DNA from: Pseudomonadota bacterium
GTDB taxonomy: Bacteria > Pseudomonadota > Gammaproteobacteria > Steroidobacterales > Steroidobacteraceae
Assembly: GCA_021849615.1 (NCBI GenBank)
Contig: JAJZSQ010000005.1
Coordinates: forward strand, 576 to 64,575
DNA length: 64,000 nt
Direction of reading: 5' to 3'
Each line of letters opens with the position of its first letter. Within the stretch, counting starts at the first letter, position 1. Under the pieces are notes generated by a model. The model had not been told where the DNA came from. It worked only from the letters and a program-made list of their open reading frames with translations, and did not search any database. Both the position numbers and the translations under genes were made by a program. This document shows, piece by piece, positions 1 through 64,000 of this stretch.

Positions 1-2
1 TT

Positions 3-203
3 GCGCTGCTCGCCGCTCAGGGCATCACTCGGCCTCCCGAAGCGGAGCTCTCGGCCAAGCGGCTCCGGCAGGTGTTATCACGGCCGCTGGCCCGCTCGGT
101 GCGCCTGTTGGATGCGGTGCTCGATGAGCGCCTCGAAGGACGCTCACGCCTCAATCATGCGTTTTTGGGACAGTTCCGCGCTGATTTCGCTGCTGATCGA
201 TGA
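3..203 (+). CDS. Phd/YefM-type antitoxin, C-terminal part (runs off window start)
   Basis: The frame starting at base 3 is open from the window edge and stops at 201-203. It reads like the C-terminal tail of a prevent-host-death antitoxin: an ITRPPEAELS-type segment (the region after the DNA-binding domain, usually rich in Arg and Pro) followed by LLDAVLDERLEGR, which resembles the toxin-wrapping helix of this family. It overlaps the start of the PIN toxin reading frame at 157, typical of vapBC/phd-PIN operons, although the overlap is longer than usual, so the antitoxin may itself have lost its normal stop. The DNA-binding half lies outside the window. The call rests on motif resemblance and position only. 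Confidence 0.35.
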   Translation, partial: ALLAAQGITRPPEAELSAKRLRQVLSRPLARSVRLLDAVLDERLEGRSRLNHAFLGQFRADFAADR

Positions 204-588
204 GCCGGTCCACGAAGTGCTGATGGGGCGCCTCGATGAAGATCCGCAGCTTCTCGTGTGGTGGGGGGGGCTTCCGTGGAGATGGTCTCTGCGCTCGCCC
301 GACGTGAACGCGAGGGGAGTGTTTCCCCGACCGATCTCCAGAGGGCCTATTCGAGTGTCCGACTGTTGTCACGGGCCTGGCATGAGATTCTGCCGTCAGA
401 AATGATCCGTCGCACGGCGGAACGTCTCTTGCGGATGCATCCGTTGCGAGCCTCTGACAGTCTGCAATTGGCATCGGCACTGGTTGCATGCATCTGGGCA
501 CGGTGCATCGACTCTGGACTTTGTGTGCCTGGATGAGCGGCTGAGTGCGGCCGCTCGGCGCGAGGGATTTGCCGTGATCGCCGGATAG
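157..588 (+). pseudogene. PIN-domain (VapC-like) toxin, frameshifted twice
   Basis: The protein starts MRFWDSSALISLLIDEP, the first beta strand and acidic residue (D5) of a PIN ribonuclease, in frame 1 from ATG 157. At a run of eight G residues (263-270) the matching sequence moves to frame 3 (ASVEMVSALARRERE through ASDSLQLASALVA). At about 486-495 it returns to frame 1, giving a normal end (TLDFVCLDERLS, stop 586-588). All the expected acidic positions survive across the three segments, so the gene is recent in its decay, or the G8 tract reflects slippage or an assembly error. A working toxin would cleave RNA and be neutralised by the Phd-like protein just upstream. As written, no functional product can be made. 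Confidence 0.6.
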
Positions 589-913
589 GTGGCGTGTTCG
601 GGCGACCGGATCCTGTGGGGATCCGGAGTCGGCGCGAACGATTCGGGTGCTTGAGGCGAACGTCGTCGATCGCAACCGGGTGGGATGCGAGAGTCGAAGT
701 CGTTGAATGCGACGCGGATTTCCTCGAGGGCGCCCGGCACGGCCGCTCGCGCCTCGAACGTCATGGCACTTGCGCAGCACCACACCGCCTCGGCCCATCC
801 TGCCTCCGAGGCCTGCGCCTGTTTCCCGCTGCCCGTCGAGCATGGCTCACCGCAGAGGAACAACGCATGAGCTGAGACGGTTTAAGCCCACTTTAAGGGA
901 TATAGTGCGGGCT
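589..913. other. Intergenic stretch without a convincing gene
   Basis: Between the PIN remnant and the HipB-like gene no frame gives a recognisable protein on either strand. A minus-strand frame around 660-800 shows a short protein-like stretch (EAVWCCASAMTFEARAAVPG) that could be gene debris, but it has no identifiable family or clean start. The right end holds the promoter of the HipB-like gene. Confidence 0.4.
891..907 (+). promoter_or_regulatory. Promoter/operator of the HipB-like gene
   Basis: Two TTTAAG repeats lie 11 bases apart (891 and 902 region), directly before a TATAGT -10-like hexamer (901-906). The start codon at 914 is only 7 bases beyond the hexamer, so the transcript is probably leaderless. 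The repeated TTTAAG is a plausible autoregulatory site for the HTH protein; no good -35 hexamer is visible. Confidence 0.35.
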
Positions 914-1246
914 ATGACCCGCACACCATCATTTGATCTGGTTCCGGAGACGGTGCCCGCGCAGCTCAAGCCACTCGGCGCCCGGCTTCGGGAGGCGCGC
1001 CAGCGCCGCAGGCTGCGTCAGGAAGATGTGGCGGCAAAGCTCGGATTCTCGCGCGACACCATCAATGCGGTCGAACACGGCAATATGACCACCACCATCG
1101 GGGCGTACCTGAGTCTGTTGTGGGTCTATGGACTGCAGCGTGGATTCGATCTCCTGGCAGATCCGGGCGTCGATCTGGAGGGTGCTGCGCTCACGTTCGA
1201 CGTGGGTGAAAGACGCGTGACGCTCAGGAAGAAGCATGCCGTCTGA
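914..1246 (+). CDS. HipB-like XRE-family antitoxin/transcriptional regulator
   Basis: This 110-residue protein has a central Cro/CI-type helix-turn-helix at about residues 25-80 (LREARQRRRLRQEDVAAKLG, then FSRDTINAVEHG as the recognition helix) and a short C-terminal strand region (LTFDVGERRVTLRKK). That layout is typical of HipB-type antitoxins, which bind the operator of their own operon and the HipA kinase. ATG 914 is chosen because the homologous-looking part starts there; longer upstream reading is GC-rich filler. The next gene starts inside its end (ATG 1236) and is a wrecked hipA, so this is now an antitoxin without a toxin. It may still act as a repressor. An unrelated XRE regulator is the alternative. 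Confidence 0.75.
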   Translation: MTRTPSFDLVPETVPAQLKPLGARLREARQRRRLRQEDVAAKLGFSRDTINAVEHGNMTTTIGAYLSLLWVYGLQRGFDLLADPGVDLEGAALTFDVGERRVTLRKKHAV

Positions 1247-1439
1247 GCGCAAAGAACTGTGGGTGTGGAACACCGTGCCTGGCGAGGCGGCGCCAGTGCA
1301 GTAGCGCATTGGCGAGGTCGTCGCGCAGCACTGGCGCGATACGCTGCATCATCTCGGCGCGCCTCGCCGCGAAACCGAGCAGGTCGCGGTGCAGAGCGCG
1401 CGCGGCTTAAAACCCACCCAGGATCAGGATGGGCAGTAG
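1236..1439 (+). pseudogene. hipA kinase toxin remnant (N- and C-terminal ends fused by internal deletion)
   Basis: ATG 1236 overlaps the hipB-like gene by 11 bases, as in intact hipBA operons. The first codons read MPSERKELWVWNTVPGEAAPV, the usual start of a HipA protein. An in-frame TAG follows at 1302. Beyond it the same frame continues with IGEVVAQHWRDTLHHLGAP, which resembles the extreme C-terminal helices of HipA, up to a stop at 1437-1439. The roughly 400 residues that hold the kinase core are missing. The simplest reading is a large internal deletion that kept both ends. The N-terminal assignment is fairly sure; the C-terminal match is weaker. Confidence 0.55.
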
Positions 1440-1469
1440 GGCGCGCGGCTTGCACGACGCCCAAGTGAG

Positions 1470-2930
1470 CTATTTTCGCTTCGTGAGCCTCTGATAGATC
1501 TCGATGTACTGTTCACTCTGGCGCTTCCAGGAGAAGTCCTGGGCCATGCCGTTTCGCATGATGCGTCGCCACTGCGTCGGTTCGGCGTACCAGTCGAGAG
1601 CCGTATTCAGCGCCCACTCGAGCGCCGGAACGTCGAAATCGTTGAACACCACGCCCGTTCCGGCTCCGCTAGCCGGGTCGAAATGCTCGACCGAGTCGGC
1701 CAGTCCCCCGGTGCGCCGAACCATCGGCACCGTGCCGTAGCGCAGACTGTACATCTGGTTCAGTCCGCAGGGTTCGTACCGGGAGGGCATCAGGAAGAGG
1801 TCCGAGGCGGCCTCGATCCAATGGGCGAGCGCGTCGTCGTAGCCGCGCTGAAAGACGACTCGGCCGGGGAACTGCTCGGCCAGGTCGCGGAAGAATTGCT
1901 CGTACGGCGCATCGCCCGTACCGAGCACGATGAGCGCAAGGTCCCGTGCGCCGAGCACGCGCGGCAGCGCTTCGAACATCAGATCGATCCCTTTCTGGCG
2001 GGCGAGCCGGCTGACGATGCCGGCGAGCGGCACCGACACGTCGCTAGTGAACCCCATGCGCGTGAGGAATGCGCGTTTCAGGTCAGTCTTGACGGCGAGG
2101 TGTTCGGCATCGAAGTGCTGCGGCAGGTTCACGTCGATGCGCGGGTCCCAGACGCCGTAATCGACGCCGTTGAGAATGCCCGTCAGGTCGAGCTGGCGCA
2201 TGCGCAGCGAGTCCTGCAAACCCATGCCGTACTCGTCGGAGCAGATCTCGCGCGCATGCGTCGGACTCACCGTGGTGAGGGCATCGGCATAGAGAATACC
2301 GTGGCGCAGAGGATTGATGATCCCGGCGCGCAGATCGTCCTGGTGCAGCAGATGAGCCTGATCACCGAGCGCGAGGTCGCCCGCGTCCGCAGCGGAGAAG
2401 ATGCCCTGGTACCCGATGTTGTGGATGGTCAGCACGGTGCGGGCCGCGGCAAGCGCCGGCTCTTGCGCGAAATGCGTGCGCAGGAACAGAGGGGCGAACG
2501 CGGTGTGCCAGTCGTTGCAGTGCACGATCTGCGGGGCCCAGCCGAGCGCCGCGCAGGTCATGAGTGCCGCGCGGGTGAAGGCGAGAAACCGCAGGTGCTC
2601 ATCCGGATCGCCCGTGTACAGCGTGGGGCGACCGTAGAGCACCGGGCAGTCGATCAGGTAGACGCGCACTCCGGAGCCGGGCAGCGTGAGCGTTCCGACG
2701 GAAAAGACGTAGCGGTGGGCACCGACTTCGAGTGCCATGTCCTGGAGCCCCTCGACGGGCTGCGGTACGAACCGTGACCGGTCGATGCTGGCGTATCCGG
2801 GGATGAACAGGCGGGTGTCGTTGCCGTCGGCGTGCAGGCACTCGGCGAGGGCACCGGCGACGTCCGCCAGGCCGCCGGTCTTGCACAGCGGGGTCGCTTC
2901 CGAGGCGAGGATCGCAACGCGCAGGCTCAT
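1470..2930 (-). CDS. glgA: Glycogen synthase (ADP-glucose-dependent, GT5)
   Basis: GlgA extends alpha-1,4-glucan chains from ADP-glucose in the cytoplasm. The 486-residue product matches the usual family length (about 480). The N-terminal sugar-nucleotide loop KTGGLADV is at residues 17-24, HNIGYQG is present around residue 165, and the C-terminal GT-B domain has the RYEPCGLNQ stretch and the YGTVP...TGGLADSV motif that holds the acceptor and donor. ATG at 2928-2930 is chosen because MSLRVAILASEATP is the standard start; upstream in-frame sequence is low-complexity. No other glycogen genes lie in the window, so the gene is isolated here. The region between its end and the hipA remnant contains nothing recognisable. 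Confidence 0.93.
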   Translation of the reverse strand: MSLRVAILASEATPLCKTGGLADVAGALAECLHADGNDTRLFIPGYASIDRSRFVPQPVEGLQDMALEVGAHRYVFSVGTLTLPGSGVRVYLIDCPVLYGRPTLYTGDPDEHLRFLAFTRAALMTCAALGWAPQIVHCNDWHTAFAPLFLRTHFAQEPALAAARTVLTIHNIGYQGIFSAADAGDLALGDQAHLLHQDDLRAGIINPLRHGILYADALTTVSPTHAREICSDEYGMGLQDSLRMRQLDLTGILNGVDYGVWDPRIDVNLPQHFDAEHLAVKTDLKRAFLTRMGFTSDVSVPLAGIVSRLARQKGIDLMFEALPRVLGARDLALIVLGTGDAPYEQFFRDLAEQFPGRVVFQRGYDDALAHWIEAASDLFLMPSRYEPCGLNQMYSLRYGTVPMVRRTGGLADSVEHFDPASGAGTGVVFNDFDVPALEWALNTALDWYAEPTQWRRIMRNGMAQDFSWKRQSEQYIEIYQRLTKRK

Positions 2931-2951
2931 GGCGAGCCGGTCCGGATTATC

Positions 2952-3053
2952 ATGGGAACGATGCGCCGCTTCCTCATTGCTGTGGTCCTCACGCTGCTGC
3001 TCGCGATCTCGATCGGGATCGGGGTGGTCGTGGCCCGCTGGCCGTGGCTCTAG
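2952..3053 (+). CDS. 33-residue single-pass membrane peptide
   Basis: ATG 2952 (or 2961) opens a short frame ending at TAG 3051-3053. After a basic start (MGTMRR) comes an uninterrupted hydrophobic stretch of about 20 residues (FLIAVVLTLLLAISIGIG...) and a short tail ARWPWL. That is the shape of a small inner-membrane protein. It is divergent from glgA with about 20 bases between the starts. No family is recognised and no strong ribosome binding site is seen. It could be chance, but a clean single transmembrane helix with a basic N-end in GC-rich DNA is not common by chance. Confidence 0.4.
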   Translation: MGTMRRFLIAVVLTLLLAISIGIGVVVARWPWL

Positions 3054-3294
3054 GTCCGAGTGTACCGGAAGGGTGCGGCATTCCGGGGCCGGCGGGCCTG
3101 GGACGGGTGCGCTGCCGTGCGCTGTCAAGCCGCCGTAACCTGCATATCCAATTGAAAATAAAAGAATTTATGGGCTGCTCTGCCGTCCGCGGGACGCCTC
3201 GCTGTTAGACTAGCGGCCTTCTCCAGCACAGTGAGCGGCGCGCTCCGGCCGGACCGGTGTGCGGTTCGACCCCGGCGCCCGGAACGCATCGACC
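3054..3294. promoter_or_regulatory. AT-rich upstream region of the M32 peptidase gene
   Basis: An AT-rich island at about 3146-3173 (TTGAAAATAAAAGAATTTAT) stands out in GC-rich surroundings. A TAGACT hexamer at about 3206-3211 could be a -10 element; no convincing -35 is paired with it. The region probably carries the promoter of the downstream peptidase gene. Confidence 0.3.
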
Positions 3295-4809
3295 ATGTCG
3301 GCCTCCCCCTACGAACAGCTCGAAGAGGAATTCAAGCGGCTGCACGCGCTGCGCGGCGCGCTCTCGCTGCTGCGCTGGGACGCCGCGGTGATGATGCCGC
3401 GCGGCAGCGCGGACGTGCGCGGCGAGCAGCTCGCCGCGCTCGAGACCGAGCATCACGCGCTGCTCACCGCTCCGCGCATCAGCCGGCTGCTCGATCGGGC
3501 GCAGGCCAATACCCAGGGGCTCGAGGACTGGCAGGTCGCCAACCTGCGCGAGATGCGCCGCGAGCGCGATCATGCCATTGCTACCCCCGTGTCGCTGATC
3601 TCGCGCCTCACCAAGGCCGTCTCGCGGGCGGAGGTCTGCTGGCAGGATGCCCGCGCGAAAGGGCGGTTCGACCTGTTTGCCCCGCACCTGGAGGAAGTCG
3701 TGCACCTGGTGCGCGACAAGGCCGCGCTGCTCGGCCAGGCGCTGAACCTCGCCCCCTATGACGCGCTGGTCGATGAGTTCAGTCCCGGCATCACGACCGC
3801 GGACATCGACGCGATGTTCAAGGCGCTCTCGCGCCGGTTGCCGGCGCTGATCCGCGAGGTGATCGGTGCTCAGGAGAGCCGCCCGCCGCGCCCCATCGAG
3901 GGCCGCTTCCCGCACGCCAAGCAGCGTGCCCTCATCATCGAGGTGATGAAGCAAGTCGGCTTCTCGTTTGATCGCGGTCGCCTCGATGAGAGCGAGCATC
4001 CGTTCACCGAGGGGGTGCCGGGCGACATCCGTGTCACCACGCGTCTGGACGTCGCGGACCCTTTCACCGGACTGCTCGGAGCGATGCACGAGACCGGGCA
4101 CGCCATGTACGACCTCGGACTGCCCCAGGACTGGCGCGACCAGCCGGTCGGTCGCGACCGCGGCATGGCGCTCGAGGAGAGCCAGTCGCTGCTGATGGAG
4201 ATGATCGTCTGTCGTAGCCGCCCGTTCGTGCGCTACGTGCAGCCGCTCATCGCCAAGCACTTCGGTCTCGACGGTGCGGAGTGGGAAGTGGAGAACGTGT
4301 ACGCGCACCTGACTCGCGTGCGCCGCGGACTGATCCGTGTCGATGCCGATGAGCTGACCTATCCTCTGCACGTGCTGCTGCGCTACGAACTGGAGAAGCG
4401 GCTGCTCTCCGGCGAACTCGCGGTGCGCGATCTGCCCGAAGCGTGGAACGAAGGGATGCAGCAGCGCCTGGGAATCCGACCGGGCAACGACACCGAGGGA
4501 TGTCTGCAGGATGTGCACTGGGCGGTCGGCTCGTTCGGGTATTTCCCCTCGTATGCCCTCGGCGCCATGATCGCCGCGCAGTTGTACGAGAGCCTGCGCA
4601 ACGACGTGCCGACGCTCGATGAGCAGCTCTCCCGCGGCGAGTTCGGCGGACTGTTCGAGTGGCTGGGCACGCACGTGTACGGGTTCGGAGCGAAGGTGCC
4701 GGTGCAGGATCTGTTGCGTGGGGCCACCCGAAAACCGCTCTCGGCCGCTGCCTACATCCGCTACGTAGAGGGGAAGTATCTGGCGCCGGCCGCGAGCGAG
4801 GCGGCATAG
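3295..4809 (+). CDS. M32-family metallocarboxypeptidase (Taq carboxypeptidase type)
   Basis: Cytoplasmic zinc- or cobalt-dependent carboxypeptidase that removes C-terminal residues from peptides. The 504-residue length fits the family. The N-terminal signature WDAAVMMP (about residues 26-33) and the metal site HETGH (H265, E266, H269), followed by the EESQSLL segment that supplies the third ligand about 25-30 residues later, are both present. The C-terminal DVHWAVGSFGYFPSYALG and GATRKPL motifs are also typical of M32. ATG 3295 (MSASPYEQLEEEF) is preferred over 3259 because the family starts here. The stop is directly followed by the ttcA start, suggesting co-transcription. Confidence 0.92.
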   Translation: MSASPYEQLEEEFKRLHALRGALSLLRWDAAVMMPRGSADVRGEQLAALETEHHALLTAPRISRLLDRAQANTQGLEDWQVANLREMRRERDHAIATPVSLISRLTKAVSRAEVCWQDARAKGRFDLFAPHLEEVVHLVRDKAALLGQALNLAPYDALVDEFSPGITTADIDAMFKALSRRLPALIREVIGAQESRPPRPIEGRFPHAKQRALIIEVMKQVGFSFDRGRLDESEHPFTEGVPGDIRVTTRLDVADPFTGLLGAMHETGHAMYDLGLPQDWRDQPVGRDRGMALEESQSLLMEMIVCRSRPFVRYVQPLIAKHFGLDGAEWEVENVYAHLTRVRRGLIRVDADELTYPLHVLLRYELEKRLLSGELAVRDLPEAWNEGMQQRLGIRPGNDTEGCLQDVHWAVGSFGYFPSYALGAMIAAQLYESLRNDVPTLDEQLSRGEFGGLFEWLGTHVYGFGAKVPVQDLLRGATRKPLSAAAYIRYVEGKYLAPAASEAA

Positions 4810-5664
4810 ATGGATGCACCGGTGCACATGTCGCGGACGTTGACGCGTCTGCAGGCGAAGCTGCGCGGACAGGTGGGCAAGGCCATCGAGGACTTCGCCA
4901 TGATCGGCCCGGGCGACCGGGTGATGGTGTGTCTCTCCGGCGGCAAGGACTCCTACACCCTGCTCGATCTGCTCCTGTCGCTCAAGCGCAGCGCACCGAT
5001 CGAGTTCTCCCTGCTCGCCGTCAACCTCGATCAGAAGCAGCCGGGCTTTCCGGCGCACGTGCTGCCGGAGTACCTGGCCGGCCTCGGCGTGCCGTTTCAC
5101 ATCATCGAGCAGGACACCTACAGCGTGGTCAAGCGCGTGGTGCCCGAAGGGCGCACCATGTGCGGACTGTGCTCGCGCCTGCGCCGCGGGGCGCTGTACC
5201 GTTTCGCCGCCGAGCATGGCATCACCAAGATCGCCCTCGGTCATCATCGCGACGATATCGTCGAGACGCTGTTTCTGAACCTGTTCTTCGGCGGCCGGCT
5301 GAAGGCGATGGCCCCGAAGCTGCTTTCCGAGGACGCCCGCCAGGTGGTGATCCGTCCGCTCGCCTACGTCGCGGAGCGCGACATCGAGCGTTATGCGCGC
5401 GGCCGGTGCTTCCCGATCATTCCCTGCAAGCTGTGCGGATCGCAGGACAATCTGCAGCGCGTCGCCATCAAGCGCATGCTCAGCGAGTGGGAGCGCGCCT
5501 ACCCGGGGCGCACCGAGAGCATCTTCTCCGCGCTGCGCAACCTCGATCCGGCCTCCCTCGCCGACCCGCGCCACTTCGATTTCGCCGCGCTCGAGACGCA
5601 ACGCATCGAGCCGATGAACGCCGCGGAAGAGCTCGAGCTCGCGGCGGTCGGCGATCTCGGCTGA
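4810..5664 (+). CDS. ttcA: tRNA 2-thiocytidine synthetase TtcA
   Basis: TtcA thiolates C32 in certain tRNAs using ATP and an iron-sulfur cluster. The 284-residue protein has the PP-loop SGGKDS at residues 43-48 and the two CxxC pairs that bind the cluster (MCGLC at 118/121, PCKLC at 206/209), plus the [12 protein letters not shown] segment. ATG 4810 begins immediately after the preceding TAG; a second ATG at 4828 (MSRTLTRLQ) is also possible. It appears co-transcribed with the M32 peptidase gene and perhaps with the following fusion gene (18-base gap). Confidence 0.95.
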
Positions 5665-5682
5665 CCGGCGCGCGCTGCCCCC

Positions 5683-7119
5683 ATGGATGCCGCACTCGCC
5701 CCGCCGCTCGCCAACGCCTACTGGGTCTATCCCGGGCTGCTGCTAGCCGGGGAGCATCCGCTCGCCCAGGGCGTGCAGGCTGCGCGCGAGCGGCTGGTGC
5801 GCCTGCGCGATGCGGGTATCCGCGCCATCGTCGATCTGACGGCGCCGGGGGAGATCGACGCGTACGACGATGCGCTGCCGCTGGCCGTGGAGTATCACAG
5901 GAAGCCGATTCCCGACCACGGTGTGCCGGCGCGACGCGAACACATGGACGAGATCCTCGAGTGTCTGCACGAGTCGCTCGAGGCCGGCAGGCCCTGTTAC
6001 GTGCACTGCCGGGCGGGCATCGGTCGCAGCGCCACCGTGATCGGCTGTCTGCTCATCGAGCGCGGTTTCACCGGCGAGCAGGCGCTCGCAGAACTTCAGC
6101 GTCTCTGGGAGCAGTCGGCGCGCTCGGCGGACTGGCCGCGCATCCCGGAGACCCCGGCACAGCGCGAATACGTGCGCACCTGGCAGGCGCGCCCCATGCC
6201 CCGGCGCGAGGCGGCGGCATCGGAAGAAGATCCGCTGCTCGATGCCGCGGCCCTCGCGGCCGCCCGTGCATTGCGCGAGCGCTTCCTCGGGGCGCTGATG
6301 GGGCTCGCCGTCGGCGATGCGGTCGGTGCGGCTACGCAATACCGCCGGCCCGGCACCTTCACGCCCGTGGCCGACATGCTCGGCGGCGGGCCGTTTGCGC
6401 TGCCGCGCGGCGCCTGGAGCGACGATACCGCGATGGCACTGTGCCTGGCGCAGAGCCTGCTCGAATGCGAGGGGTTCGACCCGGCCGACCAGGTCGAGCG
6501 CTATCGGCGTTGGCAGCGTGACGGACACCTCTCGGCGACGGGTCAGTGCCTGGGCATCACCGCGAGCACCGCGCACGCGTTGGCGGTGGCCGGGTGGCGC
6601 CACCAGCCGTTTTCCGGCTCGCATGATCCGACTCAGCTCGATCCGGAGCCACTCTCGCGGGTCGTCGCGCCCGTGCTGTTCGCGTTCGCGGTGCCCGCGG
6701 AAGCCGAACGGCTGGCCCGCGAATCGGCCCGCACCACCTGCCAGGCCAACACGGTGCTGAACGCGTGTGCGGATCTCGCCCGCGCCCTGCTCGCGGCTCT
6801 GCACGGTGAGACGAAGGCCCGGATCCTCGCCGAGCAGCGGCCGGCCCCGGCCGGCAGCGCCGGCAAGGGCGTCACGCGGGCACTCGCCGGGGCGTTCGAG
6901 GCGTTTGCCGCGACCAGCAACTTCCGTGCCGCCGTGCTGCATGCGGCCAACCTCGGCGGCGACTCGGACGTCACCGCGGCCGTGTGCGGTCAGCTCGCCG
7001 GCGCCTTCTACGGCGCCAGTGCCATCCCGGCGCCCTGGCGTGAGGCGCTACTGCGCCCCTCGCTGATCGAGGCCTTCGCCGATCGCTGCCTCGCGCACGC
7101 GCTGGTGCACATGGGCTGA
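5683..7119 (+). CDS. Fusion: dual-specificity phosphatase + ADP-ribosylglycohydrolase
   Basis: The 478-residue protein joins two reversal enzymes. Residues 1 to about 170 form a cysteine phosphatase: the P-loop HCRAGIGRS carries C109 and R115, and D78 in PIPDHG is a candidate general acid. Residues 200-478 form a DraG/ARH-type ADP-ribosylglycohydrolase: GDAVGAA near 211, WSDDTAM with D247/D248, and NLGGDSDVTAA with D427/D429, which together bind the two Mg2+ ions. Both active sites look intact. The phosphatase could act on phosphoprotein, phospholipid or nucleotide; the second domain would remove ADP-ribose from protein or another acceptor. No ADP-ribosyltransferase is nearby. It follows ttcA closely. 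Confidence 0.85.
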   Translation: MDAALAPPLANAYWVYPGLLLAGEHPLAQGVQAARERLVRLRDAGIRAIVDLTAPGEIDAYDDALPLAVEYHRKPIPDHGVPARREHMDEILECLHESLEAGRPCYVHCRAGIGRSATVIGCLLIERGFTGEQALAELQRLWEQSARSADWPRIPETPAQREYVRTWQARPMPRREAAASEEDPLLDAAALAAARALRERFLGALMGLAVGDAVGAATQYRRPGTFTPVADMLGGGPFALPRGAWSDDTAMALCLAQSLLECEGFDPADQVERYRRWQRDGHLSATGQCLGITASTAHALAVAGWRHQPFSGSHDPTQLDPEPLSRVVAPVLFAFAVPAEAERLARESARTTCQANTVLNACADLARALLAALHGETKARILAEQRPAPAGSAGKGVTRALAGAFEAFAATSNFRAAVLHAANLGGDSDVTAAVCGQLAGAFYGASAIPAPWREALLRPSLIEAFADRCLAHALVHMG

Positions 7120-7189
7120 AGCGGCCCGCCCGGACTGCTAAGCTCGCCGCTCCCGCATTGCACTTGCCCTCCACCGGGCGAGGTGGACG

Positions 7190-8227
7190 ATGAGCGCACC
7201 GCCGAGCAGGCCGCGGACCGCCCCGTGGGTCCGCCTGAGCGATGAAGAGTTGCTGAAGCTGCGCTTCCGCGACCTGCACCTAAGCGTCGATCACTCGGTG
7301 ATCCAGGCGCACGTGCACCGCCTGTACGAGGAGCTTCAGGCGCGCGGACTGAAGTTCCGCCCGCACGTGTGGTTCTCCGAGGAGTGGTTCTCGCCCGATG
7401 GCGTGCCGGGCATCGCCGTCCCGTTCTACCTGGCGCACCCGCGCCTGATGCGCCTGGAACGCAACATCATGGGCGAGGTGGAGGGTGGCAACGCGCGCTG
7501 GTTCATGCGAATCCTGCGCCACGAGGCTGGCCACGCCATCGACAACGCATATCGGCTGCGCCGGCGCAAATGCTGGCGTGAGGTGTTCGGGCCGGCCTCG
7601 CGCCGCTATCCGGACCGCTACCGGGCGCGCCCCGGGAGCCGTCGCTACGTGCATCACCTCGGCGACTGGTACGCACAGGCGCATCCCACCGAGGATTTCG
7701 CCGAGACCTTCGCGGTGTGGCTGACCCCGCGCTCGGCCTGGCGCAAGCGCTACGCCGAGTGGCCGGCGGTGCGCAAGCTGCACGTGGTCGATCAGCTGAT
7801 GCAGGAAGTGCGCGCGCAGCGCGCGCCGGTGCGCAACCGTGACCGCGTCGAGCCGATCGAATACAACACGCGCACGCTCGCACAGCATTACCGGCGCAAG
7901 GTGGTGCGTTACGGCCAGTACCGGCGCAGCATGGTCGAGGGGATGTTGGCGTGGCTGTTCACCGAGGAGCGCCCGCGCAAGGATGCGGCGCGCGCCTGCA
8001 CGGTGCTGCGCGCGCACCAGCGCGAGCTCGTCGATGCCGTCTCGCGCGAACTTGCTCTGCCGCGCTATAGTGTACGTGAGATCATGCTGATGATGATCGA
8101 TCGCAGCGAGGCATTGCAATTGTACGTGCGCGGCAGCCGCCGCGACGCCGTGCATGTCTCGCGCTGGCTGCTGGAGCGGCTGGCGTCGATGTATTCGCAG
8201 GGTGAAACGCCGCACATTTTTCTATGA
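7190..8227 (+). CDS. Putative zinc metallopeptidase
   Basis: A 345-residue cytoplasmic-looking protein (no signal peptide). The HEAGH motif at 111-115 (RHEAGHAIDNAY) and the HPTEDFAETFAVWL segment, with acidic residues at 168, 169 and 172, give a gluzincin-like zinc site. It resembles the family annotated as putative zinc-binding metallopeptidase. The C-terminal third is basic and helical and lacks a known domain. Its TGA overlaps the ATG of the ATP-grasp gene (ATGA), so the two are translationally coupled and probably work together. The substrate is unknown; a peptide made or used by the ligase is an inference. Confidence 0.72.
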   Translation: MSAPPSRPRTAPWVRLSDEELLKLRFRDLHLSVDHSVIQAHVHRLYEELQARGLKFRPHVWFSEEWFSPDGVPGIAVPFYLAHPRLMRLERNIMGEVEGGNARWFMRILRHEAGHAIDNAYRLRRRKCWREVFGPASRRYPDRYRARPGSRRYVHHLGDWYAQAHPTEDFAETFAVWLTPRSAWRKRYAEWPAVRKLHVVDQLMQEVRAQRAPVRNRDRVEPIEYNTRTLAQHYRRKVVRYGQYRRSMVEGMLAWLFTEERPRKDAARACTVLRAHQRELVDAVSRELALPRYSVREIMLMMIDRSEALQLYVRGSRRDAVHVSRWLLERLASMYSQGETPHIFL

Positions 8228-9246
8228 AGAAACTGCGCACGCTGGTCGTGATGCACCCCAGTCTGGTGCCGCCGAAGACGCTCGCCAATCACAGCGAGAA
8301 GGAAATAGACGAGTGGCGTACCGAGTACAACGTCACCACGACTCTGCGCCGTCGTGGCCACGACGTGCGCTGTCTCGGGGTGCTCGACAGCCTGACCGAG
8401 ATGCGCGTGGCGATCGCCGAGTGGAAACCAGACATCGTCTTCAATCTGCTCGAGGAATTCAACGGCATCGTCACCTACGATCAGCACGTGGTGGCGTACC
8501 TGGAGCTGCTGCGCCAGCCGTATACCGGCTGCAATCCGCGCGGGCTGCTGCTGTCGCGCGACAAGCCGCTGAGCAAGCAATTGCTCGCCTATCACCGCAT
8601 TCCCACGCCGCGCTTCGAGGTGTTTCGGCGCGGCACGCCGGTGCGCACTGCGCGCAAGCTCACCTTTCCGCTGTTCGTGAAGTCCGCCACCGAGGATGCG
8701 TCGCTCGGAATCGCGCAGGCCTCGGTGGTCGAGGATTTGCCGCGGCTGAAGGAGCGGGTGGAGTTCATGTACGAGCAGATCGGCTCCGATGCGCTGGTCG
8801 AGGAGTACATCGAGGGGCGTGAGCTGTACGTCGGGGTGCTCGGCAACGAGCGGCTGGTGCGCCTGCCGGTGTGGGAGATGGCGTTCGGCTCGATGCCCGA
8901 GTCGCTGCCCATGATCGCCACCCGCAAGGTCAAGTGGGACCACGAGTACCGCGAGCGCTACGGCATCACCACGCACAAGGCGAGCGACCTGCCGAGCGGC
9001 GTCGAGGCGCGGCTCGACAAGCTCTCGCGGCGCATCTACCGGGTGCTCGGGCTCTCCGGCTATGCGCGCATGGATTTCCGCCTCACTCGCGACGGGCGCC
9101 TGTATGCGCTCGAGGCGAACGCCAACCCGAACCTGCAGGACGGGGAGGATTTCGCCGAGTCGGCGCTCGCCGCCGGCATCAAGTATCGCGACCTGCTCGA
9201 GCGGATCATGAAGCTCGGGCTGTCCTACCGCGCGCTCTGGCGCTGA
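8224..9246 (+). CDS. ATP-grasp ligase, D-Ala-D-Ala-ligase-like
   Basis: 340 residues with the ATP-grasp layout: an N-terminal Rossmann-like part (TLVVMHPSLVPP, FNLLEEFNG), a central ATP-binding region (FPLFVKSATEDASLGI, with the nucleotide-binding Lys near 151, and LVEEYIEGRELYVGV) and the Mg2+ motif EANANPNL (E297, N299, N301). It resembles D-alanine-D-alanine ligases but lacks a mur/ddl context, so it may form a different carboxylate-amine bond. It is coupled by a 4-base overlap to the metallopeptidase upstream. A ligase paired with a peptidase suggests synthesis or turnover of a small peptide or modified side chain. Confidence 0.78.
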   Translation: MKKLRTLVVMHPSLVPPKTLANHSEKEIDEWRTEYNVTTTLRRRGHDVRCLGVLDSLTEMRVAIAEWKPDIVFNLLEEFNGIVTYDQHVVAYLELLRQPYTGCNPRGLLLSRDKPLSKQLLAYHRIPTPRFEVFRRGTPVRTARKLTFPLFVKSATEDASLGIAQASVVEDLPRLKERVEFMYEQIGSDALVEEYIEGRELYVGVLGNERLVRLPVWEMAFGSMPESLPMIATRKVKWDHEYRERYGITTHKASDLPSGVEARLDKLSRRIYRVLGLSGYARMDFRLTRDGRLYALEANANPNLQDGEDFAESALAAGIKYRDLLERIMKLGLSYRALWR

Positions 9247-9423
9247 GCGCGCCGCACTGTCAGCACTCGCTCGCGTGCGCTGCCAGCGCCGCGCATGGAA
9301 AATCCGCGTATCGAACCGCTAAAATGAGCACGGGATCGCGGTTTTAACTGCGCTGTTGGATCAACTTTGGGTGCAGGCCGCCGATGTCATCCAGAGTACG
9401 CCGCGCGGGAGGTCACACCGTCC

Positions 9424-10071
9424 ATGTCGAGCCGAATCCAGCCGGTCGGAAATCTCACCGAGTACTTCAGAGATGCGCTGCACGGGGCGCTCGAGAACCA
9501 GCATGTGGCGCTCGAGGATCAGACCGAGCACTACGTGGTGAACCTGCTCACCCTGTTTGCCCGCTCCGAGGCACTGTTCGAATCCACCGCCGAGGGGTTG
9601 CGGCTGAAACCGCTCGTCGTGATGCTCACCGAAGCGCTCGAGGCCCGCACCCGCCAGGAGCGCGAGCGCGGGTTGCAGCGTCTCGGGGACGTCTCGCTGT
9701 TCATCGCCGGGTTCTTCGCGCGTGGCTTTGCGCGCAAGCTGATCGATATCGACTATCACATCGCCATGGGCGGATGCGCCTACGGCACGCTCGCCCGGCG
9801 GCTGTGCGCCTCAGGCGCTCCCCAGGAGGCGGCTGCGCGCCGCGGCCGCGTGCTCGGTCAGGTGTTTGCCGAGCTCGCCGCGAAGTTCCAACCCATGGTC
9901 GATGCGCTCAATGAGCTGAGCGAAGCGGGCTACACCCACACCTGCCGGGACATCCTGCGCCTGTACGAGCAGTGGCTGAAGACCGGCAGCCGGCGCAGCT
10001 ACGCACTGCTCAGGAGGCTCGGCGTCGAGCCGGCGGCGCAACCGGGGGCGGCGCTCGGCGCGTTGCACTGA
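9424..10071 (+). CDS. Unrecognised 215-residue protein, first of a pair
   Basis: No family is recognised. The protein (start MSSRIQPVGNLTEYF) is predicted mostly helical, without signal peptide or membrane segment. It carries a striking conserved-looking block (GALENQHVALEDQTEHYVVN) rich in acidic and His residues, and a Gly-rich MGGCAYGTLARRL stretch. ATG 9424 is chosen over an upstream TTG because its sequence becomes protein-like there. The next gene begins 3 bases after its stop, so they form a pair. They follow the metallopeptidase/ATP-grasp genes with a 177-base gap, which may hold a separate promoter. Confidence 0.6.
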   Translation: MSSRIQPVGNLTEYFRDALHGALENQHVALEDQTEHYVVNLLTLFARSEALFESTAEGLRLKPLVVMLTEALEARTRQERERGLQRLGDVSLFIAGFFARGFARKLIDIDYHIAMGGCAYGTLARRLCASGAPQEAAARRGRVLGQVFAELAAKFQPMVDALNELSEAGYTHTCRDILRLYEQWLKTGSRRSYALLRRLGVEPAAQPGAALGALH

Positions 10072-10074
10072 GCG

Positions 10075-10722
10075 ATGAACCTGACCCGCCTGCAGGAGTT
10101 GATCGGCGGGATCTACGATCTGGGGGTCGGCTACGACGTGTATGATTTTCTCGTCACCGACCGGGCGTGCCTGCCACAGTCCGTGCGTGCCCGACGGAGT
10201 GCGGAGGATCTGATCGTCGCCGAGGCGGGCGACGAGATGGCAGTGTCGCTGTATCTGGACCCGGGACTGCTCGAGCGGCTGGCCCGCGCCGATCCGATGG
10301 TGCGCCTCGATGAGCACAACGTTGCGGACTGGTGGACGGCGCTCGAGGGGTTGAGCCACTTCGTCTATCTGGCCTGGAACTGCGCGTACGACCGGCCGGT
10401 CTCGCTGCTCGAGCTGGAGATGCAGGCCGAAGTGGACAAGTACGTGGCCAGCTTCTGGCTGCTGCGCGCGCAGTGTCCGCAGCACTTCCCGGTCGAACTG
10501 CGACGGTTGCTGTTCGCACGCACCCGCATCGACCCGGAGCTCGCCGGGGAGCGCGCGGCACTCTACCGGCAGGCGAGCGCGTATGCCGAGCGTTTCTGCC
10601 GGCGGCTCGAGCAGCTGCTGCACGGGTCGTACGGCACCGAGGCGGCGGTGCTCGCGGAGCTGCGTCGCTTCTACCGGTACTCCCAGGCACGTAAGCGCTT
10701 GCACATCGAGCGGCTGGCCTGA
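10075..10722 (+). CDS. Unrecognised 215-residue protein, second of a pair
   Basis: No family is recognised. The sequence is helical and acidic in the middle (LYLDPGLLERLARADPMVRL, then EGLSHFVYLAWNCAYDRP and LELEMQAEVDKY), with a basic C-terminal tail ending YSQARKRLHIERLA. It has no signal peptide, membrane segment or obvious catalytic motif. It starts 3 bases after the preceding unknown gene, and the two products have equal length, so a complex or functional pair is likely. Alternatives cannot be weighed without profile searches. Confidence 0.6.
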   Translation: MNLTRLQELIGGIYDLGVGYDVYDFLVTDRACLPQSVRARRSAEDLIVAEAGDEMAVSLYLDPGLLERLARADPMVRLDEHNVADWWTALEGLSHFVYLAWNCAYDRPVSLLELEMQAEVDKYVASFWLLRAQCPQHFPVELRRLLFARTRIDPELAGERAALYRQASAYAERFCRRLEQLLHGSYGTEAAVLAELRRFYRYSQARKRLHIERLA

Positions 10723-10786
10723 GGCGCCTCGCCGCAAGTGCCTCCTGTGCGACGAAGCGGACAGGAAAGCGTTAGTATTGCGCCAC

Positions 10787-10836
10787 GCTCCGGGCTAACC
10801 GGGAGCGGCTGGGCATGGCGCAAGTGCGCGAGTACT
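10787..10836. repeat. 50-bp direct repeat, copy 1
   Basis: Bases 10787-10836 match 13314-13363 at all but two positions (both run from GCTCCGGGC to GCGCGAGTACT). In copy 2 the sequence is part of a coding stretch. In copy 1 it ends exactly where the truncated GHKL ATPase begins to lose sense, at a shared GAGTACT. It marks a recombination junction. Confidence 0.8.
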
Positions 10837-11092
10837 CCCTATGCTCGCGGCCGCGGGTGATGGTGACGGTCTTGGCGTGCGCGTCGATGCTGTTCTCGAC
10901 GAACTCCGCGATCGCCTTGAGCGGATTGCTCTGCGAGAGCGCAATGATGCGAATCGCGTTCCAGTCGTCGCCGACCCTGAGCCGGCCGCGGTCACCGGCT
11001 TTGGCGCCGCGGGGCCGTCGCGCTCGAGCACTGCGGCCCGCCCGCTCCGCGGCGGCAGGAACACGAGAGCCGTCGTCACTCGTGGCAGCCAT
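10831..11092 (-). pseudogene. GHKL-type ATPase, truncated after its N-box
   Basis: From ATG 11090-11092 the frame reads a low-complexity Arg/Ala N-end, then DDWNAIRIIALSQSNPLKAI and EFVENSIDAHAKTVTI, the ATP-binding N-box (E...N.xDA) of Hsp90/MORC/histidine-kinase-like ATPases. Sense ends at about 10836, at the edge of the 50-bp repeat, after roughly 88 residues. The glycine-rich lid motifs and the rest of the protein are missing. The gene starts 18 bases after the higA stop on the same strand, so it was once the third gene of that operon. The remnant is probably non-functional. Confidence 0.6.
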
Positions 11093-11110
11093 GAAAAGAG
11101 CCCGACCTGC

Positions 11111-11413
11111 TCAAGCGACGCTGGACAAAGGCCGAATCCGCGCCGCAATACGCTTGAGCGTGTCGCGCGAGGCGATGCGCATGTCGTATTCGGCCTGGAG
11201 GTTGAGCCAGAACCGGGCGTCCATGTTGAAGTAGACACCGAGGCGCAGCGCGGTATCCGCAGTGATCGGGCGCCGGCCGTGGATCAGCTCGCTGATGCGG
11301 CTCGGAGGGACATCGATATCCGCGGCGAGCTGGCGCGCGGTGAGGCGCATCGGCTTCATGAACTCCTCGAGCAGGATCTCGCCCGGGTGGATTTCGTCCA
11401 GTAACTTGGTCAT
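11111..11413 (-). CDS. higA: HigA antitoxin
   Basis: This 100-residue protein is a typical HigA: it opens with the HPGEILLEEFMKP block, has the helix-turn-helix LAADIDVPPSRISELIHGRR (about residues 29-48), then TADTALRLG and FWLNLQAEYD. It neutralises HigB and represses the operon by binding its operator. It lies 9 bases after the higB stop (toxin first, as is usual for higBA). Both genes look intact, in contrast to the decayed toxin-antitoxin loci at 1-1440. Confidence 0.93.
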   Translation of the reverse strand: MTKLLDEIHPGEILLEEFMKPMRLTARQLAADIDVPPSRISELIHGRRPITADTALRLGVYFNMDARFWLNLQAEYDMRIASRDTLKRIAARIRPLSSVA

Positions 11414-11422
11414 CTGTCCCTC

Positions 11423-11701
11423 CTAGTGGTAGTCCACGATCTCCACCTGGTGCGGACCGTCCGTGCGCCAGACGAAGCAGACCCGCCATTGATCGTTGAT
11501 TCGGATGCTGTGCTGGCCCTTGCGATCCCCTCGCAGGGCCTCGAGCCGATTCCCGGGCGGCACGCGCAGGCTCGCCAGCTCCGTGGCCGCCTGCAATTGC
11601 AGCAGCTTGCGGCGCGCCACCCGCTCGATGTTCTTCCAGCGGACCACCGGACGGCTGTGAAACAGAGCTTCCGTATCCGGGCAGGCGAACGAGCGGATCA
11701 T
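11423..11701 (-). CDS. higB: HigB toxin (RelE-superfamily mRNA interferase)
   Basis: A 92-residue protein with all expected blocks: MIRSFACPDTEALF, RKLLQLQAATELASLRVPPG, NRLEALRGDRKGQHSIRIN and DQWRVCFVW. HigB binds the ribosome and cleaves mRNA. The start at 11699-11701 is chosen because homologues begin MIRSF, and because a promoter with TTGACA (-35) ends 7 bases before this codon, making the longer reading from 11737 impossible from that promoter. There is no Shine-Dalgarno sequence before it, in line with a leaderless message. HigA follows after 9 bases. Confidence 0.93.
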   Translation of the reverse strand: MIRSFACPDTEALFHSRPVVRWKNIERVARRKLLQLQAATELASLRVPPGNRLEALRGDRKGQHSIRINDQWRVCFVWRTDGPHQVEIVDYH

Positions 11702-11708
11702 CGGCAGC

Positions 11709-11737
11709 AGGCTATTCCGTATAACGGATTCTGTCAA
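11709..11737 (-). promoter_or_regulatory. higBA promoter and operator
   Basis: On the minus strand TTGACA (11732-11737) is followed after 17 bases by TAGCCT (11709-11714) and, 7 bases later, by the higB start codon. A perfect inverted repeat TCCGT-ATA-ACGGA (11716-11728) fills the spacer, the ideal place for repression by HigA. Confidence 0.7.
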
Positions 11738-11937
11738 GCAGAACGTCGGACGCGGGTAAAGCGGGCCGGGGTACTCGTGTGGCTTCCCGAGCGCAGCCCT
11801 CGCCGGCGAAGAAGTCGCGGGCGGCGCGAAGCGGTCCCGCTACGGTTATCTGCGGCGCATCGGGAAGCGTCGGTTGCGGCAACTCACCGGTGAGTGGAAT
11901 CTCACGAGGCGTTTTCAGGCTCGAGGGCGCTGTTGTC

Positions 11938-12225
11938 TCAGAAGGTGTTCTCCCATCCGGCGATGCGGCCCTCGTCGTGGCAGCGGGGGCAGAACCAGAG
12001 GACGTCGTAGGTTTCGACGTCGAAAAAGATGGTGAGCAAGGTACCGCAGGGTCGTCGACCGGGCCGACGCCGGCAAAGCAAGGTCGTCGGGGCCTCGTAC
12101 TGTGTGGCCTGGGAGACGATCTCCGTCCAATACTCGAAGAGCCGCCGACCGCGGGGCGAGAGCCGCGCGGGCTTTCCCTCCGGCAGCAGGTAATGACGTA
12201 GGTCGACGCTCCAGTGGTTGCCCAT
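11938..12225 (-). CDS. Small conserved protein with C-terminal CxxC/GW motif
   Basis: A 95-residue protein starting MGNHWSVDLRHYL, with a middle CRRRPGRRPC pair and a C-terminal CPRCHDEGRIAGWENTF. The arrangement (N-terminal NxWSVDLRHYL, two Cys in an Arg-rich loop, then CPxC...G.I.GWE) belongs to a widespread uncharacterised family of small bacterial proteins; I know of no assigned function. The four cysteines could bind zinc. It starts 7 bases after the stop of the YecA-like gene on the same strand, so the two are probably co-transcribed. Confidence 0.6.
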   Translation of the reverse strand: MGNHWSVDLRHYLLPEGKPARLSPRGRRLFEYWTEIVSQATQYEAPTTLLCRRRPGRRPCGTLLTIFFDVETYDVLWFCPRCHDEGRIAGWENTF

Positions 12226-12232
12226 GAGCGTC

Positions 12233-12967
12233 TCAGTGAACGCCGGCGTCTGGCGCCTCGGCCCCGCCGCAGCAGCGCTTGTACTTCTTGCCGCTGCCAC
12301 AGGGATAGGGATCGTTGCGGCCGACCTTGGGTCCGGCACGCTCGTAGGGCTCCGAGCGCACGGCCGCCATCGCGTAGGCGATGCGATCCTCCTTGAAATA
12401 CCGGTACGCGCGCGCAGTTCCCGCGAGCATGCTCCGCAGGAGCTCGTCATTGCGCTCAGGGGTCACCGGCTCCTTCGGCCACTCGGGATCCATCTCGCCG
12501 GCGACGAGCGGGACGGCGAGCAGCAGTCCTTCACGATCGTCATTGAAAATCCGACCCCATCCGTCGAACGCCAGGCGCGTGCGCCGCATGTAACCGCGCG
12601 CCCAGTCACGCCCCATGATCCCGTCGACCCCGGGTTCCTCGATGTAGGCCAGATGCACGGTCTCGTGCTCGAAATCGTGGGCGATGAAGTTCCAATACCG
12701 CATCAGCAGCCCCATCAGCTTCTGCACTTGGGCGAAGTCGTCGAGCATCCCGGCCTCGCCCAGGCTGCCGCCGAGAATCACCGGGAGGTACTCGTGCGGC
12801 ATGGTGGCGCGGGGACTTGCGATCAGCGCGCAGAAGAAACCGTCGACCGCTTCGAGCGAGAGCGCCTCGGGGTTCGGGTTCCCGGCCAGGCGCTCGGCGA
12901 GCGTGTCGATCTCGGCCTCGGAGAGGCCCTGTTGCGTGGTCGGCAAAACCCGCTCTTGCCGGAGCAC
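12233..12967 (-). CDS. YecA/UPF0149-family protein with C-terminal SEC-C zinc motif
   Basis: A 244-residue protein. The N-terminal two thirds match the YecA-like UPF0149 fold ([31 protein letters not shown] and a [16 protein letters not shown] block). The C-terminus is a SEC-C motif, [18 protein letters not shown], which binds zinc and in SecA contacts SecB or the ribosome. The start is a GTG at 12965-12967; an internal start a few codons later cannot be excluded. It is followed closely by the small CPRC protein. Likely a ribosome- or protein-handling adaptor; exact role unknown. Confidence 0.85.
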
Positions 12968-13305
12968 TGAAAGTGCGTCCTACCGATAGAGGAGCCGATC
13001 AGCAGAACCCATCAGGGACAGCGAGCGTCGCTCGCGCAGTAGTCCGAATGTACGGGTGCAATCTATGCCTGCCTGCCTGCCTGCCGGAAAGACCCAGTCG
13101 CTTGGCAAAGTGGGGGCGTCCATGTACGGCAAGGGACCGGGAAGTCACGCACGAGGAGTGGCCTGCGCGGCGGAGCGCACACGGTGGGTGACTGTCGAGT
13201 GCGCTCAGCGCCGCCCCACGCAGAACCGTGAACCCGCTCAACGGCCCGCAAGGGCCAAGAGCGCTTAAGGGCTGTCAGGAACAGCCCGATGAGCGGTCAG
13301 GGCGG
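12968..13305. other. Intergenic accessory DNA
   Basis: No convincing gene on either strand. It holds a short tetranucleotide repeat (13066-13085) and, at its right end, sequence leading into the coding remnant that carries repeat copy 2. Codon pattern of the open frames here is noise-like. Confidence 0.4.
13066..13085. repeat. (TGCC)5 tetranucleotide repeat
   Basis: Five perfect tandem TGCC units. No credible gene spans it, so phase variation of a product is not supported by what is visible here. Confidence 0.75.
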
Positions 13306-13419
13306 GACTCTAAGCTCCGGGCCAACCGGGAGCGGCTGGACATGGCGCAAGTGCGCGAGTACTTTCGCCTCTTCGACCGGGAGCCTCTGCTCGATGACCT
13401 CCTGCGGGAACTTGACTAG
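13306..13419 (+). pseudogene. C-terminal fragment of an unrecognised protein (carries repeat copy 2)
   Basis: The frame ending at TAG 13417-13419 reads KLRANRERLDMAQVREYF, then RLFDREPLLDDLLRELD, which has the look of a real protein C-terminus (alternating charged and hydrophobic helix). It resembles the tails of some small nucleotidyltransferase-like proteins, but that is a weak impression. Sequence upstream of about 13306 does not continue it convincingly, so the gene has lost its front. It is followed one base later by the GTG of the next small gene, suggesting both belonged to one operon. Confidence 0.4.
13314..13363. repeat. 50-bp direct repeat, copy 2
   Basis: Nearly identical to 10787-10836 (two mismatches). 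This copy is probably the original because it sits inside a coding remnant and the reading continues past GAGTACT (ACTTTCGCCTC...). The two copies bracket about 2.5 kb of accessory genes. Confidence 0.8.
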
Positions 13420-13420
13420 C

Positions 13421-13585
13421 GTGAACGACGCGCCGCTCGCCGCGGAGGGCGGTCTGGCGCTGCCGGCGGCTCGCGCAGAGGATCGGTTCCGGGCGCTCGA
13501 TGAGCTGATGGCCGTCGTCGAAGCACTGTGCCCGACCTGGCCGCAGCGAGACCCGTTCGTCACCGGCGACAAAATGCGACTCTGA
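13421..13585 (+). CDS. Small 54-residue protein of unknown function
   Basis: GTG 13421 opens a frame reading MNDAPLAAEGG..., then RFRALDELMAVVEALCPTWP and DPFVTGDKMRL, ending at 13585. The pattern LDELMxVVExLCPxWP is protein-like and I have the impression of similar small proteins next to nucleotidyltransferase-like genes, but cannot name a family. It begins one base after the stop of the preceding fragment, in an operon-like arrangement. Confidence 0.42.
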   Translation: MNDAPLAAEGGLALPAARAEDRFRALDELMAVVEALCPTWPQRDPFVTGDKMRL

Positions 13586-13617
13586 GGGCGATCCTTGCGC
13601 TGCCGAGTCCCTCGCCG

Positions 13618-14469
13618 ATGAATCCGATTGTCCTGCTGCGAAGGCAGTCCCCCGACTGGACCGCGCTCTCGAGTGACTTTCGCCGCGGCCTGCCCATTGA
13701 TCCGCGCCGTTACGTGCCCGATCACGCCGTGCCGGGATTTCCGCACGACGTCGCGGCGCTGATCGGCGCGTGGAACGAACGCTTCGATACGGATTTCTTC
13801 ACGTTCCGCGCGCTGCTGGTGCGTCTCAGTGCCGCCAATCTCGCCGCGGTGGGCGAGGCGAGCCGCTACGCGTATGACCAGCTGTCCGAGATCGCAGCGT
13901 TGGCGCACTCCGGATCGTTCTATCTCTACCCGCACGATGACGATGATTTCTTTGCACCGTACGCCGCGCAGGTGGTGCGCGCCGCGGCGCATGAGTGCGA
14001 TGCGCTGGTGACGCCGCTGTTTCGCATCGGCAAGCACTCCTGCACGTTCGTGCCGGCCGGAGGCACCGCCGAACACGTGCTCGGCGAGGTGCGCGCGCAG
14101 GATTTTTGCTTCCAGACCAACAACTATGCGGTGCACAGCCGGCGTCTCACGGACCCCGAGCAGATCCGCGCGGTGAAGGATCACATCGAGGCGTCCGCCT
14201 ATGCCGACGCCCACGCCTTCACGCTGGCAACGGCCCCGCAGGTGCTCAGCGCGACGGTGAAGACGCCCGCATCGGCCTCCATTCTGGCGCAGGCATTCAA
14301 GGGTCGCCTCGCGCTGCGGCGGGCATTTCATCGGTCCATCGATGCGCTCTATGCGCTCGAGCTGCCCGAGCGCTACGCGTGGCTCGACGGTCCGTGCCGG
14401 CGCATTGCCGTGTGGCTCGAGGCAATCTACCGCGGCGCGGTGCTGGACCCGGCCGAGGACATGACGTAG
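13618..14469 (+). CDS. Unknown protein with a DDDD motif, possibly a glycosyltransferase
   Basis: 283 residues from ATG 13618. No signal peptide or membrane segment. The most telling stretch is SGSFYLYPHDDDDFFAPYAA at about residues 100-119: an acidic cluster after beta-strand residues, as in metal-dependent glycosyltransferases, but no full GT signature is visible. Other protein-like blocks are FDTDFFTFRALLVRLS and CTFVPAGGTAEHVLGEV. The 3' end overlaps the convergent Nudix gene by 43 bases. It lies near a sulfotransferase-like gene, so a role in glycan or small-molecule decoration is conceivable but unproven. Confidence 0.6.
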   Translation: MNPIVLLRRQSPDWTALSSDFRRGLPIDPRRYVPDHAVPGFPHDVAALIGAWNERFDTDFFTFRALLVRLSAANLAAVGEASRYAYDQLSEIAALAHSGSFYLYPHDDDDFFAPYAAQVVRAAAHECDALVTPLFRIGKHSCTFVPAGGTAEHVLGEVRAQDFCFQTNNYAVHSRRLTDPEQIRAVKDHIEASAYADAHAFTLATAPQVLSATVKTPASASILAQAFKGRLALRRAFHRSIDALYALELPERYAWLDGPCRRIAVWLEAIYRGAVLDPAEDMT

Positions 14470-14975
14470 CGGGCGCGCAGCAGCCCGAGCGCCGTCTTGC
14501 CGTCGCGGATCTCCCCGCCTTCGGCCCACTGGCAGGCCTCGGCGAAGGGCACCCAGTGCACCTCGATCACCTCGGCCTGCTCGTGCGCGGCGGCCGCCGG
14601 CGCGAGACCGGTGGCGAGGTACAGGTGCAGCACTTCGCTGAACACGCCCGGGGAGCTGAAATACGCCCCGAGACTGTGCCAGTCGGTGGCGCTCACGCCA
14701 GCCTCCTCGATCAGCTCACGGCGTGCGGTCTCGAGCGGCGGTTCACCCGGTTCGAGCTTGCCGGCCGGCAGCTCCCACAGCCAGCCGCCGGCGACGTAGC
14801 GGTATTGACGCAGCAGACACACGCGCTGCTTGGCGTCGATGGCCACTGCCACGGCGCCTCCCGGGTGATGGACGACTTCGAGGGTTGCCTGGTGGCCGTT
14901 CGGCAGCCGCACCTCGTCGGTGGTCACCGAGATCACGCGGCCACGGTAGTGCAGGGTCTTGTTCGCAGGTTCCAT
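14427..14975 (-). CDS. Nudix hydrolase, ADP-ribose pyrophosphatase-like
   Basis: A 182-residue NudF/YffH-like enzyme. The complete Nudix box GX5EX7REUXEEXGU is present as GKLEPGEPPLETARRELIEE followed by AGV, preceded by the WELPAG block. An N-terminal beta domain (LHYRGRVISVTTDEVRLPNG) and the LLRQYRYVAGGW segment are typical of ADP-sugar pyrophosphatases. Likely substrate: ADP-ribose or a related nucleoside diphosphate sugar, in the cytoplasm. Its tail overlaps the convergent DDDD-motif gene. Confidence 0.88.
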   Translation of the reverse strand: MEPANKTLHYRGRVISVTTDEVRLPNGHQATLEVVHHPGGAVAVAIDAKQRVCLLRQYRYVAGGWLWELPAGKLEPGEPPLETARRELIEEAGVSATDWHSLGAYFSSPGVFSEVLHLYLATGLAPAAAAHEQAEVIEVHWVPFAEACQWAEGGEIRDGKTALGLLRARYVMSSAGSSTAPR

Positions 14976-15025
14976 CGTTCGAGCCTAGCATCCCGGGTGA
15001 CGCGGCGCGATCCGCACCCCGACCC

Positions 15026-15053
15026 TTGAGGGCCGAGGAAGCGTGCCTATAGA
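15026..15053 (+). promoter_or_regulatory. Promoter of the sulfotransferase-like gene
   Basis: TTGAGG (15026-15031) and TATAGA (15048-15053) are separated by 16 bases. Transcription would start near 15060, about 25 bases before the GTG start at 15086. Confidence 0.5.
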
Positions 15054-15085
15054 CTGCGCCGACCTCCACTGCCCAGGCGCCTCGC

Positions 15086-16069
15086 GTGTCCCGATCCCGC
15101 TCCGACAGGTCCGCCGTCTACATCCACGCCGGCTGGCGTTGCGCGAGCACCTATGTGTGGAGCCGGTTCCGGACGCTGTCCGGCACCACCTGCTTCTACG
15201 AGCCGTTCGCCGAGCGGCTGGCGCATCTCTCGGCGAAGCGCGTGGCGCGCGACACCGCGCAAGGGTGGCCGTCGCGTCATCCGCCGCTCGAGCGGCCGTA
15301 CCGGGATGAATATCGTCCGCTGTTGAGACCTCTGCTGCGCGGCGTCCGGGGCTATCGGGAGTCCTTTGCGCTCGCGCGCTACTTTCCGACGGACGGCGCA
15401 CTCGCCGAGATCGCCTACCTCACGCGCCTGCGCGACCATGCGCAGGCGCGCGGCTCGGTGGCCGTGTTCGGATTCTCCCGCTCGCTGCAGCGAGCTGCGG
15501 CCCTGAAGGCTGCGCTCGGCGGGTACCACATCGTGCTGCGGCGCAGCGCGCCGCAGCAGTGGCTCTCCTGTCGCAGCTACCGCGACGCGGCCGACGTGCC
15601 GTACTTCGAACTGTGCCACGCCGCGCTCCTGGCGCAAGCCCCGGCGGATTCGCCGGCCGGGCGCCTCGCCGCGAGCCTCGGTCTGCCGCGCTTGTCGCGC
15701 TGGTCGCGGGACGTGCGTGGCCGGCTGCAGGCACTGCACCGGACGCTCTCGCCCTGGAGCGACGAGCAGTCCTATCAGGCCTTCCTCGGGGTCTACCTGC
15801 TCGGACAGGCCGCGGCGGCGCCCGCGGCCGACGTCATGATCGACGTCGAGCACCTGGGGACTTCCGAGCCGTATCGGTCCGCGCTCGGCGCGCAGATCGG
15901 CGCCGCGACCGGCCTGAAGGTGGACTTCAGTGACGCCCTCACGCCCCGGCACGAGGCCGCAGAGGTCGGCGTGGACTTCGCGGCCGTGGAAGCCGACGTC
16001 CGCGCCCGGCTCGCCGCGTTCGGTGCGACGCTCGAGTCGGCCGTACCGCGCGAGTCTCCGGGACGATAA
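15086..16069 (+). CDS. Sulfotransferase-like P-loop protein
   Basis: 327 residues starting at GTG 15086. The N-terminus AVYIHAGWRCASTYVWSRFR corresponds to the 5'-phosphosulfate-binding loop of PAPS-dependent sulfotransferases. A later segment SVAVFGFSRSLQRA followed by VLRRSAPQQWLS resembles the 3'-phosphate-binding strand/helix and the region after it. The C-terminal VMIDVEHLGTSEPYRSALGA fits the fold's later part. Function would be transfer of sulfate from PAPS to a sugar or other acceptor; the loop is not canonical, so activity is uncertain. No PAPS synthesis genes are in the window. Confidence 0.62.
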   Translation: MSRSRSDRSAVYIHAGWRCASTYVWSRFRTLSGTTCFYEPFAERLAHLSAKRVARDTAQGWPSRHPPLERPYRDEYRPLLRPLLRGVRGYRESFALARYFPTDGALAEIAYLTRLRDHAQARGSVAVFGFSRSLQRAAALKAALGGYHIVLRRSAPQQWLSCRSYRDAADVPYFELCHAALLAQAPADSPAGRLAASLGLPRLSRWSRDVRGRLQALHRTLSPWSDEQSYQAFLGVYLLGQAAAAPAADVMIDVEHLGTSEPYRSALGAQIGAATGLKVDFSDALTPRHEAAEVGVDFAAVEADVRARLAAFGATLESAVPRESPGR

Positions 16070-16171
16070 GGCCTCAATCAGTGCGTCCGTGCGGCGTGCA
16101 CTGGATACGCCGCGGCGGCACCGGCGTTGCATGGCAGCGCCGGGTACGATTCCGTATAGTTCTCGTCAGTT

Positions 16172-18244
16172 ATGTCGAGCGAGTCTCATCTTTCGCGGCT
16201 CAATGAGCCGCAGCGTCGCGCCGCTACCTTCGGGGAGCCTGAGCCGGGCCGCGGCCTGCGCTGTGGTCCGCTGCTGATCGTGGCCGGGGCGGGTACCGGC
16301 AAAACCAACACCTTGGCGCACCGGGTGGCACATCTGGTGCTGCACGGCGTCGCGCCGGAACGCATCCTGATGCTCACCTTCACGCGGCGGGCTGCCGCGG
16401 AGATGCGCCGGCGCGCCGCCGACATCGTGCGCGGGGCTTCCGGCGGGGCGGTGCACGAGCGGCTCACCTGGAGCGGCACCTTTCATGCCATCGGCAACCG
16501 GTTGCTGCGCCACTACGCCGCGGCGCTCGGGCTCGATCCGCAGTTCACCGTGCTCGATCGCGCCGATGCGGCCGATCTGCTCGATGCGCTGCGCCAGGAG
16601 CTGGGGCTTGCGCAGAAAGAGCAACGGTTCCCGCGCAAGGAAACCTGTCTGCAGATCTACTCGCACCGGGTCAACACCCAGCGGCCGCTGCGCGCGACGA
16701 TCGAGGAGCAGTTCCCCTGGTGCGCGCACTGGACGCAGGAGCTCACCGGACTGTTCCGTGCCTACGTCGAGCGCAAGCAGCGCGAGCGTCTGCTCGATTA
16801 CGACGATCTGCTGCTCTACTGGCACGTCATGATGAGCGAGGAGCACCTGGCCCGTCTGGTCGGTGGACAGTTCGATCACGTGCTCGTCGATGAGTACCAG
16901 GACACCAACACGCTGCAGGCCGAGATTCTGCATGCGCTGAAGCCCGCGGGGGCGGGTCTGGCCGTGGTCGGCGATGATGCGCAGGCGATCTACTCGTTCC
17001 GCGCCGCCTCGGTGGAGAACATCCTGGCATTTCCCCAGCGCTTCACGCCGCCGGCAGCCGTGATCACCCTCGAGCAGAACTACCGCTCCACGCAACCGAT
17101 CCTGGATCTGTCCAACGCCGTGATGGCCGAGGCGACCCGCCAGTTCCGCAAGGATCTGCGCGCGGTGCGCGGCGGGGGCGTGCGGCCGCGACTGTGCACG
17201 GTGCTCGATCTGCGCCAGCAGGCCGAATGCGTCTGCACCGAGGTACTGCGCCGGCGCGAGGCGAATGTGCCGCTGAAGCATCAAGGCGTTCTGTTCCGCT
17301 CCTCCAGCCACAGCGACGTGCTCGAGATCGAGCTCGGCCGGCGCGGCATTCCGTTCGTGAAGTACGGCGGTCTGCGCTTCCTCGAGGCCGGTCACGTCAA
17401 GGATCTGCTCGGCGTGCTGCGCTGGGCCGACAACCCGCGCAACGCGCTCGCGGCATTGCGCACGGTGCAGCTGCTGCCGGGTATGGGTCCGGTGAACGCC
17501 CGGCGTGCGCTCGAGCACCTGGAGCGCGCCGGCGGCGCCCTCGGCACGCTCACGCTCAGCGCATTCGTGCCGCCGCCGGCGGCCGCTGAGCACTGGGCGG
17601 GGCTGCTCGCGCTGCTGCTCGAGCTTGCCGACCCCCGCTGCCCGTGGAGCGGGCAGGTGCAGCGGGCGCGCCGCTGGTACCAGCCGCATCTGGAGCGCCT
17701 CTACGAACAGGTCCATACCCGCAACGGAGATCTCGAGCAGCTCGAGGTGCTCTCCGGTCAGTATCCCTCGCGCGAGCGGTTCCTCAGCGAACTCGCGCTC
17801 GATCCGCCCTCGGCGGCCTCGGACCTCGCCGGTCCGCCGGCGCTCGATGAGGATTACCTGGTGCTCTCGACCGTGCATTCGGCCAAAGGCATGGAGTGGG
17901 ACACGGTCTACCTGCTCAACGTCGTCGACGGCAGCTTCCCTTCGGAGTTCGCCGCCGGGAGCACCGAGCAACTCGAGGAAGAGCGCCGGCTCTTCTACGT
18001 CGCGCTCACCCGGGCCCGCAATGACCTGTTGCTGTATGCGCCGCTGAAGTTTTATGTGACGGGCCAGCATCGCTACGGCGATGCGCACGTCTACGGCGGG
18101 CGCAGCCGTTTCCTCAGTGCCGCCGTGCTGGCGCATCTGGACAGCGAAACGCCCGCGGCGCTCAGCCCGGGGACGGCCGAGGCCGCTGCCGCCGGAATCA
18201 GCCCGGCGCTCGACGTGGGGGCGCGGCTGCGCCAGATGTGGTAG
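16172..18244 (+). CDS. UvrD/Rep-family superfamily 1A DNA helicase
   Basis: 690 residues. All SF1 motifs are visible: Walker A VAGAGTGKT near residue 38-46, TFTRRAAAEM (Ia), GTFHAIGNRLLRHY, DEYQDTN (Walker B, motif II), VVGDDAQAIYSFR (III), LEQNYRST (IV), TVHSAKGMEWDTVYL (V) and RLFYVALTRAR (VI). It is close in size to UvrD/Rep but ends shortly after motif VI plus a small tail, so it is a separate UvrD-like helicase rather than UvrD itself. It unwinds DNA 3' to 5' with ATP. A TATAGT element lies just upstream of the start. Confidence 0.93.
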   Translation: MSSESHLSRLNEPQRRAATFGEPEPGRGLRCGPLLIVAGAGTGKTNTLAHRVAHLVLHGVAPERILMLTFTRRAAAEMRRRAADIVRGASGGAVHERLTWSGTFHAIGNRLLRHYAAALGLDPQFTVLDRADAADLLDALRQELGLAQKEQRFPRKETCLQIYSHRVNTQRPLRATIEEQFPWCAHWTQELTGLFRAYVERKQRERLLDYDDLLLYWHVMMSEEHLARLVGGQFDHVLVDEYQDTNTLQAEILHALKPAGAGLAVVGDDAQAIYSFRAASVENILAFPQRFTPPAAVITLEQNYRSTQPILDLSNAVMAEATRQFRKDLRAVRGGGVRPRLCTVLDLRQQAECVCTEVLRRREANVPLKHQGVLFRSSSHSDVLEIELGRRGIPFVKYGGLRFLEAGHVKDLLGVLRWADNPRNALAALRTVQLLPGMGPVNARRALEHLERAGGALGTLTLSAFVPPPAAAEHWAGLLALLLELADPRCPWSGQVQRARRWYQPHLERLYEQVHTRNGDLEQLEVLSGQYPSRERFLSELALDPPSAASDLAGPPALDEDYLVLSTVHSAKGMEWDTVYLLNVVDGSFPSEFAAGSTEQLEEERRLFYVALTRARNDLLLYAPLKFYVTGQHRYGDAHVYGGRSRFLSAAVLAHLDSETPAALSPGTAEAAAAGISPALDVGARLRQMW

Positions 18245-18257
18245 CGGCCCGGCCCGC

Positions 18258-19103
18258 TCAGTGCCGCGGGATTTTCACGAACTTCAGGGTGAAGCGGTCC
18301 GGCTCCCCGATCGCCGCATAGCGGGCTCGGTCGGTCTTGCCCAGCCGGTAGGTGGGCGGCAGCGTCCAGGCGCCGGCCGGGTAGACCTTGTGGTCGCGCG
18401 GGTTGGCGTTCACTTCGGAGGCGGCCACCAGACGAAACCCGCTCGCTTCGATGAGCTTGATCGCGTACGACTGCTGCACGTAGCCGGTGTGTCCGTGCGG
18501 ATCGGGCGGCGCGTTCGGGGCGGCGCGATTGTCGACGACGCCGAGGACGCCGCCGGGCGCCAGAGCGCGGTGGATGCTGTGCAGGGCGTTGGCGGTCTCA
18601 CCGCGCGCCAGCCATTGATGCAGCACGCCGAAGGCGACCACGAGGTTGACGGAGCCCGGCGGTACGGCATCGCCGCCATCGAGGGGGAACGTTACGACGC
18701 GGACACGGTCATACAAATGCGGCTTGGACGCGAGCAGTTGGCGATAGCGGGCATTGCGCGTGACGAGAAAGGCGCTCGGTCCGGGGTTGATCAGTGCCGC
18801 CTCGAAACGGCCGCGACGGCGCACCAGCGGAGCGATGATGCGCGTGAAGTAGCCGCTCGAGCGCGGCCAGACCTGCAGTACGCGGCTCGTCGGGCGCAGC
18901 CCGAAGAACAGCAGCGTCTGCACCGGATGGCGGTCGCGGTCCCAGCGGCGCTGCGCCGCTGGGCGCGGCCCGGCCAGGATGGCGTCGAGCGCCGTCGCCG
19001 TGGAGTGCCGTCCACTGGTCGTGGCGCAGCCCGACAGCAGACTCAGGGTGGCCAGCACGGCGGCCGGTGCGGCTTTGGGTAAGGCTCGCATGAGGGCTGC
19101 CAT
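18258..19103 (-). CDS. Exported methyltransferase-like lipoprotein
   Basis: 281 residues. The N-terminus has a hydrophobic signal and lipobox (LATLSLLSGC, Cys about residue 25), so the protein should be an envelope lipoprotein. The rest has a class I methyltransferase-like fold pattern: the SAM-loop position reads VLQVWPRSSGYFTRI instead of the common EIxPGxGxYT, then VRVVTFPLDGG, SVNLVVAFGVLHQWL and the post-motif LAPGGVLGVVDNRA. ATG at 19101-19103 is chosen for the signal; 19090-19092 is an alternative. SAM is not known to be free in the periplasm, so the catalytic role is doubtful. Confidence 0.8.
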   Translation of the reverse strand: MAALMRALPKAAPAAVLATLSLLSGCATTSGRHSTATALDAILAGPRPAAQRRWDRDRHPVQTLLFFGLRPTSRVLQVWPRSSGYFTRIIAPLVRRRGRFEAALINPGPSAFLVTRNARYRQLLASKPHLYDRVRVVTFPLDGGDAVPPGSVNLVVAFGVLHQWLARGETANALHSIHRALAPGGVLGVVDNRAAPNAPPDPHGHTGYVQQSYAIKLIEASGFRLVAASEVNANPRDHKVYPAGAWTLPPTYRLGKTDRARYAAIGEPDRFTLKFVKIPRH

Positions 19104-19122
19104 TGTGGACGGGTATGCGGCC

Positions 19123-19152
19123 AAAAAAAACCCCGCTTCGTCTGCAGCGGGG
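19123..19152 (-). terminator. Rho-independent terminator (minus strand)
   Basis: CCCCGCT (19131-19137) pairs with AGCGGGG (19146-19152); on the minus strand the stem is followed by eight U residues (A8 at 19123-19130). It would end transcription coming from the RRM gene, just before the methyltransferase-like gene. Confidence 0.8.
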
Positions 19153-19271
19153 CCATGGGCCGACCGACACGATCCGCCGGCGGCCCGCACAGAAAAAAAG
19201 ACGTCTCCGGCACCCCGGACCAGGGGTGCGCTCGCGTCGTGCCTCTGCCCGCCGCGTCGGCCGGATCGAGG

Positions 19272-19298
19272 GTCGTCCCGGCCGCGGGCCGGGACGAC
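19272..19298. repeat. Perfect 12-bp hairpin after the RRM gene
   Basis: GTCGTCCCGGCC (19272-19283) and GGCCGGGACGAC (19287-19298) form a perfect stem with a GCG loop, 14 bases beyond the RRM stop. No U-run follows on either strand, so it is an mRNA-stabilising or pausing hairpin rather than a classical terminator. Confidence 0.7.
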
Positions 19299-19311
19299 GC
19301 CCGGGGGCCGA

Positions 19312-19593
19312 TCAGCGGCGGAACGGCCCGCCGCCGGTGCGCGGCCGCGGCGCACGTTCCTGCGCCTCGTTGACCCGCAGCGCGCGGCCGTTCATCTGGA
19401 AGCCATTGAGCGCCTGGATTGCCCCCTGAGCCTCGCCCGGCGCCATCTCCACGAAGCCGAAGCCGCGCGGCTTGCCGGTTTCCCGGTCATTGATCAGCTT
19501 GACGGAATCCACCTTGCCGTGACGTTCGAAGAGCGTCTTCACGTCCTGCTCAGTGGCGTTGAACGGCAGATTACCTACATAAATCGTCGTCAT
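19312..19593 (-). CDS. RRM-domain RNA-binding protein
   Basis: A 93-residue protein of one RNA recognition motif: RNP2 IYVGNL at residues 4-9 and RNP1 RGFGFVEM near 43-50, followed by an Arg/Gly/Pro-rich tail (APRPRTGGGPFRR). This is the small Rbp type found in cyanobacteria and many proteobacteria, often cold-induced, binding single-stranded RNA in the cytoplasm. ATG at 19591-19593 (MTTIYVGNLP) is the family start. It is flanked by hairpins on both sides and by a terminator at 19123-19152. Confidence 0.94.
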   Translation of the reverse strand: MTTIYVGNLPFNATEQDVKTLFERHGKVDSVKLINDRETGKPRGFGFVEMAPGEAQGAIQALNGFQMNGRALRVNEAQERAPRPRTGGGPFRR

Positions 19594-19912
19594 CCGGAGA
19601 TCTCTCTTGGCAGCGCGAGCCGCGGGCCACACGGGTCCTCCGCGGGTATCGCAGAATCGAACGGGAAGGTTGGGGGGTGGATGAGCACGATCGGGCCGGG
19701 TACGGGCGCGCCTGAAAACCGGCGATCGGCACCAGGTTCACGTACGAACGATGCGCACAGACGGGCGGATCGAAGGCGCCGGGCACTCAAACGTGATCAA
19801 TCCACTGAGGACTGGGTACAGCCCGATGCTACTCCCGGCGTTTGCGGGAAGCAAACACCGGGAGCGGCGCCCTGGTGCGTCGTCCGGGACGTCTGTTGTG
19901 TTGCTGCAACAG
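19594..19912. other. 320-base leader/intergenic region with a strong hairpin
   Basis: No gene is seen. It contains the upstream region of the RRM gene and the downstream region of speA. The main structure is the hairpin at 19832-19864. Small RRM genes often have long regulatory 5' leaders; whether this one does is not shown by the sequence. Confidence 0.4.
19832..19864 (-). terminator. Long hairpin downstream of speA
   Basis: CTCCCGGCGTTTGC (19832-19845) and GCAAACACCGGGAG (19851-19864) form a 14-bp stem with one mismatch as plus-strand RNA, which becomes a G-U pair as minus-strand RNA, so it is optimal on the minus strand. It lies 48 bases beyond the speA stop. No U-run follows, so termination may be partial. 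Confidence 0.5.
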
Positions 19913-21892
19913 TTAGCCGGCGGAGGTCTCGAGATAGGAGTAGCCGTCGAGCTCCGCCTGATAGAAGCGCTTGAGCACCTGGCTCTCGGCAATGCTCATG
20001 CGGCCGGCACGGATCGCGCGCTCGCAGTCGCGCATCAGCGCCGGAGACAGCTCGGCCACGTCGTACTCCATGTACTCGAGCACCCGGTTGGCAGTGTCGC
20101 CCTTGACGACTTCCTCGATCCACCAGCCGCCCTCATCGTGCCCTCGCACGTGTACGACGTGCGTGTCGCCGAAGAGGTTGTGCAGGTCGCCGAGCGTCTC
20201 CTGATAGGCGCCGACCAGGAACACGGCGAGGTAGTACTTCTGCGCCGGCTTCAGCTCGTGCAGTTCCAGTGTGTGCTTGACGTCGCGCAGCGAGACGAAG
20301 TGGTCGATCTTGCCGTCGGAGTCGCACGTGATGTCGGCCAGCACGCCGGTGCGGGTCGGGCGCTCATCGAGGCGGTGGATGGGCATGATCGGGAAGAGTT
20401 GATCGATCGCCCAGCTGTCCGGCAGGGACTGGAAGACCGACACGTTGCAGAAATACGTGTCGGAGAGAATCGACTCCAGGCCCTCGAGCTCTTCGGGTTC
20501 GCGCTCCAGGCGGCGACAGACGTCGCGGATCTTCGCGCAGGTCGCCCAGTACAAGCGCTCGGCGAGGCCGCGGAACTCGAGCGACAGCAGCCCGAGGTTG
20601 AACATCTGCTGCACTTGGTCGCGGGCGGTGAGGGCATCGTGGTAGCACTCGACCAGGCGGCGCGGGCTCACCGAGCTGAACGCGTCGAAGAGGTCGAGCA
20701 CCGGCTGGGGCATCTCCTCGCGACCGCCGTAGTCTTCCACCTCGCGGCCGGTGACGCGGAACTTGTCGAGCGCCGAGGAGCCGAGCACGTCGAATATGAG
20801 GACGCTGTGATAAGCGGCGACCGCACGGCCGGACTCGCTGACGATCATCGGATGCGGCACTTCGCGCGCATTGCAGACGCTCGCGATGCGGTACACGACG
20901 TCGCTCGCGTACTCGTTCAGCGTGTAGTTCATCGACGAGGAGTAATTGGTGCCGCTGCCGTCATAATCGACGCCGAGTCCGCCGCCGACGTCGATGTACT
21001 GCAGCCCCGCACCCATCAGCTTCAGCTCCGCATAGACGTGTGCCAGCTCGTTGATCGCGTCTTTGACGCGGCGGATGTCCTGCAGCTGGCTGCCCGGATG
21101 GCAGTGCACGAGCTGCAGACAATCGAGCATGTCGCGCGCCTTCAGCTCCCGCACCAGCTCGAGGATCTCGGTGATGAACAGGCCGAACTTCGACTTCTCA
21201 CCCGTCGAGTCGCGCCACTTGCCCGACCCCTCGGTCACGAGTTTCACGCGCACGCCGATGCGCGGGCGCACGCCGTACTTCTCGGCGTGCTTGAGAATGA
21301 GTGCGAGCTCCTCGAAGTTCTCCACCACCGGAATGATGGTCCGGCCGAGCTTGGTCGCGAGCGTGACCGCCTCGATGTAGCTGTCGTCCTTGAAGCCGTT
21401 GCACACGATCAGGCGGTCGGGCGCGTTCTCGGTCATGGCCATGACGGCGAGCAGCTCGGGTTTCGAGCCGACTTCCAGTCCGAAGCCGAACTCCGCCCCG
21501 TAGCGGTAGACCTCCTCGACCACCAGGCGCTGCTGGTTCACCTTGATCGGGAAGACCGCCGCGTAGCGGTTCTGGTAGTCGTTCTCCGCGATCGCCTGCG
21601 CGAATGCATCGTGCAGGTGCTTCAGGCGGTGCGCCAGGATGTCCGAGAAACGCACCACCACCGGGGTGGTCAGGTCCCGGGCCTCCAGCCCCTCGATCAC
21701 CTCGTACAGATCGATGTCGCTGCCGCTGCCGGCGCGCGTATCGGGCCGCACGACGACGTGGCCCGCTTCGTTGATGCCGAAATACCCCTTGCCCCACGCG
21801 TTGACGTGGTAGAGCTCGAGGGAGTCCTCGACGCGCCAGGGCGCGGTCGGGTTGTACTGCGGGTTGATGATGCTCTTGGGGTCTACGGCCAC
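19913..21892 (-). CDS. speA: Biosynthetic arginine decarboxylase
   Basis: SpeA converts arginine to agmatine with PLP, the first step of the agmatine route to putrescine. The 659-residue length is that of the SpeA family. Visible blocks are PIKVNQQ with the PLP lysine, ICNGFKDDSYIEA-type segment near residue 160, VHCHPGSQ, YIDVGGGLGVDYDG, ESGRAVAAYHSV and ITCDSDGKIDHFV. Its product line can feed homospermidine synthase encoded at 23806, although agmatine hydrolases are not in this window. Downstream lies a long hairpin. Confidence 0.96.
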   Translation of the reverse strand: MAVDPKSIINPQYNPTAPWRVEDSLELYHVNAWGKGYFGINEAGHVVVRPDTRAGSGSDIDLYEVIEGLEARDLTTPVVVRFSDILAHRLKHLHDAFAQAIAENDYQNRYAAVFPIKVNQQRLVVEEVYRYGAEFGFGLEVGSKPELLAVMAMTENAPDRLIVCNGFKDDSYIEAVTLATKLGRTIIPVVENFEELALILKHAEKYGVRPRIGVRVKLVTEGSGKWRDSTGEKSKFGLFITEILELVRELKARDMLDCLQLVHCHPGSQLQDIRRVKDAINELAHVYAELKLMGAGLQYIDVGGGLGVDYDGSGTNYSSSMNYTLNEYASDVVYRIASVCNAREVPHPMIVSESGRAVAAYHSVLIFDVLGSSALDKFRVTGREVEDYGGREEMPQPVLDLFDAFSSVSPRRLVECYHDALTARDQVQQMFNLGLLSLEFRGLAERLYWATCAKIRDVCRRLEREPEELEGLESILSDTYFCNVSVFQSLPDSWAIDQLFPIMPIHRLDERPTRTGVLADITCDSDGKIDHFVSLRDVKHTLELHELKPAQKYYLAVFLVGAYQETLGDLHNLFGDTHVVHVRGHDEGGWWIEEVVKGDTANRVLEYMEYDVAELSPALMRDCERAIRAGRMSIAESQVLKRFYQAELDGYSYLETSAG

Positions 21893-22001
21893 GTCGGAGA
21901 TTTCCGTACGACGCGCGGGAGTGCGTTCGGCGCGAACGATATCAAAATCACGCTGCAGTGAAAGTCCTGCGCGCGATTTTTTTCCGCCGCGCCGGCGCCG
22001 C

Positions 22002-22862
22002 TCAGCCGCCGGCCGCGACCGGGCGGGCCGGATTGCGGATCCACTCGCTCCACGAGCCGCCGTACAGGCGTGCCCCGGTGAGCCCCGCGATCTCGAGCGC
22101 GAGCAGTGTGTGACAGGCGGTCACGCCCGAGCCGCACATGCACACGGCCTGCGCGGGGCGCTGCGCCCCGAGGGTGTGCAGGTAACGCTCGCGCAGCACC
22201 GCCGCCGGCAGAAAACGGCCATCGGCGAGGTTGTCGGTGAAGGGATGGTTGCGCGCGCCGGGGATGTGGCCGGCTACCGGATCGATCGATTCATTGCGGC
22301 CGGCGAAGCGGTCGGCGCCGCGCGCATCGATCAGGACGCGCTCGCCGCTCGAGAGCTGTCCGGCGTTGAGCAGCTGTTCGAGTTCCGCCGTGGCGATGAG
22401 CGCCTCGGCGTGCGGCCGGCCCTCGAAGCGGCGCGCGCGCAGCGGGGCGGGCGCGGTGCTCTCGAGCGCGAGCCGCGCGGCCTGCCAGGCGGCGAGCCCG
22501 CCGTCGAGCACCGCCACGCTCGAGTGCCCCAGCCAGCGCAGCAGCCACCACAGTCGCGCGGCGAACGCTCCGGGGCCCTGGTCGTAGGCCACCACCTGCA
22601 CGCCGGCCTCGATGCCCCAGCCGCCGAGGCGTTCGGTAAGTGCCTGCGGCGCCGGCAGCGGATGGCGGCCGCTGTCGGGGCGCAGCGGCCCGGAGAGGTC
22701 CCGATCGAGGTGCGCATAGCGTGCGCGCGGTATGCGGGACTCGCCGTAGGCCGCCTCGCCCCAGGCCGGCCGCGCCAGATCGAAGCGGCAGTCGACGATG
22801 ACGAGCGAGGGATCCTCGAGCCGTTGTGCCAGCTGGGGCACCGAGATGAGTGTGTCGAACAT
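22002..22862 (-). CDS. Rhodanese-type sulfurtransferase (3-mercaptopyruvate type)
   Basis: A 286-residue two-domain rhodanese. The N-terminal inactive domain has VDCRFDLARPAWGEAAY and AYDQGPGAFAARLWW; the C-terminal domain has the active loop CGSGVTA (Cys about residue 245), which by the family rule (CG[S/T]GVT) points to 3-mercaptopyruvate rather than thiosulfate as sulfur donor. The SseA-type ending LYGGSWSEWI is present. It could supply sulfur for tRNA thiolation or cyanide detoxification. No signal peptide, so cytoplasmic. Confidence 0.88.
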   Translation of the reverse strand: MFDTLISVPQLAQRLEDPSLVIVDCRFDLARPAWGEAAYGESRIPRARYAHLDRDLSGPLRPDSGRHPLPAPQALTERLGGWGIEAGVQVVAYDQGPGAFAARLWWLLRWLGHSSVAVLDGGLAAWQAARLALESTAPAPLRARRFEGRPHAEALIATAELEQLLNAGQLSSGERVLIDARGADRFAGRNESIDPVAGHIPGARNHPFTDNLADGRFLPAAVLRERYLHTLGAQRPAQAVCMCGSGVTACHTLLALEIAGLTGARLYGGSWSEWIRNPARPVAAGG

Positions 22863-23026
22863 GTCGCCTCCCGCCGCACTCGCCCGGTTCTGCCCGGGCG
22901 CGGCGGCCCATTGTAAGCAGCGCGGCCGGCCGAGGAGAACCCGCAGCGCCGGCGCGGCCGCGCGCCACTGCTACCGGCGTCGCTCAACCCGGTACAATTC
23001 CCTCCGCACAGCGAATCGGGGGAGTG

Positions 23027-23692
23027 ATGGCGATCGAGGTCTATTGGGGCAGCGGCAGTCCGTACGCCTGGCGGGTTCTGCTCGCGCTCGAACACAAGCG
23101 TCTCGCGTACGAGGCGCACCTGCTGCAGTTCTCCAAGCAGGAGCACAAGTCCCCGCACCTGCTGCAGATGAACCCGCGCGGGCGCGTGCCGGTGCTCAAG
23201 GATGGCGATTATGTCTGCTTCGAGTCCCTGGCCATCCTCTATTACCTGGACCTGAAGTATCCCGACCCGCCGCTGTTCGGTACGAGCCCGGAGGAGGCCG
23301 GCACGATCATGCGGGTCATCTGCGAGTACCAGGCCTACATCGAGCCGCACCTGCGCACTATCACGGGCGCGGTCTTCGCCGGCGATGCCGACCTGCACAG
23401 CGATGCGCTCACCCAGGCCATGCACGCCGTGGCGAGTGAGGCGCGTACCATCGAGGGGCGGCTGTCGAAATCCGACTGGGTCGTCGGGGAGCGATTCTCG
23501 GCGGTCGACATGGTGATTTTTCCGGGCATCCAGCTGCTGAAGCGCGCACTCGAGCGTCCTGCGGCGCGCGAGCTCGCCGCGCGCTTCATGCCGGTGGAGA
23601 TCAATTATCCGGCGCTCGGGCGCTGGCTCTCGCGCATCGAGGGCCTGCCGGGTTACGAGCGCACCTATCCGCCGCACTGGCGCGCAGCCTGA
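23027..23692 (+). CDS. Glutathione S-transferase family protein
   Basis: 221 residues with the thioredoxin-like N-domain (IEVYWGSGSPYAWRVLLALE; the SPYAWR region holds the catalytic Ser/Tyr area), the glutathione-binding NPRGRVPVLKDG and FESLAILYYLD segments, and an all-helical C-domain (WVVGERFSAVDMVIFPGIQ). ATG 23027 follows GGGGGAG, a strong ribosome binding site. The substrate is unknown. It is separated from the homospermidine synthase gene by a strong inverted repeat. Confidence 0.9.
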   Translation: MAIEVYWGSGSPYAWRVLLALEHKRLAYEAHLLQFSKQEHKSPHLLQMNPRGRVPVLKDGDYVCFESLAILYYLDLKYPDPPLFGTSPEEAGTIMRVICEYQAYIEPHLRTITGAVFAGDADLHSDALTQAMHAVASEARTIEGRLSKSDWVVGERFSAVDMVIFPGIQLLKRALERPAARELAARFMPVEINYPALGRWLSRIEGLPGYERTYPPHWRAA

Positions 23693-23740
23693 AATACGGC
23701 ATTTCGCTGCCTGCCCCGCTTTGATACCCTCCGCGCTGGC

Positions 23741-23795
23741 GACGGTAGGGGCGGGCCGCCGAGCGGCCCGCCCCTACCGTCCAGTAGCCGTTTTT
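23741..23795 (+). terminator. 18-bp perfect hairpin with downstream U-run
   Basis: GACGGTAGGGGCGGGCCG (23741-23758) pairs perfectly with CGGCCCGCCCCTACCGTC (23764-23781), 5-base loop. A T5 run follows 9 bases later (23791-23795). Likely terminator of the GST transcript, though the gap before the U-run is longer than ideal; it may also work in both directions. Confidence 0.6.
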
Positions 23796-23805
23796 CCTCC
23801 TGATC

Positions 23806-25236
23806 GTGAGTGAGATGAACGAACACAAAATCCACGTTGAATTTCCCGGTCGTATCGTCCTGGTCGGATTCGGCAGCATCGGTCAGGGCGTCCTGCCGCT
23901 GTTGCTGCGGCACATCGGCGTGCCCGCCGAGCGCATCACCATCGTGACGGCCGAGGACAAGGGCAACGCGGAGGCCGAGCAGTACGGCGTGCGTTTCATC
24001 CACGAGCCGCTGACGCGCGAGAACTACCGCCGCGTGCTCGGCCCGCTGCTCGGACGGGGTGATTTCCTTCTCAACGTGTCGGTGAACGTCTCGAGCCTGG
24101 CGCTGGTGAAGCTGTGCTGGGAGAAGGGCGCGATGTACCTCGACACCTGCATCGAGCCCTGGCCCGGCGGGTACACCGATCCGACCGTCCCGGCCGGGCG
24201 GCGCACCAACTACGCGCTGCGCGAGGAGGCGCTCGCGCTGCGCGCGGGCAACGAGCGCGCGCCGACCGCGGTGCTCACCCACGGCGCCAATCCTGGTCTG
24301 GTCTCGCATCTGGTGAAGCAGGCGATGCTGAACATCGCGGCCGACACGGGCGTGAACGTCCGCACCCCCGGCTCGCGCGCCGAATGGGCCGCGCTCGCCC
24401 GTCAGCTCGGTGTGAAGGTCATTCACGTCGCCGAGCGCGACTCCCAGCGCGCCCAGCTGCCGAAGGAGCCCGGGGAGTTCGTCAACACCTGGTCGATCGA
24501 CGGGTTTGTGAGCGAGGGTTCGCAGCCCTGTGAGATGGGCTGGGGCACGCACGAGCGGAATTTTCCGCGCGACGGCAAGCGCCACGAGTCCGGTTGCCAG
24601 GCGGCGATCTACCTGATGCAGCCGGGTGCAGCGACCCGGGTGCGCACCTGGACGCCGCGCGCCGGGCACTTCTACGGCTTTTGCATCACGCACGGGGAGG
24701 CGATCTCGATTGCCGATTACCTCACCGTGCGCGAGGGCTCGCAGGTGGTCTACCGTCCGACGGTGCACTACGCCTATCACCCGTGCGACCAGGCGGTGAT
24801 GTCCGTGCACGAGCTCGCCGGGCGCAACTACGTGCAGCAGGAGCGCCAGCGGCTGCTGATGAACGAAATCGTCACCGGCATCGATGAGCTCGGCGTGCTG
24901 CTCGCCGGGCACAAGAAGAATGCCTACTGGTTCGGCTCGCAGCTGTCGATCGAGGAGGCGCGTCAGCTCGCGCCGTGGAACAACGCCACCAGTCTGCAGG
25001 TCACTGTCGCGGTGCTCTCGGGGGTGATCTGGGCGATGGAGAACCCCAACCGGGGCATCGTCGAGCCCGAGGAGATGGATTTCGAGCGCAACCTCGAGAT
25101 CTGCCGACCCTATCTCGGACCGATGGTCGGGCAGTACACGGACTGGACGCCCCTGCACGAGCGCGGCCGGCTGTTCCCCGAGGACATCGACGCCTCCGAT
25201 CCCTGGCAGTTCAAGAACGTCCGGGTCGCCTGGTAG
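23806..25236 (+). CDS. hss: Homospermidine synthase
   Basis: The NAD-dependent enzyme makes homospermidine from two putrescines. The 476-residue length fits. Blocks seen are IVLVGFGSIGQGVLPLLLRH (dinucleotide-binding strand and loop, about residues 17-36), CIEPWPGGYTDP, LTHGANPGLVSHLVKQA, WGTHERNFPRDG, PTVHYAYHPCDQAVMSVHE and SLQVTVAVLSGVIWAMENP. The GTG at 23806 and the ATG at 23815 are both possible starts; the ATG gives MNEHKIHVEF. Substrate supply would start with SpeA encoded at 19913-21892. Confidence 0.95.
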   Translation: MSEMNEHKIHVEFPGRIVLVGFGSIGQGVLPLLLRHIGVPAERITIVTAEDKGNAEAEQYGVRFIHEPLTRENYRRVLGPLLGRGDFLLNVSVNVSSLALVKLCWEKGAMYLDTCIEPWPGGYTDPTVPAGRRTNYALREEALALRAGNERAPTAVLTHGANPGLVSHLVKQAMLNIAADTGVNVRTPGSRAEWAALARQLGVKVIHVAERDSQRAQLPKEPGEFVNTWSIDGFVSEGSQPCEMGWGTHERNFPRDGKRHESGCQAAIYLMQPGAATRVRTWTPRAGHFYGFCITHGEAISIADYLTVREGSQVVYRPTVHYAYHPCDQAVMSVHELAGRNYVQQERQRLLMNEIVTGIDELGVLLAGHKKNAYWFGSQLSIEEARQLAPWNNATSLQVTVAVLSGVIWAMENPNRGIVEPEEMDFERNLEICRPYLGPMVGQYTDWTPLHERGRLFPEDIDASDPWQFKNVRVAW

Positions 25237-25241
25237 GCGCC

Positions 25242-25745
25242 TCAGGGCGCGGGGTAGGCGACCTCGACGATGACGAAGCGGCGCAGGCCGCCCGGCAGCT
25301 CGACGCTGAACTCCTCATCGAGGCGCCGGCCCATCAGTGCGCGGGCGAGCGGGGAGTCCATGCTGATGAAGCCCGGCTCGCGGTCGATCTCGTCCGGACC
25401 GACGATGCGGTAGCGGATTTCCTCCCCCGCTTCGGTCTCGAGCGTCACCCAGGCGCCGAAGAACACGCGGCGCGGATCCGACGGCGGCTGCTCCACGATC
25501 ACCATGCCCTGAAGCCGCTTGCGCAAGTAGCGCACGCGCCGGTCGATTTCACGCAGCCGTCGCTTGCCGTAGGTGTACTCGGCGTTCTCCGAGCGGTCGC
25601 CCTGGGCGGCCGCCTCGGCCACGGCGCGGGTCACCTGGGGCCGCTCGATGCGCCACAGCGCTTCGAGCTCCTCACGCAGCCGCGCCGCGCCCTGTGGCGT
25701 GATGTATTGCGAGGAGGCAGGCGAGGGCGGTCGGTAGCGGCTCAT
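25242..25745 (-). CDS. greB: Transcription elongation factor GreB
   Basis: GreB binds RNA polymerase through the secondary channel and stimulates cleavage of backtracked RNA. The 167-residue protein has the N-terminal coiled coil ([18 protein letters not shown], ending in [18 protein letters not shown] with the acidic tip) and the C-terminal FKBP-like domain ([26 protein letters not shown]). The YGKRRLRE segment separates GreB from GreA. It is convergent with hss, with only 5 bases between the stops. Confidence 0.94.
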
Positions 25746-25853
25746 GGTCTGTGCGGTCCCTGCCGGCGCCGCGGGCGGTCGTGGTCGCAGAATCGCGACA
25801 TTCTGCGCACGGCATCACGGTCCGCACGGCGGCCGGGGCGTTAGGCTTCGATC

Positions 25854-26060
25854 GTGGCCGTGAAGTATTACACGCACTTCCTGACCGGTGGCGGGGTCGA
25901 GCCCGAGAGCCCGATGACGCACGAGTGGAGCGGCGTGGTGGAATTGCTCGAGCCGCTGCGCGACCGGCGTGAACTCGGCGAACTGCGTTCGCTGCTGGCG
26001 GTGAATTTCAACCTGGAATCCGAGGACATCCGGATTCTGCACTGGGCACGTCTGCACTGA
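25854..26060 (+). CDS. Small conserved 68-residue protein
   Basis: GTG 25854 opens MAVKYYTHFLTGGGVEPESP, then WSGVVELLEPLRDRRELG and NFNLESEDIRILHWARLH. The sequence is compact and protein-like with no signal or membrane segment; no function is recognised. It is followed by a textbook terminator at 26107, which supports it as a real, monocistronic gene. It is divergent from greB. Confidence 0.6.
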   Translation: MAVKYYTHFLTGGGVEPESPMTHEWSGVVELLEPLRDRRELGELRSLLAVNFNLESEDIRILHWARLH

Positions 26061-26106
26061 AGTCCCCCCTGGACGGACGGGCGCTCGACGCTCATCCGCC
26101 CCATCG

Positions 26107-26137
26107 CCCCGATCCGCCCCCGGATCGGGGCTTTTTT
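26107..26137 (+). terminator. Rho-independent terminator
   Basis: CCCCGATCCG (26107-26116) pairs perfectly with CGGATCGGGG (26121-26130) around a CCCC loop, followed by C and six T. It ends the transcript of the 68-residue gene, ahead of the L,D-transpeptidase gene. Confidence 0.92.
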
Positions 26138-26187
26138 CGCTGTCGCCAAACCCCGAAACGGCGGACGAGATGTCATAATGTGAGGCT

Positions 26188-27420
26188 ATGAAACGCGTCA
26201 ACTTCTGCGTGATCTTCGCCGTTTGCCTGCCTCTGACAGCGCTCGGCTGCGCCACGGCCGTGGCGCGCACCGCGACCGCACCCTCCGGCGCCGCTGCGCC
26301 CGCTGCAGCCCAGAGCGCCCTGCCGCCTCCCATCCAGACCGAGCGCTTCGTGCTGAAGCCCGGTCAGGATGTGATCGGCCAGGTTCAGATGGTGAGGCTC
26401 AAGCCGCATCAGGTGCTCTCTGACGTCGCACGCGAGTTCGACGTCGGGTACGACGCGATCCGTCATGCCAATCCGAAGGTCGATCCGTGGCTGGCGCCGG
26501 TCGGCACGCCGGTCGTGGTGCCGACGCAGTTCATCCTGCCCGACGCGCCGCACGTGGGCATCGTCGTCGACTTGGCGGCGATGCGCCTGTTCTATTTTCC
26601 GCCCCACCGACCGGGAGAGCCGCAGGTCGTGATCACCCACCCGGTCGGCATCGGCCGGCTCGGCTGGCCGACCCCGACGGGCGTGACTTACGTGGCCGGA
26701 CACATCGCGCATCCGGCCTGGATCGTGCCGCGCTCGATTCTCGCCGAGCATGCCCACGAGGGTGTGCCGCTGACGCACGTGGTGCCGGCGGGCCCGAACA
26801 ACCCGCTCGGCCAGTATGCGATGCCACTCGCCTGGGCCGGCTATCTGATCCACGGCACCGACAAGCCGGCCGGCGTCGGCCGGCGCGTCAGCCACGGCTG
26901 CATCCACCTGTACCCGGAGGACATCAAGCAGCTGTTCCGCCAAGTGCCGAACGGCACCCCGGTGCGGGTCGTCAATCAGCCGTATCTGTTCGGCTGGAAG
27001 CACGGGCGGCTGTACATGCAGGCCTACGGTCCGCTCAAGGACGACAAGCGGCCGTGGAAGACCAATGCCACGTTGCTCGACCGGATGCTGACGCACCAAT
27101 TGATTCATCGATTGGCGCACGCACGCGAGCGCATCGACTGGAGCCGCGTGCGCGCGCTGGTGGCGACCCCGAAGGTGGTGCCGCTGCCGGTGTCCGGCCG
27201 CGGACTGGTCGGTTCGGGCCTGCAGGCGACGCTCGTGCAGAACCGTGTACCGAAAGGCTCGGCCTGGAACGGCAAGAGCGGCCTGCCGCTCAGCACCGCG
27301 GAGTTCCACAAGATCATGGCCCGCTACGATGCCTCGCTCAAAGACAAGCGCAAGGCGCGGGGTAAGAACAAGTCCGCAGATGCGCGCGCCGCCGGCGCGC
27401 GCGCCGTACACGCGTCCTGA
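26188..27420 (+). CDS. L,D-transpeptidase (YkuD family), lipoprotein-like
   Basis: 410 residues. An N-terminal signal ends in a lipobox-like LTALGC (Cys about 21), giving an envelope protein. A LysM-like segment (HQVLSDVAREFDVGYDAIRHAN) precedes the catalytic YkuD domain, with the substrate HxxxxxxxxxxxxxSHGCIHL type motif: IHGTDKPAGVGRRVSHGCIH, where the Cys is the nucleophile. It would form 3-3 peptidoglycan cross-links or attach proteins to peptidoglycan. The Lys/Ala-rich C-tail is unusual. CATAAT ends 8 bases before the ATG. Confidence 0.92.
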   Translation: MKRVNFCVIFAVCLPLTALGCATAVARTATAPSGAAAPAAAQSALPPPIQTERFVLKPGQDVIGQVQMVRLKPHQVLSDVAREFDVGYDAIRHANPKVDPWLAPVGTPVVVPTQFILPDAPHVGIVVDLAAMRLFYFPPHRPGEPQVVITHPVGIGRLGWPTPTGVTYVAGHIAHPAWIVPRSILAEHAHEGVPLTHVVPAGPNNPLGQYAMPLAWAGYLIHGTDKPAGVGRRVSHGCIHLYPEDIKQLFRQVPNGTPVRVVNQPYLFGWKHGRLYMQAYGPLKDDKRPWKTNATLLDRMLTHQLIHRLAHARERIDWSRVRALVATPKVVPLPVSGRGLVGSGLQATLVQNRVPKGSAWNGKSGLPLSTAEFHKIMARYDASLKDKRKARGKNKSADARAAGARAVHAS

Positions 27421-27428
27421 ATCGTGCA

Positions 27429-27449
27429 CCTCAGGCGCCGCGCCTGAGG
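27429..27449 (+). terminator. Hairpin after the L,D-transpeptidase gene
   Basis: CCTCAGGCGC (27429-27438) and GCGCCTGAGG (27440-27449) form a perfect inverted repeat 8 bases after the stop. There is no U-run, so this may be a weak or Rho-assisted terminator. Confidence 0.4.
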
Positions 27450-27543
27450 CGCGCCAAGGTTGCGGCCGCGGCGCGGGCCGCTTGGCACCTGTGGTAGAGT
27501 CCACGCGCCGTTCGACCCATAACAACGCCGCGGGGATATATCG

Positions 27544-29130
27544 GTGGTAGAAGGCGGTCCGGGCCTTTCCCTCCAGGTCAATGACGCAGAGGCGGCGGTG
27601 GCGCATCGCCAGCCGGTCACCGCATTCGTCGGCCGAACCCTCAAGGGACCGCTCAACCGCGCGGTACCGGTCGGAAGTTTCGCGGAATTCCAACAGATCT
27701 TCGGCGGGCTGTGGCAGCCCTCGACGCTCTCTTACGCAGTGGAACAGTTCTTCGCCAGCGGCGCCAGTCGTGCGCTCGTGGTGCGCGTCGCCAACGGTGC
27801 GCGCGCCCCGACGCTGGCACTGCCGGCCGGGGCCGAGACGCTGCGGCTTGCCGGTCTTGAACCCGGCTCACGCGAATATCTGCGCGCCTCGGTCGATTAC
27901 GACGGCATCGCCGAGACCGACGCGCTGTTCAACCTGGTGGTGCAGCGAACGCGCGCGGCCGGGTCCGAGCGCGTCGAGGATCAGGAAATCTTCCGCCGCC
28001 TGTCGGTGGCGAGCGGCGCGGAGCGCTGCCTCACCGGAGTGCTGCTGCACTCACAGCTCGTGCGGGTTATCCCGCCGCTGCCCGCGCAGCGTCCGGATCG
28101 CTCACCTCCCGGTGCCGGCGGGATCGGCATCGGCTATGTCGGCTCGAACAGCGACGGGGACGACGGTGCACCGGTCACCGATTACGATCTGATCGGCTCG
28201 GCCGCTGAGCGCACGGGCCTGTTCGCATTGCACGACGAGCCGTTCGATTTTCTCTGCATTCCGCCCCTCAGCCGCGAACAGGATGTCGGCCTCGGCACGC
28301 TGCTGGTGGCGGCCCGTCTGTGCCGGGAAAGTCATGCGATGCTCATTGTCGACCCGCCGGCGGCCTGGGACAGCCCGCAGACGGCGCTTGAGGCGATGCG
28401 CAAATGGCCATTCCGCAGCGATCACGCGGTGATGTACTACCCGCGGCTGCGCGCGTTCGACCAGCTGCGCGGGCGGATCGAGACGTTCGCCTGCTGCGGG
28501 GCGGCCGCGGGGCTGCTGTCGCGGGCCGAGGAAAGCGGGCTCGCCGCGAGCGCCGAGGAGGAGCCGGTCCTGCGCGCCGGGCTGCAGCCAGCCTTCGAGA
28601 TCTCCGCGTCGCAGCGGCTGCGTCTGGCGCTCACCGGCATCAATACGCTCTCGGCGAACCGCGCCGGTGCGGCTGGGGCGGTCCGTGCGCGCACCCTGGC
28701 AGCCGGCGCCGGGGGATCGCCCGACTGGTCGTTTCTCAACGCGCGGCGCCTGGCGCTGCGCATCGCGGCGAGCGTCGAGCGCGGCACGCGCTGGATGCTC
28801 TTCGAACAGAACGCTCCGCCCACCTGGGCGCGCGGCTGCTCGCTGGTCGATGCGTATCTCGCGCGGCTCGCCGCCGAAGGGGCGTTCGTCGGCGACTCGC
28901 GCGATGAACGCTATTTCGTGGTGTGCGACGAGCGCATCAACCCCGCGCAGTCGATCGCTGCCGGTTCGGTCAATCTGCTGTTCGGCATCGCCGCGCGCCG
29001 TCCCGGGGAATTCGATACCTGGCTGGTCAGCCACCAGCAGGAGGCAAGCCGTGCCCGCCCGGTGTCGGTCAATCGCTTGGCGATGCGCCCGAGCGGCTAC
29101 AGTCCGGCGGAGTTTGCGCTCCGTCATTGA
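27544..29130 (+). CDS. Orphan contractile tail sheath-like protein
   Basis: 528 residues, from GTG 27544. The N-terminus (VTAFVGRTLKGPLNRAVPVG, SFAEFQQIFGG, YAVEQFFASGASRALVVRV) and the C-terminus (WSFLNARRLALRIAASVERG, TRWMLFEQNAPPTWARGCSL, then FLCIPPL and YFVVCDERINP elements) are diagnostic of phage, pyocin and extracellular contractile injection sheath proteins. The variable middle is present. No tube, baseplate, spike, ATPase or capsid gene lies on either side: neighbours are an L,D-transpeptidase, a hydrolase and plsB. It is therefore either a domesticated sheath or part of an unlinked injection system. Base composition matches the surroundings. Confidence 0.82.
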   Translation: MVEGGPGLSLQVNDAEAAVAHRQPVTAFVGRTLKGPLNRAVPVGSFAEFQQIFGGLWQPSTLSYAVEQFFASGASRALVVRVANGARAPTLALPAGAETLRLAGLEPGSREYLRASVDYDGIAETDALFNLVVQRTRAAGSERVEDQEIFRRLSVASGAERCLTGVLLHSQLVRVIPPLPAQRPDRSPPGAGGIGIGYVGSNSDGDDGAPVTDYDLIGSAAERTGLFALHDEPFDFLCIPPLSREQDVGLGTLLVAARLCRESHAMLIVDPPAAWDSPQTALEAMRKWPFRSDHAVMYYPRLRAFDQLRGRIETFACCGAAAGLLSRAEESGLAASAEEEPVLRAGLQPAFEISASQRLRLALTGINTLSANRAGAAGAVRARTLAAGAGGSPDWSFLNARRLALRIAASVERGTRWMLFEQNAPPTWARGCSLVDAYLARLAAEGAFVGDSRDERYFVVCDERINPAQSIAAGSVNLLFGIAARRPGEFDTWLVSHQQEASRARPVSVNRLAMRPSGYSPAEFALRH

Positions 29131-29182
29131 GCGCACCGCGTCGCCTATGGCCTCGCGCGGCGTTTGACGGCATCATTACCGG

Positions 29183-29761
29183 ATGAGTGAACAGGCGCCT
29201 TCCCCGCAGGAGCGCTCCGGCGCGCCCGCCGAGGCCGTACCGCAGCGACACGTGGTCTTCTCGCACGGCCAGGCGAGCGGCCCGTGGGGCCGCAAAATCA
29301 CGGCGCTCGCCGAAGTGGTGCGCAGCGAAGGCTACGAGGCGCATTCGGTCGACTATCGCGGCATCGATGCGCCGCGCGAGCGGATTGCGCGGCTTGCCGA
29401 CTACTGCAAGGAGTTGAGCGGGGACCTGGTGCTCGTCGGCTCGAGCCTCGGCGGTTACGTCACCGTCGCCAGCGCCTCGGTGCTGCACGCGCGGGGGATC
29501 TTTCTGATGGCCCCGGCGCTGTATTTTGCTGAGCTGGCGCCGCTGCGCCCGGGCATCGTCGATTGTCCAGCCGCCGTGGTGCACGGGTGGCGCGACGAGG
29601 TCGTGCCCTACGAGCACAGCGTGCGCTTCGCGCAGAGCTGCCGCGCGGCGCTGCATCTGCTCGACAGCGACCACAACCTGCACAACCAGATTCGCGTGAT
29701 CCAGAATCTGTTCGAGTACTTTCTCATAGCGCTCGATCTGCCCACGCTCTCCTGCGACTGA
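29183..29761 (+). CDS. Alpha/beta hydrolase
   Basis: 192 residues. The nucleophile elbow GSSLGG (Ser about residue 87), the acid in HGWRDEVVP and the His in DSDHNLH complete a Ser-Asp-His triad. The HVVFSHGQASGPWGRKI start gives the oxyanion region. It resembles small YqiA/YcfP-like esterases acting in the cytoplasm. Substrate unknown. It lies between the sheath-like gene and plsB, same strand, with gaps of 52 and 60 bases. Confidence 0.85.
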   Translation: MSEQAPSPQERSGAPAEAVPQRHVVFSHGQASGPWGRKITALAEVVRSEGYEAHSVDYRGIDAPRERIARLADYCKELSGDLVLVGSSLGGYVTVASASVLHARGIFLMAPALYFAELAPLRPGIVDCPAAVVHGWRDEVVPYEHSVRFAQSCRAALHLLDSDHNLHNQIRVIQNLFEYFLIALDLPTLSCD

Positions 29762-29821
29762 GTCCGGCGGCGTGAGCGGGCGGGGGGATGCGCCGCGGCG
29801 GGCAGCGGGCGGGACGACGGC

Positions 29822-32248
29822 ATGAACTGGTTCTTGCAACGAGTGGCGTCGCTGTGGGTGCGCTGCCGGATCCTGCCGGAGGATGCCGCAGCGCGTCTGC
29901 GTGAGCGCCACAAACCGGTCTGCTACGTGCTCGAGCGGCACAGCGGCATCGATCTGGCCGTGCTGCAGAGCGTGTGCGAGCGGTTGCACCTGCCGCGCCC
30001 GCGCAAGCGCCTCCTGCACCGGCGCGGCGAACTGCGCTCGTTTTTCTATCTGACGCGCCTGCGCGGGGTCTGGAACGAGCGGCTCGACCGCCGTCCGCCG
30101 CCGCAGATCGAGCAACTGCTGCGGGCGCTCGATGCTGATCCCGAGGCCGACGTCGAGCTGGTGCCGGTGGCCGTCTACTGGGGGCGCGCGCCGCAGCGCG
30201 AGCAGTCGTGGTTCCGGCTGCTGCTAGTGGAAAATTGGGCGCTCACTAGCCGGGTGCGCAAGTTCCTGCAGGTGCTGTTCAACGGCCGCAATGCGCTGCT
30301 GGAGTTCGAGGAGCCGATCTCGCTGCGCAGTCTGGTGGGCGAGGAGCGCGGGCTGGCGCTGCGCGGGCGGCGCGTGACCCGCTCGCTGCGAGCGCTGTAC
30401 GTGCAGCGGCGCGCCGCGCGCATCGGGCCGGATCTGTCGCACCGGCGCGTGGTGGTCACGCGCGTGCTGCGCACCAGCGCAGTGCGCAGCGCCGCGGCCC
30501 AGCTGATGCGCGAGAAGAAGCTCACGCGTCGCGCGGCGCTGCGTGAGGCGGCCGGGTACGCCAACGAGATCGCGGCCAATTACTCCCATGCCTTCGTGCG
30601 CTTTCTTGAGCGGGTGCTGACCTGGTTGTGGAACCGGCTGTACGACGGGGTAACCGTCGGGCACCTCGAGACGCTCGAGCGGGCCGCGCAGGGCAATGAA
30701 ATCGTCTATGTGCCCTGCCACCGCAGTCACATGGACTACATGCTGTTGTCGTACGTGATCTACGTCAACGGCTATGCGCCGCCGCACATCGCCGCGGGCA
30801 TCAACCTCAACCTGCCGATCGTCGGGCGGTTCCTGCGCATGGGCGGGGCGTTCTTCATCCGCCGCCGCTTCGGGGGCAACGCGCTCTACACCGTGGTGTT
30901 CATGAAGTACCTCGCCGCCATCATGGCCCGAGGGCACTCCATCGAATACTTCATCGAGGGCGGGCGCAGCCGCACCGGGCGGCTGCTGCAGCCGAAGACC
31001 GGGATGCTCTCGATGACGGTGCGCAGCTTCCTGCGCGATCCGCTGCGCCCGGTGGTGTTCGTGCCGGTGTACTTCGGCTACGAGCGTATCATCGAGGGTA
31101 CGACCTATATCGGGGAGCTCTCCGGCAAACCGAAGGAGAAGGAGAGCGTGCTCGGGCTGGTGCGCTCCCTCGGCCGGCTGCGCGAGCGCTTCGGCCGGGT
31201 GCACGTGAACCTCGGTGAACCGATCGCCCTCGAGGCGATCCTGGACCGGCACGGGCCTTGGCGCGAGCAATGCTTCGATGAGGCAACGCGTGCCGCCTGG
31301 GTGAGCGCGGCGGTCGATGAACTCGCCGGGCGCATCATGTGCAACATCAACGCAGCCGCGGCGGTCACGCCGGTGAACCTGCTCGCGATGGTGCTGCTCG
31401 CCATGCCGCGCCAGGCGCTGCCGGAGGACGACCTGACGAGGCAGATCGATCTGTACCGCGCACTGCTCGCCGGCTGCCCGTACAGCGAGCGGGTCACGGT
31501 GAGCGAGCTCACCGGGACGCAGACCATCGCCTACGGGGAGTCGCTGAAGGTGCTCGAGCGCCTCACCTATCCGTCCGGTGACGTGCTGCGCATGAGCGAT
31601 GAGAGCGCGGTGCTCGCCGCCTACTTCCGCAACAACATTCTGCACCTGTTCGCGTTGCCGTCACTGATCGCGTGCGTATTCCTCAGCAACGCCGCGGTGC
31701 CGCACGAGGACATCCTGCGTCTCGCCGGGCGCATCTATCCGTACATCGCTGCGGAACTGTTCCTGCGCTGGAGCGAGGAGGAGCTGCCGGCAGTGGTCGA
31801 AACCGTGCTCGGTGAGTTCGCCCGCCACGGGCTGATCGAGCGCGACCCGCACGGGGCGCTGTGGCGCCGTCCGCCGCCCTCGAGCGCCCAGGCGATGCAG
31901 CTGTCGATCCTGGCTCAGGCGACGCTGCAGACCATCGAGCGCTACTACCTCGCGATTGCGCTGCTGGTCGAGGCCGGCTCCGGGACGATCAGCCAGGCGA
32001 CGCTCGAGGAGCGCTGTCAACTCGCGGCGCAGCGTATCGCGCTGCTCTACGGGCTGAACTCCCCGGAGTTCTTTGATCGGGCACTGTTTGCGAACTTCAT
32101 CGACCTGCTGCGCCGGCGCGCCGTGGTGCGCGTCACCCGTGGCGGATTGCTAGAGTTCGACGAGGTGCTGATGCGCGTCGCCGCCGACGCGCAGTTCGTG
32201 CTGAGCGAACAGATCCGCCACAGCATCCTGCAGGTGACGCACGCCTGA
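29822..32248 (+). CDS. plsB: Glycerol-3-phosphate 1-O-acyltransferase PlsB
   Basis: The 808-residue membrane-associated enzyme acylates sn-1 of glycerol-3-phosphate, the first step in phospholipid synthesis. The catalytic HX4D box HRSHMD is at H300/D305, followed by GINLNLPIVGRFLRMGGAFF, FIEGGRSRTGRLL and VPVYFGYERIIEG, the four conserved acyltransferase blocks. The length matches PlsB of gammaproteobacteria. It probably has its own promoter after the hydrolase gene. Confidence 0.95.
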   Translation: MNWFLQRVASLWVRCRILPEDAAARLRERHKPVCYVLERHSGIDLAVLQSVCERLHLPRPRKRLLHRRGELRSFFYLTRLRGVWNERLDRRPPPQIEQLLRALDADPEADVELVPVAVYWGRAPQREQSWFRLLLVENWALTSRVRKFLQVLFNGRNALLEFEEPISLRSLVGEERGLALRGRRVTRSLRALYVQRRAARIGPDLSHRRVVVTRVLRTSAVRSAAAQLMREKKLTRRAALREAAGYANEIAANYSHAFVRFLERVLTWLWNRLYDGVTVGHLETLERAAQGNEIVYVPCHRSHMDYMLLSYVIYVNGYAPPHIAAGINLNLPIVGRFLRMGGAFFIRRRFGGNALYTVVFMKYLAAIMARGHSIEYFIEGGRSRTGRLLQPKTGMLSMTVRSFLRDPLRPVVFVPVYFGYERIIEGTTYIGELSGKPKEKESVLGLVRSLGRLRERFGRVHVNLGEPIALEAILDRHGPWREQCFDEATRAAWVSAAVDELAGRIMCNINAAAAVTPVNLLAMVLLAMPRQALPEDDLTRQIDLYRALLAGCPYSERVTVSELTGTQTIAYGESLKVLERLTYPSGDVLRMSDESAVLAAYFRNNILHLFALPSLIACVFLSNAAVPHEDILRLAGRIYPYIAAELFLRWSEEELPAVVETVLGEFARHGLIERDPHGALWRRPPPSSAQAMQLSILAQATLQTIERYYLAIALLVEAGSGTISQATLEERCQLAAQRIALLYGLNSPEFFDRALFANFIDLLRRRAVVRVTRGGLLEFDEVLMRVAADAQFVLSEQIRHSILQVTHA

Positions 32249-32262
32249 GGCTTCGCCCGCGC

Positions 32263-33564
32263 TCACTGGGTGCGCGGTGAGATCGTCGGGATCTGCAGCG
32301 GGAGTTCTTCCCCGGCGAGCGTGTCGTCGTCGTGGCCGAGCGACGGAATGCCCGGCAGGGTGTCGTTGGGGTTGCTGCGTGCGTGCGGCATGCGTTCATC
32401 GAGATAGACCAGCTCGTGCTTGCCGATCAGCACCACGTCCCCGTCGCGCAGGTAGTGCCGGTGCACGCGCAGGGATCGCACGTACAGTCCGTTGGTACTG
32501 TTGAGATCCTCGATGATGCACGCCTGGTTGGTCGTGGTGATCTGGCAGTGATGGCGGCTGATGAAGCGGCTGTCGATCTGCAGGTCGTTGTCCGGGGTGC
32601 GGCCGATGATGATGCGCCCGGGCAGCAGCGGGATTTCCTGCTGCGTGCGGCTGCCGTCGAGCACCTGCAGGCGCGCGAGCGGCGGCATCGCCGCTTCGCG
32701 CCGCGGTCGCTGGCGCACCGAGGTGGTGGTCGCCATGCCCTCGGGCCGCGCGGCAAACTCCACCCATTGCAGCTCACTCACCGCGCTGGCGATGTCTGCG
32801 GCCGTGACTTGATCGCGATCGTCGCTGTACGCGGCCATCATGGCCGTATCGCACAGCGTGTTGATCAGGCGGGGGACCCCGCCGCTGTAGCGGTGAATCT
32901 CGGCGAACGTGTCGGGGGCGAAGATCTCGCGCTCTGCGCCGCCGGCGACGGCGAGGCGGTGGCGGATGTACTCGGTGGTCTCCTCGGCGCAGAGCGCCGA
33001 GAGGTGCAGGCGCAGCCGCACGCGCTGGTTCAGCTGCACCAGCTCCGGAGCGTCGAGCTTGGCGTTGAGCTCCGGTTGGCCGGCCAGAATGATGCGCAGC
33101 ACCTTCTCCTTGGTGGTCTCGACCCCCGAGAGCAGGCGGATCTCCTCGAGCACGCGCTGGGAGAGGTTCTGCGCCTCATCGACGATCAGCAGCACGCGCC
33201 GGCCGGCCGCGTACTGCTCGATGAGGAAGTTGTTCAGGGTCACCAGCAGCTCGCTCTTCTTCATCTTGAAGGGCGAGAAGCCGAACTGCGCGAGCACGGA
33301 CTGCAGGAAGTCGACAGCCGAGACCTGCGTCTGGTTGATCTGGGCGACCACGACGTCCTGCGGCACTTCGCGCAGGAAAGACTCGATCAGCGTGGTCTTG
33401 CCCGCCCCGATCTCCCCGGTGATCACCACGAATCCGTCGGCGAACCAGATCGTCGACTCCATGTACGCCTTGGCCCGGGCGTGCTGTTTGGAGAGGAATA
33501 GGAATTGGGGGTCGGGACTGAGCCGAAAGGGCAGTTCCTTCAGATGAAACGGCTCGATGTACAT
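32263..33564 (-). CDS. ExeA/GspA-like AAA ATPase fused to an FHA domain
   Basis: 433 residues. Residues 1-270 are an ExeA-type ATPase: MYIEPFHLKELPFRLSPDP, Walker A GEIGAGKT (about 50-57), Walker B LLIVDEAQN (about 126), then LAGQPELNAKL and GVPRLINTLCD. Residues about 310-395 form an FHA phosphopeptide-binding domain: RIIIGRTPDNDLQID, SRHHCQI and NSTNGLYV. The usual peptidoglycan-binding domain and transmembrane helix of ExeA are absent and no GspB or secretion gene is near. It is the last gene of a darP-purE-purK set, 11 bases after purK. FHA fusion implies control by Ser/Thr phosphorylation. Confidence 0.85.
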   Translation of the reverse strand: MYIEPFHLKELPFRLSPDPQFLFLSKQHARAKAYMESTIWFADGFVVITGEIGAGKTTLIESFLREVPQDVVVAQINQTQVSAVDFLQSVLAQFGFSPFKMKKSELLVTLNNFLIEQYAAGRRVLLIVDEAQNLSQRVLEEIRLLSGVETTKEKVLRIILAGQPELNAKLDAPELVQLNQRVRLRLHLSALCAEETTEYIRHRLAVAGGAEREIFAPDTFAEIHRYSGGVPRLINTLCDTAMMAAYSDDRDQVTAADIASAVSELQWVEFAARPEGMATTTSVRQRPRREAAMPPLARLQVLDGSRTQQEIPLLPGRIIIGRTPDNDLQIDSRFISRHHCQITTTNQACIIEDLNSTNGLYVRSLRVHRHYLRDGDVVLIGKHELVYLDERMPHARSNPNDTLPGIPSLGHDDDTLAGEELPLQIPTISPRTQ

Positions 33565-33575
33565 GGCATCGTATG

Positions 33576-34685
33576 CTACGGCAGGCGCACAGCCGGGGCC
33601 ACCTGGGCGAGCACACGGCGCGAGAGCCGGTCACGCAGCGCCGCGGTGGGCTCGACCAGCGTGCAGTGCCCGAGCTTGCGCCCCGGCCGGGGCTGTTTGC
33701 CATAATCGTGCAGGTGCAGGCCGGGAATCCCGAGCAGCGCCTCGCGTGCGGGCATCTCGCCGATCAGGTTGATCATGGCGCTGTGGCCGGTCGGACGGGT
33801 CGAGCCGAGCGGCAGCCCGAGAATCGCCCGCAGGTGGTTCTCGAACTGACTCGTGACGCTGCCCTCGATGGTCCAGTGGCCGGAGTTGTGGACCCGCGGG
33901 GCCATCTCGTTGGCGATCAGCCGGCCCTTGCGCACGAAGAACTCGATGTTGAGCACCCCGGCGTAACGGAAGTGCGACAGGCAGCGGGTGAGGTAATCGA
34001 CCGCGGTGCGCTGCCAGCGCGCCGTGCCGTAGGGCGCGCGGGTCACCCGCAGGATGCCCTCAGCGTGAACGTTGCCGTTCAGCGGATAGAAGACGGTCTC
34101 CCCGCGCGTGCTGCGCGCTCCGATGATCGACACTTCGCACTCGAAGGGCACCCATTCCTCGTAGATGAGCGGCACACTGCCGAGGCTCTGCCAGGCGCGC
34201 TCGAGATCCTCGTGCGAGCCGATGCGCATCTGGCCCTTGCCGTCGTAGCCCATGCGGCGGGTCTTGAGGACCCCCGGCAGACCGATCTCACGCACGGCTC
34301 GCTCGAGCTGGGCGCGCGAGCCGACGGCGCGCCAACGTGTGGTGGGGATGTCGAGCCGCTCGAACAGACGCTTCTCCGCGACACGATCCTGGGCGGTGGC
34401 GAGTGCAGGCACCGGCGGGCAGATGCGCGCCCGGCGCGCCCCCGCGGCATGCTTGCGCAGCGCCTCGACCGAGATGTTCTCCCAGTCGAAAGTCAGCGCC
34501 TGACAGTGCTGCGAGAGCCACTTCAGCACCTTCGGGTCGGTGAACTGCGCATGGACCACGGGGGCGACCTTGCCGGCCGGCGCCTCGCGCGACGGATCGA
34601 GGAAGAGGAAATCGAGCCCGAGCGGATAACCGGCGAGCGCCATCATGCGGCCGAGCTGGCCGCCGCCGATGATGCCGACGGTCAC
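33576..34685 (-). CDS. purK: N5-carboxyaminoimidazole ribonucleotide synthase PurK
   Basis: PurK carboxylates AIR with ATP and bicarbonate in purine synthesis. The 369-residue ATP-grasp protein starts [20 protein letters not shown], has [10 protein letters not shown] and [14 protein letters not shown] for ATP, and ends its core with [17 protein letters not shown]. Its ATG overlaps the purE stop by 4 bases, so the two are translationally coupled. The product passes to PurE for mutation to CAIR. Confidence 0.96.
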
Positions 34686-35179
34686 GAGCGCACCGCGCGC
34701 GGATCGGGATGCGCCAGGACTGCGGCGGTCTGCGCGCTGCGAAATTTATCGAGCGCCGCGGCCACTTCGGCGTGCTTGTTGGCGAGAATCGAGGCGGCGC
34801 ACAGTGCCGCGTTGGCCGCGCCGGCCGGTCCGATCGCGAAGGTCGCAACCGGCACTCCGCTTGGCATCTGCACGATCGACAGCAGCGAATCGATGCCGCC
34901 GAGGGTCTTCGACTGCACCGGCACGCCGAGCACCGGCAGAGACGTCTTGGCCGCCGTCATGCCCGGCAGGTGCGCCGCGCCGCCGGCCCCGGCAATGATC
35001 ACCTCGAGGCCGCGACCGCGGGCGCTCGCGGCGTACTCGAACAGCAGGTCCGGGGTGCGGTGCGCGGAGACCACCCGCACTTCGTAGGCGATGGCGAGTT
35101 TGTCCAACATGTCGGCGGCGGCGCGCAGCGTCTCCCAGTCCGACGTGGATCCCATGATGATGCCAACGAGCGTATTCAT
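34682..35179 (-). CDS. purE: N5-CAIR mutase PurE
   Basis: 165 residues, class I Pur[49 protein letters not shown] and [22 protein letters not shown] at 35177-35179 is the family start. A TAGAAT hexamer (35187-35192), which contains the stop codon of darP, ends 7 bases before this ATG, so a promoter may sit at the end of darP in addition to read-through. PurK follows with a 4-base overlap. Confidence 0.96.
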
Positions 35180-35189
35180 CCGCGGGATT

Positions 35190-35705
35190 CTACCCAAGGA
35201 GGCCGCGCAGCGCGCGAAACAGCGCCCTGCCGGCCGGACCCTGCGTCGCCGCGCCGGCGGGCCGCTCGGCGCGAGCTGCGCGCACCAGGCGCTGCCAGTG
35301 GGCGCGTTCGAGCTCGGGCCGGGCCGCCTCGAGCGCCGCGAGTGCCGCATCGCCTTCCTCGAGCAGCCGCGCACGCCAGTATTCGGCGCGCTTGAAGCGC
35401 TCGGTCTCCTCCGCGTCGCGCTCGCTGCGCGCCGCGAGTGCGCGGCGGATCGGCTCCGGATCGATCTGGCGCATCAGTTTGCCGATGTACTGCCGCTGGC
35501 GCGCCAGCGCGGCGCGGCTGCGCAGGCCGCGTGCTTCGCGCACCGCATCGAGTAGCGGTCCGGGCAGATCGAGCGCCGCGAGGTCCTGCTCGCGCAGTGC
35601 GATCAGCGTCTCCCCGAGGTCCTGCGCGGCGTGGGCGGCGCGTTTGCGCGCGCTCTTGCTCGGCGGCTCCTGGTGCAGGGGTTCATCGGTCTCAGGGGCG
35701 CGCAT
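35190..35705 (-). CDS. darP: Ribosome-associated protein DarP (YjgA/UPF0307)
   Basis: 171 residues. The YjgA family shows [54 protein letters not shown] and the [17 protein letters not shown] helix, all present. DarP binds late 50S assembly intermediates. It lies directly upstream of purE on the same strand (10 bases between). Confidence 0.92.
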
Positions 35706-35831
35706 GGGGGCGATGGGGTGAGCGACGGTCCATGACTGCTACACTAGCGCATTCCGCCCGGCCGCGTGAGCACGGCGGCCGCGTCCGCCGGCCGGCCCGG
35801 TCGGGGACCGTCAGCCCAGCGAGGATTTTCC

Positions 35832-37178
35832 ATGTCACAGGCGCTCGAGCCGCACGACCGCACCGCATCGCTTGAGGACGCCGTCCGCTGCGCGCTCGAG
35901 GAGTCGGCCCGCCTCGGTGCGAGCGAAGCCGAGGCCGACGCGAGCATCGGCCAGGGGCTCGGCGTCACCGTGCGGCTCGGGGACGTCGAGACGATCGAGT
36001 ATCAGCGCGATCGGGGCATGGCCGTCACGGTGTACTTCGGCCGGCGCAAGGGCTCGGCGAGCACCGCCGATCTGAGCGCAGCGGCCGTGCGGGCCAGCGT
36101 CGAGAAGGCCTGCGCGCTCGCCCGCTACACCGCGGAGGATCCGTACGCGGGCCTGGCCGACCCCGAAGCGCTCGCGCGCGACATTCCGGACCTGGATCTC
36201 GATCATCCCTGGGCGCTCACGGCCGAGGCGGCCATCGACATCGCCAAGCGCTGCGAGCGCTCCGGCATGGCTGTCGATGCGCGCATCACCAACTCCGAGG
36301 GGGCCTCGGTCAGTACGCAACGCCACACGGCCGTGTACGGCAACTCCCTGGGGTTTCTCGCCGGGTATTCCGGCACCAATCATTCGGTCAGCTGCGCGCT
36401 GCTCGCCCAGGAGGGCGAGCAGATGCAGCGGGACTACTGGTACTCGGCGGCACGCGATGCGCTCGAGCTCGAATCCGCCGAGGCGATCGGCGTGGCGGCC
36501 GGTGAACGGGCCTGCGCGCGCCTCGGGGCGCGCCGTCTCACCACGCGGCGCGCCCCGGTGTTGTTCTCCCCGGAGATGGCGCGCGGCCTGGTGCAGCATT
36601 TCCTCGCGGCGGTGAGCGGCTCGAGTCAGTATCGTAAGGCCTCGTTCCTGCTCGATGCGGCCGGTGAGCCGGTCTTCCCGGCGTTCGTGCGCATGAGCGA
36701 GCGGCCGCACATCGCGAAGGGTCTCGGCAGCGCTCCGTTCGATGCCGAGGGGGTCGCCACACGCGATCGGGAGCTCATCGAGGCCGGGCGGCTGCAGGGC
36801 TATGTGCTCGGCAGCTACTCGGCGCGGCGCCTGGGCCTGAAGACCACCGGCAATGCCGGCGGGATCCACAATCTGCTGGTCGGCTCCGATGCCGCCTGCT
36901 CGCGCGAGGCGCTGCTCGGCCAGATGGGCTCGGGTCTGTGGGTCACGGAACTGATGGGGCAGGGCGTCAACGGTGTGACCGGGGATTATTCGCGCGGGGC
37001 GAGCGGCTTCTGGGTCGAGAACGGCGCGATCGCCTTCCCGGTGCAGGAGGTCACGATCGCCGGCAACCTGCGCCAGATGTTCGAGCAGATCGTGGCGCTC
37101 GGCGATGACATCGATGCCCGCGCCTCGATCCGCTGTGGCTCGCTGCTGGTCGGGGAGATGACCATCGCCGGGGAGTGA
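35832..37178 (+). CDS. pmbA: Metalloprotease subunit PmbA (TldE)
   Basis: TldE/PmbA, 448 residues, pairs with TldD to make a cytoplasmic Zn protease that processes peptides such as microcin B17 and degrades CcdA. Characteristic blocks: VTVRLGDVETIEYQRDRGM, TAEDPYAGLADP, GYSGTNHSVSCALLAQ, SSQYRKASFLLDAAG, GNAGGIHNLLV and MGQGVNGVTGDYSRGASGFW. TldE lacks the metal site, as expected. ATG 35832 follows the AGCGAGGA ribosome binding site. tldD is not in the window. It is divergent from darP. Confidence 0.95.
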   Translation: MSQALEPHDRTASLEDAVRCALEESARLGASEAEADASIGQGLGVTVRLGDVETIEYQRDRGMAVTVYFGRRKGSASTADLSAAAVRASVEKACALARYTAEDPYAGLADPEALARDIPDLDLDHPWALTAEAAIDIAKRCERSGMAVDARITNSEGASVSTQRHTAVYGNSLGFLAGYSGTNHSVSCALLAQEGEQMQRDYWYSAARDALELESAEAIGVAAGERACARLGARRLTTRRAPVLFSPEMARGLVQHFLAAVSGSSQYRKASFLLDAAGEPVFPAFVRMSERPHIAKGLGSAPFDAEGVATRDRELIEAGRLQGYVLGSYSARRLGLKTTGNAGGIHNLLVGSDAACSREALLGQMGSGLWVTELMGQGVNGVTGDYSRGASGFWVENGAIAFPVQEVTIAGNLRQMFEQIVALGDDIDARASIRCGSLLVGEMTIAGE

Positions 37179-37265
37179 GCCGCCGGCGGCCGGCCCGCCG
37201 TGTGCGCGCCGGTGGCTGAGAGGCCGTTATCGCCGTCGCGGCGGGTCTCAGCCTACACTGCCGCC

Positions 37266-38699
37266 ATGCACGCCTCGAACAGCGCCCCGGCCCACTCCCC
37301 CTTCGCCTCGCTGCGCCTGCTCGCCGGCCAGGCGCTCAGCCGCGCCGCCGGTGCGCCCCTGGTCGGTGGCAACCGCGTCGAGCTGCTGATCGACGGGGAG
37401 GCGCATTTCCGCGCCTGGGCGGAGCTGATCGAATCGGCGCGCCACTACGTGCTGCTGGAGAACTACATCATCGCCGACGATGCCGTCGGCCGGCGGTTTC
37501 GTGAGCTGTTGATCGCGCGCGCGCGCGCCGGCGTCGCGGTGGCGCTGATCCATGATTGGTTCGGCACCTTCGGCAACGCGCCCCGCTCGTTCTTCGCACC
37601 GCTGCGCGCCGCCGGCGTCGCGGTGCGCGCCTTCAACCGTCCGCGCGTGGAGAGTCCGCTCGGCTGGGTCGGGCGCGATCACCGCAAGCTGCTGGTGGTC
37701 GATGGACAGATCGGCTCGATCTCCGGGGTGTGCCTCGCGGCCAAATGGCTCGGCGACAGCGCGCACGGCATCGCGCCCTGGCGCGACAGCGGGCTGCTGA
37801 TCGGCGGACCCGCCGTGGCCGACATCGAGGCGGCGTTTCGCGACAGCTGGGCCGGTCTCGGGGCGCCCCTGGAGTTTGCCCCCGCGCCGCTGTCGGCGCC
37901 GAGCGGCGAGGTGGCGCTGCGGGTCATCGCGACGCAACCGGCGCACGGGGCGATGTACCGGCTGGATGCCCTGATTGCCGCGATGGCGACCCAGAGTCTG
38001 TGGATCAGCGACGCTTACTTCGTCGGCATTCCCACCTACGTGCGCGGTCTGGCCGCCGCGGCCGACGACGGTGTCGACGTGCGGTTGCTGGTGCCGGGCA
38101 ACAACAATCTGCCGGCGGTCGGAGCGCTCTCGCGCGCCGGCTATCGTCCGCTGCTCGAGGCGGGCATCCGGGTGTTCGAGTGGAACGGCAGCATGATGCA
38201 CGCCAAGACCGCGGTCGCCGATGGCCGCTGGGCGCGGGTCGGCTCCTCGAACCTGAATCTCTCCAGCTGGCTCGCCAACTGCGAGATCGATGCGGCCGTG
38301 GAGGACGTCGGGTTCGCCGAACGGATGCAGGAGCAGTTCCTGCGCGACCTCGACAACGCCACGGAGTTGACGCTGCGGGGCCGGCGGCCGCAGCTGCGCG
38401 CCGCCCACGGACGCCAGTTGCGCAGCGGCAGCTCCTCGCGGGCCGCCGCGAGCGCATTGCGCCTCGCGAACACGGTCGGCGCGGCGATCGCCAACCGGCG
38501 GGTGCTCGGGGACTCCGAGCGCGGCGTGCTCACCTTCTCCGGCGGTGCGCTGGTGGCGCTCGCCGTCCTCGGGTTCTGGCTGCCGGAGCTCCTGGCGTGG
38601 CCGCTGGCGGCATTTTGTGGCTGGCTGGGCCTGAGTCTGCTGTGGCGGCGCATCAAGCGCGTGCGGGCGCACCGTAAGGCGCTCGCAGAGCGTCGCTGA
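37266..38699 (+). CDS. Cardiolipin synthase-like phospholipase D
   Basis: 477 residues with two HKD motifs: HRKLLVVDG (about residue 139) and HAKTAVADG (about 315), each with following GSxN/ISGV-type strands (GSSNLNLSSW). This is the ClsB-type layout: no N-terminal transmembrane helices, but a C-terminal pair of hydrophobic stretches (GGALVALAVLGFWLPELLAW, AAFCGWLGLSLLW). It would make cardiolipin or transfer phosphatidyl groups at the inner membrane. The first H in the first motif (GRDHRK) and both Lys are intact. ATG 37266 is chosen by start similarity. Confidence 0.9.
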   Translation: MHASNSAPAHSPFASLRLLAGQALSRAAGAPLVGGNRVELLIDGEAHFRAWAELIESARHYVLLENYIIADDAVGRRFRELLIARARAGVAVALIHDWFGTFGNAPRSFFAPLRAAGVAVRAFNRPRVESPLGWVGRDHRKLLVVDGQIGSISGVCLAAKWLGDSAHGIAPWRDSGLLIGGPAVADIEAAFRDSWAGLGAPLEFAPAPLSAPSGEVALRVIATQPAHGAMYRLDALIAAMATQSLWISDAYFVGIPTYVRGLAAAADDGVDVRLLVPGNNNLPAVGALSRAGYRPLLEAGIRVFEWNGSMMHAKTAVADGRWARVGSSNLNLSSWLANCEIDAAVEDVGFAERMQEQFLRDLDNATELTLRGRRPQLRAAHGRQLRSGSSSRAAASALRLANTVGAAIANRRVLGDSERGVLTFSGGALVALAVLGFWLPELLAWPLAAFCGWLGLSLLWRRIKRVRAHRKALAERR

Positions 38700-38872
38700 C
38701 CGTCCGAGGGGGCCCGGGAGAGCAGCGGGGCCGGCGCCCACGGCGGCCGGCCTGGCCGGGGACAGGGCCGCCGGCCCGGGATGCGGGCGTTGGCGCGCAC
38801 CGGAACGTGCCTCGGGATAATATCGGCACTCGAGATCCTGCCGAGATGGGCTCCGTTCCCGAGGTGTCGACC

Positions 38873-39679
38873 ATGGAATCGAAATTCATTCTGGTGCTGC
38901 TGGCCTCCACGACCGGCGCGACGCAGTGCCTGCGCATCGCCTCGGTGATGAGCGAGCGTCTCGGCCAGAAGCTGCGGTTTGCGCACGTGGAGATCGGCCC
39001 ACGCTCGATCCTGCTGCCCTCGCAGGAGCAGCTCTCGGAGTACGAGGTCGAGCACCTGGTCGAACGCGAGCGGACCGAGACCGAGAAACTCAGCGCCCTC
39101 GTTGCGCAATGGACGCAGGAGAACGGCGTCTCCGCGCAGTTCGATCTGTACAAGGGCGATGAGTGGCGGGTCATGCGCCATTACCGCAAGACGGCCAGCA
39201 TGGTCGTGCTGGCCGCGCCGCATGCGCAGCCCATCGGGCACCGCGAGGCGCTGCGTGCGGCGCTGGTCCGTACGCGTCACCCCGTAGTGATGGTACCGCC
39301 CACCTGGGAAGGGGGCTTCGGTCGCCGGCTGATGGTGGGCTGGCGGGACGTGCCGCCGCTGCGCCGCGCGCTGCATGCGTTCCGGCCGTTCCTCGCGGCC
39401 GCCGATGAGGTCGAGGCGCTCGCGATCGATCAGGAGGAATCCGTGCTCGACGGGGCGCGCACGCTCCTCGGGCCCATCGCTCCGGCTGCCCGCTATCGGG
39501 CGGTGACCTCGGAAGGGCGGCGAACCGCGGCCGTGCTGCTCGAGGCAGCCACGGCATATCAGGCCGATGGGCTCGTGATGGGCGCCTTCCGGCGCGGGGA
39601 GATTCTCAACTGGCTGGTGCCGGGCACCTCGAGCCGGCTGATCCACTCGAGCTCAGTGCCGCTGCTGATGCATCCCTGA
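38873..39679 (+). CDS. Tandem universal stress protein (UspA-like)
   Basis: 268 residues, probably a UspE-like tandem. The second domain ends with the Usp signature YQADGLVMGAFRRGEILNWL then SSRLIHSSSVPLLMHP. The first domain (ILVLLASTTGATQCLRIA...; RKTASMVVLAAPHAQP...RTRHPVVMVPP) is more diverged. The ATP-binding G-2x-G-9x-G(S/T) pattern is altered, so nucleotide binding is uncertain. ATG 38873 is taken; ATG 38846 is 27 bases upstream. Upstream at 38817-38824 is an AT-rich GATAATAT that may be a -10 element. Confidence 0.82.
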   Translation: MESKFILVLLASTTGATQCLRIASVMSERLGQKLRFAHVEIGPRSILLPSQEQLSEYEVEHLVERERTETEKLSALVAQWTQENGVSAQFDLYKGDEWRVMRHYRKTASMVVLAAPHAQPIGHREALRAALVRTRHPVVMVPPTWEGGFGRRLMVGWRDVPPLRRALHAFRPFLAAADEVEALAIDQEESVLDGARTLLGPIAPAARYRAVTSEGRRTAAVLLEAATAYQADGLVMGAFRRGEILNWLVPGTSSRLIHSSSVPLLMHP

Positions 39680-39711
39680 GCGGGGCCCGTTCGGCCCGCT
39701 CGCGCAGGCCG

Positions 39712-40980
39712 TTACAGCCAGCCGAGGCCGCGGGCCAGCATGCTGATCGCCACCAGCAGGATCATCGGCACGAACACCTTCTTCAGGTGCACGTTCGACA
39801 TCCGGTTGAGTGTCTTCGCGCCGAGCATCGAGCCGCTGAGCACCCCGAGCGCCACCGGTGCGGCGATCATCGGGTCGATGTCTCCGCGCTGAAAGAAGAT
39901 CCCGGCGGAGGCGGCGGCCGTCACGCCGATCATGAAGTTGCTGGTGGTGGTCGAGACCTTCATCGGCAGGCGCATCGCGGTGTCCATCGCCAGCACCTTG
40001 AAGGTACCGCTGCCGATGCCGAGCAGTCCGGAAATCAGTCCCGCCACGTACATCATGCCGAAGCCGATGCGCACGTGCGCGACGTGATAGGGAATGTCCT
40101 GGTGCGTGCGGCGGTCCGAGTACGTGCCGGGCAGTTTCAGCCACGCGGCCCACTTGTGATTCTGAACACCGCGCGGCAGCTCCTCCCCGAGCCGCGCCAC
40201 GAGCGGGATGGCCGAGATCAGCAGCACGACGCCGAACACGACGAACAGCACCGTGTCGTTCAGCATCGAGGAGACCAGAGCGCCGCAGACGGCCCCCGCG
40301 GTCGTGGCGATTTCGAGGAACATTCCGACTCTGAGGTTGGTCATCCGATCGCGCACATAGGCCGCCGCTGCCCCGGAGGAGGTGGCGATCACGGACACGA
40401 TGGACGCGCCGATCGCGGTAGCGAACGACACGTGGAAGATGAGCGTCAGGATCGGCACGATGAACACACCGCCGCCGAGTCCGGCGAGGGCGCCGATGAA
40501 GCCGGCAAACACGCTGCTCAGCGCGATGAAGACCAGTGAGCCGAAGGTGTTGTTCGGGACGTCCGTCAGGCCCGGTCGGCCCAGATAGGCGCCTATCCCG
40601 AAGATGCTGAACAGCAGGATCGCCAGCACGATCGCGGTGATGATGACGTAGGTGCGATCCTTCTCGATCGCAAAGGCGGCAATCGAGACCGCGACTCTGA
40701 GCACCGGCGTGGCGAGCAGGACCAGGAGGCCCGCGGTGACGATCGCCACCGGCTCGAGGGCTTTCAGACCCGCGCCGACTTCCGCCAGAGTATCGGGGAA
40801 CGTCTCGTGGGGGAGACGGCCGAGCAGGCGCAGCGCGTAGTAGTAGAGGATTCCGCCCAGTATTACGGCAACGCTCAGGAGTACGCCGCCTCGCAACACG
40901 CCGCTGATGACGAGCTCAGTCTTGCGGATGAGGCTGTCATCCGGCCCGCCCGTCCTGTCGTTGACGGTGACGTTTGGCAT
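39712..40980 (-). CDS. TauE/SafE-family sulfite/anion exporter with N-terminal DUF1634-like region
   Basis: 422 residues, integral membrane protein. The C-terminal two thirds are TauE/SafE: two halves each with a glycine-rich repeat (FIGALAGLGGGVFIVPIL and LISGLLGIGSGTFKVLAMD), plus TAIGASIVSVIATSSGAAAAY. The N-terminal 130 residues (IRKTELVISGVLRGGVLLSV and three predicted helices) match DUF1634, which in most genomes is a separate gene beside TauE. Here the two are one polypeptide. It likely exports a small organic or sulfur anion. It is convergent with the Usp gene. Confidence 0.88.
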   Translation of the reverse strand: MPNVTVNDRTGGPDDSLIRKTELVISGVLRGGVLLSVAVILGGILYYYALRLLGRLPHETFPDTLAEVGAGLKALEPVAIVTAGLLVLLATPVLRVAVSIAAFAIEKDRTYVIITAIVLAILLFSIFGIGAYLGRPGLTDVPNNTFGSLVFIALSSVFAGFIGALAGLGGGVFIVPILTLIFHVSFATAIGASIVSVIATSSGAAAAYVRDRMTNLRVGMFLEIATTAGAVCGALVSSMLNDTVLFVVFGVVLLISAIPLVARLGEELPRGVQNHKWAAWLKLPGTYSDRRTHQDIPYHVAHVRIGFGMMYVAGLISGLLGIGSGTFKVLAMDTAMRLPMKVSTTTSNFMIGVTAAASAGIFFQRGDIDPMIAAPVALGVLSGSMLGAKTLNRMSNVHLKKVFVPMILLVAISMLARGLGWL

Positions 40981-41459
40981 CCGGGTGCCGGGCTGTGTCT
41001 GAATTTTTTTCTACTCGAGACCGTTGAGGGGTGAGACGCTCGATCGCAACGGTCCGCCTCACGGCGAGGGCGCTGCGGCGGCGACAGTCTACTGCTGCGC
41101 TGCAATTGCGACCGAAAAAAATAAAAAAAAGTCTTGCATCTGAGACTCACGGCCATCACTGACGGCCGCTGCGCGCAGTCGCGTGTCGCTCGAGTTGGCT
41201 GCCGCGAGGAGTGCGCGGCGTGTTGACTGTGGATATTTACAGCCATGAAGTGTGCGGCCGCGCCGGGGCGCGGCGGTCCGTCTCACCGGCCACGAGACCC
41301 TCGTGCGCCGTGCGGGCGAGGTGCGGCGCATCAGCGGGCAACCGGCGTACGGGGCGGGATGGGGACTGGGCCCGAGCGGCCGTGGCGAGTGCCGCAGCGC
41401 AGTGTCGCCGGTGCGCCGCGCCGCAAGATCCGGTTCGGAGTTTCCGGCCGCTGAAATAA
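40981..41459. other. 480-base intergenic region between the TauE-like gene and tRNA-Gln
   Basis: No convincing gene. A poly-A tract (about 41116-41132) on the plus strand is, on the minus strand, a U-rich run preceded by a weak AGTCT/AGACT hairpin, which looks like a poor terminator. Short open frames on the plus strand between 41211 and 41459 are Arg/Gly/Ala-rich and look like GC-rich noise. Confidence 0.4.
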
Positions 41460-41485
41460 CGAAGCCCGCCGTGCGGCGGGCTTCG
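41460..41485 (-). terminator. Terminator after tRNA-Gln
   Basis: CGAAGCCCGCC (41460-41470) pairs with GGCGGGCTTCG (41475-41485) around GTGC. On the minus strand it lies 8 bases after the tRNA 3' end and is followed by a short U-rich stretch (GTTATTT). Confidence 0.75.
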
Positions 41486-41492
41486 TGCGTGT

Positions 41493-41566
41493 TGGCTGGG
41501 GGACTAGGATTCGAACCTAGGTAAACGGAGTCAGAGTCCGTTGTCCTACCACTAGACGATCCCCCA
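41493..41566 (-). tRNA. tRNA-Gln (CUG anticodon)
   Basis: On the minus strand a complete cloverleaf reads TGGGGGA (acceptor), D-arm around TCTAGTGGTAGGA, anticodon stem ACGGA/TCCGT with loop CTCTGAC (anticodon CTG), T-arm CTAGG-TTCGAAT-CCTAG, acceptor TCCCCCA, discriminator G and an encoded CCA. It reads glutamine CAG codons. A terminator follows and a promoter precedes it. Confidence 0.96.
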
Positions 41567-41610
41567 AGTCTCGATCGGCATGCCTGCCGGGCGGATCGCG
41601 CCGAGGCCGC

Positions 41611-41640
41611 TATTGAAGCGTGCCTCGGCGGGACCTGCAA
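41611..41640 (-). promoter_or_regulatory. Probable tRNA-Gln promoter
   Basis: On the minus strand TTGCAG (41635-41640) and TCAATA (41611-41616) are 18 bases apart. Transcription would start about 38 bases before the tRNA 5' end. Confidence 0.45.
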
Positions 41641-41647
41641 GTCGAGG

Positions 41648-42043
41648 TTAGCGCTTGGAGTACTGCGTCCCGCGGCGGGCCTTGCGGCGGCCGACCTTCT
41701 TACGCTCCACTTCGCGCGCATCGCGAGTGACGAACCCAGCGTCGCGCAGCGGTTTGCGATAGGTCTCGTCGTATTCGATCAACGCGCGGGTGATGCCGTG
41801 GCGGATCGCGCCGGCCTGGCCGGTGATGCCGCCGCCGTCGACGGTCACGCTGATGTCGAACCGCGTGCCGAGCTCGAGCGTCTCGAGTGGCTGACGGACG
41901 ATCATGCGGCCGGTCTCGCGGCCGAAGAAAGCGTCGAGTGGACGGTCATTGACCGTGATCTTCCCGGTGCCGGGCCGCAGATACACGCGCGCGGTCGCCG
42001 TCTTGCGCCGCCCCGTGCCGTAATTCGCTTGCTGGAGTGCCAT
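41648..42043 (-). CDS. rpsI: 30S ribosomal protein S9
   Basis: 131 residues: [20 protein letters not shown], INVNxRPL-type [36 protein letters not shown] and the basic tail [15 protein letters not shown] that reaches the P-site tRNA. It is second in the rplM-rpsI operon, 11 bases after rplM. Confidence 0.98.
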
Positions 42044-42054
42044 CGGTGGATTCC

Positions 42055-42483
42055 TCAGATCTCGAGCGGCTGCGGCTGCTGCGCCTGATGCGGGTGCTCG
42101 CCGCCGGCAAACACATGCAGCTTCTTGAACATGCGCCGCCCCAACGGATTCTTCGGCAGCATGCCCTTGACCGCGAACTCGATGGCCCGCTCGGGATGTT
42201 CCGCGAGCAGCTTCTCGAGCGCGATCGACTTGATGCCGCCGATGTGCCCGGTGTGGTGGTAGTAAATCTTGTCGCTGAGCTTGCGTCCGGTGACCCGCAC
42301 CTTGCCGGCGTTGAGGACCACGATGTGGTCGCCCATGTCGACGTGGGGGCTGTAATCAGCCTTGTGCTTGCCTTTCAGGCGATGGGCAATCTGTGTGGCA
42401 AGACGCCCGAGGGTCTTACCGTTCGCGTCGACTACGAACCAGTCGCCGCGGACACTGCCGGACTTGGCGAAAACCGTCTTCAT
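42055..42483 (-). CDS. rplM: 50S ribosomal protein L13
   Basis: 142 residues: [55 protein letters not shown] and [24 protein letters not shown] at 42481-42483 ([15 protein letters not shown]) is the usual start, and a strong promoter lies upstream at 42539-42567. It heads the operon with rpsI. Confidence 0.98.
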
Positions 42484-42538
42484 AAGAGCCTCTACAGGGG
42501 GCTTCGATCCAAAAAGGACCCTATCTAAAGGGCCGGCA

Positions 42539-42567
42539 AGTCTACTGAAGGTGCGCGCGTATTGCAA
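42539..42567 (-). promoter_or_regulatory. rplM-rpsI promoter
   Basis: On the minus strand TTGCAA (42562-42567) and TAGACT (42539-42544) are 17 bases apart. The start would be about 50 bases before the rplM ATG, leaving a leader that could serve autoregulation. Confidence 0.65.
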
Positions 42568-42640
42568 AAGGCAGCAGCACATCTTGAGCGGGGCGGCGTC
42601 CCGGGACGCCGAGCGGCCGCTCAGCCTCTATAATAAAAGG

Positions 42641-43276
42641 ATGGATGCCTCACCTCTGGATGCTTTGATCACTGCGGCGGACCGCGCGCTGCGCGCGCTC
42701 GGGGCGCCCGCCCAGGCTGCACGGCCGACACCCGGGACGCCGGATACGGCCAAGACCGAGCTCTCCCCCGAGGAGCGTCGCCATGCCGCCGGGCTGATGC
42801 GCGTCAATCATGCCGGAGAAATCGCCGCGCAGGCGCTGTACCACGGACAGGCGCTGGCCGCCGCCGACGGCGCTACCCGGGAGATGCTGCTGCGGGCCGC
42901 CCGCGAGGAGGCCGACCACCTCGCCTGGTGCGCCACGCGGCTGCGCGAGCTCGACTCGCGAGCGAGCCTGCTCGACCCGCTCTGGTACGCCGGCTCCTTC
43001 GCCATCGGAGCGCTGGCCGGGGTCCTCGGCGACCGGATCAGTCTCGGCTTCGTGGTGGAGACCGAGCGGCAGGTGGAAGGGCACTTGCAGGGGCATCTCG
43101 GTACGCTGCCTGCGGGCGATGCGCGCAGCCGCGCCATCGTTGAGGCGATGCGCGCTGACGAGGTCGCTCACGGGGCGAGTGCGAAAGCCGCCGGCGGGAT
43201 CGATCTGCCGGCACCGGTTCGTGCACTGATGCGGGCCACCGCGCGGGTCATGACCGGTACGGCCTATTGGGTCTGA
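42641..43276 (+). CDS. coq7: Demethoxyubiquinone hydroxylase Coq7
   Basis: Di-iron monooxygenase for the C6 hydroxylation in ubiquinone synthesis. 211 residues with the ligand pattern of Coq7: [18 protein letters not shown] (E60), [10 protein letters not shown] (E90, H93), [12 protein letters not shown] and RADEVAHG (Glu, His). Membrane-surface helix [12 protein letters not shown] is present. A perfect TATAAT (42629-42634) ends 6 bases before ATG 42641, so the message may be leaderless; no alternative in-frame start before LMRVNHAG is likely. ubiH and ubiI further along act on the same ring. Confidence 0.95.
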
Positions 43277-43393
43277 TCTGAAGGTAGATGCGGATCCGAC
43301 TGGTTTTTCGAGGGGCGCGTGCGGTAGGCTTTCGCTCTGGAGAGTAAATTAAGTAATCTTCTCCTCAAGACCAGGCCAGAAGGGGAGCCGGTG

Positions 43394-44122
43394 ATGGAAG
43401 AAAACATCGTCAAGCCGTTGAGTGACATCCCGGCGATCAATCGCTTTCTGAGTTATTGCCGCATCCGCACCGTGCCCTCCAAGACCGTGGTCATCCACGC
43501 GGGCGATCTGCCGGACGTGCTCTACTACATCATCAGCGGCTCGGTCGAGGTGATGATCGAGGACGAGGAAGGCAACGAGATGGTGCTCGCGTACCTCAAC
43601 CGCGGGCAGTTCTTCGGGGAGATGGGCCTGTTCTTCCAGGATCAGGCCACGCGCAGTGCCTGGGTGCGGACCCGCAACGCCTGCGAGCTGGCGGAGATGA
43701 CCTACCCGCGCTTCCGGCAGATTGCCGCGGAGAGCCCGGGGCTGGTGTTCGAGCTCGCCACGCAGCTCGCGACGCGGCTGGACCGCACCAACCGCAAACT
43801 CGGCGACCTCGCGTTCGTCGATGTGACCGGCCGGGTCGCGCACGCCATCAACAATCTGTGCGACGAGCCGGATGCGATGACCCATCCGGAGGGCATGCAG
43901 ATCAAGGTCAGCCGTCAGGAGCTCTCGCGACTCGTCGGCTGTTCGCGCGAAATGGCCGGTCGCGTGCTGAAAGTGCTCGAGGATCAGGGGCTGCTGCGCG
44001 CCACCGGCAAGACGATCGTGGTGTTCAACGCACGCCCGAAGATGCGCACCCGCCCGGTGGTGGTGCCGGTCAAGCAGGCCGGCAAGGGCGCCCGCACGAG
44101 CGGCTCGGGGCCGGAGGAGTAG
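43394..44122 (+). CDS. Crp/Vfr/Clp-family cyclic-nucleotide-responsive regulator
   Basis: 242 residues. The N-terminal cyclic-nucleotide domain has FGEMGLF (about 76-82) and TRSAWVRT, which keeps the Arg-Ser that contact cAMP phosphate in E. coli Crp. The C-terminal helix-turn-helix is RQELSRLVGCSREMAGRVLK then VLEDQGLL, nearly the Crp recognition helix. The extra basic C-tail (ARPKMRTRPVVVPVKQAGKG) is unusual. ATG 43394 is preferred to the overlapping GTG 43391. It is probably a global regulator like Pseudomonas Vfr or Xanthomonas Clp; the ligand (cAMP or c-di-GMP) cannot be told. Confidence 0.9.
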   Translation: MEENIVKPLSDIPAINRFLSYCRIRTVPSKTVVIHAGDLPDVLYYIISGSVEVMIEDEEGNEMVLAYLNRGQFFGEMGLFFQDQATRSAWVRTRNACELAEMTYPRFRQIAAESPGLVFELATQLATRLDRTNRKLGDLAFVDVTGRVAHAINNLCDEPDAMTHPEGMQIKVSRQELSRLVGCSREMAGRVLKVLEDQGLLRATGKTIVVFNARPKMRTRPVVVPVKQAGKGARTSGSGPEE

Positions 44123-44141
44123 TGCGAGCCCGGCGCCGGGC

Positions 44142-44810
44142 TCAGGCGCCGGCAAGCTCGGTGCGCATCGCGCGCAGGGTCGCGGCGTAATCGGCGCTGC
44201 CGAAGATTGCCGAGCCGGCGACGAAGGTGTCCGCCCCGGCTCGCGCGCAGGTCTGGATGTTCTCGACCTTCACCCCGCCGTCGACCTCCAGGCGCACCGC
44301 GCGGCCGCTGGCCTCGATGCGCCGGCGGACCTGCTCGAGCTTGCGCAGCGTACCGGGAATGAACTGCTGCCCGCCGAAGCCGGGATTCACGGACATTACC
44401 AGCACCAGGTCGAGCTTCTCCAGGGTGTAATCGAGCCAGTCCAGGGGCGTCGCCGGATTCAGGGCGAGACCGGGACGGCAGCCGTGTTCACGGATCAGCC
44501 CGATGGTGCGATCGACGTGCTCGCTCGCCTCGGGATGAAAGGTGATGAAGCCCGCGCCGGCCCGCGCGAACTCCGGGACGAGCGCATCGACGGGCCGAAC
44601 CATCAGGTGCACGTCGATCGGCACTTTCACCCCGCGCTTGTGCAGCGCGGCACACACCGGCGGGCCGATGGTGAGGTTGGGGACGTAATGGTTGTCCATC
44701 ACGTCGAAATGAATGAGATCGGCGCCACCGGCGACCACCGCGTCGACCTCCTCGCCGAGCCGGGCGAAATCCGCCGACAGGATCGAGGGGGCGAGCCAGT
44801 GCGCGCTCAT
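44142..44810 (-). CDS. rpe: Ribulose-phosphate 3-epimerase
   Basis: 222 residues, TIM barrel: [36 protein letters not shown] (metal-binding H and D), VDVHLMV-type [28 protein letters not shown] and [12 protein letters not shown]. It interconverts ribulose-5-P and xylulose-5-P. ATG overlaps the purC stop by 4 bases, so it is coupled to purC. Confidence 0.97.
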
Positions 44811-45703
44811 GCCGCCGGTCCGGTCAGACGGCGCAGCGCTTCACGGTAGTTCTCGCTGGTGCGCACGATGATCTCGCTCGGCAGCTTCGGGCCCGGCGCG
44901 CGCTTGTTCCAATCCAGTGTCTCGAGGTAATCGCGCACGAACTGCTTGTCGAAACTCGGCGGATTGACGCCCGGGCGATACGCATCGGCCGGCCAGAAGC
45001 GCGAGGAGTCCGGCGTCAGCGCTTCGTCGATCAGCGTCAGCGTCCCGTGCTCGTCGAGACCGAATTCGAACTTGGTGTCCGCGATGAGTATTCCGCGCGC
45101 GCGCGCGTGTGCCGCGGCGAACTCGTAGAGCGCGATGGCGCTCTGGCGCACCTGCGCGGCGAGCGGCGCCCCGATCAGGCGCTCGGTCTCGGCGAAGGAG
45201 ATGTTCTCGTCGTGCTCGCCGATGGCGGCCTTGGTGGCCGGCGTGAAGATCGGTGAGGGCAGCTGCGCGGCGAGCGGCAGGTCCTTCGGCAGCGGGATGC
45301 CGCAGACCGCGCCGGTCTTCTGATAATCCTTCCAGCCCGAGCCGATCAGATAGCCGCGCACCACCGCCTCGATCGGCAGCGCCTTGAGGCGCTTGACGAT
45401 CACCGCGCGGCCCTCGAGGAGGGCCCGTTCGGCCGGATCGCTCACCACGGACTGAAGCGCACGGCCGGTGAGGTGGTTCGGGATGAGGTGGGCGGTGCGG
45501 GCGAACCAGAACTCGGAGATGCGGTTGAGCACCTCGCCCTTGCCCGGGATCGGATCGGGCAGCACCACGTCGAAGGCGGACAGCCGATCGGTGGTCACGA
45601 TCAGCAGCGCGTCAGGGCCCGCGGCATATATGTCGCGAACCTTGCCCTCGTGGATCTTCTCAAGACCGCGCAGCGATGTGCGGTAGACAGTTGGCGCATC
45701 CAT
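44807..45703 (-). CDS. purC: SAICAR synthetase
   Basis: 298 residues, long-type Pur[81 protein letters not shown] and [14 protein letters not shown]. It joins CAIR and aspartate with ATP in purine synthesis. TATAGT (45711-45716) ends 7 bases before the ATG, which suggests a leaderless mRNA. Followed by rpe with 4-base overlap; divergent from djlA. Confidence 0.97.
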
Positions 45704-45752
45704 GCTTGCTACTATAGCAGCGCATGCACCGCCCGCACGTTACCGCACGCTC

Positions 45753-46553
45753 ATGAGATACACCGGTAAGCTCACCGGGGGGCTGCTCGGCTTCGTGCTC
45801 GGATTCGGACCGGTCGGGGCCGTGCTCGGGGCGCTGATCGGCCACCAGTTCGATGCCCACGCCGAGCGGCGCGAGGCCGGCGGGCACGCTGGCGGCGCCG
45901 CAGCGGTCGGGGAGCGTTTCTTTCGCGCCACCTTCCGTGTGATGGGCTGTCTCGCCAAGGCCGACGGCCACGTCTCGGCGCAGGAAATCGCCGCGGCGCG
46001 TGCCGTGATGGGGCAGCTCGGACTCACCGGCGCGCAGGTGCATGTGGCCATCGAGCATTTCACGGCGGGCAAGCAGCCGGACTTCGATCTGCAGGGGCAG
46101 ATCGCCGAGCTGAACCGGGTGTGTCTCGGTCGGCCGGACCTGAAGCGGGTGTTTCTCGAACTGCAGATCCGTGCCGCCCTCGCGGGCAACGATCTCGACG
46201 GGCCGGTGCGCCCGCTGCTGCGCCAGATCGCCGCGCGCCTCGGGATCTCGGCGTTCGAGTTTGCCCACATCGAGGCGGCACTGCGGGCCCAGGCGCGCCC
46301 GTTCGGCGCGTCGGCCGCGGCCGCAGCCAGCGGCGAGGACCTGGAGCGTGCCTATCGGGTGCTCGGGGTTGCCGCCACCGACAGCGACCGGGACATCATC
46401 AAGGCGTACCGGCGTCAGTTGAGCCGCCATCACCCGGACAAGCTCAAGGCCAATGGCTTGCCGGACTCGATGCTCGAGCACGCCAAACAGCGTACCCAGC
46501 AGATCATCGAGGCGTACGAGCTGATCCGCGAGCGGCGCCGGATACAGGCCTGA
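45753..46553 (+). CDS. djlA: Co-chaperone DjlA
   Basis: 266 residues. A hydrophobic, Gly-rich N-terminal segment (GKLTGGLLGFVLGFGPVGAV) is the membrane anchor. A TerB-like helical domain follows (FFRATFRVMGCLAKADGHVS) and a C-terminal J-domain (DLERAYRVLGVAATDSDRDI, with HPD in SRHHPDKLKANG). DjlA activates DnaK at the membrane. ATG 45753 is the family start. Confidence 0.95.
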   Translation: MRYTGKLTGGLLGFVLGFGPVGAVLGALIGHQFDAHAERREAGGHAGGAAAVGERFFRATFRVMGCLAKADGHVSAQEIAAARAVMGQLGLTGAQVHVAIEHFTAGKQPDFDLQGQIAELNRVCLGRPDLKRVFLELQIRAALAGNDLDGPVRPLLRQIAARLGISAFEFAHIEAALRAQARPFGASAAAAASGEDLERAYRVLGVAATDSDRDIIKAYRRQLSRHHPDKLKANGLPDSMLEHAKQRTQQIIEAYELIRERRRIQA

Positions 46554-46602
46554 GCGCCGCGCGGGTGACAGAAGCCCTGGCGGTGCTTAATCTCTGTGCC
46601 TC

Positions 46603-47952
46603 ATGTGGGCGCGCATCTGGGCAGTTCTCGACGATTGGTTCTTCGGCACCGCCGCGGCCGGGGCGTCGACCCGCGGCCGGCTGATCCGCGCGCTGAGCTA
46701 CCTGTACGCGGTGCTGCGTGATCTGACCGGCGGGCAGATCAACCTGCGCGCGATGGGGCTGGTGTACACGACGCTGCTCACCCTGATCCCGCTGGCGGCA
46801 TTCAGCTTCGCGATCCTCAAGCTGTTCGGCGCCGGCGGCGATCTGCAGCCGGTGGTCTACCAGTTCTTCAGCGCGCTCGGGCCCGCGGACGCCGCGAAGC
46901 TGACCGCGCGCGTGGTGCTGTTCGCCAACCACGTCGGCGGTGGAGTGCTCGGCTCGGTCGGCTTCGCGCTGCTCGCCTGGACGCTGATCGGCACCATCAA
47001 AAAGGTTGAGGACAGTTTCAACTTCCTCTGGCGTGTGCAGAAGGCGCGCAGCTTCGCGCGGCGCATCACCGAGTACCTCACCCTGGTGGTCGGCGGGCCG
47101 GTCATCCTGGTGATGTTCATCGGCTTCTCGCACCGGGCCATCGACAGCGCGCCGTTTCGCGACTTGCGACGCCTGCCGTGGATCGATCTGCTCGCCGCCG
47201 CGGGGATCAAGATCGCTCCCTACATCACGGTCATCGTGTTCTTCACCGGGCTGTACCTGATGGTGCCCAATACGCGCGTGCGCTGGCGAGCGGCGATGAC
47301 CGGCGCACTGGTGGCGGGCGTGATCTGGGCGGCCGTGGGGCGCGTGTTCACGGCCTTCGTGGTGCACTCGACGCGGCTCGCGATCGTCTACGCCGGTTTC
47401 GCGTTCATCGTCGCGGGGCTGCTGTGGACGTATCTGGGCTGGCTGATCCTCCTGGCCGGGGCGCAGCTGTCGTTCTACATCCAGAACCCGATGTACCTGC
47501 GCCTGGGTCTGCAGGAGCTGAAGCTCTCCGGTGCGGAGTCCGAACAGCTGGCGCTGCGCATGATGTATCTGGTGGGGCGCGCCTACCTGACGGGCGAGCG
47601 GCGCTGGAGTCTGACCGCACTCGCCACCGAGCTCGGGCTGCCCGGTATCGCGGTGGCGCAGATGGTCACGGCCCTCGAGCACTGCGGCATCCTGGTGGTG
47701 ACCGAGGAGGACGAGCTGTTGCCGGCACGCGACCTCGGGCGCATCCGGGTCGCGGAGATCCTCGATGTCGCGCGCAGCCGCCGTCCTGGGGACTTCACGC
47801 CGCGCGTCGTGCCGATTCCGCCCGTCGACCGCTTGCTCGCGGCGATCGACGAGGCGCGCCGCAGCCGCTGTGCCGACGTGACGCTGCGTGAGCTGGTGCA
47901 GGAGCCGCCGCGCCCGGCCCTCGTGGTGGCCTCCTCGGGCAGCGGCGCGTAG
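46603..47952 (+). CDS. YihY/virulence-factor-BrkB family inner-membrane protein
   Basis: 449 residues. About six transmembrane helices in the first 290 residues with the YihY blocks MGLVYTTLLTLIPLAAFSFA, KKVEDSFNFLWRVQKARSFA, PNTRVRWRAAMTGALVAGVI and YAGFAFIVAGLLWTYLGWL then LLAGAQLSFYIQNP. A C-terminal 150-residue cytoplasmic extension contains a winged-helix-like stretch (LTALATELGLPGIAVAQMV). Once annotated as RNase BN, but that assignment is wrong for this family. Function unknown. It follows djlA closely. Confidence 0.92.
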   Translation: MWARIWAVLDDWFFGTAAAGASTRGRLIRALSYLYAVLRDLTGGQINLRAMGLVYTTLLTLIPLAAFSFAILKLFGAGGDLQPVVYQFFSALGPADAAKLTARVVLFANHVGGGVLGSVGFALLAWTLIGTIKKVEDSFNFLWRVQKARSFARRITEYLTLVVGGPVILVMFIGFSHRAIDSAPFRDLRRLPWIDLLAAAGIKIAPYITVIVFFTGLYLMVPNTRVRWRAAMTGALVAGVIWAAVGRVFTAFVVHSTRLAIVYAGFAFIVAGLLWTYLGWLILLAGAQLSFYIQNPMYLRLGLQELKLSGAESEQLALRMMYLVGRAYLTGERRWSLTALATELGLPGIAVAQMVTALEHCGILVVTEEDELLPARDLGRIRVAEILDVARSRRPGDFTPRVVPIPPVDRLLAAIDEARRSRCADVTLRELVQEPPRPALVVASSGSGA

Positions 47953-47961
47953 CGGGGAGCG

Positions 47962-48648
47962 CTAGATCGTCTCGGTGCCCGTCGCGGTGCCGACCACCAG
48001 CACGTCCGCCGGACGCTTCGCAAACAGCCCCACCGTCACCACGCCGGCGATCTGGTTCAGCTCGCACTCTAGCGCGCACGGGTCGGGGATCGAGAGCCCG
48101 TGCACATCGAGCACGTGGTTGCCGTTGTCCGTCACGCACTCGCGCCGCCACACCGGCCGCCCGCCGCGCGCCTCGATGGCGCGTGCCACGAGCTCGCGCG
48201 CCATGGGAATGACCTCGATCGGCAGCGGAAACGCTCCGAGCGTGCCGACCAGTTTGCCGTCATCGACGATGCACACGAAGCGCTGCGCGGCCGCCGCGAC
48301 GATCTTCTCGCGCGTCAGCGCTCCGCCGCCGCCCTTGATGAGGTGGCGGGCGCGGGTCGCCTCATCGGCGCCGTCGATGTACACGTGGATCGCGGCGACC
48401 TCGTTGAGGTCGAGCACCTCGATGCCTGCGGCCTGCAGCAGGCGGGTGGTCGCCTCGGAGCTCGAGACGGCCGAGCGCACCAGCCCGGGGCGTGCCGCGA
48501 GCGCTGCGATGAAATGCCCGACGGTCGAACCGGTGCCCACGCCGAGCACGTTGCCGGGTTCCACGTAGCGCAGCGCCGCTTCGGCACTGCGGCGCTTCTT
48601 GGCGTTCGCCTCGGAGTCTTTCGAGCCTGCGGAGATGATCTGATTCAC
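47962..48648 (-). CDS. rpiA: Ribose-5-phosphate isomerase A
   Basis: 228 residues: [49 protein letters not shown] (active site Asp, Lys), [19 protein letters not shown] and [16 protein letters not shown]. It interconverts ribose-5-P and ribulose-5-P. GTG at 48646-48648 ([11 protein letters not shown]) is chosen over a start 48 bases upstream because that extra sequence is not conserved-looking. It is convergent with the YihY gene. Rpe, encoded at 44142-44810, acts next to it in the pentose-phosphate pathway. Confidence 0.95.
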
Positions 48649-48713
48649 AGCTGTTTTCCAGGGTCCGGAAACGAATGTGCCCGCTTGCGCGGGCACGAGG
48701 CATCGAACTTTGA

Positions 48714-48749
48714 TTCACTCGGCGGCCGCCGAAGCGGCCGCCGAGTGAA
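48714..48749 (-). terminator. 16-bp hairpin with UUCG loop after the AKKK gene
   Basis: TTCACTCGGCGGCCGC (48714-48729) and GCGGCCGCCGAGTGAA (48734-48749) are perfectly complementary. On the minus strand the loop is UUCG closed by C-G, an exceptionally stable tetraloop. It begins 6 bases past the stop codon of the AKKK gene. There is no U-run. Confidence 0.65.
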
Positions 48750-48754
48750 AGGCC

Positions 48755-48808
48755 TTACTTCTTCTTCGCAGCTTTCTTCTTCGCGGCCTTCTTCTTTGCC
48801 TTCGCCAT
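48755..48808 (-). CDS. 17-residue Lys/Ala micropeptide (AKKK repeats)
   Basis: ATG at 48806-48808 opens MAKAKKKAAKKKAAKKK, then TAA. A Shine-Dalgarno GGAG lies at the right distance upstream (GGAGAGCCAACATG). It has a promoter (48845-48876) and a stable hairpin past its stop, so it looks like a complete tiny transcription unit of about 125 nt. The sequence resembles the C-terminal repeats of bacterial histone H1-like and AlgP-like proteins, so nucleic-acid binding is likely. It could also be an RNA gene with an incidental reading frame. Confidence 0.6.
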   Translation of the reverse strand: MAKAKKKAAKKKAAKKK

Positions 48809-48844
48809 GTTGGCTCTCCAGTTGACGGGTTAGTCCGAGGGCCG

Positions 48845-48876
48845 AGTATATACATGCGAAACAAAAATACAAGCAA
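48845..48876 (-). promoter_or_regulatory. Promoter of the AKKK micropeptide gene
   Basis: On the minus strand TTGCTT (48871-48876) is followed by an AT-rich spacer and overlapping TATATA/TATACT hexamers (48845-48852), 18-20 bases away. The AT-rich stretch is unusual in this GC-rich region. Confidence 0.55.
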
Positions 48877-48937
48877 GTCCGAAGAGGATGTGTTAACGCC
48901 GCACAGAACTCCCCGACGCGCAGTGTGTTCCCGCCGC

Positions 48938-49561
48938 TCACCGCAGCGTGCGCACGCGTCCGCAGTGCACGACGCCGCGCTCGGTGATCACCATGTCGAG
49001 CGGCACGTCGTGCGCGGCGCGTTCGATGCGATCGAGCTGCTGCAGCGCGTAGGCGAGTCCGACGAGCAGTGGCCGCGCGCTCGGCGCGCTCGCGCGCGTG
49101 AATGCGAGCGCGCGATCGTAGTAACCGCCGCCCATACCGAGCCGGTTGCCGCGCCGGTCGAAGCCGACGAGCGGGATGAACAGCACATCGAGCAGGCGTG
49201 CGCTCGCCAGCGCCGCGCCGCGCGGTTCGGGAATGCCGAAGCGGTTGTGCCGCACGCGTGTGCCGTAGCCGACGAATTGCATCGAGCGTGATTCGCGGGC
49301 CGCGTCGATGCGCGGCAGATAGATCCGGCAGCCGCGGCGGCGGGCGAGGGCGAGGAGTGCGCCGGTCTCGAGTTCTTCCGGCAGGGAGAGGTACAGACCG
49401 ATCCGCAGCGCCGGATGCAGCAATCCGGTCCGATCGGCAAACAGCGTCACCCTGCGCGCGCAGCGCGCGCGCTCGGCCGACGAGATGCTCCGGCGTGCCC
49501 GCCGGAGATCGGCCCGCAGCGCCGCGCGGGACCGCTGCAGGCTGGAATCAGAGAGCGTCAC
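48938..49561 (-). CDS. fau: 5-formyltetrahydrofolate cyclo-ligase
   Basis: 207 residues. It uses ATP to convert 5-formyl-THF to 5,10-methenyl-THF. Motifs: LRADLRRARRSISSAERARC (N-term Lys/Arg helix), RIGLYLSLPEELET, IYLPRID, FIPLVGFDRRGNRLGMGGGY (GMGGGYYDR, nucleotide binding) and LLVGLAYALQ. GTG at 49559-49561 is chosen because upstream codons overlap a structured RNA region. The zapA - RNA - fau order is the gammaproteobacterial 6S locus. Confidence 0.92.
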   Translation of the reverse strand: MTLSDSSLQRSRAALRADLRRARRSISSAERARCARRVTLFADRTGLLHPALRIGLYLSLPEELETGALLALARRRGCRIYLPRIDAARESRSMQFVGYGTRVRHNRFGIPEPRGAALASARLLDVLFIPLVGFDRRGNRLGMGGGYYDRALAFTRASAPSARPLLVGLAYALQQLDRIERAAHDVPLDMVITERGVVHCGRVRTLR

Positions 49562-49604
49562 CCGCCTGTGCCGGTGCGAACCGTTGCTCTCGAACCGGAG
49601 CAAC

Positions 49605-49760
49605 AAGTGGGACGGGCTGCGGCAGGTAAGGCTTTCCGCTCAGGGCGGACTTGCACAATTCTGCCGGCAAGCCCAAAAGTCCCATGGGTGTTTCAATTAG
49701 GGTCCGAGGTAACCCGGCCCGCGTGTCGAACACCGCAGGCGACGCTCGGAACACTGTACA
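49605..49760 (-). ncRNA. ssrS: Probable 6S RNA (ssrS), boundaries approximate
   Basis: The 246 bases between zapA and fau hold no gene, and this slot is where gammaproteobacteria encode 6S RNA, which binds sigma-70 RNA polymerase. On the minus strand a TACAGT -10-like element (49753-49758) suggests a start near 49746. CTGCGG shortly after it can pair with CCGCAG (49618-49623 as CTGCGG on plus), giving a closing stem, with several internal hairpins between and a GAAAGCCTTA segment similar to that of E. coli 6S. The predicted length is somewhat short, so ends are uncertain. Confidence 0.5.
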
Positions 49761-49807
49761 CCAAAGGCGCGGCGGGCGCAGAAGAGCGGATCGCGGCGCG
49801 CCGCAGC

Positions 49808-50122
49808 TCACAGTTCGAGCGGGGGGTTGTGCCCGAGGGCCGCCTCGACGCGCTCGCGCAGCGCGCGCACCTGGTCGCCGGCTTCGACCGACACCCGGCT
49901 GCCCTGCTCGCGGACCTGCAGCAGCTCGTTGGCCATATTGAGTGCGACCATCACGGCGATGCGGTCGAGTCCGATCACCTTGCCGCTGTCGCGCACCTCG
50001 CGCATGCGCGCATTGAGGTATTCGGCCGCCTCGAGCAGCGCGGGCCGCTCCTCGTGCGGACAGGCGACCATGTAATCCCGGTCGAGGATACGCACGCTGA
50101 CGCGGGCCGGGTCATGGCTCAC
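49808..50122 (-). CDS. zapA: Cell division protein ZapA
   Basis: 104 residues. ZapA bundles FtsZ at the Z-ring. N-terminal ARVSVRILDRDYMVACPHEE and the helix RPALLEAAEYLNARMREVRD, then GLDRIAVMVALNMANELL and a C-terminal coiled coil, are all typical. GTG at 50120-50122 overlaps the stop of the upstream gene by 4 bases. Followed by the 6S-like RNA interval. Confidence 0.94.
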   Translation of the reverse strand: MSHDPARVSVRILDRDYMVACPHEERPALLEAAEYLNARMREVRDSGKVIGLDRIAVMVALNMANELLQVREQGSRVSVEAGDQVRALRERVEAALGHNPPLEL

Positions 50123-50349
50123 GCGCCGTGCTCCAGCGTCTTCAGCCGTCCGATCATGGCTTCGACCCGGGCACGCACCTGTTCGTTCTTCTGCAAGAGC
50201 GTGGCGCGCTCGCTGGCGAGAGATTCATGCCGCTGGCGCAGTGCGCGGTTCTCCTCGCGCAGCTGTTCCAGAGCCGTGAGCAGCTCATCGACGCGTCCGG
50301 CGAGACGCCCGAGCTCGGCTTCCAGAACTGAAGGTGCGGCAGCGCTCAT
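50119..50349 (-). CDS. Small coiled-coil protein, ZapB-like (TIGR02449 type)
   Basis: 76 residues, almost entirely coiled coil: VLEAELGRLAGRVDELLTAL, EQLREENRALRQRHESL, ERATLLQKNEQVRARVEAMI, GRLKTLEHGA. This is the small protein usually found directly before zapA in gammaproteobacteria, with a likely role at the division site. TTGACC (50383-50388) and TATAGT (50359-50364), 18 bases apart, form a good promoter that ends 9 bases before the ATG. Confidence 0.88.
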   Translation of the reverse strand: MSAAAPSVLEAELGRLAGRVDELLTALEQLREENRALRQRHESLASERATLLQKNEQVRARVEAMIGRLKTLEHGA

Positions 50350-50358
50350 GCTGGCGCG

Positions 50359-50388
50359 ACTATAGTGCCGCGCTCTCTGCGCGGTCAA
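50359..50388 (-). promoter_or_regulatory. Promoter of the zapB-like/zapA operon
   Basis: TTGACC (50383-50388) and TATAGT (50359-50364) on the minus strand, 18-base spacer. The start codon at 50349 is 9 bases beyond the -10, leaving almost no leader. Confidence 0.6.
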
Positions 50389-50462
50389 TGAGCGCCAGGC
50401 GTCACCCCCCTCGAGGGTGCCGGGGGATCCCGCGGCGTCGACATGCGGCATAATGGCGGCCA

Positions 50463-51020
50463 ATGATGCTCGCCGACTATGCCGAAATACAAAGTGTCCT
50501 CAGTGCGGAACACTCCCTCACGGACGCCGCCGAGGCGCACGGCACGCTGACCGGCTCGCTGTGCTCGGCGCCGGGGTACCGCTTCGAGGACTGGCTGCTC
50601 GAGATTCTCCCCGATGGTTCGGCCCGCCACCCGAGCGCACAGACGCTGCAGGGACTGTTCCGCGACACCGCCGGGGCGCTGAACGGCGCACAGATGCAGT
50701 TTGATCTGCTGCTGCCCGATGACGGGCGGCCGATCCTCGAGCGTGCCGGGGCGCTCGCACTATGGTGTCAGGGATTTCTCTACGGCCTCGGCGTCGGGGT
50801 GCTGCGCGATGCGGCGCGCATGCCCGGTGAGGTGAGCGAGATCGTCAACGACATCACCGAGATCGGCAGCGCCGCGGTGGACACGGCCGAGAGCGAGGAG
50901 TCGAACGAGGCCGCGTACGCTGAACTCGTCGAGTTCATCAGAGTCAGTGTGCAAGTGGTCTTCGAGGAGCTCGCCCCGATGCGCGAGCCGCCGCCCTCAC
51001 CTGGAGCACCCTTTCATTGA
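50463..51020 (+). CDS. ygfB: UPF0149 protein YgfB
   Basis: 185 residues: AEAHGTLTGSLCSAP, LEILPDGSA-type LLEILPDG, LLLPDDGRPILERAGALALW, CQGFLYGLGV and EVSEIVNDITEIGS, ending in a YAELVEFIRVSVQVVFEEL helix. It heads the ygfB-pepP-ubiH-ubiI operon as in other gammaproteobacteria; in Pseudomonas YgfB affects ampDh3 expression. A CATAAT hexamer (50449-50454) ends 8 bases before ATG 50463. Confidence 0.93.
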   Translation: MMLADYAEIQSVLSAEHSLTDAAEAHGTLTGSLCSAPGYRFEDWLLEILPDGSARHPSAQTLQGLFRDTAGALNGAQMQFDLLLPDDGRPILERAGALALWCQGFLYGLGVGVLRDAARMPGEVSEIVNDITEIGSAAVDTAESEESNEAAYAELVEFIRVSVQVVFEELAPMREPPPSPGAPFH

Positions 51021-52408
51021 AGCCTGAGAGTCCCGCCGAAGAGTTCGCCCGCCGCCGCACCGCGCTGCTGCGCCTGATGGGCCGCGATGCCATCGCCATC
51101 GTGCCCTGCGCCCCGGTGCGCAAGCGCAACAACGACGTCGATTTCCCCTACCGTCAGGACAGCGACTTTCATTATCTCACCGGTTTTCGCGAGCCGGAGT
51201 CGGTCGCCGTGCTGGTGCCCGGGCGCGAGCAGGCCGAGTACATCTTGTTCGTGCGCGAGCGCGACCCGGCGCGTGAGACGTGGGATGGGCGGCGCGCCGG
51301 TCCCGCCGGCGCCCGGCGCGTCTTCGGTGCGGACGATGCGTTTCCGATCACGGACATCGATGAGATTCTCCCCGGCCTGATGGAGAACCGCGCCAAGGTG
51401 TACTACACCATGGGCATCTACCCGGAGTTCGACCAGCGCGTCGTCGGCTGGGTGAACGGCCTGCGCACCCAGGCGCGCAACGGCCGCCATCCGCCGCAGG
51501 AGTTCGTGGCGCTCGATCAGGTGCTGCACGAGCAGCGTCTGTTCAAGTCGCGCACCGAGCTCGAACTGATGCGCGAGGCGGCGCGCATCGGGGCGCTGGC
51601 GCACGTGCGCGCCATGCGCTTCTGCCGCCCGGGGCGCATGGAGTACGAGCTCATGGCCGAGGTCGTGCACGAGTTTCGCCGCCACGGCGCCGACACCTCT
51701 TATTACCCGATCGTCGGGTCGGGGCCGAACAGCTGCATCCTGCATTACAACGAGAACAACCAGCCGATGCGCGACGGTGACGTGGTGCTGATCGATGCCG
51801 GCTGCGAGTACGAGTACTACGCCTCGGACATCACGCGCACGTTCCCGGTCAACGGCCGCTTCACGCCCGAGCAGCGCGCCGTCTACGAAGTGGTGCTCGA
51901 GGCGAACCTCGCGGCGATCGGCCAGGTGCGCCCGGGCAACGATTGGAACGCGCCGCACGAGGCGGCGGTGCGGGTCGTCACCCAGGGGCTGGTGCGACTC
52001 GGACTGCTCAAAGGCCGGCCGGCGAAGCTCGAGCGCGACGGCGCCTACCGCCGATTTTTCATGCATCGCACCGGACACTGGCTCGGGATGGACGTGCACG
52101 ATGTCGGGGATTACAAGGTGGGCGATGCCTGGCGGGTGCTCGAACCCGGCATGGTGCTCACCATCGAACCGGGCATCTACATCCCGCACGGCGCACGCGG
52201 CGTGCCGAAACGCTTCCAGGGAATCGGCGTGCGGATCGAAGACGATGTCGCGGTCACCAAGAGCGGGTGCGAGGTGCTCACCGACGGGGTGCCGAAGGAC
52301 CCCGATCTGATCGAAGCGCTCATGGCCGAACCTCACGAGAGCGTCTCAGCAGCAGCCCCGGTGCGGCCGCACACCAGGGCGCGCCGGGGTCAGCGTGCCC
52401 ACGCATGA
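51017..52408 (+). CDS. pepP: Xaa-Pro aminopeptidase P
   Basis: 463 residues; removes N-terminal residues before proline. The N-domain includes DVDFPYRQDSDFHYLTGF. The pita-bread catalytic domain has the five metal ligands in VVLIDAGCEYEYYASDITRT (Asp, Asp), HRTGHWLGMDVHD (His), VLTIEPGIYI (Glu) and GIGVRIEDDV (Glu). The start is TTG 51017, overlapping the ygfB stop by 4 bases (coupled). A Glu/Ala/Arg tail extends past the usual end. Confidence 0.95.
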   Translation: MKPESPAEEFARRRTALLRLMGRDAIAIVPCAPVRKRNNDVDFPYRQDSDFHYLTGFREPESVAVLVPGREQAEYILFVRERDPARETWDGRRAGPAGARRVFGADDAFPITDIDEILPGLMENRAKVYYTMGIYPEFDQRVVGWVNGLRTQARNGRHPPQEFVALDQVLHEQRLFKSRTELELMREAARIGALAHVRAMRFCRPGRMEYELMAEVVHEFRRHGADTSYYPIVGSGPNSCILHYNENNQPMRDGDVVLIDAGCEYEYYASDITRTFPVNGRFTPEQRAVYEVVLEANLAAIGQVRPGNDWNAPHEAAVRVVTQGLVRLGLLKGRPAKLERDGAYRRFFMHRTGHWLGMDVHDVGDYKVGDAWRVLEPGMVLTIEPGIYIPHGARGVPKRFQGIGVRIEDDVAVTKSGCEVLTDGVPKDPDLIEALMAEPHESVSAAAPVRPHTRARRGQRAHA

Positions 52409-53639
52409 GGCCGCAGGCGGTGCGCCGCCGGACTACGACGTCGTCATCGTCGGCGGCGGGCTGGTCGGGGCGAGTCTCGCACTCGCACTGAGCGGCAGCC
52501 CGCGGCGCGTGCTGCTCATCGAGGGCGTGGCGCCGGATTCGAGCGCGCAGCCGAGTTTCGATGAGCGCACGACGGCCCTCGGCAACGCGACGCGGCGCAT
52601 CTTCCAGGGACTCGGCGTGTGGGATGCGCTGGCCGGCGAGGCCGCCGCGATCCGCACCATCCATGTCTCGGAGGCCGGTCGATTCGGCAGCGCACGCCTG
52701 CGCGCCGCGGAGCAGGGCATCGATGCCTTCGGTTACGTCATCCCGAACCGGGTGATCGGCCGGGCGCTGTGGCGCGGCCTCGAGCGGGCCGGCGGCGTGA
52801 CGCTGCGCGTGCCGGCGAAAGTCGCGGCGGCCGAGATCGCCGCCGACGGCGCGGCACTCACCCTCATCGGCGCTGACGGGACTCAGGAGAGGGTGAGCGC
52901 CCGTCTGCTCGTGGCGGCCGATGGGGCCAACTCCATCGTGCGCGCCGCGGCGGGGATCGCGGCGCAGATCGAAGACTACGATCAGGTGGCGATCACCGCG
53001 CCGGTGCTGACCGACCGCCCGCACGACGGCACCGCATACGAACGCTTCACCTCGAGCGGCCCCGTCGCGGTGCTGCCGCTGCACGGGGGCGGCTACGGCA
53101 CCGTGTGGGCCTGCGAGCCGGCTCGGGCCGCGTCATTGATGGCGCTCTCCGATGCGCACTATCTGGAGGCGCTGCAGGAGCGCTTCGGCTGGCGGGCCGG
53201 GCGCTTGCTCAGCCTGGGACGGCGAGCCTCCTATCCGCTGCGGCTCTCGCGCGCCGAGGCGACGGTGGGAACCCGCACCGCGCTGGTGGGCAATGCCGCC
53301 CAGGGGCTGCACCCGATCGCCGGTCAGGGTTTCAATCTCGGTCTGCGCGACGCGGCGCTGCTCGCCGAGCGGATCGCCGCGGCGAGCGGCGATCCGGGCG
53401 CACCGGAACTGCTGCGCAGCTACAGCGAGGCGCGCGCGGCGGATCGCGGCGGCGTGGTGCGTTTCACCGACTCGCTGGTCAAACTGTTCGCGAGCGCGTT
53501 GCCCGGGGCGAGTCTGCTGCGCACCCTCGGTCTGGTCGCATTTGATCTGTCGCCGCCGGCGAAGCGCGCACTCGCGCGCGTGAGTCTCGGGTTCGGCGGA
53601 CCGACGCCGCGCCTGGCGCGCGGGCTGCCCGTGGCATGA
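52395..53639 (+). CDS. ubiH: 2-octaprenyl-6-methoxyphenol hydroxylase UbiH
   Basis: 414 residues, FAD monooxygenase for ubiquinone ring hydroxylation. The GxGxxG motif is VIVGGGLVGASLALAL; the second FAD site is ALVGNAAQGLHPIAGQGFNL then GLRDAALLAE, where GNAAQ is the UbiH-specific variant of GDAAH; and VAADGANSIVR is the DG motif. It overlaps pepP by 14 bases and is itself overlapped by the next gene by 4, so the set is one operon. Confidence 0.94.
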   Translation: MPTHEAAGGAPPDYDVVIVGGGLVGASLALALSGSPRRVLLIEGVAPDSSAQPSFDERTTALGNATRRIFQGLGVWDALAGEAAAIRTIHVSEAGRFGSARLRAAEQGIDAFGYVIPNRVIGRALWRGLERAGGVTLRVPAKVAAAEIAADGAALTLIGADGTQERVSARLLVAADGANSIVRAAAGIAAQIEDYDQVAITAPVLTDRPHDGTAYERFTSSGPVAVLPLHGGGYGTVWACEPARAASLMALSDAHYLEALQERFGWRAGRLLSLGRRASYPLRLSRAEATVGTRTALVGNAAQGLHPIAGQGFNLGLRDAALLAERIAAASGDPGAPELLRSYSEARAADRGGVVRFTDSLVKLFASALPGASLLRTLGLVAFDLSPPAKRALARVSLGFGGPTPRLARGLPVA

Positions 53640-54892
53640 ACAGCGCGGCGGAACGTTGGGATGTCCTGATCGTCGGCGGTGGGCCGGTCGGCGCCTGTGC
53701 CGCGGCGTTGCTGCAGCGCGCCGCCGGCTCCGGTCGGCGCGCGCTGCGCATCGCGGTGGCGGAGCCGGCGCGGCCGGTTCGAGCGGCCGAGGACGAGCCG
53801 CTCGATGCGCGGGTGTCGGCGTTCTCGCGCGCCAGCGAGCGGATTCTCGCCGCGACCGGCGCCTGGGCGCGGGTCGATGCGCACCGCATCCAGCCGTACG
53901 AACGGATGTGCGTGTGGCCGGCGCATCTGCCGGCCCGCAGCCCCGATGCGCTCCTGTTCGATGCCGCCGCCGTGGGCGAGGCGGATCTCGGCGCCATTGC
54001 CGAGAATCGATTGGTGCAGTGCGCGGCGCTCGAGGCGTTCGAGGCGGCCGGCGGCACGATGCTCACTGGCGGATTCACGGGTCTGGCGATCCGCGAGGAG
54101 GCCGTCGAGGTGCAACTTGGGGAGCGCAAGCTGCAGTGCCGCCTGCTCGTTGGTGCGGACGGCGCACGCTCGCGCGTCCGTGAGAGCATCGGTATCGCCG
54201 TCCAGACGGCGAGCTACGGGCAGACGGCGATCGTCGCCAACGTGCGCACCGAGCGGCCGCACGAGCGCACCGCCTGGCAGCGTTTTCTCGGCGAGGGGAC
54301 GCTCGCATTGCTGCCGCTCGCCGACGGCACCAGCTCGATCGTGTGGTCGATCGACGAGACGGCGGCGCGCGAGCGACTCGCGATGCCGCAAGCTCAGTTC
54401 GAGGCGGCGCTCACAGATGCCTCCGGCGGCGTGCTCGGGGCGCTCACGTTGTGCACCGAGCGGACCGGTCTGGCGCTGCGGCGGCTGCGCGCCGAACGCT
54501 TCGCCGCGGCGCGATGCGCGCTGATCGGCGATGCCGCGCACGTCGTGCATCCACTGGCCGGCCAGGGAGTGAACCTCGGTTTGCTCGATGCGGCTGCGCT
54601 CGTCGAGTGCGTGCTGCAGGCGCAGCGCGTCGGAGAGGACCCCGGGGCGCTCGCCCCGCTGCGCCGCTACGAACGCTGGCGCAAGAGCGAACTGGCGCCC
54701 ATGGCGCTCGCCATCGACGGCTTCAACCGCTTTCTCGCCCATGGCCAGGGCCCGCTCGCGCGTGCCGCGCAACACGGGCTCGCCTGGGTCAATCGCAGCG
54801 AGGCGTTGAAGCGGCTGTTCATCACGCAGGCGCTCGGGCTCTCCGGTGAGCTGCCGGCCGCGGCGCGTTCGGGCGGCGCAGCGTTCAGCTGA
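53636..54892 (+). CDS. ubiI: UbiI/VisC-type ubiquinone hydroxylase
   Basis: 418 residues of the same FAD family as UbiH: VLIVGGGPVGACAAALL, VGADGARSRVRE and CALIGDAAHVVHPLAGQGVN. The GDAAH form and position after ubiH mark it as the UbiI/VisC-type paralogue (C5 hydroxylation), although UbiF/UbiM-type specificity cannot be excluded by eye. It starts 4 bases inside the ubiH end and its own end overlaps the convergent phhB by 8 bases. Confidence 0.88.
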   Translation: MNSAAERWDVLIVGGGPVGACAAALLQRAAGSGRRALRIAVAEPARPVRAAEDEPLDARVSAFSRASERILAATGAWARVDAHRIQPYERMCVWPAHLPARSPDALLFDAAAVGEADLGAIAENRLVQCAALEAFEAAGGTMLTGGFTGLAIREEAVEVQLGERKLQCRLLVGADGARSRVRESIGIAVQTASYGQTAIVANVRTERPHERTAWQRFLGEGTLALLPLADGTSSIVWSIDETAARERLAMPQAQFEAALTDASGGVLGALTLCTERTGLALRRLRAERFAAARCALIGDAAHVVHPLAGQGVNLGLLDAAALVECVLQAQRVGEDPGALAPLRRYERWRKSELAPMALAIDGFNRFLAHGQGPLARAAQHGLAWVNRSEALKRLFITQALGLSGELPAAARSGGAAFS

Positions 54893-55223
54893 GCGCGATG
54901 CGGTCGATCTTCGCCGCGCAGATGAAGTCGTTCTCGGACAGGCCCTTGATGGCGTGCGTGGTGTACTGCACGCGGCAGTAGTTGTAGCCGACCTCGAGGT
55001 CCGGATGGTGGTCCTCAATGTTCGCGATGTGCGCGAGCGCGTTGACGAAGCTCATGGTGCGGTAGAAGTCCCTGAACCGGAATTCCCGTCGCAGGTACGG
55101 CCCCTCCATCGACAGGACCCACTCGCTCGAGAGCTGCCGGGCCAGGGCCTCGGCCGCCGCACGCGTCAGCGGCGCGACGCCACCCTCGCAGGCCTTGCAT
55201 CTGCGCTCGTTCAGTTCGCTCAT
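54885..55223 (-). CDS. phhB: Pterin-4a-carbinolamine dehydratase
   Basis: 112 residues. It recycles the pterin cofactor of aromatic hydroxylases and dehydrates 4a-hydroxytetrahydropterin. Signature FRFRDFYRTMSFVNALAHIA, EDHHPDLEVGYNYCRVQYTT (active-site HHPD) and THAIKGLSENDF. An N-terminal CKACEGG pair is typical of the bacterial form. No phenylalanine hydroxylase is in the window. Confidence 0.95.
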   Translation of the reverse strand: MSELNERRCKACEGGVAPLTRAAAEALARQLSSEWVLSMEGPYLRREFRFRDFYRTMSFVNALAHIANIEDHHPDLEVGYNYCRVQYTTHAIKGLSENDFICAAKIDRIALS

Positions 55224-55256
55224 CGCAGCACCTCGTGCCTGTCGAGCGCCGCGCCG

Positions 55257-56501
55257 TCAGGCCGCGGCCGTGTCCTGCGCGGACTTCTTGGTAAACCGGC
55301 GTGCCACGTAGCGCTCGAGCAGCTCCTGGAACTCCTCGGCGATGTGATCGCCCTTGAGCGTGACGGTTTTCTCACCATCCTCATACACCGGCGCGACCGG
55401 ACGCTCACCGGTGCCTGGCAGGCTGATGCCGATGTTGGCATGCTTGCTCTCGCCCGGGCCGTTGACGACGCAGCCCATCACCGCGACGGTCATGTCCTCG
55501 ACGCCGTCGTATTCGCGCCGCCACTCGGGCATGCGGTGGCGGATGTGGCTTTGGATGCTCTGGGCGAGCTCCTGGAATACGGTGCTGGTGGTGCGGCCGC
55601 AGCCGGGGCAGGCCGTCACCAAGGGCAGGAACGCGCGCAGCCCCATGGTCTGCAGGATCTCCTGCGCGACGATGACTTCCTGGGTCCGATCGCCGCCCGG
55701 CTCCGGCGTGAGGGATACGCGGATCGTGTCGCCGATGCCGCGTTGCAGCAGCACCGCCATGCCCGCGGTCGAGGCGACGATGCCCTTCGAGCCCATGCCG
55801 GCCTCGGTGAGCCCGAGGTGCAGCGGATAATCGCAGCGCGCGGCGAGATCGCTGTAGATGGCGATGAGGTCCTGCACCCCGCTGACCTTGGCCGAGAGGA
55901 TGATGCGATCGTGCGACATGCCGAGCGATTCGGCCCGCGCGGCGCTCTCGAGCGCCGAGAGGACTACGGCGTTGCGCATGATCTGCTGCGCCGTGAGCGG
56001 TTCGGCGCGCTCAGCGTTCTCGTCCATCAGGCGCATCAGCAGCTCCTGGTCGAGGCTGCCCCAGTTGACCCCGATGCGCACCGGTTTGCCGTAACGGCAG
56101 GCCATCTCGATCATCTCAGCGAACTGCGGATCGCGTTTGCTGCCGCGTCCCACGTTGCCGGGGTTGATGCGGTACTTGGCGAGCGCCTCGGCGCAGGCCG
56201 GATGCTCGCGCAGCAGCTTGTGCCCGTTGAAATGGAAGTCCCCGACGAGTGGCACCGACACCCCCATCTGATCGAGCCGCTCACGGATGTGCGGCACGGC
56301 TGCGGCGGCCTCGGCGGAGTTGACCGTGATGCGCACCACCTCCGAGCCGGCGCGCGCGAGCGACTTGACCTGCTGCGCCGTGCCTTCCGCATCGGCCGTG
56401 TCGGTATTGGTCATCGACTGCACGACGATCGGGGCGCCGCCGCCGACGCGGACCGCGCCTATCGTGACCTGGACGGAAGAACGGCGTGCAATGCTCGACA
56501 T
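55257..56501 (-). CDS. ispG: 4-hydroxy-3-methylbut-2-enyl diphosphate synthase IspG
   Basis: 414 residues; converts MEcPP to HMBPP in the non-mevalonate isoprenoid pathway, feeding ubiquinone side-chain synthesis. The TIM-barrel half has [20 protein letters not shown] and [13 protein letters not shown]; the [4Fe-4S] half has the cysteines in [11 protein letters not shown] and [17 protein letters not shown]. It is followed on the same strand by phhB after a 33-base gap. Confidence 0.97.
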
Positions 56502-56668
56502 GGGGACCTGCCAGTGACTTCAGGGACGTTCGGGGCGAACCGGGGATTTTACCGGTCCGGGCCGCCCGCCGCGACCATCGGCGCAAACGGGGGCGCGCCG
56601 CCGGCACGGGCGGCTCCCTTCGGGACGCAACGCTGGTATCATGCGCCGATTCCGAACACCAAGCTGCT
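56502..56668. other. Intergenic region between ispG and the glycine riboswitch
   Basis: No gene seen. A TATCAT element at about 56637-56642 could be the -10 box for the riboswitch transcript; no strong -35 is visible. The left part is the ispG upstream region. Confidence 0.35.
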
Positions 56669-56876
56669 CGGAGAGAGTCCGGCTTACGGGTCGGGCCGCC
56701 GAAGGCGCAATTCCGCCCGGAAACGCTCAGGCACATGAACGGCAGCTTGCGCAGGCCCTGAAGAGGGGATCTGCGCGGGGTCTCTGGAGAGCGGCGGGCG
56801 CCTTGGGCGCACCGACCCACCGAAGGGGAGAGGCGCCCAAGGCGCCCGATCTCTCAGGTCACCGGACAGAGGGGCG
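56669..56876 (+). promoter_or_regulatory. Tandem glycine riboswitch
   Basis: Two glycine aptamers lie in series upstream of gcvT. Aptamer 1 is about 56669-56772 (CGGAGAGAGTCCGG start, GCCGAAGGCGCAA core, then GCTCAGGCA and the closing GAAGAGG). Aptamer 2 is about 56779-56876 (TCTCTGGAGAG start, CCACCGAAGGGG core, TCTCAGGTCACCGGACAGAG end). CCGAAGG and CTCAGG...GGACAGAGG are the conserved glycine-aptamer signatures. The arrangement matches the cooperative tandem form that turns on gcv genes with glycine. Confidence 0.93.
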
Positions 56877-56903
56877 GCAGGTGAGCGGCCTGCCGCTTTT
56901 TTT
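56874..56903 (+). terminator. Riboswitch expression-platform terminator
   Basis: GCGGCAGG (56874-56881) and CCTGCCGC (56889-56896) form an 8-bp stem followed by seven T. It overlaps the 3' edge of aptamer 2, so ligand binding could prevent its formation and allow read-through into gcvT, whose GTG lies 18 bases further. Confidence 0.88.
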
Positions 56904-56921
56904 GTTTCCCCGGGAGGATCC

Positions 56922-58007
56922 GTGGCTCGACGAACCCCTTTATTCGCCCTTCATCAGTCCGCCGGTGCCCGAATCGTGGATTTCGGCGGCTGGGACATGC
57001 CCCTGCAGTACGGCTCGCTGCTCGCCGAGCACCATGCGGTGCGCCGCGCGGCCGGCGTGTTCGACGTCTCGCACATGTGCGTCGTGGACCTCCAGGGCGA
57101 GGGCGTGCGGCCCTTCCTAGAGAAGATTTTCGCCAACGACGTCGGCAAGCTCACCACCCCGGGCAAGGCGCTCTACGGCTGTCTGCTCAACGAGCGCGGC
57201 GGCGTCATCGACGATCTGATCGTGTACTACCTCGGCGAGCAGTGGTTCCGGGTCGTGGTCAATGCCGGGACCCGCGATAAGGACCTCGCCTGGATCCGCC
57301 GCCACGCCGAGCCGTATGGCATCACCGTGCGCGAGCGGACCGATCTGGCGATGCTCGCGGTGCAGGGCCCTGAGGCACGGGCGCGCGTCGCCGGGCTGCT
57401 CTCGCCGGCGCTCGCGGAACGTGCGCTCTCGCTCGGTGCGTTCTTTGGCAGCGAGATCGGCCGCTGGTTCGTCGCGCGCACCGGGTACACCGGCGAGGAC
57501 GGCTTCGAGGTCATGGTGCCGGCCGAGGAGGCCGAGGCGCTGTGGCGCTCGCTCCTGGCGGCCGGCGTCGTGCCCTGTGGTCTCGGCGCGCGCGACACGC
57601 TGCGCCTGGAGGCCGGTATGAATCTCTACGGCAGCGACATGGACGAGACCACCAATCCGCTGGAGTCCGGGCTCGCCTGGACGGTGGCCATGAGCACCCC
57701 GCGGGCCTTCATCGGCCGCGAGGCGCTCGAGGCGGCGCGCGCACGCGGGCTGGAAGCGAAGCTCGTCGGACTGGTGCTCGAGGAGCGCGGCGTGCTGCGC
57801 GCCCACCAGCGCGTGCTCGCGCCGGGCATCGGCGAGGGGCAGATCACCAGCGGCACGTTTTCCCCGACGCTCGAGCGCTCCATCGCTCTGGCGCGCATTC
57901 CGATCGCCGCGCCCGACCAGGTTCAGGTCGAGGTGCGCGGCAAGCGGTTGGCCGCGCGCGTCGTCAAGCCGCCCTTCGTGCGCCACGGCAAGTCGCTGGT
58001 CGGCTGA
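56922..58007 (+). CDS. gcvT: Glycine cleavage system T protein (aminomethyltransferase)
   Basis: 361 residues. It moves the methylene group from aminomethyl-lipoyl GcvH to THF. N-term [70 protein letters not shown] and a C-terminal barrel with [19 protein letters not shown]. The GTG start at 56922 has the ribosome site GGGAGGA 4 bases before it. First gene of gcvT-H-PA-PB, controlled by the glycine riboswitch. Confidence 0.96.
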
Positions 58008-58089
58008 GCCGCGCACCGCCCGAGTGGCGCAGATCCATCGCATTCATCCACACACACACATCCCTCGATTCGACTCCACGGAGCGACGC

Positions 58090-58479
58090 ATGAGCAAGGT
58101 TCCTTCCGATCTCAAATACACGCGGACCCACGAATGGCTGCGGACGCTGCCCGACGGCACCGTCGAGGTCGGTATCACCGACCACGCGCAGCATTCCCTC
58201 GGCGACCTGGTGTTCGTCGAGGTGCCCGAGGCGGGCCGCACGGTGAGCGCGGGCGAGCCGTTCGCCGTGGTCGAGTCGGTCAAAGCGGCCTCCGACGTCT
58301 ATGCGCCGCTCAGCGGTGAGGTCACCGAGGGCAACGGTGCGCTCGCCGGGGCACCCGAGACGCTCAACACCGATCCGTATGGCGCCGGCTGGCTCGCCCG
58401 GCTGCGCCCCGCGGGCGCCCTGCCGGCGCTGCTCTCGCCGGCCGAGTACGAGAAGCTCACCGCCGAGGAGGGCGACTGA
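58090..58479 (+). CDS. gcvH: Glycine cleavage system H protein
   Basis: 129 residues, the lipoyl carrier. [30 protein letters not shown], and the lipoylation site [11 protein letters not shown] (Lys about residue 63). YGAGWLARL-type end is present. ATG 58090 is chosen as in homologues. Its last base is shared with the gcvPA ATG (TGATG type overlap). Confidence 0.97.
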
Positions 58480-59852
58480 TGGCATTCGTGCCGCATACCC
58501 GCGAGGACGTCGCGGCGATGCTCGAGGCCATCGGGGTCGATGGTCTCGAGCGGCTCTTCGAGGAGATTCCGGCCAACCTGCGCATCGGGGCGCTTGAGGG
58601 CGTGCCCGAGGCGCTCAATGAGATGCAGCTGGCGCGGCTGATGGGCGAGCGCTCGCGCCGCGACGGACGGCCGTTGTGCTTCATCGGCGCCGGCGCGTAC
58701 GAGCACCACATTCCCTCGGCGGTCTGGGCACTGGCGACGCGCGGGGAGTTCTACAGCGCGTATACCCCGTACCAGGCCGAGGCCAGCCAGGGAACGCTGC
58801 AGCTGCTGTACGAATTCCAGAGCATGATGACGAGCCTGACGGGCATGGAGGTCTCCAACGCGTCGCTGTACGACGGCGGCAGCGCGCTCGCCGAGGCCGC
58901 CTTGATGGCCGTACGGGCCAACCGGCACTCGCGCTCGCAGCGCATTCTGGTGCCGCGCACCGTGCACCCGTATTACCGGCGTACCGCACTCGCTATTGCC
59001 GGCAACCAGGGCGTGACGTTTGAAGAGGTGCCGTATTCGGCCGAAGGCGGCTGCACGGCGCTCGAGGCGCTCGAGCGCTACGCCGGCGAGGACATCACGG
59101 CGCTCGTCATCCAGCAGCCGAACGTGTTCGGCCGGCTCGAGGACGTGGACGCGCTCACCGATTGGGCGCATGCCCACAAAACCCTCGTGGTGGCCGTGGT
59201 CAACCCGGTCGCCCTGGCACTGCTGAAACCGCCGGGCCAGTGGGGCCGCGAGGGCGCCGACATCGTGATCGGGGACGGTCAGCCGCTCGGCATTCCGCTG
59301 TCCTCCGGCGGGCCGTACTTCGGCTTCATGACCACGCGCATGGCGTACGTGCGCCAGATGCCCGGGCGCATCGTCGGGCGCACGGTGGATGCCGATGGCC
59401 GCCAGGGCTTCACGCTGACGCTGCAGGCGCGTGAGCAGCACATCCGCCGCGCCAAGGCCACCTCGAACATCTGCACCAACCAGGGTCTGATGGTCACGGC
59501 GGCGACCATCCACCTCTCGCTGCTCGGCGCCGAGGGCCTGCGGCGCACCGCAGCGGCCTCGCATGCACGCACCGGGGAGTTGTTGCGCGCCCTGACGGGC
59601 GTGCCCGGAGTGCGTCGGGTGTTCCCGCTGCCGGTCTTTCACGAGGCGGTGATCGGCCTCGATCGCCCCGTGGCGCCGCTGCTCGAGCGGCTCGCCGCGC
59701 GCGGCGTGCTCGGTGGCTGGGACCTCGCCGAACACTACCCGGAACTCGGCCACGCGCTGCTGGTGTGCGCCACCGAGACCAAGACCCAAGAGGACATCGA
59801 GCGCTACGTCAGAGCGCTCGAGGAATGCCTGCGCGACGCGCAGGCCGCCTGA
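58479..59852 (+). CDS. gcvPA: Glycine decarboxylase subunit 1 (GcvPA)
   Basis: 457 residues, corresponding to the N-terminal half of single-chain Gcv[81 protein letters not shown] and [20 protein letters not shown]. It forms the PLP enzyme with GcvPB; the PLP lysine is in the other subunit. The split form is usual in many non-enteric bacteria. Confidence 0.96.
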
Positions 59853-59867
59853 TCCGAAGAGGCTCCG

Positions 59868-61355
59868 ATGAGCACTGAACGAACCAACCGTCTGGAAAAG
59901 CTGATTTTCGAGTACTCCGTGCCGGGCCGCGGCGCCGAGGACCAGTGGCCGAGCCCGCCGGCGGCGGCGAGCACGGCGGACCTGCCCGCCGCGCAGCTGC
60001 GTCGCACGCCCCCGCTGCTGCCCGAGGTGAGCGAGCTCGAGACCGTGCGTCACTTCACGCGGCTCTCGCAGCTGAACTTCTCGATCGACACGAACTTCTA
60101 CCCGCTCGGTTCGTGCACGATGAAATACAACCCCAAGGCATGCAACCAGTACGCCATGCTGCCGGAGTTTCTCGGGCGCCATCCGCTCGCGCCGGAATCC
60201 GCCGGCCAAGGGGTGCTCGAGTGCCTGTTCGAGCTGCAGGAGATGCTCAAGGCCGTCACCGGCATGCAGGCGGTGGCGCTGAGCCCGATGGCCGGCGCGC
60301 AGGGCGAGTACGCCGGTGTGGCCATGATCCGGGCCTATCACCGGGCGCGCGGTGACCTCGAGCGCAACGAGATCATCGTGCCGGAGGCGGCCCACGGCAC
60401 TAATCCTGCCACCGCCACCATGTGCGGTTGCGTGGTGCGCGAAGTCCCGGTCGATGCCGACGGTGACGTCGATCTCGCCGCGCTCAAGGCTGCGGTGGGT
60501 CCGAAGACCGCCGGCATCATGCTCACCAACCCTTCGACGCTCGGGGTGTTCGAGCGGCGCATCGAGGAAGTGGCCCGCACCGTGCACGCCGCCGGCGGGT
60601 TGCTGTACTACGACGGAGCCAACCTCAATGCTATCCTCGGCAAGGTCCGTCCCGGGGACATGGGCTTTGACGTCATTCACGTCAATCTGCACAAGACCTT
60701 CTCCACGCCGCACGGCGGCGGCGGACCGGGCGCAGGTCCCGTGGGCGTCGCGGCGCGGCTCGCGCCGTTCCTGCCGGTGCCGATTGTGGCGCGCGAAGGC
60801 GAGCGGTACGTGTGGCAGACCGAGCGCGACCGGCCGCAGTCGATCGGGCGGCTCTCGACCTTCGCGGGCAACGTCGGGGTGCTGCTGCGCGCGTACATCT
60901 ACATGCGCATGCTCGGTCGCGACGGCATGGCCAAGGTCGGCGAGTACGCGACGCTCAACGCCAACTACCTGCTCGCGCGCCTGACCGGCGCGGGCTTCGA
61001 TGCCGCCTATCCGAAGCGGCGCGCCAGCCACGAGTTCATCGTCACCGTGAAGCGCCAGGCGCGAGAGCTCGGGGTGACGGCCATGGACTTCGCCAAGCGG
61101 CTGCTCGATCATGGTCAGCATGCGCCGACCACGTACTTCCCGCTGCTGGTGCCGGAATGCCTGTTGATCGAGCCGACCGAGACGGAGAGCAAGGCCGCGC
61201 TCGATGCGTTCGTGGAGGCGATGGTGCAGATCCTCACCGAGGCGACGCAAGAACCCGAGCGGGTGCGCAGCGCTCCGCATACCATGCCGGTACGGCGGCT
61301 CGACGACGTCCGGGCGGCCAAGCAGCTGGACTTGGCGTGGAAAGCGGCCCCGTAG
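59868..61355 (+). CDS. gcvPB: Glycine decarboxylase subunit 2 (GcvPB)
   Basis: 495 residues, the C-terminal half of Gcv[67 protein letters not shown] and the PLP-lysine region [20 protein letters not shown]. It decarboxylates glycine and loads the aminomethyl group on GcvH. Its end overlaps dgkA by 19 bases. Confidence 0.97.
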
Positions 61356-61723
61356 CGATCGAGCGGTACAAGCCCAGAGGCCTCAAGCGGCTGCTGCGCG
61401 CCTTTGGTGCGAGTGCCCGCGGGCTCTCGGGCGCATTTCGCGAGGAGGCGGCGTTTCGCCAGGAGCTGGCGTTCGCCGCGCTCGCCGTACCGCTGGCGCT
61501 GTGGCTCGGCCATGACGGCACCCAGCGGGCGCTGCTCGTCGCCCCGGTGCTGCTGATCCTGATCGTGGAGCTGATCAACAGCGCCATCGAGGCGACCGTG
61601 GATCGGATCGGACTCGAGCGGCATGCGCTCGCCGGTCTCGCCAAGGACATCGGCTCGGCCGCCGTGCTGATGTCGTTCGGACTGCTGGCGGTCGTGTGGC
61701 TGCTGGTGCTGCTGGGGCGTTAG
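61337..61723 (+). CDS. dgkA: Diacylglycerol kinase DgkA
   Basis: 128 residues, small integral membrane kinase that phosphorylates diacylglycerol for phospholipid recycling. [20 protein letters not shown], then [20 protein letters not shown] (E and N of the conserved ELxNSAIE catalytic motif), and a third hydrophobic helix at the end. The start is GTG 61337, inside the end of gcvPB, so it may be translationally coupled to the gcv operon. An internal start [10 protein letters not shown] is a possible alternative. Confidence 0.92.
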
Positions 61724-61727
61724 CGCA

Positions 61728-64000
61728 ATGGTATCCGGGGGGACGATGCGAGTGCTGCGAGTGATCTGTCTGTCCGTGCTCACGCTGACGGCGGGCCCGG
61801 CCGCGCTGGCCGCCGCCCCCCCCGCACCGCCGGCGCATCCGCCCCTGCCGACGGCCGTGGCGGCCCACCTGGCGCGCCAGGCGGCGGCGCTCGAGTCCAA
61901 TCCGACTTGGGCCGCAACGCTCGCGCGCATCGCCAGCAGCGTGGTGGCGATCAACTTCAACCAGGATCGGGCCTTCGACACCGACGTAAACGAAACGGCG
62001 CAGGCGACCGGCTTCGTGGTCGACGCCAAGCGCGGCATCATCCTCACCAACCGGCACGTGGTGACGCCCGGGCCGGTCACGGCGACCGCCACGTTCCTCG
62101 ACCGGGAGCAGATCCCGATCTACCCGATCTACCGCGATCCGGTGCACGACTTCGGTTTCTACCGGTTCGATCCGAAGAAGCTGCGCTACATCCACCCCAA
62201 GGCGCTGAAGCTCGATCCGGCCGGCGCCCGGGTCGGGCGCGAGATCCGCGTGATCGGCAACAATGCCGGGGAGCAGCTGTCGATTCTCGCCGGTACGCTC
62301 GCGCGCCTGCACCGCCGCGCGCCGTACTACGGGTTCGGCAACTTCAACGACTTCAACACCTTCTACCTGCAGGCCGCCTCTGGGACCTCCGGCGGCTCCT
62401 CCGGCTCCCCGGTCATCGACATCCGCGGCAACGTTGTGGCCCTCAATGCCGGCGGGGCGAGCAATGCCGCCTCGAGTTTCTATCTGCCGCTCGCACCCGT
62501 ACAGCGGGCACTGCGGCTGATCCAGCAGGGCAAGCCGGTCACGCGCGGCACGCTCTACACCGTCTTTCACTACATCCCGTTCGATGAGCTCGAACGACTC
62601 GGTCTGCCGCGGCTGGTCGAGACCGCGGTGCGCAAAGCTTTCCCGCAGCGCACCGGCATGCTCGTGGTGAGCACCGTGCTCGGCGGCTCGCCGAGCGCGC
62701 GGGTGCTGCAGCCGGGGGACATCCTGGTGCGCCTCGACGGGCATTACGTGACAACCTTCGAGCCGCTCGAGCACATCCTCGATGCCGAGGTGGGTCGCCA
62801 GGTCACCGTGCAGGTCGAACGCGGCGGTCACGAGATCACGGTCCGCCTGCCGGTCGGGGATCTCAATGCGCTCGCCCCGAGCGCCTACGTGCAGTTCGGC
62901 AACGCGGTGGTGAACACACTCTCGTACGAGATGGCGCTGCAGCTGAATGTGCCGCCGCGCGGGGTGTGGGTGGCCAATCCCGGCTTCGTGTTCGGCGCCG
63001 CCGGCGTGCCGCGCGGGGCGGTGATCCACGACATCGATTCCTGGCCGATCGACAACCTGCAGGATTTCCGCCGCGCACTCGCGCGGCTCGCCAACGGCGA
63101 GTACGCCACCGTGCGCTTCACCCTCGCCAGTGATCCGAACAGCACGCAGCTCGCCTACTTCCGCATGGACCGGCGCTGGTTCCCGGCCGAGTACTGCGTG
63201 CGCAACGACACGCTCGGCATCTGGCCGTGCACGCCGCTGCCGCCGGGACCGCCGCCGCCACCGCATCCGGTGAGCGCGACGCGCTTTCCGGTCTACCACG
63301 ATCCGCTGCTGACTCAGCTCGCGCACTCGCTGGTGTCGGTGACCTTCAGCATGCCGTATTCGGTCTCCGGGGTGACCGAGCACTATTACCACGGCACCGG
63401 GCTCGTGGTGGATGCCAAGCGCGGCTGGGTGGTGGTCGACCGCAACACCGTGCCGGTCTCCCTCGGGGACGTCACGATCACCTTTGGCGGTACGGTGCAG
63501 GTGCCGGGCCGGGTGGTGTACGTCAGTCCCATCCACAACCTCGCGGTGGTCGCGTACGACCCGCGCCTCATCGGCTCGACGCCGGTGCGCTCGGCGCACC
63601 TGCGCCCCGAGCGGCTCGCCGCGGGGGAGCGGATCAACGTCGTCGGCATCGGCGATGACAACGATCTGCATTTCCGCCGCACCGAGATCTCGAGCATCGA
63701 GCCGCTCGAGCTGCCGCTGTCGCGCACGATGCGCTTCCGCGACACCAACATCGAGAGCATTCAGCTGGTCAACCCGCCGAAGAGCTTCGACGGGGTGCTC
63801 ACCGACCGGCGCGGCGACGTGCTCGGGCTGTGGTCGAGTTTCGCGTTCGATACCTCGAACGGCGTCGGCCAGGACCTTCAGGGCGTGCCGATCGCACCGG
63901 TGCGCGACATGCTCGCGCGCATGCGCAGCGGCAAGCCGCTGCACTCACTCGACGTGGAGCTCGCACCCACGCCGCTTTCGAGCGCGCGCCTGATCGGCCT
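61728..64000 (+). CDS. HtrA/Deg-like serine protease with duplicated protease domains, truncated by window end
   Basis: 757 residues are visible and the frame is still open. A signal peptide (VICLSVLTLTAGPAALAA) sends it to the periplasm. The first trypsin-like domain has His in ILTNRHVV, Asp in DPVHDFGFYR and Ser in SGTSGGSSGSPV, so it is catalytic. A PDZ-like region follows (VVSTVLGGSPSARVLQPGDI) and a second one after it. A second trypsin-like domain begins near residue 520 (VYHDPLLTQLAHSLVSVTFS), where the His is replaced (VVVDRNTVP) and the Ser motif is lost (FDGVLTDRRGDVLG). This is the domain plan of the eukaryotic Nma111 family. ATG 61728 or 61746 may start it. Confidence 0.85.
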   Translation, partial: MVSGGTMRVLRVICLSVLTLTAGPAALAAAPPAPPAHPPLPTAVAAHLARQAAALESNPTWAATLARIASSVVAINFNQDRAFDTDVNETAQATGFVVDAKRGIILTNRHVVTPGPVTATATFLDREQIPIYPIYRDPVHDFGFYRFDPKKLRYIHPKALKLDPAGARVGREIRVIGNNAGEQLSILAGTLARLHRRAPYYGFGNFNDFNTFYLQAASGTSGGSSGSPVIDIRGNVVALNAGGASNAASSFYLPLAPVQRALRLIQQGKPVTRGTLYTVFHYIPFDELERLGLPRLVETAVRKAFPQRTGMLVVSTVLGGSPSARVLQPGDILVRLDGHYVTTFEPLEHILDAEVGRQVTVQVERGGHEITVRLPVGDLNALAPSAYVQFGNAVVNTLSYEMALQLNVPPRGVWVANPGFVFGAAGVPRGAVIHDIDSWPIDNLQDFRRALARLANGEYATVRFTLASDPNSTQLAYFRMDRRWFPAEYCVRNDTLGIWPCTPLPPGPPPPPHPVSATRFPVYHDPLLTQLAHSLVSVTFSMPYSVSGVTEHYYHGTGLVVDAKRGWVVVDRNTVPVSLGDVTITFGGTVQVPGRVVYVSPIHNLAVVAYDPRLIGSTPVRSAHLRPERLAAGERINVVGIGDDNDLHFRRTEISSIEPLELPLSRTMRFRDTNIESIQLVNPPKSFDGVLTDRRGDVLGLWSSFAFDTSNGVGQDLQGVPIAPVRDMLARMRSGKPLHSLDVELAPTPLSSARLIG

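Follow-up and report, generated by a model that had tools for sequence, protein, structure and literature searches.

Why should a gene for a contractile tail-sheath-like protein stand alone among housekeeping genes? The gene lies in a window of 64,000 nucleotides, the whole stretch of DNA analysed here, from a gammaproteobacterium of the order Steroidobacterales. Its reading frame of 528 codons is uninterrupted and shares one strand with its neighbors throughout: an LdtE-like gene (ldt) ends 123 bp upstream, a hydrolase gene starts 52 bp downstream, and plsB follows (Table 1). Pfam matches agree with the neighbors named in a preceding reading of the DNA without database searches (hereafter the sequence-only reading), namely, a YkuD-type L,D-transpeptidase, an alpha/beta hydrolase, and GPAT/PlsB. 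The GC content of the sheath gene is host-like (0.699, compared to 0.685 for the window). A scan of positions 25700-32400 found no sigma-70-like promoter, a result that says little in a GC-rich genome. Adjoining plsB on the minus strand (32263-33564) is a gene for a fusion of an AAA ATPase with an FHA domain, which is kept beside plsB in near relatives and whose AAA family differs from that of the ATPase of CIS-type injection systems.

Table 1. Features of the sheath locus (positions in the window)
Feature	Positions	Strand	Basis or remark
Solitary sheath-fold protein, 528 aa, GTG start	27544..29130	+	ORF calls, profiles, structure model, fold comparison
N-terminal arm, residues 1-20	27544..27603	+	diverged from CIS motif YPGVYIEEVPSG; unordered in model
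Middle (outer) domain, residues 84-240	27793..28263	+	strongest constraint when compared with CIS sheaths
C-terminal assembly domain with C-arm RPGEF, residues 401-500	28744..29043	+	conservation lost compared to CIS sheaths
C-terminal extension, residues 501-528	29044..29127	+	past the CIS sheath end; predicted strand 502-507
LdtE-like L,D-transpeptidase (YkuD)	26188..27420	+	most persistent neighbor, upstream, co-directional
Alpha/beta hydrolase (UPF0227-like)	29183..29761	+	adjoins in genus and some others
plsB, glycerol-3-phosphate acyltransferase	29822..32248	+	nearby in genus and some others

The protein belongs to the contractile sheath fold (Phage_sheath superfamily). The PHROG tail sheath profile matched residues 24-483 (E=1.4e-30), and a sequence search of the PDB gave the sheath of a Streptomyces CIS as the best match (8bky, E=2e-31), along with a haloarchaeal sheath (9ezm, E=7e-31). 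Structure prediction, which had been proposed as a check, gave the full sheath fold: the AlphaFold2 model, based on 40 family members, has a pLDDT of 86.9 and a pTM of 0.86, and only residues 1-20 and about 511-528 are unordered. Foldseek retrieved 9ezm with this model (E=4e-28), and VIA-align superposed 324 residues on the CIS sheath of S. coelicolor (9gts) at 2.5 Å with a Z-score of 33.0. The sequence-only reading had called the N- and C-terminal sheath domains clear. The sheath identity stands on the PHROG, PDB, and AlphaFold2 results, but the domains are not clear in Pfam: the sole sheath-domain match was Phage_sheath_1C at 19.7 bits, below the gathering cut-off of 26.9 (a limit of detection rather than a feature of the structure), and Phage_sheath_1 (PF04984) had no match anywhere in the genome.

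The difference from the sheaths of CIS lies in which parts are conserved. The N- and C-terminal parts of sheath proteins form the conserved tube-binding and assembly core, and the other domains are variable (PMC9230969); neighboring subunits swap N- and C-terminal strands to form a mesh (PMC5807055, PMC6088184). Mean pairwise column identity among CIS sheaths was 0.70 (N-arm), 0.71 (residues 401-500), and 0.26 (residues 84-240), whereas the corresponding values for the solitary sheaths (one sequence per family or genus) were 0.24, 0.29, and 0.44. The solitary sheaths thus lack the conservation of the N-arm and the C-terminal domain, from which the CIS mesh is formed. The ratio of middle- to C-terminal-domain conservation was 1.49 (jackknife 1.43-1.58) for the solitary and 0.36 (0.35-0.37) for the CIS sheaths, with separate ranges, and the regional shift between the two sets gave a Mann-Whitney p of about 5e-35. 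Because the absolute identity of the middle domain is higher in the solitary set, although this set is more divergent overall (0.37 vs 0.46), the alignment indicates that the domain has gained constraint, and that the shift does not reflect relaxation elsewhere only. The conserved residues specific to the solitary sheaths concentrate at 84-147 and 198-261.

The C-terminal end differs as well. CIS sheaths continue for 5-7 residues past the C-arm reference column, and solitary sheaths for 18-76. An outright loss of the canonical C-arm was considered and proved wrong, for the alignment has RPGEF and then the extension. The C-terminal part of the solitary model contains strands at 491-497 and 502-507. 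The pLDDT of the C-terminal domain was about 89-94 in the solitary monomer and mostly 54-70 in a CIS control monomer, a contrast that is only suggestive because the control alignment was shallower (18 vs 40 rows).

The lost conservation of these interfaces argues against a canonical sheath tubule as far as the sequences can tell, but it does not prove that assembly is lost, because the arms can co-evolve to form a different interface. The main rival to the explanation that we favor is a filament without a tube: a hollow cytoplasmic tubule, polysheath-like, serving as a cytoskeletal or envelope-associated scaffold. The sheath proteins of T4 and phiKZ set a precedent by forming polysheaths without a tube or baseplate (PMC6088184). 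In the solitary sheath the entire fold is retained, the C-arm strand is still recognizable, and the persistent neighbor encodes a cell-wall enzyme. However, the interfaces that such a filament needs are the very ones that have lost conservation, and a tail has been added at the end where strands are exchanged. We regard the filament as rather unlikely.

Comparison with related genomes allowed us to assess the neighbors themselves, which the sequence-only reading had described as envelope-related. The order greB-ldt-sheath-hydrolase-plsB is preserved in the nearer relatives within the genus, and the deeper ones have intervening housekeeping genes. A general functional link of the sheath to plsB or the hydrolase was rejected because both are absent near the sheath in most other families. 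Wherever the comparison located the L,D-transpeptidase gene near the sheath (18 loci in six families), it is upstream on the same strand. It is not beside the sheath at four loci that retain the sheath (L053, L054, L084, and L086). An envelope role is a lead only, suggested by the persistent L,D-transpeptidase linkage, since other families, and one subclade of the genus, lack that gene at this position. The envelope-related context is partly general synteny.

When the order Steroidobacterales was sampled evenly, the sheath gene was present in 141 of 196 genomes, 46 of 60 genera, and 113 of 145 genomes of good quality, nearly always as one copy amid housekeeping genes. It is not universal in the order, because some families have no copy, and its presence is patchy. 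A homolog with 58% identity was found in "Steroidobacteraceae bacterium ACE_PRO68". A tree of 52 sheaths contains a branch (SH-aLRT 100) that separates all 32 solitary rows from the tube-bearing CIS sheaths. A single origin in the common ancestor would follow from this gene tree, and we infer later losses. One gain and then several losses is the simplest reading of the sequences, though not proved, since the presence is patchy and the backbone of the RpoB species tree, used to place the gain and losses, is unresolved. Outside the order, a tube gene adjoins the sheath gene in those of the best full-length class-level matches that were inspected (including L128-L135, of which L131 sits at a contig edge). 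Among 398 genomes sampled across the phylum, only four others matched at E below 1e-60. Matches with 32-38% identity on viral contigs and plasmids were considered as solitary relatives and rejected, all six that were checked (L141-L144, L162, and L163) having an adjoining tube.

Defense genes usually show patchy distributions and change fast. This pattern bears on a second rival, in which the protein is a decoy that resembles a sheath subunit and disrupts the assembly of incoming contractile phage tails or of competing injection systems. The homology to both CIS and phage sheaths would suit such interference, and the altered arms could serve as dominant-negative ends. The slowly evolving outer domain, the single copy, the order-wide vertical inheritance, and the housekeeping context nevertheless make a decoy quite improbable.

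The sequence-only reading had also allowed that the gene might be the unlinked part of an injection system, with the tube and baseplate encoded elsewhere in the genome. As it had stated, no partner gene lies beside the sheath: the non-sheath proteins of nine CIS loci had no match anywhere in the window. A genome-wide search extended this result, finding one sheath and no gp19 tube, gp25, or Pvc16 (for the tube, nothing above chance). This genome is merely 87% complete, and relatives were therefore brought in. Pvc16 and gp25-type genes are also absent from most of the near-complete relatives. Among 60 genomes searched as relatives, 53 had a sheath match (a few of CIS type only), and a custom tube profile built from 14 rows, as well as Pvc16, matched only in G005, G042, and G044; a search with the tube family PF06841 added one partial match, in G058. 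The few other members with gp25-type genes have them on different contigs, without tubes. Genomes G005 and G042 carry both the solitary sheath and, at a different locus, a CIS cluster with its own sheath, and thus provide a clean internal control. In the order sample, gp19 was found in 7 of 196 genomes, 4 of them among the 141 sheath carriers (G042, G504, G529, and, partially, G058), so that 137 carriers have none; among the latter are the single-contig carriers G429, G448, G465, G470, G479, and G487. The genes between the sheath and the hydrolase in deeper members of the genus were considered as missing CIS parts and ruled out by annotation of three loci, where the insertions are a 5-oxoprolinase-like gene, an amino-acid permease, a glycosyltransferase, and a TPR-type gene.

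These searches leave the unlinked-part explanation very improbable, even though the sheath is of CIS type and a few carriers do have CIS genes. For gp19-type tubes it is already refuted, and a location of the rest elsewhere in the genome was rejected for any recognizable tube because tubes are rare in the carriers and the single-contig ones have none; in addition, the CIS clusters inspected have their own sheath. Since defining features of CIS were looked for and not found, the solitary sheath should not be filed as an injection-system part.

The dN/dS values of the sheath gene against five close relatives (0.14-0.19) are similar to those of the adjacent ldt gene, indicating that it is under purifying selection. 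The remaining explanation, a decaying prophage or CIS remnant, to which a lone structural gene without partners might point, is already refuted by selection and distribution and is hardly conceivable: the frame is intact in all near relatives with a complete gene, no genus match contains an internal stop, 46 genera retain the gene, its GC content is host-like, and no phage record covers 80% of it, in line with the earlier remark that decay is not evident.

We consider the most probable explanation, at roughly 0.55, to be a domesticated sheath, that is, an exapted protein of the cytoplasm that does not contract and whose former outer domain does the work. Domestication, which the sequence-only reading had suggested, is well supported by the order-wide single-copy occurrence in one clade, the purifying selection, and the scarcity of gp19 tubes among carriers; the mechanism we infer as follows. 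The comparisons show that a CIS-type sheath gene has parted from the tube, cap, ATPase, and baseplate and persists as a single-copy cellular gene in a large part of one gammaproteobacterial order. No export signal is evident, and the protein is expected to be located in the cytoplasm. With no tube to grip and no contractile mesh to weave, the N-arm and the C-terminal assembly domain have diverged, and the C-terminal extension has been added. A hairpin is predicted between the extension and the strand normally donated to a neighboring subunit, so the subunit may cap itself. The former outer domain, which is the conserved part, is probably the working surface that binds a partner or ligand, and the sheath would not contract and would exist as a monomer, a ring, or a short oligomer. 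It seems fairly probable that the conversion took place once, early in the history of the order, and yielded a cellular protein that has no part in injection, works through the surface of the former outer domain, and has shed the machinery for contraction.

Phage-tail parts have been co-opted as whole machines, namely, the type VI secretion system (T6SS), extracellular and cytoplasmic injection systems, and tailocins. A lone tail component as a near-core gene of an order, comparable to what encapsulins are for capsids, would represent a different route of domestication. We found no earlier description of a solitary sheath in the searchable literature, the coverage of which is incomplete (most subscription papers and all preprints lie outside it). 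The inverted conservation predicts that no canonical tubule forms, that the outer domain has a conserved partner, and that the C-terminus caps itself. For annotation, a sheath match need not imply a phage or an injection system.

Among the known systems, the Cis2 sheaths of Streptomyces coelicolor (8bky and 9gts) and Halogeometricum borinquense (9ezm) share the fold and the domain order with the solitary sheath, with 24-28% identity over the structural alignments. Their genes are accompanied by those for a tube and further machine parts, and their arm motifs are kept, whereas the solitary sheath has no tube, diverged arms, and a C-terminal extension. The compact gammaproteobacterial CIS clusters (L128-L135) are among its nearest tube-bearing relatives; in these the tube adjoins, the sheath ends 5-7 residues past the C-arm column, and the conservation profile is the opposite of that of the solitary sheaths. 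The cluster at positions 8302-16892 of L128 consists of a sheath, a tube, a gp26-like protein, Pvc16, and an AAA ATPase; L129, L130, and L132-L135 are similar, and L128-L130 have an added papain-like protease. A Pfam scan of the seven L128 proteins detected no gp25, gpJ, or spike families.

Other sheath loci were noted during the comparison. A second orphan sheath of CIS type (L073, positions 8688-10208, G056:C3) is about 55% identical to a CIS sheath and has intact arm motifs (PGVYI and PAEFVV), and no tube was found nearby or anywhere in genome G056; this independent sheath without a tube may still be able to polymerize. The IMG/VR "viral" contigs L141-L144 are probably bacterial CIS fragments filed as viral because they carry a CIS-type sheath and tube pair. 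In L195 (8284-10409, G711), a sheath with about 47% identity to a CIS sheath adjoins an AAA ATPase match, and no tube match was found in 18 kb.

More distantly, TssB/TssC of the T6SS have the sheath core fold in common with these proteins according to a published comparison (PMC9230969). Unlike the solitary sheath, that of the T6SS is built of two proteins and comes with a tube and a disassembly ATPase of its own. Encapsulins offer an analogy, not a relationship: they are likewise standalone cellular genes and probably descend from a single structural protein of a phage (PMC8987985). They have the HK97 capsid fold and form shells with known cargo, whereas the solitary sheath has the sheath fold.
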